Part shown: piece by piece, positions 1 to 64,000 of the stretch
Numbering within the stretch: position 1 is the stretch's first letter
Layout of the letters: each line of letters begins with the position of its first letter
Source: Prosopocoilus inquinatus
Lineage: Eukaryota; Arthropoda; Insecta; Coleoptera; Lucanidae
Assembly (NCBI GenBank): GCA_036172665.1
Contig: CM069872.1
Span: 42,890,101-42,954,100, forward strand
Length of the DNA: 64,000 nt
Direction of reading: 5' to 3'
Position numbers and translations under genes: made by a program
The notes under the pieces: generated by a model
Told to the model about the DNA's origin: nothing
The model's input: the letters and a program-made list of their open reading frames with translations, nothing else
Databases searched by the model: none

Positions 1-10
1 ACTTTCTCCG

Positions 11-840
11 TTATAAAATACTGTCGTAAAACTCCTCCTGTTTGATTTTATTACTATATCTGTTGAATAAGCCAAATATATTTGACCCACAGCTTAGTTT
101 ACAATCTTCTTCCATTGTCTCCCATCCTTTTCCCTTCCTTGTCTGTTTTATGTCATCCTCGACTTCCTTCTTCCATATTTGTCTTGGTCTATCTAACCGT
201 CTCCTTGCTCCAATAATACTATGAGTCATCATCATCTTCTGGATGCTGCGCCATACCTATGATGTTTGCTTCATTGAAAAGATCGTATATCTCTTTGTTA
301 ATTCTTCTTTTCCATCTTTTTGAAGAAAAATTTTCTCTCTTTGGATGAATTTTATTCAAAAAGATTTTAACTACCACTAATCTCATGTATAATCCTTTAT
401 TTAATCTTCTTTTCCATATGCCATCTTCTATCAAATAACACAATCGGTCCGAGTGCAATGTTGTAGATGCTTCTTCTAGATCCCTTACCTACTGTTCTTG
501 ATGATTCCTTTTCTTATATCTGTGTATATTTTTACACTCTTTCCTCTCTTTATGGTATTTTCGTTATCGCTTTCGATCATCTCTAATTTCTTTTGTTCAC
601 GTTTTCATAGCAGATTTCCTCAAACCACTTTTTCCTGTCTTCCTCTTTGTTTCCTGAGCGTCATATTAAACATTGCGTTATTTTTGTTTTCATTTCTTCC
701 AATATTTCATTTGTCTCCCTCTCCCTTTACCTTCTCCATTTCGTTTTCTAGGTTTCTCATATTTCTTTCTGCTTTCCTCTTCTTCTAGCCTTATTTCTAC
801 CGTTCTGTTTGTTCCTTCAGCATTCTTCTTTATCGGAATA
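11..840 (-). pseudogene. Decayed non-LTR retrotransposon (LINE), 3' part of ORF2
   Basis: Minus-strand reading frames in several phases resemble the C-terminal tail of endonuclease/reverse-transcriptase LINE proteins. At 219-340 one reads roughly INKEIYDLFNEANIIG, the usual lead-in to the RRLRWAGH-type tail. At 90-210 another has RRRLDRPRQIWKKEVEDDI, the usual GRPRKRW...DV ending. Between 480 and 780 the minus strand is lysine/arginine rich (KERKECKNI, KKR), like the linker between endonuclease and RT. No RT catalytic motif is present and stops and frameshifts are frequent, so it is a dead, internally deleted relic. It runs off the left window edge. The LINE assignment is fairly sure, the clade is not. 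Confidence 0.55.
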
Positions 841-1337
841 ACTTATTTTATTTTAGTTTCTACTAAAACGTGGTCAAAATTCATAACAGGGCCCCTGTAA
901 CTTCTTACGTTTAATATGACATAAAGTAATAAAATGAATATTGCATTGAGAAAGCGCGCGCAGTACTGTACACGACTCTGTTGCTTAATGTCGCGTCTCA
1001 ATTTTCTTCGTCGATAGATTTTCTCAGTTCTATCAGTCAATTTTATAGCTTTATTTTAATTTAAATATAGTGTACCCAAGAAATGTGAAGCTTAAAAATT
1101 TAGAAGCTAATAAATGCTTTAAGATGTTTTAAGTCCGTCTTCCTCTCCTCCTTATTGTAATTGGCAAAATTTGAAAACTGTTTTATTTTTCAGTCAAGCT
1201 TTGAACGGACTGCTAAAAGAATTGAATACAAAACGGAGGTGAAAAATAGTTATTTGGTTTTCTACCTATTGTGGAGACATGGAAAAATTTCTTTATTTTG
1301 CCACCTTTTTAACCCCTACCTGCATGTTTATAATTGG
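841..1337. other. AT-rich spacer, no gene seen
   Basis: No coding signal, RNA gene or convincing repeat was seen between the LINE relic and the DNA transposon. Confidence 0.5.
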
Positions 1338-1339
1338 TA

Positions 1340-1516
1340 AAACGCGTTCAATTAAATCCGTTATCGAGATGGCTTGGAACTTAGCTTAGTACGTATATTG
1401 AATAACTGCGAACTGTCAGCGGTGTTTACTGTCAAAGGTTCTGTTTACATTTTCGAGGTATTGTGTTCCGTTATTTGTGTTGTCGCTTTAATTCCATTAA
1501 AAAACAGTTCTTTTGG
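1340..1516 (+). repeat. Left terminal inverted repeat of the Tc1/mariner element
   Basis: This 177-bp arm is the reverse complement of 2771-2973, with scattered mismatches. It lacks a 26-bp stretch present in the right arm (after GGCTTGGAACTTA). The length difference of the arms, 203 minus 177, is exactly this indel. Confidence 0.85.
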
Positions 1517-1655
1517 CTTATGTCAAATGCAAATTTTACGAAGTCGCGTTAACTTAAGCCACATGATTATAATAAACATAACCCAACTTTTTATACCCAT
1601 TTATGATTTTCTATAAATTGAATAAAAGAATGCAATTAACGAAAACATTTATTTT

Positions 1656-2824
1656 TTACAAAAGGTGCTTAAAATGCCCACCACCTACTTCATAACATTT
1701 TAAAACACTACGTTTAAGGGAACTCACGACTACATTTTCTAACAAGTTCGGATTTTGATTAATTTCTTCAAATTTTTGCCTTATTCGGTGCTGTAGTTCT
1801 TCTCGATTGTTCATAGGGGTTGCAAATATTGAATTTTTAAGGAAAGGCCATAAAAAATAATCACAAGGTGTTAAATCGCACGACTTCGGAGGAAATGGTG
1901 TTGGAGTGTTGCGACTTATAATTCGGTCATCATAAAATTCATGAAGCATGGCCAATGTTTCTGCTGTACAGTGGGGTGTTGCACCATCTTGTTGAAAGTA
2001 ACCACCTTCTAACTCATCATCGTGAACGTTCTCCAAAACATGCGAATATAAGTTTAAAGATTATTTTTATGATTTATATATTTATAAACACCTTCAAAGA
2101 AAATTGGTCCAATTAATCGTCTGCCACTTATAGCGGCCCATACACCAATTTTTTCAGGATGCAATGGACGTTCAACAAACATATGAGGATTATCTGAATT
2201 CCAAGATCTCATATTCTGCGAATTTACATATCCAGACAAGTAGAACCACGATTCATCAGTAAAGAAAGTCATCCGTAGGGTATCGTCATCATTATTTAAA
2301 GTGTTTATAAACCATTGGCAAAATTCTAACCTCTGCGGTATATCAATGTCTTTCAATTCGTGAACTACTGTTAGTCGATAAGGATATAAATGTAAATCCT
2401 TTCTTAACATCGCATGAGATGTTCCAACTGAAAATTCCATTTGTTGCGCTAATTGTCGAACAGTTTTTGGGTTATTTTGCATGATTTCTCGTCCATCATC
2501 GATAACCTGTTGACTTCGTTTAAGAGGACGACCAGAACCTTCCTTTCTTAAGACACCTCCAGTTTCACGAAATAGCGTAACACATCGATCCAGCGTAGCA
2601 TTAAAATGGTTGTAGTCAATAATCAACTCCGGAAATTTAGCTCTGAACTCTTCTAAACAATCTGGTCTAGAATATACCCAATTGCCGTCAATTTTACGTC
2701 CATTTCGAAAATACGATTCTAACATAAACACTCTATGTTCAGTAGTAAACAGTTCTCGGCAGTTTAGTTCCCAAAAGAACTGTTTTTTAAAGGAATTAAA
2801 GCAACAACACAAATAACGGAACAC
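1656..2824 (-). pseudogene. DD(D) transposase of the Tc1/mariner element, one frameshift
   Basis: Cut-and-paste transposase. The N-terminal frame (2824 down to 2054, 256 residues) has a helix-turn-helix region resembling DUF4817 (about residues 26-100, ending GSGRP) and a second helical region (116-145, VRQLAQQMEFSVGTSHAMLR). The first catalytic Asp follows in FFTDESWF (D190). The C-terminal frame (2036 down to 1656) holds the second Asp in FQQDGATPHC and the third in LTPCDYFLW. These last two are 41 residues apart (residues between), giving a D..D41D pattern. The frames differ by one phase near 2050 in a T-rich run, so one small indel disrupts the gene. The first 25 codons lie in the right inverted repeat. 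The Met at residue 34 (MLESYF) is a likelier family start. Confidence 0.85.
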
Positions 2825-2973
2825 AATACTTCGAAAATGTAAACAAAACCTTTGACAGTAAACACCGCTGACAGTTCGCAGTTATTCAATATACGTACTA
2901 AGCTACGACATGCCGGTATAAAATAAAAGTAAGTTCCAAGCCATCTCGATAACGGATTTAATTGAACGCATTT
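2771..2973 (-). repeat. Right terminal inverted repeat of the Tc1/mariner element
   Basis: This 203-bp arm pairs with 1340-1516. It overlaps the 5' end of the open transposase frame and is the likely site of the transposase promoter. Confidence 0.85.
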
Positions 2974-2975
2974 TA

Positions 2976-5229
2976 GTTGGTTGTTAGATAATGGGCAAAA
3001 CAAAAGACAAAGCATACTGTACCAACTGTAACTCTGTTAAAGATAAAGTCTGTAATAAATTGGGGTGGCTCGCGCATCACATATTACCACTGGGCTCTTG
3101 CAACATTTGTCTTTACAGTTTACTTCTCTTTTGTACTGATCGTCCTGCAAACGGATATATAAAAGAAACCTGTTTGGACATGGTATATGTCAAATATTAG
3201 CAATCTAAAAGGAGCAGGAGAACCTGAGTAGTTACGTCAAAGACAGAAAAAAGAAACAAGTATAAAACACAATAAACTACGTCTATAGTATGTGCCGCAA
3301 TTTACTTAACATCTGGGAATTGTTTTATTAAAAAAAAAATGATTTAGTAGAAAAAATTTGCTTTCATCAAAATTTTTATGAAACCTGGAATACATTGTAC
3401 AGAACCCAAACAACTATTATTAATTTTAATTACGTAGGTACTGTATGCAATGAATAATTATTTTATAACAGGAACTCAGAATTATTCCAAGGTAATCAAA
3501 CCATGAGAAGTTATAATTCAACATGTGCTTCAATAAGCAAAACTTTTCATATTTTAACTAAATCTCTCACTCTACTGTATAACTTTTATAACTCTATTGA
3601 ACTCTATGGGATAATTATAATAATTTGTATAATGTATAAACATTTAAAGTCCAAGTTAATTAATTTAATTGAATATTACCAAATTATATTTTAATGTGCA
3701 TATATTTTCTGATGTATCAAAAATATACGTAAACAAGCATTTATGCACAGTGGAAAAATCATTATTACATTAAATTAGAATTAATTCAAAAATATATCAT
3801 ATATAGTGATTGACTTCGAGTAACTTTTAAAATTTGCCAGCCTAAAGTTTATTTTCAAGTTCTTTAGAATCTTAAAATAATTATTTAGGAAAGCATCACT
3901 TCCTTTAATTTCTTAATTCTAATTGCTTAATTAAATATTTGAAATTAGTTCTGAATGTATGTGTTTTGATTTAAATCGAATTAGTTTTATGTACCTGCTT
4001 CAGTTATATATATTTACAAAAGCACGTCGCAAATGAAGATGCTTAGGTATTCCAGATTAGTTCTAATAACATAAGTGCTCCTCACTGCTAACGTCCCGTC
4101 ATTAATTTAAATTTTTAACGCGTTCCAGAAACTCATACACTTAAGCATTGTTTCATTAAACAGAATAATTTTCTTCTTTCTTTTTGTTTAATACAACCAG
4201 TAAAACTCATTAAAATTCTTTCAATATCTCCAAAATTGCAACCTGCGTGGGATAAACCGTAAGTTTCAGAATTGGTCAAGATCTGTGATGTCACCTTTCC
4301 ATTCTCGTTCTTACTCAAATAACTAGCCATCCTAATAACGAATAGTTTACAGAGCGATATTCTAATAACGATTTGCAAAAAAAATATCCTAATAACAGTA
4401 TATAAATATTAAAAATGTTTTACCTAGGAAATAAAACTTTCACACTTTTTCGAATAAAATCTTTAGTCTTCTTGGCCTAGAACTGAAGTGGTTAACCTGA
4501 AAAACTTTTCAATTATGATTGTGCCAAATTGTTTTTCTCTCTCTTACTTTTATTTAGTCGTCAGTATTTGGGATAATCATCTTTCTATTGCCTTAAGCAG
4601 TCCCAAACAACGATTAATTTTGAATTAATTTGAAGTCTTCCGCATTTATGTTCTGTATGATGTCAGAGTTGCTTTTGCAACATCGTTATTTTCACCCATG
4701 ATAGTTCATATCCTTTATTCTGTGAAGCCAATTAGTACTTTATTCTAGCTAGCTAAGGTGAACATGCGTGTTCTTTTCGAGATTACTTTCTGAATGGTTG
4801 GTTTGTGCACGTGGTACGAACGATTTCGCTCTCGAATCATCCACTGCAGCATCCTTGAGTACTTGAACAAACTGTCAAGGAATGTCGTTGAGCCTCGTTT
4901 CGTTTCGATAATTTGAGTTTATTTGGACTCTAATAAGGCTTTGCAAGCCATTCTTGTGGCGCTAATGCATTTCTATGCATTATTAAGGAGCCTGTGAATG
5001 GCAAAGGGCAATTGTGCAATGTATTGAAATCCAGTCATATCTAATATTTCGTTTTTTCTTCTATCTCTCAGTCTTTTTCCGCCCCTTAGCTTTTTCACCC
5101 TAGGCGTTTTCTCGCCTCTCAGCTTTGTATCGCCCTTACCAAATTATCGACGTAGTTATTCTTACGTTCGCTGCCGACTCTCTCACTTCGCCGACGAGCA
5201 AGTTTTAGGAAAAACAAAGTAAGGACAGC
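2976..5229. other. AT-rich DNA without recognisable features
   Basis: Short ORFs here (for example 3503-3694 and 4133-4378) have no protein-like composition or family resemblance. I see no RNA gene or clear repeat. Confidence 0.45.
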
Positions 5230-5273
5230 ATGTCGACCGAGTCATCCTCGACGATGAGTAAGAAACCAAGTCA
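5230..5273 (+). CDS. Possible first coding exon (start codon plus splice donor)
   Basis: An ATG after GACAGC opens a frame reading MSTESSSTMSKKPS and runs into CA|GTAAGTG, a strong consensus donor, after 44 nt (exon end in phase 2). The 200 bp upstream is more pyrimidine- and CpG-rich than its surroundings, as a 5' UTR or promoter could be. No partner exon was recognised and an ATG near a GTAAGT can occur by chance, so this is only a candidate. Confidence 0.15.
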
Positions 5274-5510
5274 GTAAGTGCTTGAAAATTTTATTTTGGA
5301 AAGACGTCATAGTTGACCATATATGGTGTGTCCCAGAAACCCGTTTACTTGCTAACTAACGTTTGTGAATTTAATTTTAAGTGTAATGGTTAGAATTTGA
5401 GTCACTGTGATGTTAATTAAGGCCCTTCAATAGCTATTAAACATATTGATCGTTTGAGCTAGAATTAAATATTAAATAACTAAATAGCAAACAACTTGTT
5501 ATTTGATTTT

Positions 5511-5655
5511 GATAGCAATAAATTGCTAGTATTTTAGTTTGTTGAATTTATGCGGCCTCGACCTTTTTTAATTATGATTATTGAAAGCAATAAATTGCCA
5601 GTATTTTAGTTTGTTGAATTTATGCGGCCCCGAACTTTTTTAATTATTAATATTA
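5511..5655. repeat. Local tandem duplication, 72-bp period
   Basis: Two adjacent copies of a 72-bp unit begin at about 5511 and 5583. They share AGCAATAAATTGC and TTTGTTGAATTTATGCGGCC and differ at few positions, so this is a recent duplication. Confidence 0.85.
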
Positions 5656-7412
5656 GACATTATCTATTTAATTATTCTCATTATTATCTATTTATAGGTT
5701 TCATATTGTGAAGTATTCTTATATACCTTTTAAGCGAAATTTCGTTTTCGTAACGACTCTATTTCTTGTAGAAGATTTTGTTCAACTTTTAAAATAAATA
5801 TTAAGAACAAGCGTTTTTTAGGATACAGATAGAATAGACAAAGATCGAACACGTTAAGTGTTTACTTCAATAATTTTTGAAATTTACTACAAAATTCTGT
5901 TCAAGGAATTGAACCAAATCTTTTACCTACAAGATTTAAGGTAACAAAATTATTGTTCTCAAATGAACTTATTATTGTTATAGTGAAACTCTGTATTAAA
6001 TAATGTAGCTCAAACAAAAGTAATCAAGAACAATTTTATTGATATCAAACAAGAACGACAAGTAAGTAATTAATCAATGGAATCAAAGAGCAAACCCTAA
6101 AGCACAAAATTATGTGCAAGCCAATATAGGTACGTACACGTCAGCCATCCTTTATGCACTGCAATCTCCATAATAGAAGCAAATTTCTGAATACATGACA
6201 GCACAATGCAGGCACATTAGAACATCCAGCAACTGCCGTATACGACGAGTAGAACAGCACCCATAGGAAATATCTCGCCAAATTTGGAAATGTTGGTGTA
6301 TTGTAAAGTATAGTCACCAAAGACACTCTGAGAACCCTATCATTTTTAAGTCGGAAACTTTCGTCCGAATAAAAACGACGTTAACGTTCGTTCCGTTTTC
6401 CTGCGTTTTTCCTCGCAATCAAACAGTAACAAAAGAAAATTCGTAAAGAATTTATTTTTCAAATTAAACATGTTAATGAAATTTTTTTTCCTTCTTTCAG
6501 AAGCGCAATTAATCCTCCCTGCATTGTCGCCTCAGTGAATAATTTGTTTACACTTTCCGTTTTAAAAGAATCAGATTCCAATTAGCACAATTGGTTTTCC
6601 TTCACTCCGACATTCCGTGACGTTCTTCATTTCGTCACGCTGAATTTACTCTCGCGCTCTCAAAGCTTCGTTCGCAAACGAACGGGATGAATTTTATAAA
6701 GGAATTAATAATGAACGGGGGGAGGGGGGAAAGGTAATGTTTCAGTGATTCTCGTTTTCTCATTTTCTTTTTGAGCCTAATTAACATAGATGGAAGTTAA
6801 TAAATAACAAAAATGGAAACTCGATTAAGCTTTTTAGACGATCCAAATCTAAAGATATCGACGAGTGGTTATCAATAGTAAAATGTCGTAAATTACTTTT
6901 TCTTCTTCAAATTAGAACCAACACATAATGACAAAACATCGAGAAAAATATTTACATTTTGCTACATCCTATTCTATTTCGTGTTTCCTTCTCATTATTG
7001 GATACAAACTTAAAAATGAAAAATATCTTTATACTAAGTTAAAAAGGGTGAAAATGAATGACTCATTGGAAAAGTCTGCAATCGCATGAGTTGTTTAATA
7101 ACAAGTAACTAAAAAAGCTTTATTAAATTCTTCTAAATGTCTATGCAGCAAGTCTTTAAAACTTACAACTTTACTATTTAGTTTTACAAACATTTTCAAA
7201 CGTGCACGCAGAATCTACTCTGTAGTGATACTTTACAGAAAAGATTTAGAGAAGGACCTCTAATTGGGATTCCCCCTGGAACCTCTCAAGTGCTAAATCC
7301 GTCACTGTATCTGAGTTAATACATCAAATCATCAACTTCCTCTTCTCCAGTTATACTATGTTCTCGTTCTTGGATTATTTCAGTTAACACATTTCCCAAG
7401 TCTTTATTTTTA
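5656..7412. other. AT-rich DNA without recognisable features
   Basis: No gene, RNA or repeat could be supported. A purine run (GGGGGGAGGGGGGAAAGG) lies near 6717. Confidence 0.45.
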
Positions 7413-7466
7413 TTTTAGAAAAATTTTGTGCAAATCGTTTTTTATTGCAGTGAGAACCTCGAGCAG

Positions 7467-7513
7467 CCTCTGGACAGCTGTTTCAGCCCTGCTTGGGGCT
7501 TCTTCAGCAGAAA
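7467..7513 (-). ncRNA. Type I hammerhead self-cleaving ribozyme, array copy 1
   Basis: The minus strand carries a complete minimal hammerhead: core CUGAAGA, a 5-bp stem II (AGCCC/GGGCU) with a 6-nt loop, core GAAA, a very short stem III (ACAG/CUGU with no loop nucleotides, as in schistosome hammerheads), cleavage position C, and stem I (UUUCUG/CAGAGG). It is the same 47-nt motif as the copy at 8776-8822. Confidence 0.85.
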
Positions 7514-7778
7514 CGTAGCTCGACATTCCCACTGCAGACCAAAAACGACTTGCCCAATTTATTCGCAAATGCGATGTAAGAATGATGAACATATAAAATA
7601 GCGACATCTTACTATCGCTTTTTGACCTAACCTTGCAGTAGGATAGACAAATTGAAGCGGGATTTGCTCCTAATGAGTCCCCCATGCAAGGCGGCCATGC
7701 TTGCTGTCAAAGCATAATGAAAGATTTTAGAAAAAATTTGTGCAAATCGTTTTTGATTGCAGTGAGAACCTCGAGCAG

Positions 7779-7804
7779 CCTCTGGACAGCTGTTTCAGCC
7801 CTGC
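7779..7804 (-). ncRNA. Truncated hammerhead ribozyme, array copy 2
   Basis: Only the 3' half of the motif remains on the minus strand: the 3' arm of stem II, GAAA, stem III and the cleavage-side strand of stem I. The internal 166-bp deletion removed stem II loop, CUGAAGA and the other stem I strand. The copy cannot fold alone. The deletion junction has a 2-bp GC microhomology. Confidence 0.8.
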
Positions 7805-7924
7805 GGGATTTGCTCCTAATGAGTCCCCCATGCAAGGCGGCCATGCTTGCTGTCAAAGCATAATGAAAGATTTTAGAAAAATTTTGTGCAAATCGTTTTT
7901 GATTGCAGTGAGAACCTCGAGCAG

Positions 7925-7971
7925 CCTCTGGACAGCTGTTTCAGCCCTGCTTGGGGCTTCTTCAGCAGAAA
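7925..7971 (-). ncRNA. Type I hammerhead self-cleaving ribozyme, array copy 3
   Basis: Complete 47-nt motif on the minus strand with the same core and stems as copy 1. It lies in the left arm of the inverted repeat and is the exact mirror partner of the plus-strand copy at 8776-8822. Confidence 0.85.
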
Positions 7972-8355
7972 CGTAGCTCGACATTCCCACTGCAGACCAA
8001 AAACGACTTGCCCAATTTATTCGCAAATGCGATGTAAGAATGATGAACATATAAAATAGCGACATCTTACTATCGCTTTTTGACCCAACATTGCAGTAGG
8101 ATAGACAAATTGAAGCGGGATTTGCTCCTAATGAGTCCCATTATGCTTTGACAGCAAGCATGGCCGCCTTGCATGGGGGACTCATTAGGAGCAAATCCCG
8201 CTTCAATTTGTCTATCCTACTGCAATGTTAGGTCAAAAAGCGATAGTAAGATGTCGCTATTTTATATGTTCATCATTCTTACATCAAAGCATAATGAAAG
8301 ATTTTAGAAAAATTTTGTGCAAATCGTTTTTGATTGCAGTGAGAACCTCGAGCAG

Positions 8356-8402
8356 CCTCTGGACAGCTGTTTCAGCCCTGCTTGGGGCTTCTTCAGCAGA
8401 AA
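8356..8402 (-). ncRNA. Type I hammerhead self-cleaving ribozyme, array copy 4
   Basis: Complete 47-nt motif on the minus strand with intact CUGAAGA and GAAA cores. It lies in the spacer of the inverted repeat and so would sit in the loop of a folded transcript. Confidence 0.85.
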
Positions 8403-8775
8403 CGTAGCTCGACATTCCCACTGCAGACCAAAAACGACTTGCCCAATTTATTCGCAAATGCGATGTAAGAATGATGAACATATAAAATAGCGACATCTTA
8501 CTATCGCTTTTTGACCTAACATTGCAGTAGGATAGACAAATTGAAGCGGGATTTGCTCCTAATGAGTCCCCCATGCAAGGCGGCCATGCTTGCTGTCAAA
8601 GCATAATGGGACTCATTAGGAGCAAATCCCGCTTCAATTTGTCTATCCTACTGCAATGTTAGGTCAAAAAGTGATAGTAAGATGTCGCTATTTTATATGT
8701 TCATCATTCTTACATCGCATTTGCGAATAAATTGGGCAAGTCGTTTTTGGTCTGCAGTGGGAATGTCGAGCTACG

Positions 8776-8822
8776 TTTCTGCTGAAGAAGCCCCAAGCAG
8801 GGCTGAAACAGCTGTCCAGAGG
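8776..8822 (+). ncRNA. Type I hammerhead self-cleaving ribozyme, array copy 5
   Basis: Reference copy, read on the plus strand. Stem I is UUUCUG (8776-8781) with CAGAGG (8817-8822), four Watson-Crick and two G-U pairs. Core C3-A9 is CUGAAGA (8782-8788). Stem II is AGCCC (8789-8793) with GGGCU (8800-8804), closing loop CAAGCA. Core G12-A14 plus A15.1 is GAAA (8805-8808). Stem III is formed by A8808-CAG with CUG-U8815, with no loop nucleotides. C8816 is position 17, so cleavage is expected between 8816 and 8817. All invariant core positions (CUGANGA, GAA, H17) are present. Two successive cleavages in head-to-tail units would release a 312-nt monomer RNA. Cleavage is predicted, not shown. Confidence 0.88.
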
Positions 8823-9012
8823 CTGCTCGAGGTTCTCACTGCAATCAAAAACGATTTGCACAAAATTTTTCTAAAATCTTTCATTATGCTTTGACAGCAA
8901 GCATGGCCGCCTTGCATGGGGGACTCATTAGGAGCAAATCCCGCTTCAATTTGTCTATCCTACTGCAATGTTAGGTCAAAAAGCGATAGTAAGATGTCGC
9001 TATTTTATATGT

Positions 9013-9380
9013 TCTTTATTTTTAGTTATCTTTTCTTCTGCTTGAGTTATCTCAGTTATCTCAATACTTTTGCCAAATCTTCCTCAGTCATTATTTTAAC
9101 TGTTTCTGTAGGTGGGTCCGAGGAAAAAAAAGATCAACAAGAAATCTACACCGAATAATACTTTGTAAGGCGTACTTTTGATAATTCTACGGTGAGAGGA
9201 TTTTTTTTCCATTAGAAAAAATTGCATCCAAGTAACCAATTTGTTGAATTATTATCTTGACGCCATGGTCTTAGCATTGTCTTGTCTTCAACATCCTTAT
9301 TGGACCCTTGACCTTTGCTTGGTGGGACATTGGAAGGCGGTAAGCAAGGCAAACACGATATGAGGGCTCAAAAATATGTC
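9013..9380. other. Spacer, no gene seen
   Basis: The ribozyme repeat stops abruptly near 9012. No feature is visible up to the repeat block that follows. Confidence 0.45.
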
Positions 9381-10260
9381 ATTTAAGAAACGATTAAAGG
9401 ACAGTTCAAGGTCAACCAAACTCGATCCAACAACTGAACTCCGTTCAACCCAAGTGACAAATTAAGAAAAGAAATATTAAAAAAATGAACTGTAAAAAAT
9501 GTTAAAATGAAGCTCAACAGATTTTGAAGGTCAACCCAACCCAATTGAACTGAACTCAACCTAATAATTGTATTCAATTGAAGTAAGAAATTAAAAATGT
9601 AAGAAATTTAAAGGAAAACATGTAAAAATTAAAAAAAAAACTGTTAAGGCGAAGTTCGACCAATGTCAAGGTCAAAAAATTCGACCCAATAACTGAACTC
9701 GATTCTATTCAACCCAAGCAAAAAAAGAAACACTAAAAAGATTAAAGTAAACAAATTAAATAAAAGAAATTTTTAAAATCAACTCAATCTAACTGTACTC
9801 AACCTAATACCATTCTGTCCAAGTCAAAAATATTAAAATTTATACATGGATTAAAATGAACCTCAACAAATTCAAGGTTAACTGAACTCGGCCAACTTAG
9901 TGATCATATTACACTCCATTCTCTACGCAAGTAAAAAATAATAATAAAAATACTTTAAACATATTAAACAACACAGTCCAACTGACATCAGCCTAACTTC
10001 ATCTGACACAAGTAAAAGATTAAAAATTACAAGGAAAAGTAACAGTAAACCTCAAAAAAAATTAAAAATCAATTAAAGTTCTAACTACTACCTAACGTTA
10101 AGGTCAACCCGAGCCAACTGATCTCAACATAAATTAAAAATTAAGAATCAATTAAAATGAAGTTCAACCAGTCTCAACGCCAACATAACCCAACTTAGTT
10201 CCATTAAATCCAAGCAAAAATTAGAAAAATAAAAAATACAATTAAAAAAATCGTTAAATA
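9381..10260. repeat. Degenerate tandem repeat, CAACC/GGTCAA-type block
   Basis: Variations of GGTCAACCCAACCCAATTGAACTCAACCTAATA alternate with A-rich stretches (AAATTAAAAATGTAAAAATGAAG). They recur about every 110-140 bp, roughly seven times and strongly diverged. The same family makes the block at 20085-20780. Confidence 0.7.
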
Positions 10261-10494
10261 CCAATAATTAATTTTTCCGTATGTTAAAATTGTCACTCTA
10301 CCAGCCAAATAAAAATTAATTCACTCAGTTTGGTCGCCAGTCGAGTTAATTTAAATGTTTACCATAAATTCTGGAAAAATAAGGAGTATTTTCAAAATTA
10401 ATAAAAAATTCTGGCAACTACTTACAATACTTTTTCTACAATCGATTTCTTACTTTATAAGAATAATGTCAGCTGATAAAGGATTCACGCTATT

Positions 10495-10700
10495 TTGTCA
10501 GACAACTGTATAAATTCGCGTGAATTTGTTTTTTTTTTTTTTTTTTGGAGAAGGACGCCAGTTATTGTTTTGCATAAGGGCGCCCACTACCCTTCCTCCG
10601 GCCCTGCTGCTTGGGCTTTTATAGAACTTTTGTCAAACAAACATGAAACTTCCCAGCAATCCAGCACAATACAGGACTTATCTCACTTCAGTACTTGATA
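10495..10700 (-). mobile_element. Possible retroposed sequence with poly(A) tail
   Basis: An 18-nt T run (10529-10546) borders a locally GC-rich segment (10547-10615). On the minus strand this is a GC-rich sequence ending in poly(A), like a SINE or retrocopy 3' end. I found no target duplication and no known parent. Confidence 0.25.
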
Positions 10701-12809
10701 AATGTGATAAAAAAAAATATGTGTAAAGAAAACGTAAACGTAAACGAATTTATTTTAATTCCAACAATAAATACATGTGTGAAGTTAGCTTTATTTGTTG
10801 TCATCGCAAAATTTTAAACATAATAAAAACACTCTATAAGCTCACAAAGTATGCAATTGTAAATACAACCTCCAAATCGTTATACGAAAATATTTCAAGC
10901 GTGAAAAATAACTTTTTTTTTCCATCGAATAACCAAAATAGAAAAATAGTGACGAAAACACTAGTGCACTTGTCCACTTGATGCGCGCGTACTAAAATAA
11001 AATGTCTTATGAAACTTGCTATTTAATATACTGTTTTTAGAACGGTAATTATAAATCTACATTACTTCTGTTTGATGTTTTAGTTCGATAATCCTTTTAT
11101 AAAACCTGCACAATTCTCTATTATACAACATTTACAAAAGATCTTTGGTGTGTAACAAATATTTGTCCCTAATGCAGACAAATTACTATATATTTATTAT
11201 TTTACGGTGTTTAAACCACATTATAAAATAATAATAAAAACTGTAATACTGTATTTTAAAGACTTTATTATGCACTCTTAAGAAGCAATTGTAACTTTTT
11301 TATAAATATGAAAAGCGACCACGAACGCCATTCTACTTACAGAAGGTATAAATGCAGTGATATAAATGTTTTATTACTTAGAGTTATAAGCCCTTTTACA
11401 GCTTGTTCTTAAAACTGATTTTTTCTGAAAGCTTTTTTACTTTATTAAAAACCTTAATAAATTAAAAAAGCTCCGAGCAAACAGTAATAATACAGTAATT
11501 TAGCTATAAGAAACAATAAATATGTTACTTGGTGTATTTTTTTTTGGATATCCTTGTCTTATTTTTTTAAGCCATAACATCTAAGGAATAGATGAAACGA
11601 TTCGCATCCTAATTTAATAAAATAAACAAGATAATTTGGCGAAGAACAAAAGATCTATTTACATCCTCCCGGCATTCATGTTCGAAATAATCCACGAAAT
11701 TAATCCGGGTACGGAGGGAGGGCCGGAACCTCTCGTTCTGCGACGTCTGCGTTTTGTGGTCTGAACGTGAACGGTAAAAAGCCCGGAGCGATTTGCGTCC
11801 TTATTAAATTTCAGATCGCGCGTACGAAATCCAAAGGGTCAAATCTAAGGGTGGGCTTGCAAATTTGAGGGAAGTGAGTGACACCACCTGTGTTCGAAAA
11901 AGAAAATTATGAGTTACTCAATTTTTGGGTGCGGTAAGCCTCTGATTTATGTAATGATATAATAATATTTTACTGCCGAGATTTAAGTGAATGCGAAAAC
12001 AAGATTGCTAACTTTGTTGGCGGTGGCGTCGCGATGGTTGGATACACCGATCCTGAAGAGCCGAAGTTCAGACAGGCCATAAATTTATTAGCATTTAAAA
12101 TGATGTGCCATAGATACTCATAAGGCGCTCTGGAAGCGAAATCTCTCTTCATTTACATACATATTGCCACATAATAAGGTTTTATCAGGTATATTTAATG
12201 GTACCAAACGGTGTATTATTACCAAATCATGTATCACTTACTAAAACTTTATTAAGTACGCGCACATAATAGGTATATTTAATACAAATAAAACCGTATT
12301 CTTTATACTTATCAATTATTTCACACTAACTTGCATTCACATTGAAAATATCGATTTAATTTTACATATTATACAAGTAATTTTATATATTTGGTTTACT
12401 TTACATTTATTTATACTTTATCTCAAAAATTAATTCTTTTTAACTTGTCACCAATCTGCGGGATGTTATTTACAAGAACCGATCGATAATCGCAAGTATG
12501 TATTTAAATAACACAAACAAGAGTGAAACTAACAGACAACCAAAAATTTAATGAATATAGTCGATGCAAATTAAATTTAATTTTGCAACTAATTTTTTTT
12601 TTAATAATATTTGCCTGTATTTGAAGTATTATTATCAAATATTTACATTGCGTTGTTTTAAAACAAACAATCCACTCCATTAACATTTTGTTTACATTTG
12701 TAACGAATCCTTGTTGATTTTAATGTCATTATTATTGTGAACTCGCTGGGCCAGTTGGAAAACCTAATTTGTACATACTTTAACCGAAAATTGTTACAAC
12801 TTAATACAG
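10701..12809. other. AT-rich DNA without recognisable features
   Basis: No convincing gene or RNA. GC-richer patches at 11660-11880 and around 12000-12140 may be conserved noncoding DNA, but nothing specific can be read from them. Confidence 0.4.
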
Positions 12810-12908
12810 TAATTTCGCCCGGCTGAAAGCGAAATCCAACGAACCGGTGAGGTTTTCATACTCCGTGCAGACGTAACCAGACTGACATACGTCCTTCCAA
12901 ATTACTGG
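12804..12908 (-). CDS. Possible short coding exon or exon relic
   Basis: The minus strand after a T-rich tract and a CAG (genomic 12906-12908) is open for about 34 codons to a TAA (12801-12803). It reads like protein (includes WKDVCQSGYVCTEYENLTGS) with balanced composition, two cysteines and an N-glycosylation-like NLT. The span is locally GC-richer. No family was recognised and no partner exon seen, so it could equally be chance or an old pseudogene. Confidence 0.18.
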
Positions 12909-13367
12909 TGCCCACGTATACACAAAAAAAAAACACCACAGGAAAAGATCATGTTTTATTAACTAATTTCGACTGAGTTGATTAGCCCGTAATTAAAAAC
13001 GCGTTAGATTTTCATTGAAGATTAAAAAAGTCAGATCTTTTCACGGAAAAACAGAATGTAATTTCCTTTTTTAGCTTTCCCTTGAAAAGATCTGTGCTTA
13101 TTTTTGATTTTCGCCGACAAAGTAATGAAAGTATAATGGGTTATTGCATATACATGTCGTTGATAGACTGCAACAGTGATACAACTCAAAAACAGATTTT
13201 TTTAAATTAAAATCCGAGACACAACTCTTTTACTTATGTTTTATCATAACATCCACTATAATTTACAAAAATTGCAAGCACCAAACTGTAACAGTTCAAG
13301 AAGCCATGCCAAGGCCAAAGGTTCAGACTAGTTGTACCAACGGGGTTTAAAGCAATTTTCAAATGAA

Positions 13368-13475
13368 CCAGTTTCAAAGTAAACAAAATCAAAATAACAA
13401 ATTATTTATGAATGCTTTGATTTCCATATGTCTTTAAGATCCCATGCGAATTTGTTTACTTTGAATCTGGTTCGG
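13368..13475. repeat. Inverted repeat (GAACCAGtttcAAAGTAAACAAA arms)
   Basis: GAACCAGTTTCAAAGTAAAC at about 13368 is mirrored by GTTTACTTTGAATCTGGTTC ending about 13472. It is a hairpin-forming pair nested beside a larger palindrome. Confidence 0.65.
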
Positions 13476-13790
13476 CTGAACGCAGTATAAAACTGCTGAC
13501 ACTTAGAGAACGAATATGCTGAAGATGACTGCCTCGCTGTTCACCCTCGATATTTAGGTGGCGTTCGATAGCTCGATGTAAAACAAACATATGGTTTTAA
13601 GTGAAATCGTGCATGTTGAAGATGTGCGCTGCAGTCATCTTCGGTATGCACGGTTCTATTTAAAACTGTACGTTTGTTTTACATCTTGTGTCAACGGCGA
13701 CCTAATCGTCGTGAGTGGACAGGGAAGCATCTTCGGCATGTTCGTACCCTTAGACTTAGAACAATTTGAACCAGAGTACTTATGGCAATG
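13460..13790. repeat. Imperfect ~330-bp palindrome
   Basis: Left-arm landmarks GCTGAAGATGACTGC, TTAGGTGGCG and GATGTAAAACAAAC (13516-13588) reappear inverted as GTTTGTTTTACATC, CGGCGACCTAA and GGAAGCATCTTCGGC (13673-13738). The centre is near 13630. The ORF across it (13591-13827) is a by-product. It looks like a fold-back MITE in a copy of the repeat seen at 15001-15235. Confidence 0.6.
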
Positions 13791-14048
13791 TGTTGGATCC
13801 AATCAGCTGCTTGATTTTCATAAGTAGATTACATTTTCATTATTTTTCACTTGAAAATTAAAAAAAGGGTCAGATCTTGACAGGAGAAAAAACAAATAGA
13901 AAATTACGCGGACTGCAAGGTCGGAACTACTTAGAAATGAAAAAAGTTGTAAGTGTCAAACCGGATCATTTAATAATAATAATAATATTTTTATTGGAAC
14001 CAACGATTGACAAATATAATAACAAACCTGGTAACTAAAAGCAAATAT

Positions 14049-14385
14049 TGTGGCGCCCCACTCAGATCACTACGTCACACTGAAGGCGTCACGAAGTCGA
14101 TTCGTTATTGTGCGTCATCGGCCGCCGCGCCGCCGGGGTCTGTACCGAACAATCTCGACTTTTCCAGCATGGAAGAAACGAGAAGGCAGCGTAGAATATA
14201 AAATCGGCCGGGGTGAACTCAGGAGACAGTCGAATTCTAAATAGCGATCGTCGAAGTTAGATTTAGTGTGTGAATAAATTGTTACAAATAAATTAGATGT
14301 TAATCATTATTAAATTACGGTTAAGTTTGTTACCGAGTGTTTTCATTCGATTAATTAAATTAATTTAAACCCTAGAAACGTAACA
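14049..14385 (+). mobile_element. Solo LTR of a Gypsy-like retrotransposon
   Basis: The 337-bp element begins TGTGGCGCC and ends CGTAACA (TG...CA ends, TGT/ACA inverted). It is flanked by 4-bp direct repeats ATAT at 14045-14048 and 14386-14389. It holds a TATAAAA box (14197-14203) and downstream AATAAA signals, in the order expected of an LTR. No internal retrotransposon sequence is attached, so it is a recombination-derived solo LTR. It lies inside the 3' part of a LINE. Confidence 0.8.
14197..14203 (+). promoter_or_regulatory. TATA box of the solo LTR
   Basis: TATAAAA lies centrally in the LTR, about 185 bp before its 3' end and upstream of AATAAA signals, as in the U3/R border of Gypsy LTRs. 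Confidence 0.5.
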
Positions 14386-14991
14386 ATATGAAGGCAAATT
14401 GTCATGTCGTCCCAAAATGTGAGTCATCAGTTCAGTAAGCAACAAACTGTTCTCCCCGACTGCCTTAAAACTAATTCTAAGGAAACAAAATATAACTAAT
14501 TTTAAGTATAATAATTCACGTTTTAATTTCCCTATAAATGATGCAGGTGGTAGTTTTCTCAATTCCGTGTCTAAAGAATTTATACAATGAGCAGCAATGA
14601 AGGTAAATGATCTTCTAAACAAGGGAGTATGATGCAAAGGAATATTTAATAGATCTTTACGACGAATATTGATACTGTGAATGTCAGTATGAAATCTGAT
14701 CTTAACAAAAAGATATGGAGAAAACAAAATTTTGTTACAAAAATATGCTAAATGGAAAAATCTTCTGTCTTTCATCTGAAGCCAACCAGCAGCATACAAT
14801 TTATGTGAAATATGTTTGCGTCCTGGTATGCCATAGATAATCGATCTTAAGCAAGAGTTTTGCACGACTTGTATGCGTCTGGAATCTTTAAAACCCAAGC
14901 ACGGACCATAGATAACATCACAATAATTGAAATGTGATAAGACTAAGGTATCACAACGGGATATTTTTGCTTCAGATGAAAGTACATGCAT
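14386..14991 (-). pseudogene. C-terminal part of CR1/Jockey-like LINE reverse transcriptase ORF
   Basis: About 200 codons are open on the minus strand. They read like the region downstream of the RT fingers/palm in CR1/Jockey-type ORF2: SHFNYCDVIYG, then RRIQVVQNSCLRSIIYG, then GWLQMKDRRFFHLA, then a conserved tail (IRRKDLLNIPLHHT, FRRSFTFIAAHCINSL). The RT catalytic motifs are missing because the copy is 5'-truncated. The frame stays open to the LTR insertion point, where the last codons and stop now come from LTR sequence. The long open frame suggests fairly recent insertion. Known members use this region in target-primed reverse transcription. Confidence 0.75.
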
Positions 14992-15000
14992 ACTTCAAAA

Positions 15001-15235
15001 AGCCTTGTCAAGATCAAACTTTAAAAGCAAAAGAACCAGAGTACCTCAAGACAATGTATTAGGTCCAGTCATCTGCCTAATTTTTATAAACAGTTCAAAC
15101 GTAAAAAATGAAAAAGTTGTAAGTGCCAAACCGGATCATTTCAGAAAGCCATGTCAAGATCAGACTTTAAACCATTAGAACCAGAGTACCTCAAGACAAT
15201 GTATTAGGTCCAATTATTTGCCTAATTTTTATAAT
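15001..15235 (+). repeat. Tandem duplication (146 bp) carrying an RT motif relic
   Basis: AGCC(T/A)TGTCAAGATCA starts at 15001 and 15147, a 146-bp period. Both units encode VPQDNVLGP(V/I)ICLIFI on the plus strand, matching the RT motif xPQGSVLGPLLFxIFIND of Jockey/CR1 LINEs with the glycine lost. Further diverged copies lie at 13311-13340, 13771-13826 and 13937-13971. Confidence 0.6.
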
Positions 15236-15239
15236 CAAA

Positions 15240-16019
15240 CGAAGCATAACAGAATCACTGGAACAGTTTCTGTTGACAGACATGAACGAAAACATCAATT
15301 AAAATATAAGCACAATCTGGACATTCTAGAGACAAAGAAAATGATTGACATACTGAGAAGAAAATCAATCAACTCATCTAAACTGTAGTCACAGAAAATT
15401 GAAAAAATTGTAATTAATTGCACATACCGCCAAATTTCATGTTTCCAGCAAAATATTCGAAAAGTTCGTAGAAAAGAATAGAGAATTGAATATAAGAAGA
15501 TACTGCCAGTGTCTGACGTTTTGTAAACAGATGTTAAAATCTACTTGAAATTCAGCTGGAGGGCTGCACAATTTAGTAAAAAGGTTACAAACCAACCGAC
15601 AGTTGGATTGGTTTGGGTTGGATTGGATCGAGTAGATGAAATGAAATCAAACTTTTGAGCAAGAACGTAACGCAGAGTAAAAGTGCACAAAGAAAATACT
15701 GTAACAGTGCACGTGACCTAAGAATTCTGCATTGCTGAACGAACAAAACGAAGCAGGGGAATCACTATAGATCAGCCGTTCGCAAAAACTATGCTCCGCA
15801 GGGTCCTTGGAGCTACGCAATTGACTCTTAGTGGCTCAAAATTCGCAAAAGTTATGATGTCCAAAAACCTTTAATAAATATTTCCGTATATCAATATTGC
15901 CAACACAGTACTTTCCACAGAAAAATCGTGAATTGACGTTCAAAATCGCCTCTTCCCGGTTTGACGCTCAATAATAAAAAAAAATAATGAAATGTAACTA
16001 ACTGAGAACCTGTAACAAA
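15240..16019. other. No recognisable feature
   Basis: AT-rich DNA. A (TTGGGTTGGATTGGAT)-like G/T run occurs near 15595-15630 but is too short and irregular to be telomeric. Confidence 0.4.
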
Positions 16020-17160
16020 CGAATTATTAGAAAGGAAACTCTATAAAGAAGAGAAAGAACCAGTTTATATTTTGTTTTTTTTTTCGAACGAATAATACGA
16101 TCGTCATGTTTCTGAGTTTGAAATTCGTCCTCAAGTATTTCTGTCGCTTACTGATTTTTTTACCGTTGTTGCTGCTGTTGTTTAATGAAAGAACATCTCC
16201 CAGTAATTTCAAATTAATCGAACTTTCTCTGTTTTATTTTTATTTTAATTTATTTTCTATGTTTTCTGAAACGAATTTTTTTCGTGTATATTACGATCGT
16301 CATTTGTTTTTCTTTCTGTTTTTTCTTGTCCAAGTCGATATTTTTTTCTATTTCTATTCTGATTACATTTTACCAAGACACGAGAATATTCTTTTTGATT
16401 TAGTTTTCATGCGAACGTTTACTGAAATTAAATAATCGAAAAGTTTCTATACTACTCTGCTTACACTCGTTCTTATTTTCTTTGCAAATTTTCATTTCGT
16501 AAATGTTATTTGTCTCTTGTTAAGAACGTTCTTAATTATTTTTGTTTGCTTTTAATTGTTTAAAATTTTTCAAAATTTTAATGATTATAAATTATTTAGA
16601 AATTTTAACTTTTTTCTTTTCAAATCAGCGAAGGATCTGTTCTGTATCAAAACCGTTAAATTTAAAGGGGTGTTAAATTTTGTTGCTACGGTAACGACCA
16701 ATGATGGAATTATCTTAAATTTTAAAGGACCTCTAAATTTTAACAGTCCGTTAATAAGTTACAGAATCCGCCCCATTCTCGATCAAAAATATTTTTTATT
16801 TTATTTATTTCTGAATGTTTACACTTTTCCTTTTTCTTCCACCGTTTTTCTCCACAAACTGTTATGTGACATTTATTCCCCGTTCTTTCCTTAATTTGTG
16901 ACTTTAATTTGAAAATTAATTACTTTTTCTTTGAGAAATTTTCTATTACTTTTAAATTTAACGCGCAAAACTGTAAATGTAAAAGCAAGAGAAATTTTCT
17001 TCTCGTGTAAAATTCAAAAATATTTTAGGTCAAAATGTTTATTAAGAAATAATCTTATTTATGCATTCGTATCAACTGATAAACAATCGTACGAAGACGT
17101 TTATAATCGAACGATTGGCAACATTTCCGCATCCTTGACGGGCACTATTGTATAAAAACT
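16020..17160 (+). repeat. ~1-kb T-rich interspersed repeat, copy 1
   Basis: Co-linear with 38220-39150. Shared landmarks in order: GAAATT(C/T)GTCCTC(A/G)A(G/A)TATTTCTGTC, ATTTTCTGAA, ACGAGAATATT, AATAATCGAAAA(G/T)TTTCTATACT, CTTCATTTCGTAAATGTT-type, and near the 3' end TTATAATCG(A/T)AC(G/A). They finish with GGCAACATTTCCG(C/T)AT. The ORFs inside (16106-16435, 16556-16894) are T-rich by-products without protein resemblance. Confidence 0.65.
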
Positions 17161-18248
17161 ATCGATCAATTCGATAGTTGTAGACACTTTTTTCTGAAAT
17201 GAAATGAAATCCAAACTGTAAATGAAAGTAAACTAACTAATGAGTAAATAAGTCAACGTCATTGACATGTAATGTCAGTTAGTTAACAGTTACTTTAATT
17301 AGCCGAACCTTATTTTAAAAAATATGAAAAATAACAATTCAGCGAAATGTCGAAGTAATTAAAAATTATATTTTCAGCTGGATCTAAGATTTTTTTTTCT
17401 TTTTGATATCTTGTATATATAAAAATATCTTCACTGTTACTAAAACTAATACTCCTAAATTGTATCTTATTTTACTTTTGCAACTAAAACTAGTTCCCAA
17501 ACACTTTCCATCATTTATACTCTCCTCTGATCACTTGTTTCAGACTTTGTAATGATATTTATATATAAAGTTTAAATGTACTCCAATGAAAAGGAAAATC
17601 CTGGCAAAATATAATGTCTAACATAACCACGGTTACCTTAGTCTTATTATCTTATTACCTATTCTTATTATTATTTTGATAACCTTGTGTTATTGTTTGC
17701 GGTTTTTATTGGCGTTATTATTAACTAAACCATTTGTATGTTTTGTTTATTGCTGATATTATTTTTGCTATATTTAGTTTATTCTATTATTTAACGACTC
17801 GGTGAGTGCCTTTTACGCCCTTGAACCAAACTTCTTGTCCATTACTGACTTACTGTCTTGTTGGGAAATATATTTATATGTTATTATTATTATTATTATT
17901 ATCATTATTAGTTGCTAGATGTTTAACGCAGTTTATCTGTCTTCAAAAGATATTTTTTAATCTAAACGCATAAGCTTTAGGAGTAAAATTTAGAAAATTG
18001 TAATTATAAATGCATATGTAAATCGTTCCTAGACTGTAGAATAATTAAAAGACGTTGCAGTAGCAGTAAGTAAGTTTTTGAAAATTTTACTTCCCTTCCG
18101 AGATTGGCCAACCTACTACAAAAGAAAGGGAAATAATTCAATTGCCCACTATTGTAATCGGGGTTGTTCTACTGTAGAAATGTGTAAGAAGCTCTTCTCT
18201 CTAATAATGAAATTATAATTTAAACTCGGAACTGTCGTATAAAACTTT
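17161..18248. other. No gene; short (ATT)n microsatellite
   Basis: An (ATT)n run occupies about 17880-17912. Otherwise nothing is recognisable. Confidence 0.45.
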
Positions 18249-18380
18249 AAGGCCTGGTTTTTCCATCACAGTTTAAGTTTAAGCTTCGTTTTATTTCCAT
18301 TGTAACTGTTGTAAGAACAATTGCTTCCATAGGAATAAAACGGAGCTTAAAGAGAAACTCCAATTGAAAAACTGGCCCTA
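18249..18380. mobile_element. Palindromic MITE, GGGCC-GTTTTTC family, copy 1
   Basis: The ends are AGGCCTGGTTTTTC and GAAAAACTGGCCC, each next to TA. The whole ~130 bp is an imperfect palindrome (TTTATTTCCAT, then CATAGGAATAAAAC, mirrored). Relatives lie at 30937-31068, 42091-42164 and 44011-44163. A TA duplication and no coding capacity fit a non-autonomous Tc1/mariner-type element. Confidence 0.7.
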
Positions 18381-20084
18381 ATAGATATATTTCAATTATT
18401 AACATGTTATTTTTTTATTCGATAATTGGTGTTATTCATTTTGTAATAATTAATTAATTAGGCTCCACGAGAAACTTTTGCTTCAAAAATGGCTTGCTCT
18501 AGATTCATTAATTATTAATTAATCTTTACTAACATTACATTTTACGGCACCGGTTGCTGAAATTGCACTGATATGTTCTTCACTTATGTGTTCTCAACAC
18601 AGAATTTCCACATGAACAAAACCAGGACCAAGTTTTAAATGAAAATTCTATTCTATTAAAGGGCTATTGAAAATGGTGATCTGTCAAATGTGCAATTAAT
18701 AGAAAATCATAAACCGATAAGAAAGCTGCAATTTTAGCTCTTAGAGTAGAATTGCAGGTCTCTCGTTAAAATTGTTACTGCATATGTTAAGTGAATCCCG
18801 AATTGTTACTTTAGTGTTATGGTTCATGTCTAATAATAAATTAAATTAATTATTACTTTGACGCTTTGATTAAATATGTATGTGCTTTATTGTTCGATAG
18901 AATAATGATGAAAAGTATACAGTAGTAATATTATGGCAAACAAAATTATATTAATACACCATTAATATTAATTACACGATAAGTTAAATCCATGTGAAGT
19001 GAGCGTGCACGTGCCGAGTGAATTCCCTACAAATATTTGCCTTTGTATTAACTCTAGTCATTCGGTGAAAAATTCATTCATTCCCTTTCGCCCATGTAAA
19101 CACTGGACACATAAATTAGATCAGTGATACACCCACGTGTGCGTGCATTTATTGAAAATTAAACACCGTGTCTCCAGGGTTAAACATGCGAACTTATCGT
19201 TCCTTCAACCTTCTGAATATTTACTTACTGCTTTTTATTAATAAGCTTCTCGCTTTTACATAAAATACCGGGTCGCAATTTCAGCCAATTCGTGTTGAAT
19301 CGACTTTCAGTTTTAAGTGAAATAAGGCGGCTTTTCGATTTTTTTTTTTTTTTGCACCGAATTCTAAACCAACAGCTTTACATGAACAGCAAATAAACAC
19401 TTTCAACAGCGGGTTTAACCTTTAAATGATTTATTCCCCATCGGATTACCGCCGCAAAAAAATTTACTCCACGTTTACGTGTGCATCCGCTCGAACGGAT
19501 ACGACGACAGCTTTCCATTTAAATTTCACTCGGCAACTTTCGAATGAAACTGCGATAATTGGATGACCTTTCGGTTGTGTTTGCTTGCGCCTCCTCTTCT
19601 GTCGAAAAGAGCGACATCCAAAACTGAAACATCGGGGCGAATTTATTGCGGTGGTTATTAAGATGGGGAGCAATTACTTAAAGTTGCTGAAATACTGATG
19701 AAAGAAACATTTACCTGAACTTTCTTTTCCAGGTTTTCCTTATGATCAAAGCTGGGATACAGGTAGCGGTAATAATAAATTATTTTCTTTCTATTTTGGT
19801 GCTTTAATGGAAGTGAATTATGAAACTCAAATGAGTCGTTTGGGTTTCATAAAAAAGCTGCTTTCTTTCGCTTAGAAGTTTAAATCGTGATTCGAATACA
19901 TAGTTTAAATCCTGATTCTAATAGTTATACACATTGTTGATTCGTTTCTCAGACGTAGCAAGTAAAAATAAATATTTGGCTTTCCTGTAAATTTTAACGC
20001 GAAACGATAAAGAAAAAAGTGGTTTACTTTTTCTTTCTCCTCATTTTATTCGCAGTTAGCCATGACTAGACGACAACAAGAAAT
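18381..20084. other. No recognisable gene
   Basis: Mostly AT-rich. The stretch 19260-19680 is GC-richer with a broken minus-strand ORF (19464-19673) that does not look like a known protein; it may be conserved noncoding DNA. Confidence 0.4.
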
Positions 20085-20780
20085 CAAATTAACATTTTTA
20101 AAATTTGAAGCTAACTCAAAATCAGTCCAACTTAAGAAAGTCCAACTAAAGAAATGAGTTACAAAATTTGAACAAAAAGTTTAAAAACGTAATACGTACA
20201 AGTCCAGCCCATCTCAAGATCGACTCAATTTAACTGATCTCATTCTAAATAAGCAAAATCCAAGAAATAGAAATTTCAAAATATTAAAAATAGTAAAAAT
20301 GAAGTCCATCTAAGCTCAAAGTCAATCCAACCAAACCGATTTCAACCTGAATAAGTCCAAGGAATTAAAGAAAAATTAAAACCTACTAATTAAAAAAATA
20401 TTGAAAGTATAGCCCAACTCAAGGTCAATCCAATACAATCGACTTTGCCTAAATAATTGAATCCAAAAAGAATCCAAAAAAATAAACATTAAAAGTCAAC
20501 CCATCTCAATTAAGCTGGACCTATGTAAGCCCGACCCAAGAAAAGATTTTAAGAATAATTAAAAGAAAGAACATTAAAAATGTTGAATATTACTTAACCG
20601 AACTTAAGGCCAATTCAAACTAGGATGAAAATTAAAAAAAAAATACAAAAATGATATAATAAATTCAAATTAAGACGAGCACGTTTCAAGGTCTATTGAA
20701 CGCAACTTGAACCCAACCGAACTCCGTTCAACTCCAGTCAAAAATAAAAAATGTAAAAGTAAAAACAAAAAACTAAAAAT
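20085..20780. repeat. Degenerate tandem repeat, second CAACC/GGTCAA block
   Basis: Repeats of AAGGTCAATCCAA-type, then CCGA(T/C)TT(C/T)AACCTGAATAA-type, then A-rich linkers recur every ~110-130 bp. They are homologous in style and sequence to 9381-10260. Confidence 0.65.
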
Positions 20781-20905
20781 ATAAGGAAAAACAGTAATAA
20801 AAAAATCCCTTTTTTGAGAAGTCGGGGAATCTTCTAAAGACCACGTGGACCAGAATCCTCCCAACGTCGAATTGGATTCATCTAGGAACCCCAGACCATC
20901 AGGGC

Positions 20906-21290
20906 ATGGAGGTAACTAAACCCCTATCCTCCTGTACCACTCTGCGCAGAGAGGGCCGCCCTTCAGCATTACGTGCTCTGCACATGTTGTCCTGCCCGTG
21001 TCCTCCTCACCTTTACAATACCCTTTTTTCCTTTTGGTTTCTCTTGCATCCTCTTCTTTCCTCTTCCTCCTCCTCTTTCTTCTTCTTCCTCTTATATCTT
21101 AATCCAATTCTGGACACGTCTTACCTATTTCTTCCTCTTCATTCCTCTTCTTCCTCTTCTTCTCTCCTTTTCCTTTCCCTTTATCTCTCCTCTTCGCCCC
21201 CTTTCCTCTGTTTATTTTGTTCATTCCTCTTCCTCTTCCAGCTTTTCCTCTTCCTTTTTTTGCATGTTTCCTCAAGTTAACAATTGAATA
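20906..21290 (+). repeat. Pyrimidine-rich (CTTCCT)n-like tract
   Basis: From about 21035 to 21262 the plus strand is nearly all C and T with CTTCCTCTTC cores. Open frames across it (Ser/Leu/Phe runs) are composition artefacts. Confidence 0.75.
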
Positions 21291-21299
21291 CCTTGGTGC

Positions 21300-22073
21300 A
21301 ATAAAGGGATAAGTTTAAAATGCTAATTTTAGATACGCTAATAAAAACGTTTTAATAATTTACAATCGAAGATAAGTGAAGTAGTGAGATAAGCAAGATA
21401 ATACAAAAATACTTCCGTTGTTGCACCATACGAATAAGCAATACCGATTATAGTTTAGAAACCGGTGATATCCCAATTTAAACAGAATTGGACTTATCTC
21501 CTTGTTGCACCAAGGTCTTCAATTATTCTTTTGACTAAGCATCCCATCTGCTTCCCATTTTTCCAGTCTTTGTAGTAACACCTCAACCTAGTCTGGTCCC
21601 TATTTTTGCCTCCGCCCGGATTTGCAGGGTCCCCGACTCTGTGTTCTGGTGTATCCTCCGGATACCTATTGTACCATATTCTGCAATTATTGCTTGTTTT
21701 TTAATTTTACTGCACATTCATGACTATTCCCTCGACTCTTTTAAATTAGTCCACATGATTGATAAACTTGGAGAATGCGCAGGCCCGTTAATGGATATTG
21801 TTACATGGAAATAAAAGTGCAAGCATTTCTAATTTAGAAGTTAAAAAAAAACAATATTCTTTTATTTACCATTTTGCTCTAAAATTTACGAGAAACCCAA
21901 ATTTAGTTTTACATGCTATTCTGCTATGTTTCAAAAACGAATCAACGCGGTGTATGTAGTTAGCTTCTCTGGATCGAATTCCACATCAGAAAATCCCAAC
22001 TTTTTAACATTTGGTTGACATTAATTATTAGTAGTAAATCTATATTCATAAATATCAAAAGTTTTATAGCGTT
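21300..22073. other. No recognisable feature
   Basis: No coding or structural signal stands out. Confidence 0.4.
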
Positions 22074-22076
22074 TTC

Positions 22077-22180
22077 GATTGGGTTGCATTAAGTGCACCG
22101 AGTGTGTTTTCATCTTGTTTTACTAAATGTGGTTAAAAGGAGATGAAGATACATATAGTGCACCCCAATCGAAAACGCTA
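22077..22180. mobile_element. MITE with TAGCGTTTTCGATTGGG termini and TTA duplications
   Basis: The element starts TAGCGTTTTCGATTGGG and ends with its reverse complement, and the palindromy continues inward (GTGCAC..., TTCATCT...). TTA flanks both ends (22074-22076 and 22181-22183), the 3-bp duplication expected of PIF/Harbinger-type elements. It is 104 bp with no coding capacity. Confidence 0.8.
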
Positions 22181-22183
22181 TTA

Positions 22184-23569
22184 GTATGTCGTCATTAAAT
22201 GCCAAAATGGACATGTCAACGTCAAAACGATGTGTAGTTGTTTTAAAGGCAACTTGTCCTCTTTTTTGATGGATGGATCTTTCTTTTTCTTTTTTTTTTT
22301 GGTCAATGTTCTCTTTTGTTCTCTTTTTTTCTATTTCTATTAAACGAATCGTTAATTTTTATTCGTTTCGCTCTTCTTGTCTGTTGGTACATACTAACGC
22401 AATCCTTCACTTTGTAAAAATGAGTTGTATTTTATTCATGAAGAATCTTTCTTTGAATCTCATTTCATTGTAGTTTTAGTTTCTATTTTGTATTTATTTT
22501 TTGAGCGCAGAAGAAATCAATTCTAGAAATGGCGCGGTATAGATTTTGCACTCTTGGTACATAAACCACTATGGATCGGCGCGTTACTAAAGAATGTATT
22601 CATTTAAAAATTAAAAGGTAACATTGAAAATTGCATAAAAAGAAGTACTAATAAATTCAGTCCAATATTTTTGATTCATTGCAGTCAGTTCTGCCATTTT
22701 CAAAATTTAATTCTATATGAATTGAAGAGCTTTCTATAATCACGTGAAGTCAATTTTAAGTTCCAAAATTCGAGTATTAAACAAGGTCAAAGGTTGTGGT
22801 AAATTGTGTAATTTTTTAACATGAAAAGCAAAAAATTGAACTTAAAAAAGTTCTTATTTACATCGCAAAAATGTAATCCGTAACAATGCATATTATTCAA
22901 AATTCTCAAGAATTCTTGATTTTCTTGCAATTCCGGGACAAAAGAAATGTTTTTCTGTTAGTAAAATCTAAATGTGTTCTTTAGAATAAAGTTTTAGGCA
23001 ACAAATTTACTTACAGAATAATTTATGTGCGGCCATTTACTCTTGAATAATGGCGCAAACGTGCTTCCGTTTCCTTTTTTTGCATGACTGAAGTCATCTT
23101 TATGATTTTCGCACTACGATCTAAACAATAATTTTTCATCTTCTCACCAAAAGTCAGTACTACTTGATTGTCACAAATATTTGTCAAAAAATGTACAGAA
23201 ACTGGTTTTACAAGACCACAATAATGCTGCCAATAATTTTCTGTTCCGTCTCAGTAGAACTTGAAGTTTATTCTTTGACTCCAACCTGTGTACCTGTGTT
23301 TACAGAGTAAATTGAAAAGCCCTTGAGCATTTTGTCACGTTTGAAAAGTCATATTCTACATTTGTTTTTTACTTTTCGATTTACACAAAATTCAACACGC
23401 GTATTTTAGGCAGAAATCGTTTAGTTGCATTTCACAGGTGCGGATATCGACACGGATCTAGCATGAATGACCGACCGACGCGACGCAACGTCTGCTGACG
23501 TTGCAAATCAAAGTCTCTTCGGTCAAGGAACGCACGCAAATTAACGTTGTAGTAGAGAGAATTTCATAT
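22184..23569. other. No recognisable gene
   Basis: AT-rich. The T/C-rich ORF at 22273-22473 lacks protein-like content. Confidence 0.4.
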
Positions 23570-23720
23570 TGAATCCGAGTCGCTCGACCTTACTTGCAGT
23601 GCTGTACCAGCGGAGCTTATTTCATTAAAAGCAATTAACGCGCTCGCCCTTTAACTGTGTTTCCGCCATTGGTAGTATAAAAGGGAAGCATTGTAAATCA
23701 ATGGAGGCAGTTAATAATTC
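23570..23720 (+). repeat. Interspersed repeat with TATA-like core, copy 1
   Basis: Similar to 49070-49270: ACTTGCA(G/A)TG(C/T)TG(T/C)ACCAGC, then ATTTCA(T/C)TAAAAGCAATTAA, then GGGAA and TGTAAATCA in the same order. This copy holds CCATTGG and TATAAAAGG (near 23665-23684), a promoter-like pair. Confidence 0.55.
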
Positions 23721-24710
23721 CTTATTGGATTATTATTATCATATTCAATATTAAAAATTGCGAAGAAGACAATCGTATTCAATTTTTTTAGGTTATATTA
23801 CTGTTTTGAAATTGAATTCAATTGAATTGAATTTCAGAGAAGCACAAGATTTTTTCCCTTTTCTCGCCCCCTGAAGAGTAACCAGTCTAAGCTCACTCAC
23901 TACACATAAAATTTTGAACATCCTCTACAATCTGATACAAACAGAATTAACAAAAGACGTGTAAGGCGTATAACATTAACAGCCTCACACGTATTTCCTT
24001 GGACTTAAAGGAGCGTATTCCTGAAATAATGGAAGTAAATTTAGCTGTCCTATTGTATTCCTGAAACGGAGGGTGCGGTGTACGTTATTGTACAAGTTCG
24101 TAGATGTAGATTGGGAGAGTGATAATGACGCAGGTGTTAACGCACACAAATGCCACTAATGTAGTTGCAACAATAAAGAACAATGCCAGATGTTTCCCTC
24201 ATTGAATCGAATTAGAACGTATCTTTAATGGTCTTCGCCTTTGACCCAATTTATTATTGTTTTACATATTTTCGTTTTTTCTCAAACCAAAAATAAAAAA
24301 GACCTGATTCATTGATTGTTATTACGAGAACTAACATAAAAATCGTAGGCTTGTACATTTCTTCTACAGGAAGGAAGGGTCTTTCGATATCGAGGCTTGA
24401 TGAACCGAAATTGTGTGAAAAGAGGGGGCGAATACGTACGTGAACATTTTACGAGATAGAAAATTGCCATCCTTTTTTTTTTCTGAAATAAATAAAATGC
24501 CTTCTTTAATAGCTCTAAATATTTAAGAAGTACTTTCAGCTCCTGCGAGTGATCGCTTTTTAATATAACCCGTGCACCTGGAAAAACCTAAATGAACGAG
24601 GAAGTGAGTTATTTATTCATGAAGACCTAATGTAGAACTGTTCGCGCTGAGTTCTCGCTTAAAATTGAGCTCTTCTGAGACTATGCCATAGTTAGAAAGC
24701 TTTTAGCAGC
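23721..24710. other. No recognisable gene
   Basis: Nothing supported. The 300 bp before 24711 is somewhat GC-richer than average. Confidence 0.4.
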
Positions 24711-25390
24711 ATGTTAACGTGCTTGCTTGGATCGATGAGCTCGTTGCCCGCAGACTTATCCGTCTCCATCAATGACATGCAGCTTAAAGCTAACAAATTT
24801 CCGATCTATCAGAACTGTTACGGCCACAACAATCTAGGGCTTGTCAAGAGCATGCCTTCTTCTTTTACTAATGAAGACGACGACAAAGTTTTTTTTTATT
24901 TGATCATAAAGAGAGCAGACTTTCTTGGCTTTTCTAATTGCCTTCAGATTGTTCGAGGTAATTATAAGAGGAACGACAAGTTAATGATCCCTTCCAAAAT
25001 TTTGAGTTTATTTTGTATATTCAATTTGATTCATGTCTAAATTTACTTACTTTTTTCTGAAATCGTAAAAGCAAGCAAATCAAAATAATTTATACGTCTC
25101 GTTTGCTACTTTGTGAGGACATGCAGTAAAGTCATTTCCTTGATATCAACAGTTGTTGTTGTAGTTTCACAGGTGGCGTGACCACACAATTCCGTTTCCG
25201 TGGTTCCGTCAATCAAGACCAACCTGGCTGGCAACCACAATCAGGATGTAAAATTACGGACACACAACAAGCGCCGGTTTCTATTATTGGCACCGGTCGA
25301 ATGAACCGGCGGCGGTGTTACTTTTATCGACCAAGAAACAAACCAACCGGGGCTCTCTTTCCTCGTTCTCTCTGCAACGCTTCAATTTAA
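24711..25390 (+). CDS. Candidate two-exon gene of unknown function
   Basis: A frame from ATG at 24711 (MLTCLLGSMSSLPADLSVSI...) is open past CGAG|GTAATT, a fair donor at 24958. A pyrimidine-containing acceptor TTTCACAG ends at 25172. Joining at these sites keeps the frame (phase 1) and continues through TTQFRFRGSVNQDQPGWQPQ to a stop at 25388-25390, about 154 residues. Codon choice in both pieces is less AT-biased than the surroundings. There is no recognised domain; the first 15 residues are hydrophobic but not a clear signal peptide. A frame match across a chosen intron happens by chance one time in three, so the model is tentative. Confidence 0.22.
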
Positions 25391-25495
25391 TCCGATTAAT
25401 ATCGGCGCGTATTTTTGCTTTGTCGGGCGAATCGTAAAACCCGTTTATACGCCCCGGTTATAAATGAATATGTTCCCGAAATAGATTCTTTATTA

Positions 25496-26112
25496 AAGTT
25501 CGCGGCAACTAATCTTAACTTTATTATGGTGTAGTAATAATTTTTGGCGTTTTACAACGCGCTTCACCGATGACGACGAACATTCTTGGAACTACCAAGT
25601 CCAAGAATCAAACACGCAAATTATCACGAATCATATGTTTGGGTATCTAACATAAATAAAACCAGTGAATATTTTATGGCATCAAAAGGAAAAATAACTG
25701 TTTCATTAAATTTTGCGTAGCGTATTGTACGTCATCAAAAGCAATTGAACATTCTTTTAGATTTATAGACAATACAATCTCAAGCAGTGCTGCTAGGCTA
25801 ATGTGTCTCTGATAAGACTTACAGTGGATATATTTTTAAATAGGATGCGTAAGTTACGTAACTAACAAGTTACTCTTGCCCGCTCCCGATCTCCCACTAA
25901 TAATAACGCGTTTACTTGATCCTCCAAATAAAACATTAGGGCTTCGTTAGCAATTACATCATTATTTGTCCAAAAGCTCTCGACAGCTAATGTTAAGCTT
26001 ATTACCATGCAGTAATAATTTTTGTTTGGCTTTTGCAATGCGCGTTTCACAGACGAAGATGAAGATTCTTGGAACTACCGAGTACATAAATCAAATACAC
26101 AGATAATACAGG
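25496..26112. repeat. Direct duplication (~140 bp) separated by ~340 bp
   Basis: The segments 25496-25635 and 25972-26112 are diverged copies. They share GTAGTAATAATTTTTG, TTTTACAACGCGC/TTTTGCAATGCGC, TTCTTGGAACTACC(A/G)AGT and AATCAAA(C/T)AC in order. Confidence 0.7.
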
Positions 26113-26825
26113 CGCCCCCATCAAAATAAAAAAAAATATATTTCACAAGCACTGAAGAAAAATCAAACATATTTGATCTGCTCTAAACTAATAAACAACT
26201 AATAAATAATCTCTAACTTACGATTTTAGACTTCGAAAATTCACATAAAAAAGACGTCAGAAAATTTTCCTTAACATCTCACTTTTCGAGACGTTTTGCT
26301 TTTGAATTTGTAACCTTTTGAATATTTAATTAACTTCCACAAGGTTTTTAGCAGCCTTGCTCCGGACGCAAATTGCCGGAGCTTTTTAGGAAAGCTTTCT
26401 TTGCAAACAGACGGGACGGCATTTTAAAGACGGAGTGAAACGCGGGCACGGTATTTTAATGCTGGAAATGTTTTTAATGTAAACAAGTCGGACACCCGGC
26501 GGTATTATTCACCGCGTTGCTGGGATTTTTATTTAAAAAAAAAAAATATTTTACGCGATTTGCAACCCGCCCGAGCGATAATTTGGAGCTTAAGCTTTTA
26601 AATCGTGTTATTTGGAGAGCCTGCGGACAGGTGAAAATAATTTTAATAACGTTTGCTGTTTGAATACAAGTTGTTTTCGTTCTTGCTAATTTTGAGTTGC
26701 TTGTGAAGGAGTAGCTCACGAGAATTTTGACTTATAAAGGAAACTATTTAATATTCAAATAACAAAGTATTCGAGACTACAATTATACCTAATTATAACA
26801 ATAATGCTGATTTCTTTTGTAATAT

Positions 26826-26969
26826 ACAGGGAACGGAATTGTATATTTTGTTCGATTAAATAAGAACGAGGCGGCAAACATATAAAACTCCAGCGACGTG
26901 TGAATACGCACACTTTCGTTGCCGCCTCGTTCGAAATAGTCCGAACGAAATATATAGTTCCGTCCTGTA
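26826..26969. mobile_element. MITE with ACAGG(GA)ACGGAA ends
   Basis: Two ~50-bp inverted arms: ACAGGGAACGGAATTGTATATTTTGTTCG with AAGAACGAGGCGGCAA, mirrored by TTGCCGCCTCGTTCG and CGAACGAAATATATAGTTCCGTCCTGT. It has no coding capacity. TA-rich flanks make the target duplication ambiguous. Confidence 0.7.
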
Positions 26970-28239
26970 GTAATACAGGATAAAAAATTATGAAACGTCA
27001 TCAAACGATCATCTTTTGCTATAAGTAATTCAAAAAAGTAAAATTACTTTACCTTAAACTTAAATTAAGGACATTACACGCGATATCTTTAACAAGGAAA
27101 AAGATAAGCCTATGTAATTATTTTGTGATGTTTTCAACCACATAATACTTTGGATAGTAGTTTTATATACAGTATAGGGAAATTCGTATCATATTGTTAC
27201 AAATTTATGGGCTTAGGCTCTGACGTATGAGACGGGCCGGCGCCGGGTGCTAATCGTTACAATATATTATAACAGTAGATGCGTTCGGAAACTACAGTCT
27301 TTTCTTATTGTTAGCCGACAGGTGAGATAGTATGAGCATTAGGAATTGTCAGTATATTACAGATAGACGAAGTACAAGACAAAATATCCTATGGAAATTC
27401 CATACATAAATCCATGGAAATCTCAGTGCAAAGATATTGCGGTTACTTTCGAATAACGAATGCGCAATTAAGGGTAAGCTACTTAAGGTAATTCGCACTA
27501 ATCGCATGCAGATGAAAGTCGGCTGAAAATAGCAACGATCGCATGTATTTTCAGCGCAACAACAAAACGTAGTATGAAATTTATAATAGTAAATTACAGC
27601 ATGCAAACACCGAAGCGCACGTGAAACACGTAATAGCGAGGACAAACAAACCGCACCCACGTTACCCCCGGGCGAAAAAAACGAGTGGATATCCTTTCGG
27701 GGAAGATGTACATTTGTTTTCTCCCCGTTTTTCCGTTCCACCCAAGCACCTATTTGTTTTCCCGACCGACGTTTATTTCGCACGGAGAAAGTGAAACGGT
27801 ACACCGGATTCTATTTATAGTTTCTAATATTCCCGGCGGCCGAAAACTATGACGGGATTTAATCGCTTCGAGTTGTGTGTTAGGTTTATACTGGAAAACG
27901 TTCTCATTTAAATAATCTCATTAAAATTAAGAAGGCCAATTTACATACAAATGTGTAGCACAAAGCAAAACATTGCGTTCAGTTATAAGCAAAAAACAAA
28001 AGGGAGGAAAATAATACAGTACACAGAAGTTTAAAAAATGAAAAAATCAGTTACTATTACTAACTCCCATGACTTTTCCGTGTACAAAATAAGCGTATAT
28101 CTCAAATATGGAGCCTGTTAAATGATATACTCCTAATAGTTTAATACTACAGGCGTACTGACTCTTGACTTCGAGTTTTTCCATTCTTCTTCGCTACTTT
28201 CTCCAGTCCTTGGCCTCCTCTTTCCAATCAGTTACTCTT
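26970..28239. other. No recognisable gene; GC-richer patch
   Basis: The 27230-27860 interval is GC-richer than its surroundings and holds a 151-codon minus-strand frame (27349-27804) without recognisable domains; its cysteine/leucine-rich sequence does not convince me that it is a gene. Confidence 0.35.
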
Positions 28240-28308
28240 ACTTATCTCACATCCCTTTGAACTTTTTCCAGCCATCTCTTCCTGGGACATCCACTTCTTT
28301 TTCCTCCT

Positions 28309-28912
28309 AATAGAACTATTTTTACCAACCTGTCTTCAGACATCCTGCCTATATGTCCTGACCATCTTGCCCTTTGCGCTCTCACAGTTTGGGTAACACT
28401 TGGTTTTTTATAGAGTTCTTGTAATATATTGTGTGTTCTTCTTCTATGCTCTCCGTCTAATTTTTTCCCTTCATAGATCTTCCTCAATATCCTTCGTTCC
28501 CACATTTCAGGTGTCGTTTCTTCTTTTCTATTCATTGTTCAACAGTTTCATTAGAGTCTGATACAGTTTGACTTTTTACTTTTACTCTTCTTCTTCTTCT
28601 TCCTCTTAATAAAACTCATTTTACCCACCTGTCAACATCCTGGCTACATCTCCTAACCTTCATGCCCTTTGCGCCCTCATCGTTTGGGTAATACTTGATT
28701 TTTTATGCAATATTGCTTGTTCTTCTTCAGTGCTCCTCCTCTACTTTTTTCCCTCCGGAGATCTTCGTCAATATCCTTTGTTCCCACATTTCGGGTGTTG
28801 TTTCTTCTTTTCTTTTCATTATCCAACGGTTTTATTACTGCCTGATACAGTTTTACTTTCTACTTTTACTCTTCTTCTTCTTCTTCTTCTTCTTCTTCTT
28901 CTTCTTCTTCTT

Positions 28913-28943
<31 letters not shown>

Positions 28944-29150
28944 ATAAAATTCCTTTTATCCACCTGTCAACATCCTGGCTACATTTCCTAACTATCTTGC
29001 CCTTTGCACCCTCACCGTTTGGGTAATACTTGTTTTTTTTTTATGGAAAATTGCTTGTTCTTCTTCTCTGCACTTCGTCTCCTTTTTTCCCTCCGGAGAC
29101 CTTCGTCAATGTCCTTCGTTCTCACATTTCTTCTTCTTCTCTTCTAGCGC
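28309..29150 (-). repeat. Triplicated LINE 3' segment with (CTT)n expansion
   Basis: Three successive copies of a ~300-bp LINE segment start at about 28309, 28607 and 28943. Each begins AATA(A/G)AA(C/T)T...ACC(A/C)ACCTGTC and continues through CTTGCCCTTTGC, GTTTGGGTAA and TGTTCTTCTTC. A (CTT)n run at the end of unit 2 is expanded to 70+ bp (28870-28942); unit 1 has a short CTT run at the same place (near 28586). Confidence 0.8.
28870..28942. repeat. (CTT)n microsatellite
   Basis: About 24 uninterrupted TTC repeats. They produce long apparent Phe and Leu runs in two plus-strand frames that should not be annotated. Confidence 0.95.
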
Positions 29151-30310
29151 TTTAAAAGTAGTAATCTGATTTGGCAGTTAGTGGGTACCATATCGCCAGC
29201 ATAAGCTAGACATTGATATATCTGTTTCCGTATATTAAGCCTCTTGTTTTTATACCGCTAAGAATGACCCTTGCATGAGGTTGAACAGTCTGTGGATAGT
29301 GGGTCTCCTTGCCTTAGACCCATTTTTACTAAGGAACTTTCTGACACTCTGTTTCCTGTTTTCGCAAGTGTCATTTCTACTGGGTTTCTTCATTTTATAG
29401 TTTTCTTCTTCTGGTAGATCATACGCCTTCTTGTAATCGGCGGATACCAAACCATTCATAGCTGTAGATTACTTTGGAATTGCTTTATGGTAGAGATTTG
29501 GTCTCCCGTTGATTTTCCTAACTTAAAACCTTCTTGGTACTCTCTTACGTTCTTATTTTTTTGCTTCTTTTAGAAGACGTCTTCTTTAGACGTCTTCTGA
29601 TGACCGTTGTCACATTCAGAAGTGTTATGTCTCGATAATTATTGTTGCAGCTGTTTTGCGTTCCTTTTTTTTGTAGCGGTAAGATAAATACCTTATTCCA
29701 TTCTTCTGGCATTCATTCCAATTCCCAGGTTGTTGCTATCACCTCCCATATTCTCATATTCTAGAGATTACTGTTTTCGCTCTATATTTGAATGTTTCTG
29801 CAGGTATATCGATCTCGCCCGCGCTTTTCTTTTTTTTTTCTTTTTTCTTAAATTGATTGATCCATGCTTTCCTTTACTTCTTCCTCAAGTGGTGCTTCCT
29901 CTTTAAGATTATACATCTCATTTCCTTTCATAACCTTTTCTTCACGTTCTTGTTCTTCCTCTGTTTCCACATTATCATTCAGCAATTCCTCGAAATATTA
30001 GGTTAAACTGATTAATTTCTCTCCTGTATCTCCACAACTAGCAAATCTTCTTCGTTTTTAAGATAAAAGCATACTGTCCTTTATTTTTCTTTATTTCCTT
30101 ATAAAAATTTCGTATCTCCTTGCTTTTGTACGCTTCTGCTACTCTGTCTAATTCCTAATCTACATGGCTTCTCTTCACTTTTCTGCACATTGTTATTACC
30201 ACTTTTCTTGCTAGTTCGTATTATTTCTTGCTTTCTACATTTTGCACCTGAAAAGTATCAGTGTATTTTAATGTGATTTGTTTCATTATTTCATTCATCG
30301 AGATTATTCT

Positions 30311-30936
30311 TTACAGACCTCGTTTTTGAGCAATCCAAAAATTGAAAAGTCTGACGATAAGAGCTGGTGCTCGAAGAAGGAGAAACTCTAGAAACCCCAA
30401 ATCTTCTGGAGTGGCAAGAGCTGTACCTCCATCTTAAGAAGAAATCAGCTTTGAATTAATTCATCGGAATAAACCTGTTCTAAAAATAATGCCAATAATG
30501 GTTCCCTAGAAGATTGAAAGAATATTATCATCTCTATTATTCTACGACATTATACGAGTAACTATGTGTATAGGAGCCCCCATTGAAAATGCGTGGTTTG
30601 CCAACAAACAACAGTTTTTCTTTTCTTTCTTCATAACGAAGAACGTCATCGTTGTTTAAGTTTCTCTGGAAGTTGCAAGATTTCTTGCACTAGGGAGACT
30701 TTGATTGGATGAATATACAAAACATCTTTTGAAAATTCTAATAGTACTGCAGGATACGTTACTTTGAACTGTTAAACGACATAATGACGAATAGGATTAT
30801 CTTCAAAAAGCGCCCCCTCTCATCCGAACACGTTTGCGTTAGTTTGTGATCTTCCTTTCTCTTGTTTGAAGTCTTTTCACAATTCGACCTCTTTCTACAA
30901 CAATTTTATTGGGAAACTTCAGTCAAAACTGTGCTT
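30311..30936. other. No recognisable feature
   Basis: No gene or repeat supported here. Confidence 0.4.
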
Positions 30937-31068
30937 TAGGGCTGGTTTTTCAATTACAAGTTAACTTTAACCTTCAGTTTATTTCCATGGAAACAATTGT
31001 CTTCGTACTTGTTACCATGAAAATAAACCGAGAGTTAGGGTTAACCTGTGGTCGAAAAACCAGGTCTA
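30937..31068. mobile_element. Palindromic MITE, GGGCC-GTTTTTC family, copy 2
   Basis: GGGCTGGTTTTTC starts after a TA, and GAAAAACCAGGTC is followed by TA. The inner arms AACTTTAACC, AGTTTATTTCCATGG are mirrored by CCATGAAAATAAAC and GGGTTAACCTG. Same family as 18249-18380. Confidence 0.72.
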
Positions 31069-32333
31069 ATATACATGAATTAACGTTCTTGTTTTAGCCA
31101 AATGGAAAATTGACATTCTTCTTTTACCCAAGCTTTCACATCGAAAATAGATCTCGATAATAAAAGTATGTTATTTTTTTCGCGTACCAGCTTAAATTAA
31201 TAAACCCTTGTTTCTACCTTCCCATAAATTTAACCAACCTAATAGACGTCGATGAGTCCAGCGACAGAACTAGCTAGATCAAAAAGAGTAGAGCAGCATA
31301 AAAAACTGTCATGTAAAGAAATGTAAAGAAAAGTTGCAACTATTTTGTATGCAAAAAGCTACTTGAATATGATATGATAAAGTGAGTGAAATTTATTTTA
31401 TAAATTTTATTTACAATAAAGACAAACAACAAGAGTTAGTGGTTTGCAGACATAATAGAAAAACAGAATGAAAATGTTTAAATGAAGATAAATAAAAGTA
31501 AAACCTGAAGCTGACGTACATCATTTTTGAAATTCCATATACAAAGGATAAAACAAGCAAAAAGAAACCTTGGAAGTTTTTCTTTAAACTAATTCGTATT
31601 GTGGAGAATCTTTTATGCTTAAAACAATAGGTACTTTTCATATTTTTTTGCTGCAAAGTAAAATATTATTTGTAGCTCAAAAAATCTTTCCCGGCCATGG
31701 CGATAAAGTCCGATGTTGCCTGAAGCAAATAAATCCCAGAATCTAGACGCGTTTCCATGGAAACTCGCCGGACCATCATCATCAAAATGAAACCTACCCA
31801 ACGCAGAGCACGTTGCTTGTAGCTGAAAGGTGAGGAACCTGCTGAAACATATTGTACATCAGGGATTCCGTGCTTTATTTTCAGCTGTAAAATTAAGGCT
31901 TCCAACCTAATATTAATTTTCATCCGAATAATTCCATCCAGAAGGTTTAATTACATCAAATGCTAACATTTTTTTTGTTTGAAAAACACGTTTCCATCCA
32001 GGGATGGTTTACCGCCGGCTTTGAAATTATTATTACCGCAACTTCCCTCATTTACGTACGCCACTGAAACTCTCCGATATCGTTTCATTATTTCACCTTA
32101 ATTATAATTACAAGTTTCGTGTCTAATTGGGTAGGCGCTATATAAATAGCCCATGATATCACGCTGCAACCTGCTTGACAAAGTTTTAATTGAAATTAAC
32201 TGCCGAGCACGCTCTTTACTTCTTCTTTAATTGATTGCAGTTTTTAATGGACAATGCTTTAATGAACGCTTAATGTTATTTCTGCATCAATTTACCAACT
32301 CATTTATTTTACTATTTTCATAACTATACTCTG
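31069..32333. other. No recognisable gene
   Basis: The small minus-strand frames at 31411-31923 overlap one another and show no family resemblance. Confidence 0.4.
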
Positions 32334-32466
32334 TTTTTTTTCATTCGGGGGAGTACTTTGAAATTTTGTTGAGCTTTCACAATAGTAGCAGGTAGCGGAA
32401 TTGACTAATGGCAAAGCTTGTTTTTAGCGCCAAAATTTCAAAGTACTCCTCGAATTAAAAAACAAT
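32334..32466. mobile_element. MITE-like inverted repeat
   Basis: CATTCGGGGGAGTACTTTG plus AAATTTTG is mirrored by CAAAATTT plus CAAAGTACTCCTCGAAT about 60 bp later, with T- and A-runs outside. A short non-coding fold-back element is the simplest reading. Confidence 0.65.
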
Positions 32467-33635
32467 AAGTGTTACATAACTACTACATATTTAATTTAAA
32501 GAATGTCAAATAAATGTAATATAAAAGCTCTGCCCCAATTTTACTTGCGAAGTTTTGTTCACTTATTTACAAACTTTCTACATTTATGCCCGCACATAAA
32601 TAATATCATCCAAGATTCTGCTGCTTCAAGCAGCAGATAAACCCGCACGAAACTATTTTAATCCGAGCTTTACGTTCCCCGGATAGTACTAAGGTTGAAA
32701 TTAGAAATCGCTCGAAAGTTTTCACCAGTGTTTCTTAAAGCGTGTTTCTTTCAAAACCCAAGAATCCCCTTGAGAACATTTTAGAAATTTCATCTCCCCC
32801 TTAAATAGTACATAGGAAAATTACCGGCAATTAATAATAGTACCAATCTTAGCAGTAGAGAATCAACGACGCTGAGTCCGAGAATTTGAAGTCCGTTTGC
32901 GTAATTAATGGCTTTTTTTATGGGCGAAGGGCGCAATTTTACATATGTTATTAGCATTTATTATTTCATCGTGTTATACATAATTTACATACATATAACG
33001 TGCACTATTGTATTAAGTTGGCAAATCATGTAATATGACTTTAATTTAGCTGCTTTACTAGAAGGGACCTGACAAATGAGTTGGTATTGCAGAGTAGAGA
33101 ACACGTTACAGCTAAACCTACTTATTTCCGAACTAAACGAAAACACACGTCTATTCACGATTTAATTGGAAACCTAAGACCGATTTAATTTGGATTAGTC
33201 TAGAAATTTTATAAAAGGAACCTTTAAGTAGTTTAGCAAGATCGAATTCTAAACGGAAATATAGGCCGCAGTACGTAATTTGACTAAACATTTAGGGGAA
33301 AGTTCAAAATTGAATTGCGAATCTCATTCGGGGATTTACCGGCGCTGTTTTTGCGATTTTTTTTGCCGGTGTGGGAACGTAATTTGAAAAGCAAGTGTCA
33401 CAAAGCTTGGATATTTCGCCGTAAGCTATCGCATGTTATTGCGCCTTGCGTGTGTGCGAGTTTTCAATTCAGCTTTTATTTATACATAGCTGCCGGGCCT
33501 CTTTTTGTTCTCATATTAGGTATACGAAAGCTTCGACATTATACATGTTTTTTTAAACGAACAAACGTGCACAGATTAAAAAAAAATGTTTTATGCAATT
33601 GTTTCTAATAAACTTTGAGTTATTTTAATCATTCT
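32467..33635. other. No recognisable gene
   Basis: Contains a short perfect hairpin CTGCTGCTT-C-AAGCAGCAG near 32620. The ORF at 33315-33608 is not convincing. Confidence 0.4.
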
Positions 33636-33832
33636 AGTACAATTCACCGTCGCGAATTTACCTTTGCCAATTCGCCGTCGCCGATTCGCTATACATGAAC
33701 AGTATATTAAACCATAAGTTACAGAAAGCAGTCAAGCAAAATAGAAAAAGAATTTTAAAGCATTCAAAATTCATTAACTTGCTGAATAAAACTATGACTC
33801 GCGACGGTAAATTGGCCCGACGTCGAATTAGG
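33636..33832. mobile_element. Short fold-back element of CGCCGTCG repeats
   Basis: The left end has AATTCACCGTCGCG, CCAATTCGCCGTCGCCGATTCGC. The right end has the inverse, CGCGACGGTAAATTGG and CGACGTCGAATT. This is the same building block as the larger element at 45767-46575, with similar inner sequence (AAAGC...AATAAA...CTATGACTCGCGACGG). No clear target duplication, so it may be truncated. Confidence 0.6.
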
Positions 33833-34029
33833 TATACAGCGAACTGATATCAAATCAAATCCTCTCGTGTTCTCTTTGTCGTATATTTGAGGGTCAAGAA
33901 TGTTACGATGTGCGTAAATTAAGTAATGAGACTGATTTATTCAATTTTTTCATTCGAATGGAATTATTCAATATTATTTCCAAAATTAGTATATGAGAAG
34001 TTATCTATTTGATTTTTGAAGTTATGTAT
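33833..34029. other. Spacer
   Basis: No feature seen. Confidence 0.4.
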
Positions 34030-34757
34030 TTAATTTTTGACTTGCTCATTCTTACTTATTGGACCTTGACTTGGTTTCCGGAGAAAAGACTCGTCACCAG
34101 AGATGACACGTTCCAGAAAATGGGGATCATTTTCAATCAATTCCAAAAAGTCAAGGCACATTTCCCCTCCCGATGTACTTTTGGTCCGGCGAAAGGTTTC
34201 TTTGAACCATTTTTTTTCTAATCGCCAGTTCATTGGTTAAAATCTGATGAACGGTGGTGTGAATAAGATTCAACTCTTCCCCGATCAATCTGACTGTCAA
34301 CGAATGATCCGAATGCACAAGTTCCCTGATTCTGTCGACATTTTCAACGGGTTCTTGAAGATAAAGGCCTTCCGCTACGTGGTTCATCTTCAATCGACAC
34401 TCTTCCTTCTGAAAATGCCTTTAATCACCTGAAAACCTGGGCCCTTGACAAGACACTGTCTCCAGAGGTCTGCTAAAGTTTTGCAGAAGTTTCAGTTACA
34501 ATGTGCCCAAGTCTGCAGCAAAGCCCACCGTTGCTCGAAATTGATGTCACTCATTTTTAAAAAGCGCTAGAGAAAACTGTTTCACGAAAAAAATCGCTAC
34601 GGACAACCAAACGGCTTTAGCGAGTTCAAACTCATACTGAAGATGTATCACATGTTCCCCAAGTCCCCTCCAAGTCCCGCGTCCAAACGTCCCATGTGTT
34701 GCCAGATCGAACGCAACGTTCCAGTCACATTTCTTAATTTACACACCTCGTATATGA
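34030..34757 (-). pseudogene. Mariner-family transposase relic with 5' end
   Basis: On the minus strand a start MSDINFEQRWALLQ (ATG at 34554) begins a mariner/SETMAR-like transposase. Frame-broken pieces follow: RKSVD and the lead to GRP, then RELVHSDHSLTVRLIGEELNLIHTTVHQILTNELAIRK (34230-34345), then MVQRNLSPDQK, then CLDFLELIENDPHFLERVISGDES, where GDES holds the first catalytic Asp. The frame is lost just after GDES, so the C-terminal half with the other two Asp residues is missing. Upstream, about 190 bp of 5' UTR leads to a TACGAGGTGTGT-like end at about 34745-34757, resembling mariner inverted repeats. Dead, 3'-truncated copy. Confidence 0.75.
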
Positions 34758-35720
34758 CTTTGAAAAGATTGTACCTTACTTTTCTTTTTTATTTAATTTC
34801 TATGTACCTACAGAAAGTAAATGCAAGATTATAATTTGCTTTCAATCATTTAAGACCTTTGAGAAACATACATACTAGTCCAATATTTTACTGTTGCATA
34901 CTAATTTAATTCTTCTTTTCCTTTCTCTTAATTTTAATACATTTCCGTGTTGGGCATTAGCCTATATCCTGTTCACATGAAATTATTCGTCTTTGTCCAA
35001 CTACCAGAATATTATTTCGCTTACAAGAAATCGGTAACTTAATTTTAAAATATAGTTTCTTTTTACTCTTTTTTCCTATTTTGGACGTGAAAATTATTAG
35101 TCTTCTGCCTGCACGTGTCCTTTTTGCCATACTTCATAGACATCAATTTTCTTGAACTGTTTTTGATATAGTATTAACAAAACTTACTGCGCACAAGGTG
35201 GGTACAGATTACCAACCATGAACAGCCGTTACTACGAGCCGTTCAGGTTTAGCCGCGTCATCTACTCAATTAAGATTGGTGTTCAGATAACTTTGATTTC
35301 AATGTTTGGTTGACTAACGAAATTAGAGGCCATTGGGCTGCTGCAAAGTATTCTGGCATCTTAAGCTTTTTTGCGAATGATTCTACGTTCTTCAGTCATC
35401 ATGATCCTTTAATTTGATTCTGTGGTCTTCAGTTGAGACTCTCCCGGATTTAGTTGATTCATAGTTTTCCATTTGACCTTTTAACTCTTTCTCTTTTTCC
35501 TTCCAGCATATTTTTGTCGTACTCACTCATGCTAATGGTATTAATCCTAAGATCTTCAACTCCGTTTTCTTCTTTTCATTTTGGTCATCTTTAACCTCAA
35601 CGTGTCTTAACCTGACTTGCTTGCTTGCTTTCTTTGCTTTGCGTAATCCATTGCTCATTTCTAATCATCCGGGCATTTACAAATATTAAATTGATCTGGG
35701 TCAATCAACGGACAGAACAA
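34758..35720. other. No recognisable gene
   Basis: The minus strand at 35340-35600 is lysine/glutamate-rich when translated (MSEYDKNMLEGKRERVKRS) and may be a transposon gag-like remnant, but I could not place it. Confidence 0.3.
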
Positions 35721-35815
35721 ACGTTACCCTGGTGGGATTTGAACCCACGCTGCAACGAAACACGACCTCCAAAGTCGGCTAGGCTAATCGCTCAGCTAAA
35801 TTACAGCCCTTAACG
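35721..35815 (-). mobile_element. tRNA-derived SINE head (tRNA-like, with A and B boxes)
   Basis: The minus strand has an A-box-like TAGCTGAGCGATTAGC (35783-35798), an anticodon-like hairpin CCGAC-TTTGGAG-GTCG with TGG in place, and a perfect T-arm GTGGG-TTCAAAT-CCCAC containing a B box GGTTCAAATCC (35735-35745). The acceptor ends do not pair properly and the variable region is long, so it is not a functional tRNA. It fits the pol III head of a SINE. Confidence 0.55.
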
Positions 35816-37775
35816 TATCTAACGTGTTACTTGTGGTTTGACATTGAATCTAGCTTCGATTCTTCTAACTTACACGAAAACAAGTCTGGTATCATTTGAC
35901 ATATGACTTTCGTGTTGGTTTGATGTTAGACAATGGGTTTTATTAGAAGACGTTTATCACAAGGTACTAATTTTATATCTAACTTTCCTTGGAATCTCTC
36001 TTGGAGTTTCTTGATTTTATCAAAACTTATTTATCCTAATTAGTTTGTATATGAATTTAGAGACTTCTTGCTAGATTTAATTTGACTTAATTCTTACAAT
36101 TTCTTAAAATTTGGATCCATCGAAATAGAGGCATCTTCCAATATACGTTTGTCTTGAGTGCTCCCTCAGTTTTCCAGTTCAAAATATCTGCGAAGGTTTT
36201 TTATCGTCTCTTTAAATACCGCCATGAAATTGATCAATTTTTCTTGACTATTCAAATGTGCATCTGAACATATCTTAGCCACAAAGAAGTTTTTATCCAA
36301 TTTAGTGCACCAATTCTACCTTGAAAACCGTTCATGGTACACATGTAAGAATGCTCTGAATTGGTTTGCTACTGGTAGCCTCACAGGCCCACTATTAAAT
36401 GTAGTTGATTAGAAGAAATCTACCCCGGTAGTTTTTAAATTGACTCAATATTTCACGAACACTTTCGATTGCTTAAGTCAGAGCCATTTTGCTCCGCAAT
36501 ATGTGCATGGACGAGAACCAAAAAGTTCAGGACAGTTGGATTTATTCGCGATTCATTTAGTTTGATGATGACTTTTCGAAACCTACTTACTTGGTACTAC
36601 TTCCAATAGGAAATGTAACAACCGTATCGCCAGCTGGAGATCCAAGTTGCACCAGTTTGAATCTTCTATTTCAGGAGATCGTAAGTTTCTTACTGAGTCT
36701 AGAACTCTACTCTGTCAAACTTCCTTTTTATTTTTTTTCGGTTCTGATAAGTGTCTTCCTTTGTCTTTCGAAACAGTTTTGAAATTATCAACAAAATCAG
36801 AACTAACCATACTCTTTCTACTTCTAAATCCACATTTTCAACTTGATTGCTGACAAGCAAATCAAGTACTGTCTTCGCCAAGTTAATTTTAAAAAATGAT
36901 ATTGAATTTGTTCCTTGTGCAGGTACAGCTAGAAATGCACTTCTAGCAAAATTGTTGACCTAATTCCTTTGTGAGCTTGTTGATATACAAACGTAGGCGT
37001 ACTTTATTCTCTGAACATTACAGCATTATTTGCGTTATCTATTATAATGTCCAAACGCATTTTACATATCACATACTTTTATTCAAAGAAATATGCACGT
37101 AGGTAGATTCAAGCACATATCTATTCAAATAATTGCAGCATGTGTTATGAGTATGTAGAAGCATTTTATCTGGTCTAGACGAACAGGACTATTTTTTTGC
37201 TATCGCATGTTTTTCGAATGACAGGAAAGAAACGAACTCGACTCTAATCTTTCCTGATCTATACAAGTATTATCGATGGATGCAATTTGAATTAGGTTCG
37301 CGGAATTCTTATAAATTACCATCCCGAAACGTGTCAAACGCTGCCCGCAGAGTTTAAAGAAATATGAAACAGTCACGAAGTTTTGACGTCAATGGCGATA
37401 TCTTCTGTGCGCTTATATTAATTGATCGCAGTCGGCGCTCGCGGAGAACGAACTTTCAACCGTTTAACTTGATATAATTAGTTCCTTCCTTGCGGACGGT
37501 ATTTTTAGATTGTGTTCTCTTTGTTCGTGGCGGTTTCGCTTTGGTTATTTATGCAAGCAGAAATTGTGTACTGAACAAAAATTGATTGTGTTTTAGCGTA
37601 CTTCTCACTAGTAAACTAATTTAGAAACTACAAAGTGCTATTCGATTGTAAGTAAAGCAGTTGTTTAATTAATTCATTTTTTTTTTCTTATTATGAACAA
37701 CTTTGCAATATTTTCTACCAAGAGATTTGCAAATACTGATCATTTTTTATTTATATACATATATCAAAATCGCAT
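35816..37775. other. No recognisable gene
   Basis: AT-rich with many stops. Frames at 36591-36881 overlap on both strands without family resemblance. Confidence 0.35.
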
Positions 37776-38150
37776 TGTAATGCGTGACGAATTCGTCGCA
37801 CATGCGTTAGAGCCGGCGCAACGTAATCTCGAAGCTTCTGGTCTCTGTCTGTCGGAATTTTCTGGGCACTTCGACATACAGATGGACGCCGAACGGGATG
37901 GAGCTTTCGCGAGGTCGAACAATCCCGCAAACCAGCCCTGCATATTTAAACAATCAGCTGGGGAAATAAAGAACAGACATCGACTGTTCGCATTGAGGTT
38001 AACTAACTCATCGTCCGGCTTTTGTAAAAATAAATTAATTGATAGTCCGCATGAAATAAATTAGTACTAGTGTGTTAATAAATTAGTTACTTATTTATCG
38101 AGTATTTTATATTAAAATAAATTAAAACGAACCTTAAGTCCGTAACTGTT
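37776..38150 (+). mobile_element. Possible LTR or LTR-like segment
   Basis: A GC-richer segment starts TGTAATGCGTGACGAATTCG, and AATAAATTAG-type signals follow at 38030-38090. A TGGCGA near 38152 resembles the primer-binding site that follows some Gypsy 5' LTRs. No CA end, second LTR or target duplication was found. The ORF 37693-38064 across it is unconvincing. Confidence 0.3.
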
Positions 38151-38219
38151 TCGTGGCGATTTAACTCTTAATAATAAATAATAAAAAGTAAAGGTAATGA
38201 CGCGTAAAAACCGCATTAT

Positions 38220-39150
38220 TAGAAGGAACCGAATTTATTTTATTTTTTTGAACAAAATGCCACATTTTTCTGTGTGTGAAATTTGTCCTCGAATATTTCT
38301 GTCAATTTCTGATATTAATTTCATATTAATCAATCTTTTTTATTTTTGTTTATGTGCTATATTTTCTGAAGCATAATAATCTTTTTTCGTAAATACCCCA
38401 TTTCTTTCCTTTCTTTTTTCTTTTCCTGTTGAACCATTTTTTTTTTTTCATTTGCGACGAGAATATTAAATTTCTCGCGTAATTGTTGAGGTTGCAACAC
38501 TGATCTCGATTATCCATAATAGTTTCATTCGTTTTGTTTCATATGTAGAAGTTGTGTTGACTTTCCTTTCGTAAAAACAATTAAAACTTTTATAAAAACA
38601 TTTCCATTCTAATTAGTTTCCATTTTTCCAAAAGACGAAAATGTTGTTTTCTTTGTTTTATTTTTTTATATGAATTTTTCTTAAATTGAATAATCGAAAA
38701 TTTTCTATACTCCTCTGTCCTTAAATACAGTCGTCATTTCTTTGTTTATTTTCTTCAGAAATCTTCATTTCGTAAATGTTTTGCTGTGATTTGTCTCTTT
38801 TTTGTCTTTGCCTATTTGTCTTGAATATTTATTATTAATTATGTTTCTTAAGAAATTTTAAGTCTACAATTCGTCTTGAATTCTTTCTCTATACTGATCG
38901 TCATTTGTTTTTGTTACTTTGATCATAATTTTTTATTTATTTATTACAAATGTTCATTTATTTATTTTTTTTGAAGCAATAGAAATTTTCTCTTCATTCA
39001 CAATTAAAACAAATTAGTGATTAAAAATAATCGTATTTATGCATTTGATTTTGAAAATGAAATCGTGCTTCGTACCAAATGCTAAATAATCGCACGAACC
39101 CGATTATAATCGTACAGTTGGCAACATTTCCGTATATGTAAGATGTGTAA
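38220..39150 (+). repeat. ~1-kb T-rich interspersed repeat, copy 2
   Basis: Diverged, co-linear partner of 16020-17160 with indels. Both copies end with GGCAACATTTCCG(C/T)AT and have T-rich bodies in the same orientation. No coding capacity was recognised, so it may be a non-autonomous element. Confidence 0.65.
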
Positions 39151-39359
39151 TACATTTTATGGACGGATAAACCAAAACGTTTCTTGGGTTCCCCGAGAAA
39201 CTTTAAGCTTTAAGCTTCAAAATGGGCTCCGTGGCAGAAAAAGTTTAGGAACCGAATCCTTTCAGAATTATATTCGAATTCGCAATCAATTTTGACTCAA
39301 ATCGAGGCAAGTTTTTGCTTTTGCTGCTAGAGATGAAAATCCAAGAATTCTTTCAAGTT

Positions 39360-39680
39360 CAGTACAATATTCTATCTCTTTGGTGATCCTCTTTCTCCCT
39401 CGAAACATTCAACTTCTAGCCTCATTTTTGTAATACTTTCTCTTCTTCCGTAATTCTAGGTGTCCATATAGTCCTCTTCTTTATTTTGCTTTTTCTTTTC
39501 TTTCCGAATCCCACGTATTTTTTTGACTAATCCGCTTAATCATTTTATTATAATATAGACATAAGTTTCTTATTTTTTGTCTTCACCATTTAGTTTTCTT
39601 TTAACTAACTTCTCCCAATCACTTTTAATTGTCTCTGTCTCTCATCGTTAAAGACACTAACACTGAAGCTTTAGTGTAGA
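39360..39680 (-). pseudogene. LINE fragment, end of endonuclease domain
   Basis: Minus-strand fragments read TETIKSDWEKLVKRK and later KKRTIWTPRITEEEK, like the DWEKL...KKRKxPWWNEEI segment just after the endonuclease in RTE-like LINEs. Stops and frameshifts separate them. Confidence 0.3.
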
Positions 39681-39884
39681 AACAGGTTTCATTTCTTGTT
39701 ACAGAGGCTTAGCTTACTGTATTCAGTTAATCAGCGGTTCTCAAACTTTTTGATACCACTGATGAAGAATATTATATAATAACTCGCAATTCTTTATCTA
39801 CTATTACAATCACCGAAGTTAATTAATGACGACATTCTTTTCACTAAAATATCACAAGATAATTAAAAGTAATGCAATTGACAG

Positions 39885-40640
39885 GGGCAAATCGATTGTC
39901 AATTTATTCTCGACGGTTAACTGCATAAAGGAAACTAAAAATCAGTTATTTTAATGTTACGATAACTGATCCTTTCTTGCCGAAAGGATTGACTTTCAAA
40001 AGAATGCAAAAATCGATTGTCCATTATTTTTCGATAGTCAGCAGAAAAAAACTAACAATCGATTTCTTGATTTATTTACGATAACTGATTTTTGTATCTA
40101 AACATTAAGACATTTAAAAATATGCAAAGTGACAAGAGAGAATCGAAAATCAATTATTTTTCGGTAGTTAACAGGAAAAAACGACTCAGTTCTTTTAAGG
40201 TAACTGATTTCAGATAGACATTCAAAAGAATGCAATTGACAGAAACAAAAATTGATTGTAAATTGTTTCTCGGTAGCTAACAAAAAGAAATGTCAGTCAT
40301 TTTTTCTGACATTTCGGTTTCAGTTTTCATTTTCCGAAATGACGCCCATCCAAAAGAAAGCAATTGGCTGAAAAAAACTGACCATCGATCAATTGTCTAT
40401 TGCATTCTTTTGGATGACTGTCTGTCATTTTGGCAAAGAAAAAGTGTCTACCGAGAAACAATTGACAATCATTTGTTCCCCGTCAATCAGACAGCATTTC
40501 TGTCAAAAAAACTGACATTTCTTTTAATATCACGATAACTCATTTGTTTTACCAAAAAGATAAACATTCCAAAAGAAGCACTTGACGGAAAACATCGAAC
40601 GTCAATTGTTTTTCTGTGTCTTTATAGAATTATGAAGATC
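39885..40640. repeat. Degenerate tandem/inverted repeat, CGATTGTCAATT family
   Basis: Units with ATTGTCAATTatttcTCG(A/G)(C/T)(G/A)GTTAAC and TACGATAACTGAT and CAAAAGAATGCAA recur at about 39891, 40012, 40142 and 40250 (108-130 bp apart). From about 40395 the units are inverted (CTACCGAGAAACAATTGACAATC at 40449), so the block is a fold-back of tandem units. Confidence 0.75.
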
Positions 40641-40799
40641 AATGGAATTGTGATGTGGGATTAAACGAATGACAAGCAAGAAAAAGCTGTCTGTCAACTT
40701 CATCATTTTATGTGGAGTTTTCTCTGTCCTCATTAATAACTTTTAATTATGTTCGTTTTTGGGTTTATTAACTTTTCATGTACAGAAGTAAAAGGCAGT

Positions 40800-41035
40800 T
40801 AAGCTAAACTGGATCAATAATTAAGGAGAGACAGCTGAAGTAGTTGGGACACTTGTCAGACGGATGGTTAATGAAAAGAGTATCGAAAGAAGAATATCAG
40901 AAGAAAAAATAGGAACAATAGACCAAGGAGAACGTGAAAGAAAGGGGTAAAGGAAGATTTTACGGAAAAAGAATAATTTCATGGGTCATGACATGAAAAA
41001 GAAATCCCAACACCGAAAAAGACAGTGGGGGGATG
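40800..41035 (+). pseudogene. LINE C-terminal tail fragment
   Basis: The plus strand reads IIKERQLKWLGHLSDGWLMKRVSKEEY and then an Arg/Lys/Gly-rich stretch, like the IKERQLRWLGHVxRMxxxR...GRPRKRW tail of RTE-like LINE ORF2, with stops. It has opposite orientation to the LINE relics at 11-840 and 28.2-30.3 kb. Confidence 0.5.
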
Positions 41036-42090
41036 TGTAGGAAATAAACTCGACTCAAATAGTCTTATCCTTCACGGTTATTTATGTTTATAGTTTTTTT
41101 TAATGTAATTTCTTCAATAAATCTTAGAAGAAACAAAAATAGAACAGAATTCAAAATTTAATAAAAAAGTTATAAATTTCAATATAACAAAAAGAATCAA
41201 TAATATTCAATGAAGGGAGACATTTAAAACAGACAGTATAATTAAGAATTTAAAACGGGGAACTGAAAATAATTTGGAAACAATTTGGCTGAATATTGTC
41301 GCGTAAAAAAGTATTTGGCATTGCACATTTTTGACAATGCAATTTTAAGTATTTTTTTTTTTTTTTGTAATAATTTAAATGTTAAAAACTACGAGCTCGT
41401 GAAAAACAGATTCAAAATAGAATAAATTATTAGCATAAAAAAACGGTGTTTTTATTTATTCGATGTGCATGCTGGTAATTACGCCGTTTTCAGGGATTTA
41501 CATAAATCAATTTAGTTTTAATATCCAGTCGAAATTACTTTAAATATTAACCAATTAAACAATGTCATAACTGTATGAATTTGTCACAATTTTTGAATTG
41601 TAATTTCATGATGCCGCGCCGTGACCGATCGTATCCTCGTTTTCTTCAATGTTGCTCACAGTATTTAAATTTAATACAATGTTGTTTTTAAGTTTTATTT
41701 TGTAGAAAATCGGGAGGCGAACGTTTAGTACAAACAAACACACTTTATTATTCCAGTTAATTATATTCAATTAAATTAAAAGCCAGGTTTCGTCTAATGG
41801 GCGTACTAATTTGCAACACATTTTGCTCTAGAATATTTTATTTATTTATTTGCGCTTGGTTAATTGCGATGTAATTGGGCAAAGCCTTTGTTAGCCCGTC
41901 CGTGACATTCATTTAAATTCAGAACAACAAAAAAACTAAACAACGGTACAGTTTTGCCTGTACCCCTACACAGTAAACTTGTATGTGGGTACACCAATTC
42001 CAGAATAATTCCAATTCGAGATACAGTTCAAGTCAACTCATTGTTGATTTCAGTTCTCTGTCCAACGAATTTGTTGGCTAATCTTTAATT
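41036..42090. other. No recognisable feature
   Basis: AT-rich; a T run at 41350-41366. Confidence 0.4.
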
Positions 42091-42164
42091 GAAAAAACGT
42101 AGTTTACTTTAAACTTTACTTAAACTCTGAACTTAGTTTAAATCGACGGTGAAAAACTGGCCCT
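42091..42164. mobile_element. Partial MITE, GGGCC-GTTTTTC family, copy 3
   Basis: GAAAAACTGGCCC at the right end and internal AACTTTACTTAAAC / AGTTTAAAT match the family. The left terminus is eroded. Confidence 0.5.
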
Positions 42165-44010
42165 TAATGACATAACATATGTTCTGAAGATATCGTTTTT
42201 CAGAAAGTGTATCTCTTGCTATTTCGTTTTCAATAAGTTCTTAAACTGTGTGTGTAGCTAAATTTAAAATTTAACGAGTCGCGCGGTGTTGCAAAGTTGT
42301 TAGCCAAATTCCGAAGCAAATGATACGAGATAAGTTTTTTTAGCGAAAATTTTGCTTAAGGAATTTCAACAAATTATTCTTGTCGCAGACATTGTTTTCT
42401 GTTTCCAGTCGAAATTAAGTGAACCAGAGGCGCGGAATTTAAATAATTCAATGCCTTCGTACATTACTTTGCTTACAAATTTATATGTATGTGCATTCCG
42501 ATGAGCACACAATTTAAAACTCCCTTATTACGCAACGAATCGTATATTTGATTGATTTAACTCGCATTAAAGTTATAATTTAGAATATATCAGAATTTCT
42601 ATATTCATAAGGTATGAAATGAAGTCTTCACATACTTCTGATGGGTATAACCGGCGTTCGGGTTATAAAATTCCACTGTCAGTCGCATCGCACATTGCGA
42701 ACGCTCGAGGAGAGATATCGAAAGTTGTAAGCAAGATTAAATTATTGTTATGATGCCTGAAAAAATATAAACCTGGCGGGAAGATACAGTAAGTTCTGAC
42801 AACACGGCTGGTCTACTATGAAGGGAATCCCTAACCCCTAACGTTGGTTATAACCGTACATATATGATCAGACGTCCGAAATAATTTCCAAGGATCTGAG
42901 ACACGTTCTTCAATAAATTCAGTAATCAAAAGGATGTATAGATGATACATTTTACAAATTCCACTTGCAAATTACATATTCAGGAAATTGTTTGAACGTA
43001 TTCTCTGTCACACACCCACACACACACACACCTTGTTATTACCTTGCGTCAATATGCATTAATCCGGTGTCTAAAGTAATTAAGTCTCTGCTAATAACAC
43101 ATTGTAATTAACTCATTAATATTCGACACCTAATCCATTGTTAACTGATCTTTATTCTACGAGTATAACCTCAGAATATAATACAAACTGATTCTGTATA
43201 ATGTAATTCTAACGTTAAGGCTTTTTCTTCGTTTAATGACAATCCGAAGCGTATAGTTACTAAAAAATCTGTGCTTTTTGAAAATCACTATTTAAAAGAA
43301 AACATTGGCCACGTTTAAGACAAGATCATCCCCTCTCAATTTTTATAAAGACAACATAATTGCCAGATTGTCAAATCACTTGAATTAAGCTTCATTGTGC
43401 CGATGTTGAAGACAGTGATAAAATGTGGCTTTAGTTCGTCCAATAAACCTCATGAGGTACCAAAAATACGTCGATTTTATACAATTTTGTCGCTGTAAAT
43501 AGAAGAGAAAAAAAATACCTAATTGGATCTAATAACAGACCGAAGTTATTTTAGTTCGAGGGCCGCATAATCAATAAAAGCGTATTGTGCTTCATATAAT
43601 ACGTACAATTTGTAAGTAATAATTGCGTACGTGAAGTAACGAGCGACCATTGTATGTTGCGAGGCACAGCAACAACGCATTAATTCTAAATATAAATATA
43701 CTTTATAAATAGAAATCCGATGGAGCGTTAAAAATCAAAATATTAAAGGACGTACTCCACTTTGGGAAAGTCTTTAATTAATTCTTCCCTAGAAAGTGAA
43801 CGTGTTGTTAGGCATGAAAAGACTAATATTGAGGAGGCATCAAACGTTAACATCTTGGAGGGAGGAGAGGAAAGGATTTATCCTTCCTCCAGTAGTTTAA
43901 GTCAAATGAATGGCATTTAAGTTTCTGTATCTGAAGGCCTCCAAAATATCAGAAAAGCGTATATCTAATTTAAAAAATTAAAGTCTTATGTAAGCAGTAA
44001 TTTGGTTTCT
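42165..44010. other. No gene; (CA)n microsatellite
   Basis: A (CA)n run lies at 43009-43032. No coding signal. Confidence 0.45.
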
Positions 44011-44163
44011 AAGGGCCGGTTTTCCCAACGCAGTTCAGGATAAAAGATGTTTTCCAATTATTATTAAAGATGACACAACCAATTCAACTAACAGAGAATA
44101 AAGATCAAGAGATGAACTGGGATTACACGAACTGAAGTTTAAACCGACATTAAAAACGGGTAT
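44011..44163. mobile_element. MITE, GGGCC-GTTTTTC family, copy 4
   Basis: AGGGCCGGTTTTCCC at the left and AAAAACGGG at the right, each beside TA, with GAACTG/CAGTTC arms inside. Diverged from the other copies. Confidence 0.55.
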
Positions 44164-44197
44164 CCAAGTGTCCCCTTCCGATTTTAATGGTCCCAGA

Positions 44198-44605
44198 CTT
44201 TGTACGGGGTCTCATAGAAAAACTATTCCTAACTTTCAGAAGGAGTGAAGAAGTGTGCTGGCAGACATACATGGAAAAAGATGACAGATTAAAAGACTCC
44301 TTTCTGTCCCCAGTTTTTTAGCTGTCCGTACAACGTAGAATCTCGACTTTCTTTATCAATAACCTTTACGCGGGGTGTCACAGAAAAACTATTCTTAATT
44401 TTCAGAAAGAGTGAAGAAGTGTAATCAATGCAGACGGGAGTGGAAAAGGATGACAGATTAAAAGAAGAAGGGAAGTCTTTCCATGTTTCAATAATAGCTA
44501 GAAAGCCAACTAACCAAGTAACCACTTTTCTACCCCTTTCTGTCTCCAATTTTTTAGCAGTCCGTACAATGTTGAATATCAATTTTCTTTGTTAGTAACG
44601 TTCTG
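44198..44605. repeat. Tandem duplication (~170 bp)
   Basis: Unit A (44198-44366) and unit B (44367-44605) share ACAGAAAAACTATTC-type, TTTCAGAA(G/A)GAGTGAAGAAGTGT, GATGACAGATTAAAAGA and TTTTTTAGC(T/A)GTCCGTACAA. Unit B carries ~60 bp extra. The minus-strand ORF at 44289-44582 is a by-product. Confidence 0.8.
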
Positions 44606-45758
44606 GTTTTCGGTAGGAAGCCTGAAATCAATTTTCAGTTCGTTTTCCACAGATTGATCGAATGGCTTACTTATACTTTCAGTATTGCAATAGTTCCATA
44701 AAAAGTCCGAAACTTTAAATAATAATATGTATAAGATAACAATTACTATACCTTTTAGGCAGTACGGAGTTACAGAGACTTGGGATACCCTGAAGGTCTT
44801 CGATTATACTCTGGGCATCGAGTCTGGTTTTCTTTGAGTATACAAGCACACACACACACACATACATCCACTTATGTTATCCTGAAGGAGGTGTATATTT
44901 AGACTATGATGTTTCCGCTTCAGCTTTTATCTACAGAGAAAATTTATATTGAAATGAAATAGAATAAATTCCATCCATCATTTTGAATCAAAACTAAATT
45001 AAAATTTATAATAAAATATAAGATCGACTTTACGGGCGTTATACCATCGAAGCTTTTACAATAATCCCTGCAGTTCGATGTACAAATCTTCGGATCCTCA
45101 ATCGAATTTAGCCTGTACTGCAATGGCCGATTCTGAATCCAAAAGACTTCATTACCAAATCGTTCATCAGCATTCATCAACTTATACGGGATAATCGTTT
45201 GCTGAAAGCTTCAATTGGCTGTTTTCGACTTTAAGTTTCTCATTTAATGAATATGGACGTTTAATCACATCAAACAGATGAAAGTAGTAGAAATATACTA
45301 CGTAAGTAGCAGAAAATAATGAAATTTGAAAATGAATAATAAAGTAATAAAGAAAAGGCTGTGCAAATTTTGAAAAAATATCTCAAGTCTCAGATAAAAT
45401 TGAAATTGGTTCTTGTCCGATGAAAATTGTAAGCACAATCTACAGCGAAACGTTGAGTGTGTTTCCTTCGTATTTCTGTCCGGTTAAAAAACTTTATACT
45501 TATTCTCAGACAAAAGATGAATTTTCTTTTTCATTTTTGCTTCAAAAAAAAAAATGTAATTTTTCAAAATTTTAAGAAATGAAGACGATCCTTTTTCCCC
45601 ATATTTTTAATTGCAGGTAATAAGAACACGTTTGATTTCCTGCTTTTGCTTGCCTTTCTTCCTTCAAAAATTAATTTCAAGTTTTAGGGTAGGCGGTATC
45701 TAACTACCATGCAAGGGTATTTGAATTTTAACCACAACTATAAGAATATGTAACAACT
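44606..45758. other. No gene; short (CA)n
   Basis: A (CA)n run lies at 44847-44862. Otherwise nothing is recognisable. Confidence 0.4.
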
Positions 45759-45766
45759 TACAATTT

Positions 45767-46575
45767 CGGGTCTAGGACAATTCGCCATCGCCGATTTGTC
45801 GTCGCCGATTCGTCGTAGGTACAATTCACCGCCGGAAAACTCGCCGTCGGTAAATTCGCCGTCAGCGATTAAAGTTTTAAGTCCAGGTACATATCCAAAC
45901 AATAATATACCGATCATTATATGTAAATAAAATAAAGAAGTTAACATAATTAATGGAAAATAAAATAATTTGTTATTAATTAAATGTGATACATAGATAT
46001 TTGGCCTTCTAGGAAGTATTGCTTATTCTTCAGGGTGTTCGTAAAATCCCTCCAATTCTTCGTTTTTATATTTTCAGATTCTGCTCAAAATCATATTGAT
46101 TTTCATATCAATCAAAATCACTACATATCAAAAGTCGACTGCTTTGAAAATGTTGATTCATGAAAGCTCGTCATTTAAAATTATAAATTGAAAAAGGGGT
46201 TCCTTTAAAAAAAAATAGAATTATGATTATGTGTACGTACAGCACCGATTTGTTCGTAATTTTGTGTCTTACGGTGGTCGCACTGTATTTAGGAATTTAT
46301 TTTAACTTGAAATAGAAAAACAATAGTAAAGTCCATTTTAATTTACTTGAAAGGTACTGAAATTATAGTTATTTTCTTCAATTCGTAGGTATAACTTGGA
46401 TATTATCTAAAATGGTCAGAAAGTGTTTTAAAGCTTATCAAGCTAAATAAAGCAGTAACATGGGACGGCGAATTGGGCGGTCGGTAAATTGGATCGACAA
46501 CGAATTGGTTCTACGACGAATTGGCGACGGTGAATCGGCGACGGCGAGTTGGCGACGGCGAATCGTCCCATCCTC
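45767..46575. mobile_element. Fold-back transposon with CGCCGTCG tandem-repeat arms and 8-bp duplications
   Basis: The left arm (45767-45870) is a run of ATTCGCCGTCG/CCGATTCGTCG variants. The right arm (46465-46575) is the inverse (GACGGCGAATTGG variants). Identical 8-mers TACAATTT flank the ends (45759-45766 and 46576-46583), a target duplication of the length typical of hAT and P elements. The ~600-bp interior is AT-rich with no transposase. The ORF at 45738-45947 is an artefact of the arm. Confidence 0.8.
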
Positions 46576-46583
46576 TACAATTT

Positions 46584-48859
46584 AATCAAACTGCATTATA
46601 CACTATTCAAAAGTTAAAAGTAATCATTGTCGCTTGTTGATGTGTGTTTAATGGATCTGAAAACTTACAAGTACAAGCAATTTACCAAAAGTATTTTTTT
46701 TATAAATGCACATAAAACAGATGCTGGAGTCAGTTCAGAGTTTATTCATTAAATATTTAAGAAAAATCTTGAAATTGAAATTTAATTAAGCCAAACGATT
46801 AATGTCGCAAAGCTCAGTATACACGGAAGTTTCACGCTTAAATGGCTTCAATCACTGAACTTCAATATCAGACTTATCGCTACGAATCTGAGATGGGGAT
46901 CGAATTCGCGAGTCGAATAAAAACTTTATCCCCTTCGGATGGTACACACAATTTTCAATCGCCGAACTAAATCTTGCGTTCCCTGATTAAATCGGCTTCC
47001 TTCATTCTTGCTCCCTCTTTCATGACTTCATCCTGAAATACGAGACAATAATGCAGTATCGAAGCTGCATCGCAGCAACGGGAAATTCCATTAGTCTACC
47101 ACCATTCCACGTACCGCAAGTAATTTTAAAAATAATAATCTCTAAAAGAGTGTAATTAATTTCGTGAAGAGAAGCTCGAGCATCGTTTAGAATGCGAAAG
47201 GATATTTTACTGCGACCTCCCTCTCTCTTTTAATCTGTTTGTTTCTTGTCCCCTCGGAAATATTATTGGAAAACCGTAGGCACGCGTGTTGACTCAAGCG
47301 GATTTCCTCGAATGCTGTAGTAACACTGGGAAATACCTGAGGAAAATAAATCTAATTTCCTGCGTCGGCAAAACGAAGCTACCTGCACCTGATGCGATTA
47401 AGTGAAGAGAGCTTGAGATGTTGCATTTGAGATTGGATTTGTTACGGAGACGTCTTCTCGGTACCTGATCAAATCAGTTTACGAGAGTGTCTCATATGCC
47501 ATTATTAATTGATTCAGAAACTCACAGGGGTGTTTGTTATTTACATAATAACTAAAATCCAAACTTCGGAATCTTGTCAAGAGGATGAGGATGATGAATT
47601 CGACTGACTTTTTCGCCTATCTAACGGGTTAAAATCGATGAGGGTGATTGTTGGTTTTTATAGGCTATTAATCGATTCGAAAGGTCAAGTTGATAATGTC
47701 ATTTCATAAAATTAAGTCTCACGTATTATGAAACATTAAATCCATCGCACGTTATTGTTGTTATTGACCAATGAAATTTCAACTGCAACAAAGTAAATAT
47801 ACAGGGATATTCACGGCGAGTGGCCTTTAACGATTTTGTACAAACTATGTTATGGTTATCTTTAATAGTTTTCACGATGTTTGCGTCAAATTGATTTCTT
47901 ATCAAACACTGACATTGTATATGAATATAAAAGATGTGGAATTGTAATAATATATGGGATATTCCATTTAAAATAAGACAGTTACTGTTGACTTCCGATT
48001 GAACCGGAAATACGTCAATCCACTTCAAAATTTTAAGATTATATATCATATAACTCAACATGTATGATAAAATTTAATTTAACAACGCCGTGATTAATTA
48101 ATTAATTAACTCTGGATAAAGATCTGGATAAAGTTTGCGCGATGGGTCTGAAGTTTCTACATTCAAATTTGGTCACATCCAAACTTATATTACGGCGCCG
48201 GCTTTTGTATTTGCAAGTTGACCATTAACAACCGTCCACTAAAGTGATTAACCCTACTAAATTGATTCATTAGCATTTCGGATGATGAGAATGTATAGCC
48301 TCGACACTGCAGGCAACACCCAGCCATATTGTATTATTACACTAGCATGTTTAATAATTTCTTGATCGAATTTTGTTTTTAGTGAACACCTCTTTGGAGT
48401 TAATCTAGTGGAAATATTTTTTTTTATTTCCGAAATCAAAACCCACGAACCACCAAGAAGATTTATTTAAAATTAAGTGAAGCTTTATACTATCTAAAAT
48501 CATGCGTACCCAAGAATGCAGTTCAGGCATTTTGGAAAATTCGGAGAAATAAGGATAGCGTTATTACAAAAACCCTGAAAGATAGAAAAGGAGGCTTAAA
48601 CCCGTACTACATACTGTATTAACTCCGCTACGAAATGACTTCTGTTTTGATTATATTTTGAGATTTTTGTAAAAAAAATTCTTTTAAATAATCCGTACAA
48701 AGTTGGATCTCGATTTCTTTAAATAAAAGAAGTTCGGTTACGATTAAATTGAATACAAAAAAAAAAAAAAAACAAACATCTGTGAAGTGTAGCAACTTCT
48801 TCGCGAAATTAATTTCAAACTCAGAAAATTGACTGATTAAGGAAAAAAAATTAATCTTT
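46584..48859. other. No recognisable gene
   Basis: The 46800-47480 interval is GC-richer and could be conserved noncoding DNA. Small minus-strand frames (47726-48061, 48257-48439) lack protein-like content. An A run lies at 48758-48775. Confidence 0.35.
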
Positions 48860-49872
48860 CAACCAGGAACACATAACGCGTAATTAGTTCAGCACACGAA
48901 GGACTCGGAATATCGACTTCTTGCACGCTCCGGCTCCATTTAAAGATTTTCTGTCCCTTCCGGGTTGTTATGTAAGTGGGTAACGATGTTGCATTTGCTA
49001 ATACAAAAAACATCCTTAATTAAGTGCAGAAATTAGGTTTCACATGCGGGGATTCCATTGAAATTCAAGTTGTCGAACTTACTTGCAATGTTGCACCAGC
49101 AGATCGTATTTCACTAAAAGCAATTAATGTTCTCGCTCATTAATTATGTTTCAATGAGACGCTGACCGTTTTGATACATCGACTTTTGAACCCGAAGCTT
49201 TAGAAAATGCGCTCTCTCACATCCTGTACGGATAATTTAAAAAGGGAAATTTGTAAATCATTTATTAAGTCATTATTAGAGAGTTCTTCTGAATTCATTA
49301 TTATTATTGTTGAGTTTCAAGTAGTGAATCAATTAGAATCAGTGATTATAATGTCGGGGAATTCATTAATATATTTAGTTTAAAGTTATTAGTGAATTTT
49401 ATTCGTGAATCGGTCCGTGGAGGGCGGCATTTCATTAAGTACGGTGCAGGAAGACTAAATAATGCAAATCTTAAATTAATTATTACTTTTCGTTTGCCAA
49501 TATCCTGCCCGGCAAGCGAATGCTCGATATAAGAGAAAACGGATCGTGATGGCTACCTGCTTATAAGATAACTACGTTAACTATGTTTTTCTCACAATGT
49601 AACAAACCTCCGAATTTATAACCCTCGCATAAAAAAAAACTTAGCTTGTTACGACAGGGTGGAGTACGCCCTTATCAACTATGTGACAATAGTAACTTAG
49701 GAGAAACACATAACGCGTAATTAGTTCAACATTCGAAGGACTCGGAATGTTGGCTTCTTGCACGCCCCCGCGCTATTTAAAGACTTTTCTGTTCGTTCCA
49801 GATTGTTATGTAAATGGAAGATGATTCTGCCTTTGCAAAAATAATCTTTAATTAAGTGCAAAAACTAGGGGT
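48860..49872. repeat. Direct repeat pair (~175 bp) 840 bp apart
   Basis: Copies at 48866-49035 and 49705-49870 share ACACATAACGCGTAATTAGTT, GAAGGACTCGGAAT and CTTCTTGCACGC, then TTGTTATGTAA and CTTTAATTAAGTGCA-type sequence. The part between them includes the second copy (49070-49270) of the repeat at 23570-23720. Confidence 0.75.
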
Positions 49873-50727
49873 AATATTGCAGCTTCCGCCTCCTCGAACT
49901 CGTTGTTCCCGGCTAAAATAGAATTCTAAGAACTTACGACAGACGCCAACTAACCCTAACCTAGTTATAATAACACGTTATAATTCATTTCAAAATTATA
50001 ATATTATTTAATCGCAATATTCATTAAAAACAATTCATAAAAAAACATTGTATCTACCATAAATGACGTTTAGACTTTTTCTTCACGAGTTACGTACGGC
50101 TGGAAAGCAATTCAAAATAATTTTGTCGTGGTTTGTCACATACATGATGTTTTAGCAACATTTCTAAACCCTTTTCCATTTCCCCTGCACTAACTGTCCA
50201 TTGGAAAAGGTAAGGGCCTCGTATCGTCCGAAGTTAAAGTTCAAGTTTTTCTGCGGATGGATATCCATTGCAAGCACATAATAACTTGTTTTTTATTTTG
50301 TCAGTTTTGTGAAAGTTAATCAATATCGAACTACTTATATAATTTAAATTAAAAAAAAAGAAAAATCATTGCTTTCATATAATTAATCTGTGAAACTGGC
50401 ATACTTTTCCATGATGTTATAAAAACCCTATCTGGTAGCGTTCAGTATTAAGGGTGATAATAGGGTTATTTCCTTAACGAAAACAAATTACTACCGATAA
50501 TATCGTAAGTCGAGCGAATAAGTATCCCGGTGGATTCACTGAATTATTGTAATCCCTCTTTAATGCCTCTCGATGGTTTGCATCATTATTCATTCCCTCG
50601 ATTCACAATATTTTTTTTCTTTTCATAGAAATATCATTACCTTCTTAGTCGAATAATATGAACGAATTAATAAGAAAATAATTTTGACGTATGTATGTTT
50701 AAACAATCGTGATAATTTTAAAACCTA
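49873..50727. other. No recognisable feature
   Basis: AT-rich, no gene supported. Confidence 0.4.
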
Positions 50728-50737
50728 ACTCATTATT

Positions 50738-50900
50738 ACAGAACGGATCTTTGTACATGTACCGGTGTAAGGGAGGAGTAGGAGCGGGAGGTCGCGCCTT
50801 TGCGTCGTGTGTTAATTTGAATCACAGTCCTATTACGAAGTCGTGATCGCCCGCTCATACTCCTCCCTTCCACCGGTACATGTATCAAGATCCGCTCTGT
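50738..50900. mobile_element. MITE with ACAGA(A/G)CGGATC termini
   Basis: Arms of ~55 bp: ACAGAACGGATCTTTGTACATG and TACCGGTG...GGGAGGAGTA-type on the left, mirrored by TACTCCTCCCTTCCACCGGTA and CATGTATCAAGATCCGCTCTGT on the right. The 8-mer ACTCATTA lies just outside both ends (50728-50735 and 50901-50908), slightly offset on the left, so an 8-bp target duplication is likely. CAG termini and 8 bp suggest a hAT-type element. Confidence 0.75.
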
Positions 50901-50908
50901 ACTCATTA

Positions 50909-52200
50909 AATTAAGACAGTTTTTTGACGTAGCATAATTTGCAAACTTCTCTGTCTAGCTAGAACAATATAAAAATCAGAAAGCCAACAAAATCTTTTGT
51001 TATTCAATCGCATTAAACGAACTCTCTTGCTTCTTCTTTAATTTTCAATGTCCTAAAACTCTAGGACGGAAAGCAATTAATTTATTTTTATCCTATTGAT
51101 AAGATTAAAAAGGGGCCAGATGCCTCGTACGCTTTTATTGGTCACTACTGGCAATTTGGGGATACAACCAGGGAAACGCCGTTATCCGGTAAACGCAGGA
51201 ATTCGTGCCGAATTGACAGGACTAAGGATAACGACTCCCTGTTATCTGAAAACGTCCGGCACGTTCGCATCAATTCGGCTAATGCCTCGGTCCGTCGTAT
51301 TTTTCAAGATTTGTCCTGCGAGACGAACATAATTTGTAGTTCGAAAATAATTCGGACAATGGGCTAAGGCGAAAATATGATCCTTGAGACCATCTCGAAG
51401 ATATTTTCGGGCGGCGGAAAAGTGTTTGGTGGAGTGGAGGTTGTTGCTTTACTCGATCGAGTCCTTAATGATGCGAACGGGGAAAGAATGAATCTGCTTC
51501 AAACTAACGCACTTCTGGCTTTCTAATTGTAGATAAAACTCTTGAATGGGTTTGTGCTATCCTGTTGAGAACAAAGAAACGCAAGGTTTTATATTTATAC
51601 AGAAAATCAGATTTATTCTTCACTTTCAGTAAATCATTTTGCATTCAAATTCAAACTCTAATTGCTTCCAAATGTGTTTTGATACTGATGCATTACGAAG
51701 AACAACCTGAGATATCAAAAATGAGACTTTCATGTTCAGAAAACTATTAGAAGTATCATTTACACCAATAAGAAAACGTTAAAATCACTGCCAAGACTTG
51801 TCCCTATTTTTCATGTCGTCAGTGGTACCTATGAGGGTTGAAAATATAATAAAAGATAAGCAGATTAAAGAAAGCCTTGCTTTCACTTGCACATATGTGG
51901 TGGGACAAACTTTTTCACGTCAAATCCGACGATGAGAGTGAGAAAGGGATTCAATTTATTGTAGGGCCAAAATTCCGACTAAATTGTGGTTGAATTCTTG
52001 GTTTCCGGTTGAATCCGCGTGTCTCGGATTTCTTCTACTGCGGGCGTTTCATTCTTCAACCGTAAAATCCGAAAAATTTTCAGACATCCCAATAACCTGA
52101 ACCGCGATTATGACTTCTACCTTCACAATACTTAGAAACATCTCATTAACTATCCATCACGCACCAACAAACCAATCCCCGCTCACCATTCCCCCCGCTG
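50909..52200. other. No recognisable gene
   Basis: 51090-51340 is GC-richer with an open plus frame (51096-51332) that resembles no protein known to me. Confidence 0.35.
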
Positions 52201-52214
52201 CCCCCACTGACCAC

Positions 52215-52222
52215 TATAAATA
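52215..52222 (+). promoter_or_regulatory. Possible core promoter (TATAAATA)
   Basis: TATAAATA sits in an unusually C-rich setting. About 30 bp downstream CACAGTCTCAACG could serve as start site. A 47-codon frame (MKLLKHRNPSSSRCR...) opens at 52335. It lies 565 bp upstream of the LDLa exon, so it might serve that gene or a neighbour; no transcript evidence can be read from the DNA. Confidence 0.28.
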
Positions 52223-52786
52223 CCACGACAACGCACATACCTACACAGTCTCAACGACTAACAAGAAGCAGTAGCAAGTTAAGCTCTGACTAAACTATTT
52301 CTGCACCAATTGAATTCTATTGTTTTTATCGTGCATGAAGCTTCTGAAACATCGAAATCCATCCAGCAGTAGATGTCGTGTAATTGTCCATTCCGTTACG
52401 CTTCCATTACACTTGGAACCAAATGTTGTGCCAACATGTTTATTTTCTCAACCTTTTGCAGCTGCCAAGTATTGATAAAAACGGAGATTTCCTATTAATT
52501 GTTTATGCTAAAATACAACACCGTATGTATTGATAAACGATCAAAGTTTTAGAAATTTCGTGACTGCAACATCTTCCGTGTTATTTTCTATTCGATTTGA
52601 AATAATAAATTTTCCGTGCAGAATTCTTCATTCTGAAAGTGTCAAGTAAAAACATTTTTGTTTAAAATAATGCGAACCTCTCGGACTTTTTTCTTTTTAA
52701 TGTAAATGTGTATTTATCTGGTAGTTAATAACAAAATAATAATCCCTTTTTGTACAGCAAACTAAGATGTCTTTTCCTTCTTACAG

Positions 52787-52947
52787 AGTGTCCCCCGGCA
52801 AGCGACGGCATGGAAAGATTCGCCTGCCCAACACCCGACCGACAAGGTCGATACCATTGCATAGATGATCATGTACTGTGCGATGGCTTCATAGACTGTC
52901 CTTCTGGTGAAGATGAGGATCGCCAGTCGTGCATGTTTTACAAAACG
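52787..52947 (+). CDS. Internal exon: LDL-receptor class A domain, prohormone-4/ITG-like candidate
   Basis: A 161-bp exon lies between a pyrimidine-rich acceptor (CTTTTCCTTCTTACAG) and a donor (ACG|GTAAGA). It enters in phase 1 and leaves in phase 0. It encodes one complete LDLa module: six cysteines (in ECPP, FAC, YHC, VLC, IDC, QSC) with the calcium-binding acidic end CDGFIDCPSGEDED. LDLa modules are disulfide-bonded extracellular folds, so the protein is secreted or membrane-bound. The wording ERFACPTPDRQGRYHCIDDH and the CMFYKT exit recall insect prohormone-4 (ITG-like neuropeptide precursor), which from memory contains a single LDLa module; Jeb/HEN-1-like secreted ligands are the alternative. 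I found no signal-peptide exon or following exon in the window, so introns must be large. Confidence 0.85.
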
Positions 52948-53612
52948 GTAAGAAGAATTATTTTTTAATCTTTACAATGAAAAAAAAATACTAGTTAAAT
53001 CACCTACAGGACGTATACGAATTCGATCGACAAACATTTTGAGTATATTTGGCGCCTCAAGACGTACAGGGTGACTATGCGAGACCCACCACCTTTAACC
53101 TCTTTATTTTTAAATTTTGAAATAGAAAGAAGTGTCTATTATAAAATCTTTATAGACTGATTCAAAGTTTACAGAAAAACAAATGAACAATGCATAACTG
53201 AGATATAAACTGGAATTTAAATGGAACACTTGGTATATTTGAAATCTTAAATAATAATCGCGTTTCTTTTTCTTAAACATATTTTATTTTTTAAAACTTG
53301 GTTTAATTGTAATTCCTGGCATTTTGTCTAAGAGACGATTATTCACATTTTATGACAGGTGTCGGTATCTACCCCTTGGCGATCGATTGAAGACTTAAAA
53401 GAAGTCGATGAACCTTTAGGGGTCTGCTAGTGCTCTTTCAGGCAGTCGGAGCTGTTAAGTCTTGTTTAATGGAGACCTAACTGAATAGTTTATAAAAAAA
53501 GTAAAAGATCTACAAATAATATTAAATAAATTTGAATCAGCTCGAATAAAAGAGAAAACGAAAGACGTTCAATTGATTATCGAAATCAAAACACCCCTAA
53601 AATACGAGTAAA
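52948..53612. other. Intron-like AT-rich DNA
   Basis: Follows the LDLa exon donor. ACAGGGTGACTATGCGAGACC at about 53067 resembles the CAGGGTG start of many insect DNA transposons, but no second end was found. Confidence 0.35.
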
Positions 53613-53705
53613 ATTGAGCAAAATTTTGTTACAATCGTTCAATTTGTCAATCCCAATGCAATATTAGGTCAAAAGGCAATCGCAGGATGCCGCTATTCAA
53701 ACTGT
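53613..53705 (-). repeat. Relic of the 363-bp ribozyme repeat, ribozyme deleted
   Basis: CAATTTGTCAATCC(C)AATGCAATATTAGGTCAAAA and GCAATCGCAGGATG match the reverse complement of 61619-61670. They are preceded directly by the part that follows the hammerhead (CAAAATTTTGTTACAATCG). The ~100 bp with the ribozyme is missing between them. Confidence 0.6.
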
Positions 53706-53739
53706 TCTTGAATAAAATTGAATGAAATAAAAACAAAAG

Positions 53740-54580
53740 ACAATCGTCAAACAAGACCGGACGAAAATAAAAATTGTGTGAAACTCGTTAAGTCAAATCG
53801 GCAGAATTAAAATGTAAAATAAAATAATCTTAAATCGTGTAAAAGACAAACAAAAGACAATCAACCGATAATTTAAAAAAACTAAAGTCATGTCAAATAA
53901 AATCAAACCGAAGAAAAAAGAAAATACAAGGTGATAAGTTGCTAATTTAAAAGTAAAAAACAAAACTAATGAAATCGATTAAAAGAAAAAACAAATTGAT
54001 TATATTAAAAATTAAACATTTTAAAAATGGTCATAATTTGTCACGATACAAAGAATAATCTCCAAATATTAACAAAACAGGGCGATCGGTTAATAATTAA
54101 AAAACAAAATAAAGTCAAGTCGAATAAAAGAGAAAATAAAATGGCGATCAATTGACGGCATTAAAGTCGAAAATAAATTCGCACTCGAAAAGAAAAACAA
54201 ACAGCGATCAATTGACAATTAAAAATAAAATCAAGACAAATAAAATCGAAGAAATGATGGTAAATGGCAAAACAAAACTAACTAAATCTATTAACAGAAG
54301 AAATAAAGCTCGATCAATTGAGTATATTGAAAATTAAATGAAATAAAGTCGAATAAGGAATTAAAAAAAAAGATGATCTTTAACAAAAATGAGACTAAAA
54401 GAAAAATTCTATAAAATTAAGATAAAATCAAATCGATTCAAGAGCACTTGCGAATTTTTAATTGAAAGTTTGAATAAAAGAGAATGAAATCGAAGAGAAG
54501 AAAAAATACGATCGATGTATAATGAAAAAATAAAATAGAATAAAGACAAATAGAATAATAAATTGTCACGATTTACCAAA
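53740..54580. repeat. A-rich degenerate tandem repeat (GATCAATTGACAATT type)
   Basis: GA(T/C)(C/A)AATTGA(C/T) motifs alternate with AAATAAAATAAAGTCAAATAAAAGAAAA-type linkers at 50-100 bp spacing. Lys/Asn-rich frames such as 54152-54337 are artefacts. Confidence 0.6.
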
Positions 54581-56292
54581 ATTTTATATCCGCGTAAAAA
54601 TATTATTATTTTGGAGATTAATGGTGAAGTGATATTTTCTTTCTGAAGTTTTAAAAGTGCAACTTATAAATATCTCGAAAACTATTCGTTTTATTAAAGT
54701 AATTTAATTTGATATCCGAATATGTAGAGATATTCTATTTCAGAAAGAAAAATGTCGGTTTATATCTCGGTTATTCGATGTGCATTTGTTATTTGGTAAA
54801 CGTCAGTAAAAATTTGGAATTAGTCTGTTACTGATAATCTAATTTCTTTCACTAATCAACTTCAATGCAGCGCGAAAATATGTTGGTTTATAAAACCTTA
54901 TCACGGGCTTCAAAATTTACCCAGGAGCTGACGCGCTCTAGCTAGAACTCACGGTCAACCAGTGGATTTGCAAATGAATTAGCCTAATTATATTCATCGT
55001 AATTTCTACAACGGTTTCACGCTATTTTCTGCCTTATCTTCTTTGTTTATTAACAAAACTGCTATCTAAATTGACTTTTAAGATCGCAAAATGCTGCATT
55101 TAGTCTACGCTATTTCCCTTAGCACACATTGTTGACATGAGATAAGCTGTACAGAAGTAAGTAACTTAAAGTTCCAGGTACACAACTTGCAAGAAAACTC
55201 AACTTATTTTAATAATTTTGAAGATTTTAGTTTATGTAGATTTCTTATAGTTTGTTCTCCTAATTAGAACGTGTCTCAAAAATTTTAGAACATTTTTAAG
55301 CGACCCTCTCACAATGAAAAAAGAACCGGCAACCGAATCCTCGTCCGTTTTCAACCGCTAATAAGGGGAAGTACCAGGTCGGATATCCATGGTTACGTAC
55401 GTTGGATGTTACGTGACGAGGTGAAATTTCAGCGAGCGCTAAAATAGCCATATTAAAACGCCCGGTGTGATATAACAAAGCACCGGATCACCGCGCTACA
55501 TAATTTAAGTGCGGGTTTAGTTGTTGCGCGTTAGGTAATGTTCTGCGTGGTTTATTTCTGGAAACCGAGCTCATAACCCTGAAAGATTGTGACGTTATGG
55601 GTTTGATGTTCCTCAATCCGATTAAATGAAATCGACCGAATCATTTTCTCATTTAATTAGTCACTGAAATAGTTCACATTTTAATTAGATTTGTTTTACT
55701 CAAAGTTTTTGAAATATGAGAAGGCCTTCAATATCAGAAGGACCAAAATCATTTACATTTAAGTATCATTTACTGACTCTAATCATTTCAAATATTCCAA
55801 TGCATTAATTAAATCCTCGTCACTTTGTCTCTTTTCATTTCAGGGATACTGACATTTTCCTATGACATTTGGTGGATGCGCCGAGTGCTTACAAAAGTCT
55901 CAATGACTCAAAAATGGTGGGATACCTTAAGATGCCACTATTGTGTTCTTAATGAATTCTGTTTAACAGAAACCAGTACAGTGAAAGGTGATGAATATGT
56001 GGCTTTATCTTATATCGTTTCCGGTACATTGAAATTTGGTGGATGCGCCAGGTCTTTATAAGTTATGTATCCTAACTGATTGTGCTTAATCTACGTGACA
56101 AAAATTAGCTTGTCCTATCTGATCATCTTTAATATGTGACAAAAGTTGGCTTCGGTGTTCCATTTATGATGATGAAAGCTGACTTCAATGTCCTATCTGA
56201 TTGTGTCCAAAAATTATAACCGTTATTAAAGGCAAAACGCTGCCCCGGAACTATCACTCTGCTGGCGAGATCAACCTGCCGTTCCTTCCTAG
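54581..56292. other. No gene; diverged GGTGGATGCGC and GTCCTATCTGA repeats
   Basis: TTTGGTGGATGCGCC recurs at 55868 and 56035. (T/G)TCCTATCTGAT recurs at 56112 and 56190, the same core as in the 57.4-58.3 kb repeats. A GC-richer patch at 55290-55510 has no supported gene. Confidence 0.4.
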
Positions 56293-56470
56293 CAAGTATT
56301 CTGTCTTGGTCAACCGCAGGGTATTAACCGCTCTACCCTGCAAGCATTCTGCTGGTCATCCGCAGCGTGTGAACCGCTCTCTTGTATGGTCATCGGAGGA
56401 TATGAACCGTTCCCCTCTCTAGTATATTCTGCTGGTCATCCGTAGGATATAAACCGCCTCCCCTCTGGTG
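56293..56470. repeat. Short minisatellite, CTGCTGGTCATCCGCAGG type
   Basis: Three to four diverged units of AGTATTCTGCTGGTCATCCG-CAGGGTATGAACCGCTC-CCCTCT type start at 56293, 56343, 56386 (partial) and 56421. They are GC-richer than the neighbourhood. Confidence 0.7.
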
Positions 56471-56812
56471 TGGTCTTCCCGCCAACCCTGTTTCTTTCTT
56501 AAGGCGGCCAACGTCATCCGTTTGCATCGCTCCGCAGTCGTCATTATCGCCGCCAGGAACATTTCGTGAAGCGACACTTTATTACGTTATGGTTTATTAC
56601 ATTTTGTTAACTGTTAAATACATTTGTTTATTACATTAGAACTTAGACTTATATTATATACATACAACTCCACTGAGTTAAACCGGAAAGCACAAAAGGA
56701 AGTTACAAAGTTGCGTCTCTTCTATTTTTTTATTAATAATTGTCAGATACCTCCCCGTGCTCGTAGTTTTTGGGCGTAAGCCAAATTTTATTGTTACTTA
56801 TTACAGTAATCA
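56471..56812. other. No recognisable feature
   Basis: Nothing supported. Confidence 0.4.
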
Positions 56813-56871
56813 GCTGCGGTGTCGAAGTGGTTAAGGAGGTTCGAATCCTGTCTGCAACGAAAATCCTTTTT
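56813..56871 (+). tRNA. tRNA-Ser-like relic lacking anticodon and variable arms
   Basis: GCTGCGGTGTCGAAGTGGTTAAGG matches the acceptor/D-arm pattern of eukaryotic tRNA-Ser, including the A box. It is joined directly to GGTTCGAATCC (B box), CTGCAACGA and a T5 pol III terminator (56867-56871). Anticodon and variable arms are missing, so it cannot decode. It is either a deleted tRNA pseudogene or the pol III promoter of a small retroposon. Confidence 0.55.
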
Positions 56872-57386
56872 CATTATTATAGTAGATTTAAGTTTTGGAA
56901 TGTCTTCTTCGACATTTATTGAATTGTTTTGATCATTTTTTTGTATTTCAATTTTAGCATACATTTATTTATTTGCTTCTTTTCTTCTTGAGATGGCGTT
57001 TACGATGTAAATATACTTCAAAAGATATTTACCTATTTACCTACTTAACGTAAGAGATTTGTGAAAGAATATTTAAAATTCGATTCGACGATGTTACAAT
57101 TACTAGGTGAGCATGACCTACTCACGTAGAACAGTATTTTCTTTTAATTTAATTATTTTGTAAAAGAAAAACTCAAGAAATTCTGGCATAGAACATGATA
57201 TATTGTACATTTTAATGAATATACTTAAATTCTAGGAAAACTGTTACCGATGACGCTTTCTTTCTTTTTATTTGTAATTAACATGCACATTAGACAGACT
57301 TCATTTGTAATTATTTAAGCAACTTGATTATGTATGTGAACATTATCTTCGTTGATTGAGTTTCAGCTGTGAAGGAAAGTCAGGGC
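56872..57386. other. No recognisable feature
   Basis: AT-rich; nothing supported. Confidence 0.4.
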
Positions 57387-58300
57387 CCTATCTGAGTATA
57401 TTTGCTCTATGACAGTACCTAGCCTCTATCGGGGTGCTTTTGTGGACGCTCTATTGTCCGGTTAGAGATTGAAAGATCTAGCCAGTGTCTAGAACGCTGT
57501 CCCATAACAATTTTCCGACATGGTTCATTCTTTTTCCTATAAATTTTTCCTGACAATAAGCGCTACGTCATCCTATCTGTCACATTTTTTAATTTAGGAT
57601 TAAATGTGATCCTGGCTTAAATGTTTTATGTAACCCACTCACAATGTCTCAAATTGATTCGCTCTATTTCGTACATACACATACGTAATACAGTAGCTTA
57701 AGAGTCCTATCTGAGAGTATTCGCTCTTTGAATGTATACCTGTCGGGGTGCTTATATGAAAACTAAAATATTTAGTTAGAGGCAGAAACACCTAGTCAGA
57801 GACTAAGGAATTTAATCCAATATAAATTATCCAACATGGTTCATTCTCTGTTATCCACAAGTTACGCTTTATCCCACGTGAATATTTACAGGTCATCCAT
57901 CTCATAATATTTTTCCATCTCAGAATACTTTTCAAGATGTTTCACGCTAACTCTTAGATTTTTTTTAACTTGGTTCACATTATCTTATATGAACTTGTCA
58001 ACTTGTTTCATTCTATTTTGTGTAACATTTAAATTGGCTTCGTGGCTTTGGAGTCCTATCTGAATGTATTTGCTCTTTGACCCCACACCACTAGCCACTT
58101 GTCAGAGGCTAGAATACTTAGAGGCTGGATCACCTAGTCAGGACTAGGACACTCTATCCCATGTGAATTTTTCAACATAGTTCATGTATTTTTCCTCGTG
58201 TTACGCTCTATCCTACGTAAATCGTTCTAAATGTTTCACACTACCTACTGACATTTTTCTACACTTTCAATTTTCATCTCATACATTTTTCAACTTGTTT
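57387..58300. repeat. Three-unit degenerate tandem repeat (~320-350 bp)
   Basis: Units start with CCTATCTGA(G/A)(T/A)GTATT(T/C)GCTCT(A/T)TGA at 57387, 57706 and 58055. They continue through GTCAGAG/CCTAG motifs, AAC-CAT(G/A)GTTCAT and TTACGCT(T/C)TATCC in the same order. Strong divergence indicates age. Confidence 0.75.
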
Positions 58301-58689
58301 TACGAATTTTACTCTTTGGTTTACTCTATTTTATATAATATATAATTATTTTGCATATTTACGATTAGTCTACACCTAAAATTTCTACAGCCAACATCTG
58401 TAGGTATATTGTATCTATTTTTTGAATCTAGTTTTTAACTAAAGTTTTCAAAGTGAATATACAGGACCACGCCAGTTATCTTAGACCAAGGGTTCCCAAA
58501 GAGGCCTGTATTGATCCCCGAGGAACCCATAAGAATTTCAAAATTCTTCGAAGGCTTTTTAGGAGTCGATGAACTATTAGTGATTGAATGGAAGTCGATT
58601 AAATTAGATCTTTAGACAAATGGCTGGAAATTCTTAATTCTCTTTGAAATTAGAATAATATCTAATAATATTAGCTTTCATTTTTATTC
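58301..58689. other. No recognisable feature
   Basis: Nothing supported. Confidence 0.4.
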
Positions 58690-59250
58690 CAAACATGTAA
58701 TCCCACACCACGATTTTAGATTTTAAATTTAAATTTGCAATTAAAATCATTACAAAGTTGTCATTATCGAAAATTCGATTAAAATGGATTTTATTTTCTG
58801 CATTGGTCAAGAGATGTCGCTTTAAGAATAATTCCCATCACGGTAAAGATTTTTAATTTTAATATTTAGTTTTTAAATTAAAATCATTGCAAAGCTAGAA
58901 GTCAGGGATTTTGTTGAAAACGTCGCGCCGACTTGAAAACGAAATGCTTCTGGAGGAAACTCTCTTGAAATAATTTTCTCTTTTGGATAACAGATGGCGC
59001 TCTGGATGGAGTCCCTTACATGTGTAAATTTTATATTTTTTATTCAATTAGAAACAAAATTGTTTCTACCGAGAATATAAAGACGAAACAGTACTGTCGA
59101 TTAAATCAATTAAATTAATTTGCACTTTGAGATAATAGATGGCATTACCCTCAGTACAATACGATGCGCTTATTTTTGGTACACAGCCTAGATAATTTTT
59201 AACCAAGTTTTAAGTGAAAATATTACAAAGTTATAATAACTAACAATTTC
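58690..59250. repeat. Degenerate tandem repeat with AGATGGCG motif
   Basis: Units of ~165-180 bp combine TTTTTAA(A)TTAAAATCATT(A/G)CAAAG with an AGA(T)G(G)CGCT motif (58811, 58991, 59136). Confidence 0.5.
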
Positions 59251-60470
59251 ACTAAGAAATCAATAATAAATTAATTTATTCATTGGCTTAAAAATGACGC
59301 TTAATACAATTCATTAAAACTAAGTATGTTTTTGAAACTTTATCATTGTTACTTTTCATTATTATTCTAAAAATGTTCAGTTCAACGAAGCCGATTAAGC
59401 TTAAGGTGGGACAGATAAAAACTTTTTTTTTTTTCTTTAAGGGGTCCATGCTAACAAGAAATTGGGAATTCATGTCTTAGACTATGGAAGATACGAAAGA
59501 ACAATAAGGAGAGAAGATAATCTCATTTCATTTCATTTATAATTGAGTGTTTCAACTAATTTTTTTTTATTCGTTCTTACAAAGTTGTAGCAGATCATTT
59601 CAAAAGCTTTAATATTGTTAAATCTTTCACTTTTCCTATTTTTTCAAAACAAAGTTTCCTAGAGTATTAATTTTCAGAGAAATCGTTAAACAACTTAATT
59701 GCTTCAACGTGAATTAAAGTTTTAAGTGTGCGATTTTAATAAATTATTGTTTCGAAAACAACATAGTTGATTGTAACGGAAAAAGGCAAGTTATAACATC
59801 GTAATATAAATTATCCCCCAGCATTACATAAACTTCCCCAGATAACAGCGTCCTCTTCGCTGACCCAGAAACTCTTTAAGCCTTGACCTAATTCAGAAAT
59901 TGCCCCGATGAAACAAACAATTAAGGCACGTTCACGAATGGTACAATTGAATAGAGGAAAGAAGCGTGCGCGCAATTAGGCCATTTCACCTTTCCATAAA
60001 ATTAATTTAATTATATTGTCGACCCACGCGATGAAGAGCCCCCATAAATTGCAACTATCTAAACGGCGGGCGCGGTTGTATTAATCAAAAGGAAGATAAA
60101 GATGACGCTTTTAATTATTAATAAGGGTTTACTCCGGCGTTTTCTAAGAACCGCCGTCGCGCTATCTTTTAAATATTCTTTTATGCCAGCGAATGTAATA
60201 AATTAAGTTGCTTGTTTTACGTGGTCGCCGTGTAGGAGGGGAAAAAAATATCTAAAAACTGTACCTACAAACAAAGCTCAATTTGTTTGAAAGCTGAACG
60301 TATTGTACTTCTTAAAAGAATTAATTAATAACAATAAATTGAATGAAGTAATTGTTGACGCAGTACTTAAATAAATTTCTGTTACACTTCAACAAATCGT
60401 CAAAGAATGGTTGAGTTCACTCAAAAATGGTATATTATAAAATGTCATTGAGGTTAAGTTTACGGAGGAC
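59251..60470. other. No recognisable gene
   Basis: 59820-60240 is GC-richer, possibly conserved noncoding DNA. Confidence 0.35.
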
Positions 60471-60776
60471 GCCATGTCGTATAACATGTATTAGGCGAGG
60501 CGCAAACCAGAGCGCGCACGCGTGCGGTTTTGCGGATTTGTAGGTTCTCCTTATGGCAGCTACGCCACCGCGCCGTTACCGTTCTGGTTTGCATATCGCT
60601 GTACCCCATCCGACCGCGGGTCTTTAGTATGGCAAGACGAACGGACTGGCGCACTTTGTCATGTTTTGTTCTCGGGTGCTCTTTATTTTTGTCATACAAG
60701 AAATTGGCTCATTTTCTACTCTCTCGTTACTCCTCCAGTTACTTTTCCTCCATGCAAAATGGACCAATACGTAAGT
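60471..60776 (+). promoter_or_regulatory. CpG-rich segment ending in ATG plus splice donor
   Basis: The interval is the most CpG-rich of its neighbourhood. It ends with CAAAATGGACCAATAC|GTAAGTAAA, a start codon in fair context followed by a strong donor (60771) after four codons. This could be a promoter/5' exon. GCAAACCAGAGCG (60500) and CGTTCTGGTTTGC (60580) are inverted, so a transposon origin is equally possible. Confidence 0.25.
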
Positions 60777-61100
60777 AAAGCGATAAATAGCCATAAAAGG
60801 AAATTAATTGTTATTATCGGCATCTTTAGAATGGACCCTTTAAAAGCGTTGCTTTTGGCTTTTGCCCCTAAAGTGTTCTTCTTCCTTTGCTTGCCCTTGT
60901 ATTATCTAAACAAAGACAACTATTGTGGTGTTACAGGTCGAGATTGTTGAATGCAACCATTATTGGAACCCTCATTAAGCAGCACAAATAAAGAGCAAAG
61001 TACAAACCAATTATTCAAAATTAATCGAACCAAAAAAGTTGTTTGTCAAGTTGTTTCATTTTCAAACATTTAAGTTAAGTTGCACTCCAAGTATCTATTT
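60777..61100. other. No recognisable feature
   Basis: Nothing supported. Confidence 0.4.
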
Positions 61101-61307
61101 AAATTGACCTAAGGATCGCCAGTTTTAGTTAAACTCCAGGATTGTAGATGGCGTTGATTTTAGAACATCATCGTTCACTAATTCAACTGAAATAGAAAGA
61201 TACCAACGAGTTTGTTGATAACTATCTTAACTTTTAACGAAAAGTTTAAGTACTGACATCCTGCGATCGATTTTTGACCTGACATTGCATTAGGATTGAT
61301 AAATTGA

Positions 61308-61354
61308 AGCCCTCTGACGAGGGCTCAAATAGAGCTGAAACAGCTGTACAGAGG
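61308..61354 (+). ncRNA. Decayed hammerhead ribozyme, older family copy 1
   Basis: CUGACGA (61314-61320) and GAAA (61337-61340) are intact. Stem II pairs (G)GGCUC with GAGCU around AAAUA, with one extra G. Stem III is ACAG/CUGU as in the young family; the cleavage base is A61348. Stem I is damaged: the base before CUGACGA is U where G should pair with C61349. Probably inactive or weak. Confidence 0.6.
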
Positions 61355-61671
61355 ACGCTAGAGGAATCCATTTCAATTAAAAATGATTTGCAACAAATTT
61401 CTTTAACTGTTAACTGATTTACTTCCGCTCTACATCTGCAGATGACGTTGGTTAAACGTGTTTAAATTGACCTAAGGATCACTAGTTTTAGTTAAACTCC
61501 AGGGTTGTAGATGGCGATGATTTTAAAACATCATCGTTCGCTAATTCAACTGAAATAGGAAGATACCAACAAGCCTGTTGATAACTAACTTAACTTTTAA
61601 CGAAAAGTTTAAGTGGCGACATCCTGCGATCACTTTTTGACCTGACATTGCATTAGGATTGATAAATTGAA

Positions 61672-61717
61672 GCCTGCTGACGAGGCCCCATATAGAGATA
61701 AAACAGCTGTACAGAGG
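61672..61717 (+). ncRNA. Decayed hammerhead ribozyme, older family copy 2
   Basis: CUGACGA (61677-61683), stem III and the start of stem I (CUG/CAG) are present. Stem II has lost pairing (GGCCCC against GAGAU) and GAAA has become AAAA at its first position (61700-61703 region), so the copy is inactive by expectation. Confidence 0.6.
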
Positions 61718-61979
61718 ACGCTCGAGGAATCCACTGCAATTAAAAACGATTTGCAACAAATTTCTTTAACTGTTAACTGATTTACTTCCGCTCTACAACT
61801 GCAGATGACGTTGGTTTTGAAACGACGATGCGCATTTGTCGTTCTAATTCCGGTTTTGAACTCAAGATAGTGCTGGTGTTTGACTATCTCAAATTCCTAG
61901 ATTTTTTTGGTCCTTATGAACCTTTAGTTTGAACAGAAATCAATTAATTAACACGCGTTTGTTGATTTACATCGTCTTT

Positions 61980-62700
61980 CAAACTCTAGATGGCGCTAAT
62001 TTTCAATTACTTCAAATTCTCGAAACTTCTTTGGTTAATTCGAATTCAGTTTCAACGGCGCTTTCAACAAGCTTTCTGAAAATGGGTAAGCGAAAAATTA
62101 AACTTCAAATTTTCGCAGCTTTTCCAATTCGAATATTGTTCTGGTACAAAACAGAAGTCGCGTGAATTTGTCTGATTTGTCAAATTAATTCAAATTTCGG
62201 GCCTTAGATGGCGTAAGCGATAAATTAAACAAATGTCGACAAAATTCGGTTGCTTCAAATTCTTGCAAGTTCTTCAATAAATCTGAATTCAGTTCTAATG
62301 ACGCTCTAAACCAGCTGAAGCGGAAGTCTAAAAATTAAACAACATATTCATAAATTTAGTTCCAGTTTCAGATTTTAGAAGTCATAAAGCAGAAAACAGA
62401 AAAGAAAAACTCAATTAATTCAAATTCCCGCAGTTTCTCTGATTCAATTCTCAATTTATTTATTGTTATACAGACTGAAGTAGAAATCAACTAAACAAGA
62501 GATCTGTTAAGTTACTTCGAACTTCAAATCTTAGATGGCGTAAGTGGAAAGTGCACAAATGCGTCAATTACTTTAAGTTCTCGTCACTTCTGTTAGTAAT
62601 TTGAACTTATTTCTTATGACGCTTTAAACTAGCTGAAAAAAAAGTAAATTAAATTGCAGGCTTTTCAAGTTAGTTCGAATTTCAAATCATAGACGGCACA
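61980..62700. repeat. Degenerate tandem repeat, TTAGATGGCG and AAATTCTCG type
   Basis: Diverged units contain TTAGATGGCG(C/T)(T/A)A (61985, 62207, 62534; altered at 62692), then TCAAATTCTCG(A/C)-ACTTCT and GAATTCAGTTTC, then GACGCT(T/C)TAAAC-AGCTGAA. Period 150-330 bp. Confidence 0.55.
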
Positions 62701-63628
62701 AACGAAAGTTTGTTTTAACTCATTGGATTTTTTTTATCTGCAGTGTTTGTCCAACGAAGTCCTAAGTCATAGACAACTTAGATGTTTACAGGTTTACAAA
62801 TTAAACCTTTAACATCTTACGAAATAAAAGCACAAACTGCGTTGATTTCAAAAGTTAGCGTGCCATCTAGTGTGAAGAAAATAAAGTACAAGGATAATCG
62901 GATAGTGAACAGTCTGGGCAGTCATTTTTTACTAGCAGGTTATCCATGATATTTGTGACTAAAATAAACAAATAATAAATAAATAAATAATTAGACAGTA
63001 GTGCTGTCTAATTCTCTTAAGTAAAAATGGCCATGTACTTTCGTTAACTTTATGACAGATTTGAGCTTTTTGTTAAACCGAAACATGTCATCTGCTCCAC
63101 AGATCTTGTACTGATGTTCAAAATACAAAATAATATCTAAACTTTCGACGCTGTTTTTTGTGACCTTCTGGCATTTCGATTCAAGATTATTTATTCATTC
63201 ATTTTTAATTCAGAAAGCAACGTAAGAGACGTGCGTCATGCTTCTCGTATACAACATACAGCTAAAACACTTTGAAATTAGCGCCATCTATTGTGGACAG
63301 TATCACAATCATTTTCAAAATTTCTCAGCGTTGGGTTTTTCATTTTACACTACCAGATGGCGGTGTTTTTATAAAACCGTAAACCAAAAGATACAATGAA
63401 AAACAGTATGTTTCTATTTAAGGGGTGTCAAATAATACTGTAAGATGTTTTAATATTTGTACAATTTTTTAATTCATATTCATTGTTATGTATTTTAATA
63501 TTTAGGTAACTTGAATTTTGTGTAACAGACAATCTACGAACTGAGTTCGTAAATCATATTTGCTGCGTGTATTTAACTAATGAATGTCACCATTCGTATT
63601 GAAGTACGATATGTTGCTGTACATACAG
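62701..63628. other. No gene; more GCGCCATCTA motifs
   Basis: GTGCCATCTAGTG (62870), GCGCCATCTATTG (63280) and CAGATGGCGGTG (63354) continue the motif series on both strands. No coding signal. Confidence 0.4.
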
Positions 63629-64000
63629 GGTGATTCAGAATAAGTGTCCGACGCGTTAGGAGCGTATCCACTAACGTCATGCAAATGTGAAATTGAAACA
63701 AATAAATCTATCATAGAGAAGCATTTCAAAAATCAACATCCTTTGAATCCAAAATGAAAATCATGATTCTTTTCTTCGAATGCTTACACAAGTCTATAAT
63801 TGAAATGAATAAATTTCGTATTATACATTTTTTTGTTTCCGCAGAAAACCATAAATAAAAACGTTTTACAGTTTCAATTCAAGATAAATGCCAGTGTTTC
63901 GTTCTAATCCACGCCAGTTCATTGCTCTTGTGACGCAATACGGCTGTACTAGTGCCCATCAACCAATTTATGTCTGATCTTATCTCAAAAACTATGGATA
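63629..64000 (+). mobile_element. Possible DNA transposon end, cut by the window edge
   Basis: ATACAGGGTGATTCAGAATAAGTGTCC at about 63625 is the kind of CAGGGTGxTTCAxAA terminus common to insect Tc1/mariner-like elements with DUF4817-type transposases. The other end would lie outside the window, so it cannot be confirmed. Confidence 0.3.

What the first reader, a model, noticed from the sequence alone, without database searches (positions are those of the whole stretch)
7413..9012. Array of minimal type I hammerhead ribozymes in 312-bp repeats (retrozyme-like locus)
Four complete 47-nt hammerheads and one truncated copy are seen, with every invariant core base (CUGANGA, GAA, H17), three pairing stems and an extremely short stem III as in schistosome hammerheads. 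Head-to-tail 312-bp units would yield 312-nt self-cleaved, possibly circular RNAs. The seen facts are the motif and the period; similarity to metazoan retrozymes and Penelope-like ends is from known families; activity and circularisation are inferred.
Basis: partly seen in the sequence, partly recalled or inferred. Interest (0 to 1): 0.9.

Follow-up and report, generated by a model that had tools for sequence, protein, structure and literature searches.

The report
Insect retrozyme insertion with inverted units
A 1.6-kilobase stretch of a likely insect genome is built from scrambled 312-base units, four of which carry the complete core of a self-cutting hammerhead RNA, and it looks like a small mobile element that was likely copied from RNA back into DNA and pasted in, with some units flipped, by the enzyme of another, likely Penelope-like, element.

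Summary
The motif is real; the array was misread. Window 7413-9012 holds four identical 47-nt sequences with every invariant type I hammerhead core base, plus one truncated copy. Rfam RF00163 aligns over its whole length but scores 23.8 bits, below its cutoff of 34. This is not a head-to-tail array: three intact copies lie on the minus strand and one on the plus strand, one lap has lost 166 bp, and the strand switches three times. The block sits between perfect 12-bp direct repeats, TCTTTATTTTTA, so it likely entered as one piece. Diverged relatives lie at 61098-61816 (two 363-bp units, decayed hammerheads) and 53638-53693 (body module only). Best reading: a non-autonomous metazoan non-LTR retrozyme whose inverted laps, long target duplication and internal deletion resemble what Penelope-like elements leave. 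The monomer hammerhead is not the predicted ground state; the two-copy fold is a double hammerhead, although dimer stability itself is not unusual. Cleavage, circles and the mobilising enzyme are untested, and the host genome could not be searched. A new member of a known kind with an informative insertion structure.

The parts
7401..7412 (.). left 12-bp direct repeat TCTTTATTTTTA (likely target duplication; its last A also fits unit position 1)
7412..7723 (-). segment 1: complete 312-bp unit, hammerhead sense on minus strand
7467..7513 (-). intact hammerhead motif
7724..7869 (-). segment 2: lap with 166 bp missing (unit 1-80 joined to 247-312)
7779..7804 (-). truncated hammerhead, CUGANGA lost
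7870..8139 (-). segment 3: unit 1-270
7925..7971 (-). intact hammerhead motif
8140..8284 (+). segment 4: flipped, unit 307 to 163, after head-to-head junction J1
8285..8608 (-). segment 5: unit 297-312 then 1-308, after tail-to-tail junction J2
8356..8402 (-). intact hammerhead motif
8609..9012 (+). segment 6: flipped, unit 269 to 1 then 312 to 178, after head-to-head junction J3 (mirror of J1)
8776..8822 (+). intact hammerhead motif, predicted cut 8816/8817
9013..9024 (.). right 12-bp direct repeat TCTTTATTTTTA (its first TC also fits the element)
61098..61816 (+). diverged relative: two 363-bp tandem units with decayed hammerheads starting at CTGACGA 61314 and 61677
53638..53693 (-). relic with the shared body module; no ribozyme-tail module detected

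Best explanation
Window 7413-9012, bounded by perfect 12-bp direct repeats, is likely one insertion of a non-autonomous retrozyme-type element, whose 312-bp units carry the complete type I hammerhead core and whose RNA is predicted to cut itself into 312-nt pieces that would likely be circularised, reverse-transcribed and pasted in by a Penelope-like or related non-LTR enzyme. Shown: the motif, the 312-bp unit, six segments on both strands, the 166-bp deletion, the direct repeats, and diverged relatives in the same window. Predicted by folding: the hammerhead sits at the tip of a long hairpin, and because stem III has only two pairs, two copies would pair through the palindrome ACAGCUGU and cut each other as a double hammerhead. 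Inferred: a host ligase closes the ring; another element's reverse transcriptase copies it round and round, which gives tandem laps; the antisense cDNA folds back on itself from unit position 308 to 269 (a 37-nt loop), giving head-to-head junction J3, and copying gives its mirror J1; a further switch (J2) and a deletion complete the block, which enters AT-rich DNA at a staggered cut of about 12 bp.
For: Four intact copies; at least one site in 2 of 200 simulated windows. RF00163 aligned over positions 1-45 of 45. Between the 312 unit and copy 1 of the 363 family all 8 differences in the 35-nt core lie on N7, stem II, loop II or H17. Unit RNA self-paired, z -6.8, 0 of 100 shuffles as good. Ground state of two 93-nt copies folded together is the double hammerhead. 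Direct repeats of 12 bp; a shared word of 12 or more in 5 of 20,000 non-overlapping random flank pairs. J1 and J3 are mirror images, so one junction was copied. Literature: retrozymes of about 170-400 nt, target duplications longer than 4 bp, PLEs named as strong candidate for mobilisation (PMC7229834); PLE insertions in a rotifer with inverted terminal repeats, 8-10 bp duplications, microhomology deletion and inferred self-priming, head-to-head most frequent (PMC3846280 passages); AT-rich target preference of a PLE (PMC11167929 passages).
Against: Rfam score below cutoff. As a monomer the hammerhead fold is 6 kcal/mol above the ground state, A15.1-U16.1 has probability 5e-5 and core base C3 is paired at 0.998. 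The energy gained on dimerising is not special: 190 of 200 tip-shuffled controls gain as much or more. Pair 10.1-11.1 is A-U, not G-C. All four copies are identical, so the block offers no covariation. Stem II is not kept in register in either 363-family copy, copy 2 has lost G12, and neither gives an Rfam hammerhead match. No reverse transcriptase or GIY-YIG domain in the 100 of 100 ORFs of 70 aa or more. Some PLE insertions lack a target duplication, and LINE enzymes are not excluded. The simple snap-back for J2 would predict one more lap than is present. Host genome not searched.
Confidence: 0.7

Rival explanations
1. A decayed retrozyme: the element belongs to the family, but these copies no longer cut, being held in the alternative hairpin and weakened by the A-U pair at 10.1-11.1.
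For: Monomer ground state sequesters the core; Rfam score below cutoff; relatives in the window are decayed.
Against: Four of four copies outside the deleted lap keep every core base; segments differ at only five unit positions, so the insertion is young; changed 10.1-11.1 pairs occur in other natural hammerheads (passages).
Confidence: 0.2
2. A retrozyme moved by a LINE-type enzyme (twin priming or template switching) and not by a Penelope-like one.
For: PMC7229834 names LINEs as well as PLEs as possible movers; a 12-bp duplication fits LINEs too (recalled).
Against: Repeated head-to-head inversions in one insertion are described for PLEs (PMC3846280 passages); no poly-A tail at either border.
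Confidence: 0.25
3. A DNA rearrangement of a former head-to-tail satellite array (inversions and deletions in place), or an assembly or amplification artefact.
For: Nearly perfect long inverted repeats (2 mismatches in 483, 1 in 287) are typical of artefacts and of young rearrangements.
Against: Perfect direct repeats exactly at both borders and unmirrored flanks; segments carry private differences, which one-molecule artefacts would not.
Confidence: 0.12
4. A protein-coding sequence that resembles a hammerhead by chance.
For: One sense frame has a single stop per 312-nt lap and reads through the motif; the 363 family reads a similar peptide; in the 35-nt core 5 of 8 and 5 of 9 differences are at third codon positions.
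Against: In the 60-nt tail differences are even over codon positions (5/6/6 and 4/5/4); no Pfam match and no homologue with E up to 0.001 among 5 candidates; chance motif rare.
Confidence: 0.03

Closest known systems
Metazoan non-LTR retrozymes with type I hammerheads (PMC7229834)
   Same: Unit of 312 bp within about 170-400, GC 0.43, type I core, stem III of two pairs with a palindromic tetraloop, strong self-pairing, target duplication longer than 4 bp, no recognised coding capacity
   Different: Laps lie on both strands with one internal deletion; the published ones are described as tandem repeats and the main text has no occurrence of 'inverted'. Expression and circles not tested here.
Axolotl HHR_Amex2 and newt satellite hammerheads (PMC7229834)
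   Same: Weak stem III with tetraloop, function as dimer; Amex2 also departs from G-C at the base of stem II (U-U)
   Different: A-U here, 312-bp unit, likely insect; dimer function only predicted
pDo500 satellite hammerhead of Dolichopoda cave crickets (PMC2837043 passages)
   Same: Insect repeat with a hammerhead of about 49 nt, single and double forms proposed, compensatory changes at 10.1-11.1
   Different: About 500-bp satellite, abundant in the genome; sequences not compared here
Penelope-like elements (PMC3846280 and PMC11167929 passages)
   Same: Inverted copies within insertions, target duplications (8, 9, 10 bp in the passages), AT-rich targets, microhomology deletions, hammerheads in terminal repeats
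   Different: No reverse transcriptase or GIY-YIG gene here; the retrozyme would be a passenger

Membership tests
Type I hammerhead ribozyme | Invariant core CUGANGA, GAA, A15.1-U16.1, H17 | tested here: met
   four of four intact copies
Type I hammerhead ribozyme | Three stems around the core, stem I open | tested here: met
   stem I 6-7 bp, stem II 5 bp, stem III 2 bp can form; not the monomer ground state
Type I hammerhead ribozyme | Usual G-C pair at 10.1-11.1 | tested here: not met
   A-U; not treated as excluding, since changed pairs are reported in natural hammerheads
Rfam RF00163 by its curated score | 34 bits or more | tested here: not met
   23.8 bits, none; so not filed as an automatic RF00163 member
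Type I hammerhead ribozyme | Loop 1 - loop 2 contact | tested here: inconclusive
   internal loop UAC/U and hexaloop CAAGCA exist in the constrained fold; contact not modelled
Type I hammerhead ribozyme | Self-cleavage after H17 | not testable with these tools
   needs an in vitro assay
Metazoan non-LTR retrozyme | Tandem units of about 170-400 bp, one hammerhead each | tested here: met
   312-bp unit with lap joins at 7724, 7870, 8301 and 8878, but interrupted by three strand switches and a deletion
Metazoan non-LTR retrozyme | Target duplication longer than 4 bp | tested here: met
   12 bp; 9 to 12 if letters shared with the element are left out
Metazoan non-LTR retrozyme | Low GC (below about 45-50%) | tested here: met
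   0.43
Metazoan non-LTR retrozyme | Highly self-paired unit RNA | tested here: met
   -118.3 kcal/mol, z -6.8
Metazoan non-LTR retrozyme | No protein-coding capacity | tested here: met
   no Pfam match above a cutoff for the ORFs in the block, no homologue
Metazoan non-LTR retrozyme | Unit-length linear and circular RNA in tissue | not testable with these tools
   no RNA data
Autonomous Penelope-like element | Reverse transcriptase with GIY-YIG endonuclease | tested here: not met
   no such match in 100 of 100 ORFs of 70 aa or more; the block is not filed as a PLE
Penelope-type insertion layout | Head-to-head inverted copies within one insertion flanked by a target duplication | tested here: met
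   J1 and J3 head-to-head, 12-bp repeats, compared with passages of PMC3846280

The most novel reading that the evidence does not exclude
The locus is a frozen record of how animal retrozymes move: a hammerhead-made RNA ring was copied round by a Penelope-type reverse transcriptase, the cDNA snapped back on itself at a stem-loop (mirror-image head-to-head junctions with a 37-nt loop), and the mixed-strand product went into a 12-bp staggered AT-rich site. This is the structural evidence still missing for Penelope-like elements as partners of animal retrozymes, with cutting done by a double hammerhead.
Probability: 0.35. Interest if true: 0.6.

Novelty: new member of a known kind. Interest (0 to 1): 0.42.

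Why it matters
What moves animal retrozymes is open; Penelope-like elements are the named candidate because the two co-occur and both form tandem copies (PMC7229834 passage). One insertion that holds inverted laps, a mirror pair of head-to-head junctions and a 12-bp duplication gives a concrete fingerprint to look for in every genome with retrozymes. The second family in the same 64 kb shows how far these elements rearrange around the ribozyme: in the 312 unit the shared body module runs opposite to the ribozyme, in the 363 family along with it.

Tried and rejected
Protein-coding reading: weakened by even codon-position differences in the tail, no Pfam match and no homologue. Hammerhead on both polarities of the unit (viroid-like): the descriptor found none on the antisense strand, and Rfam none at gathering score. 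Weak Rfam rows: the best is MIR169_2 (25.5 bits, cutoff 50, E 0.00086), which spans the long inverted repeat; this row and the CRISPR, snoRNA, Dictyostelium and mir rows lie below their cutoffs and were set aside. Relatives elsewhere: the exact motif was not found in viral contigs or genome contigs; a looser pattern gave 0 in viral contigs and 1 stretch in genome contigs, L001, without a matching stem II and in what looks like a bacterial gene (by eye), taken as chance. Dimer stability as proof of the double hammerhead: rejected by its control (190 of 200); only the form of the two-copy ground state is used. Hammerheads in the 363 family: no Rfam hammerhead match for either copy. Papers: six searches, listings of 10-20 rows each, showed no report of this family or of inverted laps in an animal retrozyme; most subscription journals are not in that library, so absence from print is not claimed.

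Full report
What is there. Four identical 47-nt motifs lie at 8776-8822 (+), 8356-8402 (-), 7925-7971 (-) and 7467-7513 (-). Each reads UUUCUG-CUGAAGA-AGCCC-CAAGCA-GGGCU-GAA-ACAGCUGU-C|CAGAGG: stem I, core, stem II with a hexaloop, GAA, a two-pair stem III around the loop AGCU, H17 = C, and stem I again. A descriptor with core and paired stems, written after the motif had been seen, finds only these sites on both strands of the window and at least one site in 2 of 200 first-order Markov simulations. Rfam gives no match at gathering scores; relaxed, RF02275 at 14.5 bits, E 7.8 in 2.8 kb and RF00163, type I, at 23.8 bits against a cutoff of 34, E 0.00046 in 116 nt, with the whole model aligned. 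The pair 10.1-11.1 is A-U where G-C is usual.

Layout. Against the complete unit 7412-7723 (312 bp, GC 0.43) the block parses without gaps: 7412-7723 forward 1-312; 7724-7803 forward 1-80 joined to 7804-7869 forward 247-312 (166 bp missing); 7870-8139 forward 1-270; 8140-8284 reversed 307 to 163; 8285-8608 forward 297-312 then 1-308; 8609-9012 reversed 269 to 1 then 312 to 178 (the fit runs on by two shared letters to 9014). Forward means that the hammerhead sense is on the minus strand. The junctions at 8139/8140 (J1) and 8608/8609 (J3) are head-to-head and mirror images of each other; the one at 8284/8285 (J2) is tail-to-tail. One search prints the inverted arms of 483 and 287 nt as 100% complementary; counted, they hold 2 and 1 mismatches. 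Segments differ from each other at five unit positions only, 13, 32, 206, 217 and 221, so the insertion looks young.

Borders. TCTTTATTTTTA stands at 7401-7412 and 9013-9024. One letter on the left and two on the right also fit the element. A shared word of 12 or more occurred in 43 of 20,000 random flank pairs when draws could overlap and in 5 of 20,000 when they could not; the borders were chosen before this test from the same sequence. Neither flank is mirrored. The simplest reading is one insertion.

Relatives in the window. Two 363-bp tandem units, 92% alike, at 61098-61816 share the ribozyme-plus-tail module with the 312 unit (76 of 96 and 70 of 93 letters) and the body module (49 of 58), but the body runs the other way relative to the ribozyme. 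In the 35-nt core, copy 1 differs from the 312 unit at 8 places, all on N7, stem II, loop II or H17; copy 2 differs at 9, one of them the invariant G12 (letters). Stem II is out of register in both, and Rfam gives no hammerhead match for either, so both look decayed. A relic at 53638-53693 (-) has the body module; by eye a tail-like stretch follows it directly, but the tail profile did not find it there.

Folding. The ribozyme sits at the tip of a long imperfect hairpin (8742-8850, -54.8 kcal/mol, z -6.4); the bare 47-nt motif is not unusually stable (z -0.7, 45 of 200 shuffles as good). The unit RNA folds at -118.3, z -6.8 (sense) and -91.6, z -3.9 (antisense). In a 93-nt monomer the hammerhead fold is at -42.2 against a ground state of -48.2, A15.1-U16.1 has probability 5e-5 and C3 is paired at 0.998. 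Two copies together have the double hammerhead as ground state, -100.3, with the stem III pair at 0.53. The gain on dimerising, 3.9 kcal/mol, is below that of most controls: 190 of 200 tip-shuffled sequences gain as much or more. Tertiary contacts are not in the model.

Host. The ORF 2057-2881 (-) has a sub-cutoff DUF4817 match and lies within inverted repeats of 135 bp. It has 75 protein matches; most bear no organism, and those named are insects, with Tribolium castaneum the best named and Zophobas morio, Cryptotermes, Periplaneta, Aromia and Asbolus further down. This suggests an insect; it rests on a mobile gene.

Mechanism. Animal retrozymes of about 170-400 nt with type I hammerheads form circles, have target duplications over 4 bp, and Penelope-like elements are named as a strong candidate for moving them (PMC7229834: parts 1-3 of 6 and passages). 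Penelope insertions in a rotifer show inverted terminal repeats, duplications of 8, 9 and 10 bp (some have none), a microhomology deletion, and inferred self-priming; the authors argue that the frequent head-to-head form needs an antisense template (PMC3846280 passages). In the present block an antisense cDNA that ends at unit position 308 and folds back to 269, a 37-nt loop, gives J3, and J1 is its copy. The left end, J1, J3 and one side of J2 lie at unit positions 269-312 and 1, the other side of J2 and the right end at 163-178; this is a small-number observation. Not explained: a simple snap-back for J2 predicts one more lap between J1 and J2 than is present. No reverse transcriptase or GIY-YIG domain was found in any of the 100 stop-to-stop ORFs of 70 aa or more (list, E limits 0.01, 1 and 0.1); shorter remnants would be missed.

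Verdict. A retrozyme-type element with an intact hammerhead core, a new member of a known kind. Cutting, circles, enzyme and copy number are untested, and the host genome could not be reached.

Noticed in passing
window 61098-61816: Two 363-bp tandem units, 92% alike, related to the 312-bp unit, with decayed hammerheads and the body module in the same direction as the ribozyme.
   Followed up: yes
window 53638-53693 (-): A lone copy of the shared body module; by eye a tail-like stretch follows without a ribozyme between, but the tail profile did not detect it.
   Followed up: partly
window 1382-2905: 135-bp inverted repeats (97%) around an ORF of 275 codons with DUF4817 trace and insect transposase-like relatives.
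   Followed up: partly
window 52732-52965 (+): ORF with a sub-cutoff LDL receptor class A match (E 0.00064), perhaps a host exon.
   Followed up: no
window 28294-29039: Imperfect tandem repeats (period 284, and copies 335 bp apart) around a (TCT)n run of 24 copies.
   Followed up: no
window 8287-8595 (-): The 312-nt unit is 104 codons long and one sense frame has a single stop per lap, giving a 103-codon ORF through the ribozyme; no coding signature in the tail and no homologue.
   Followed up: yes
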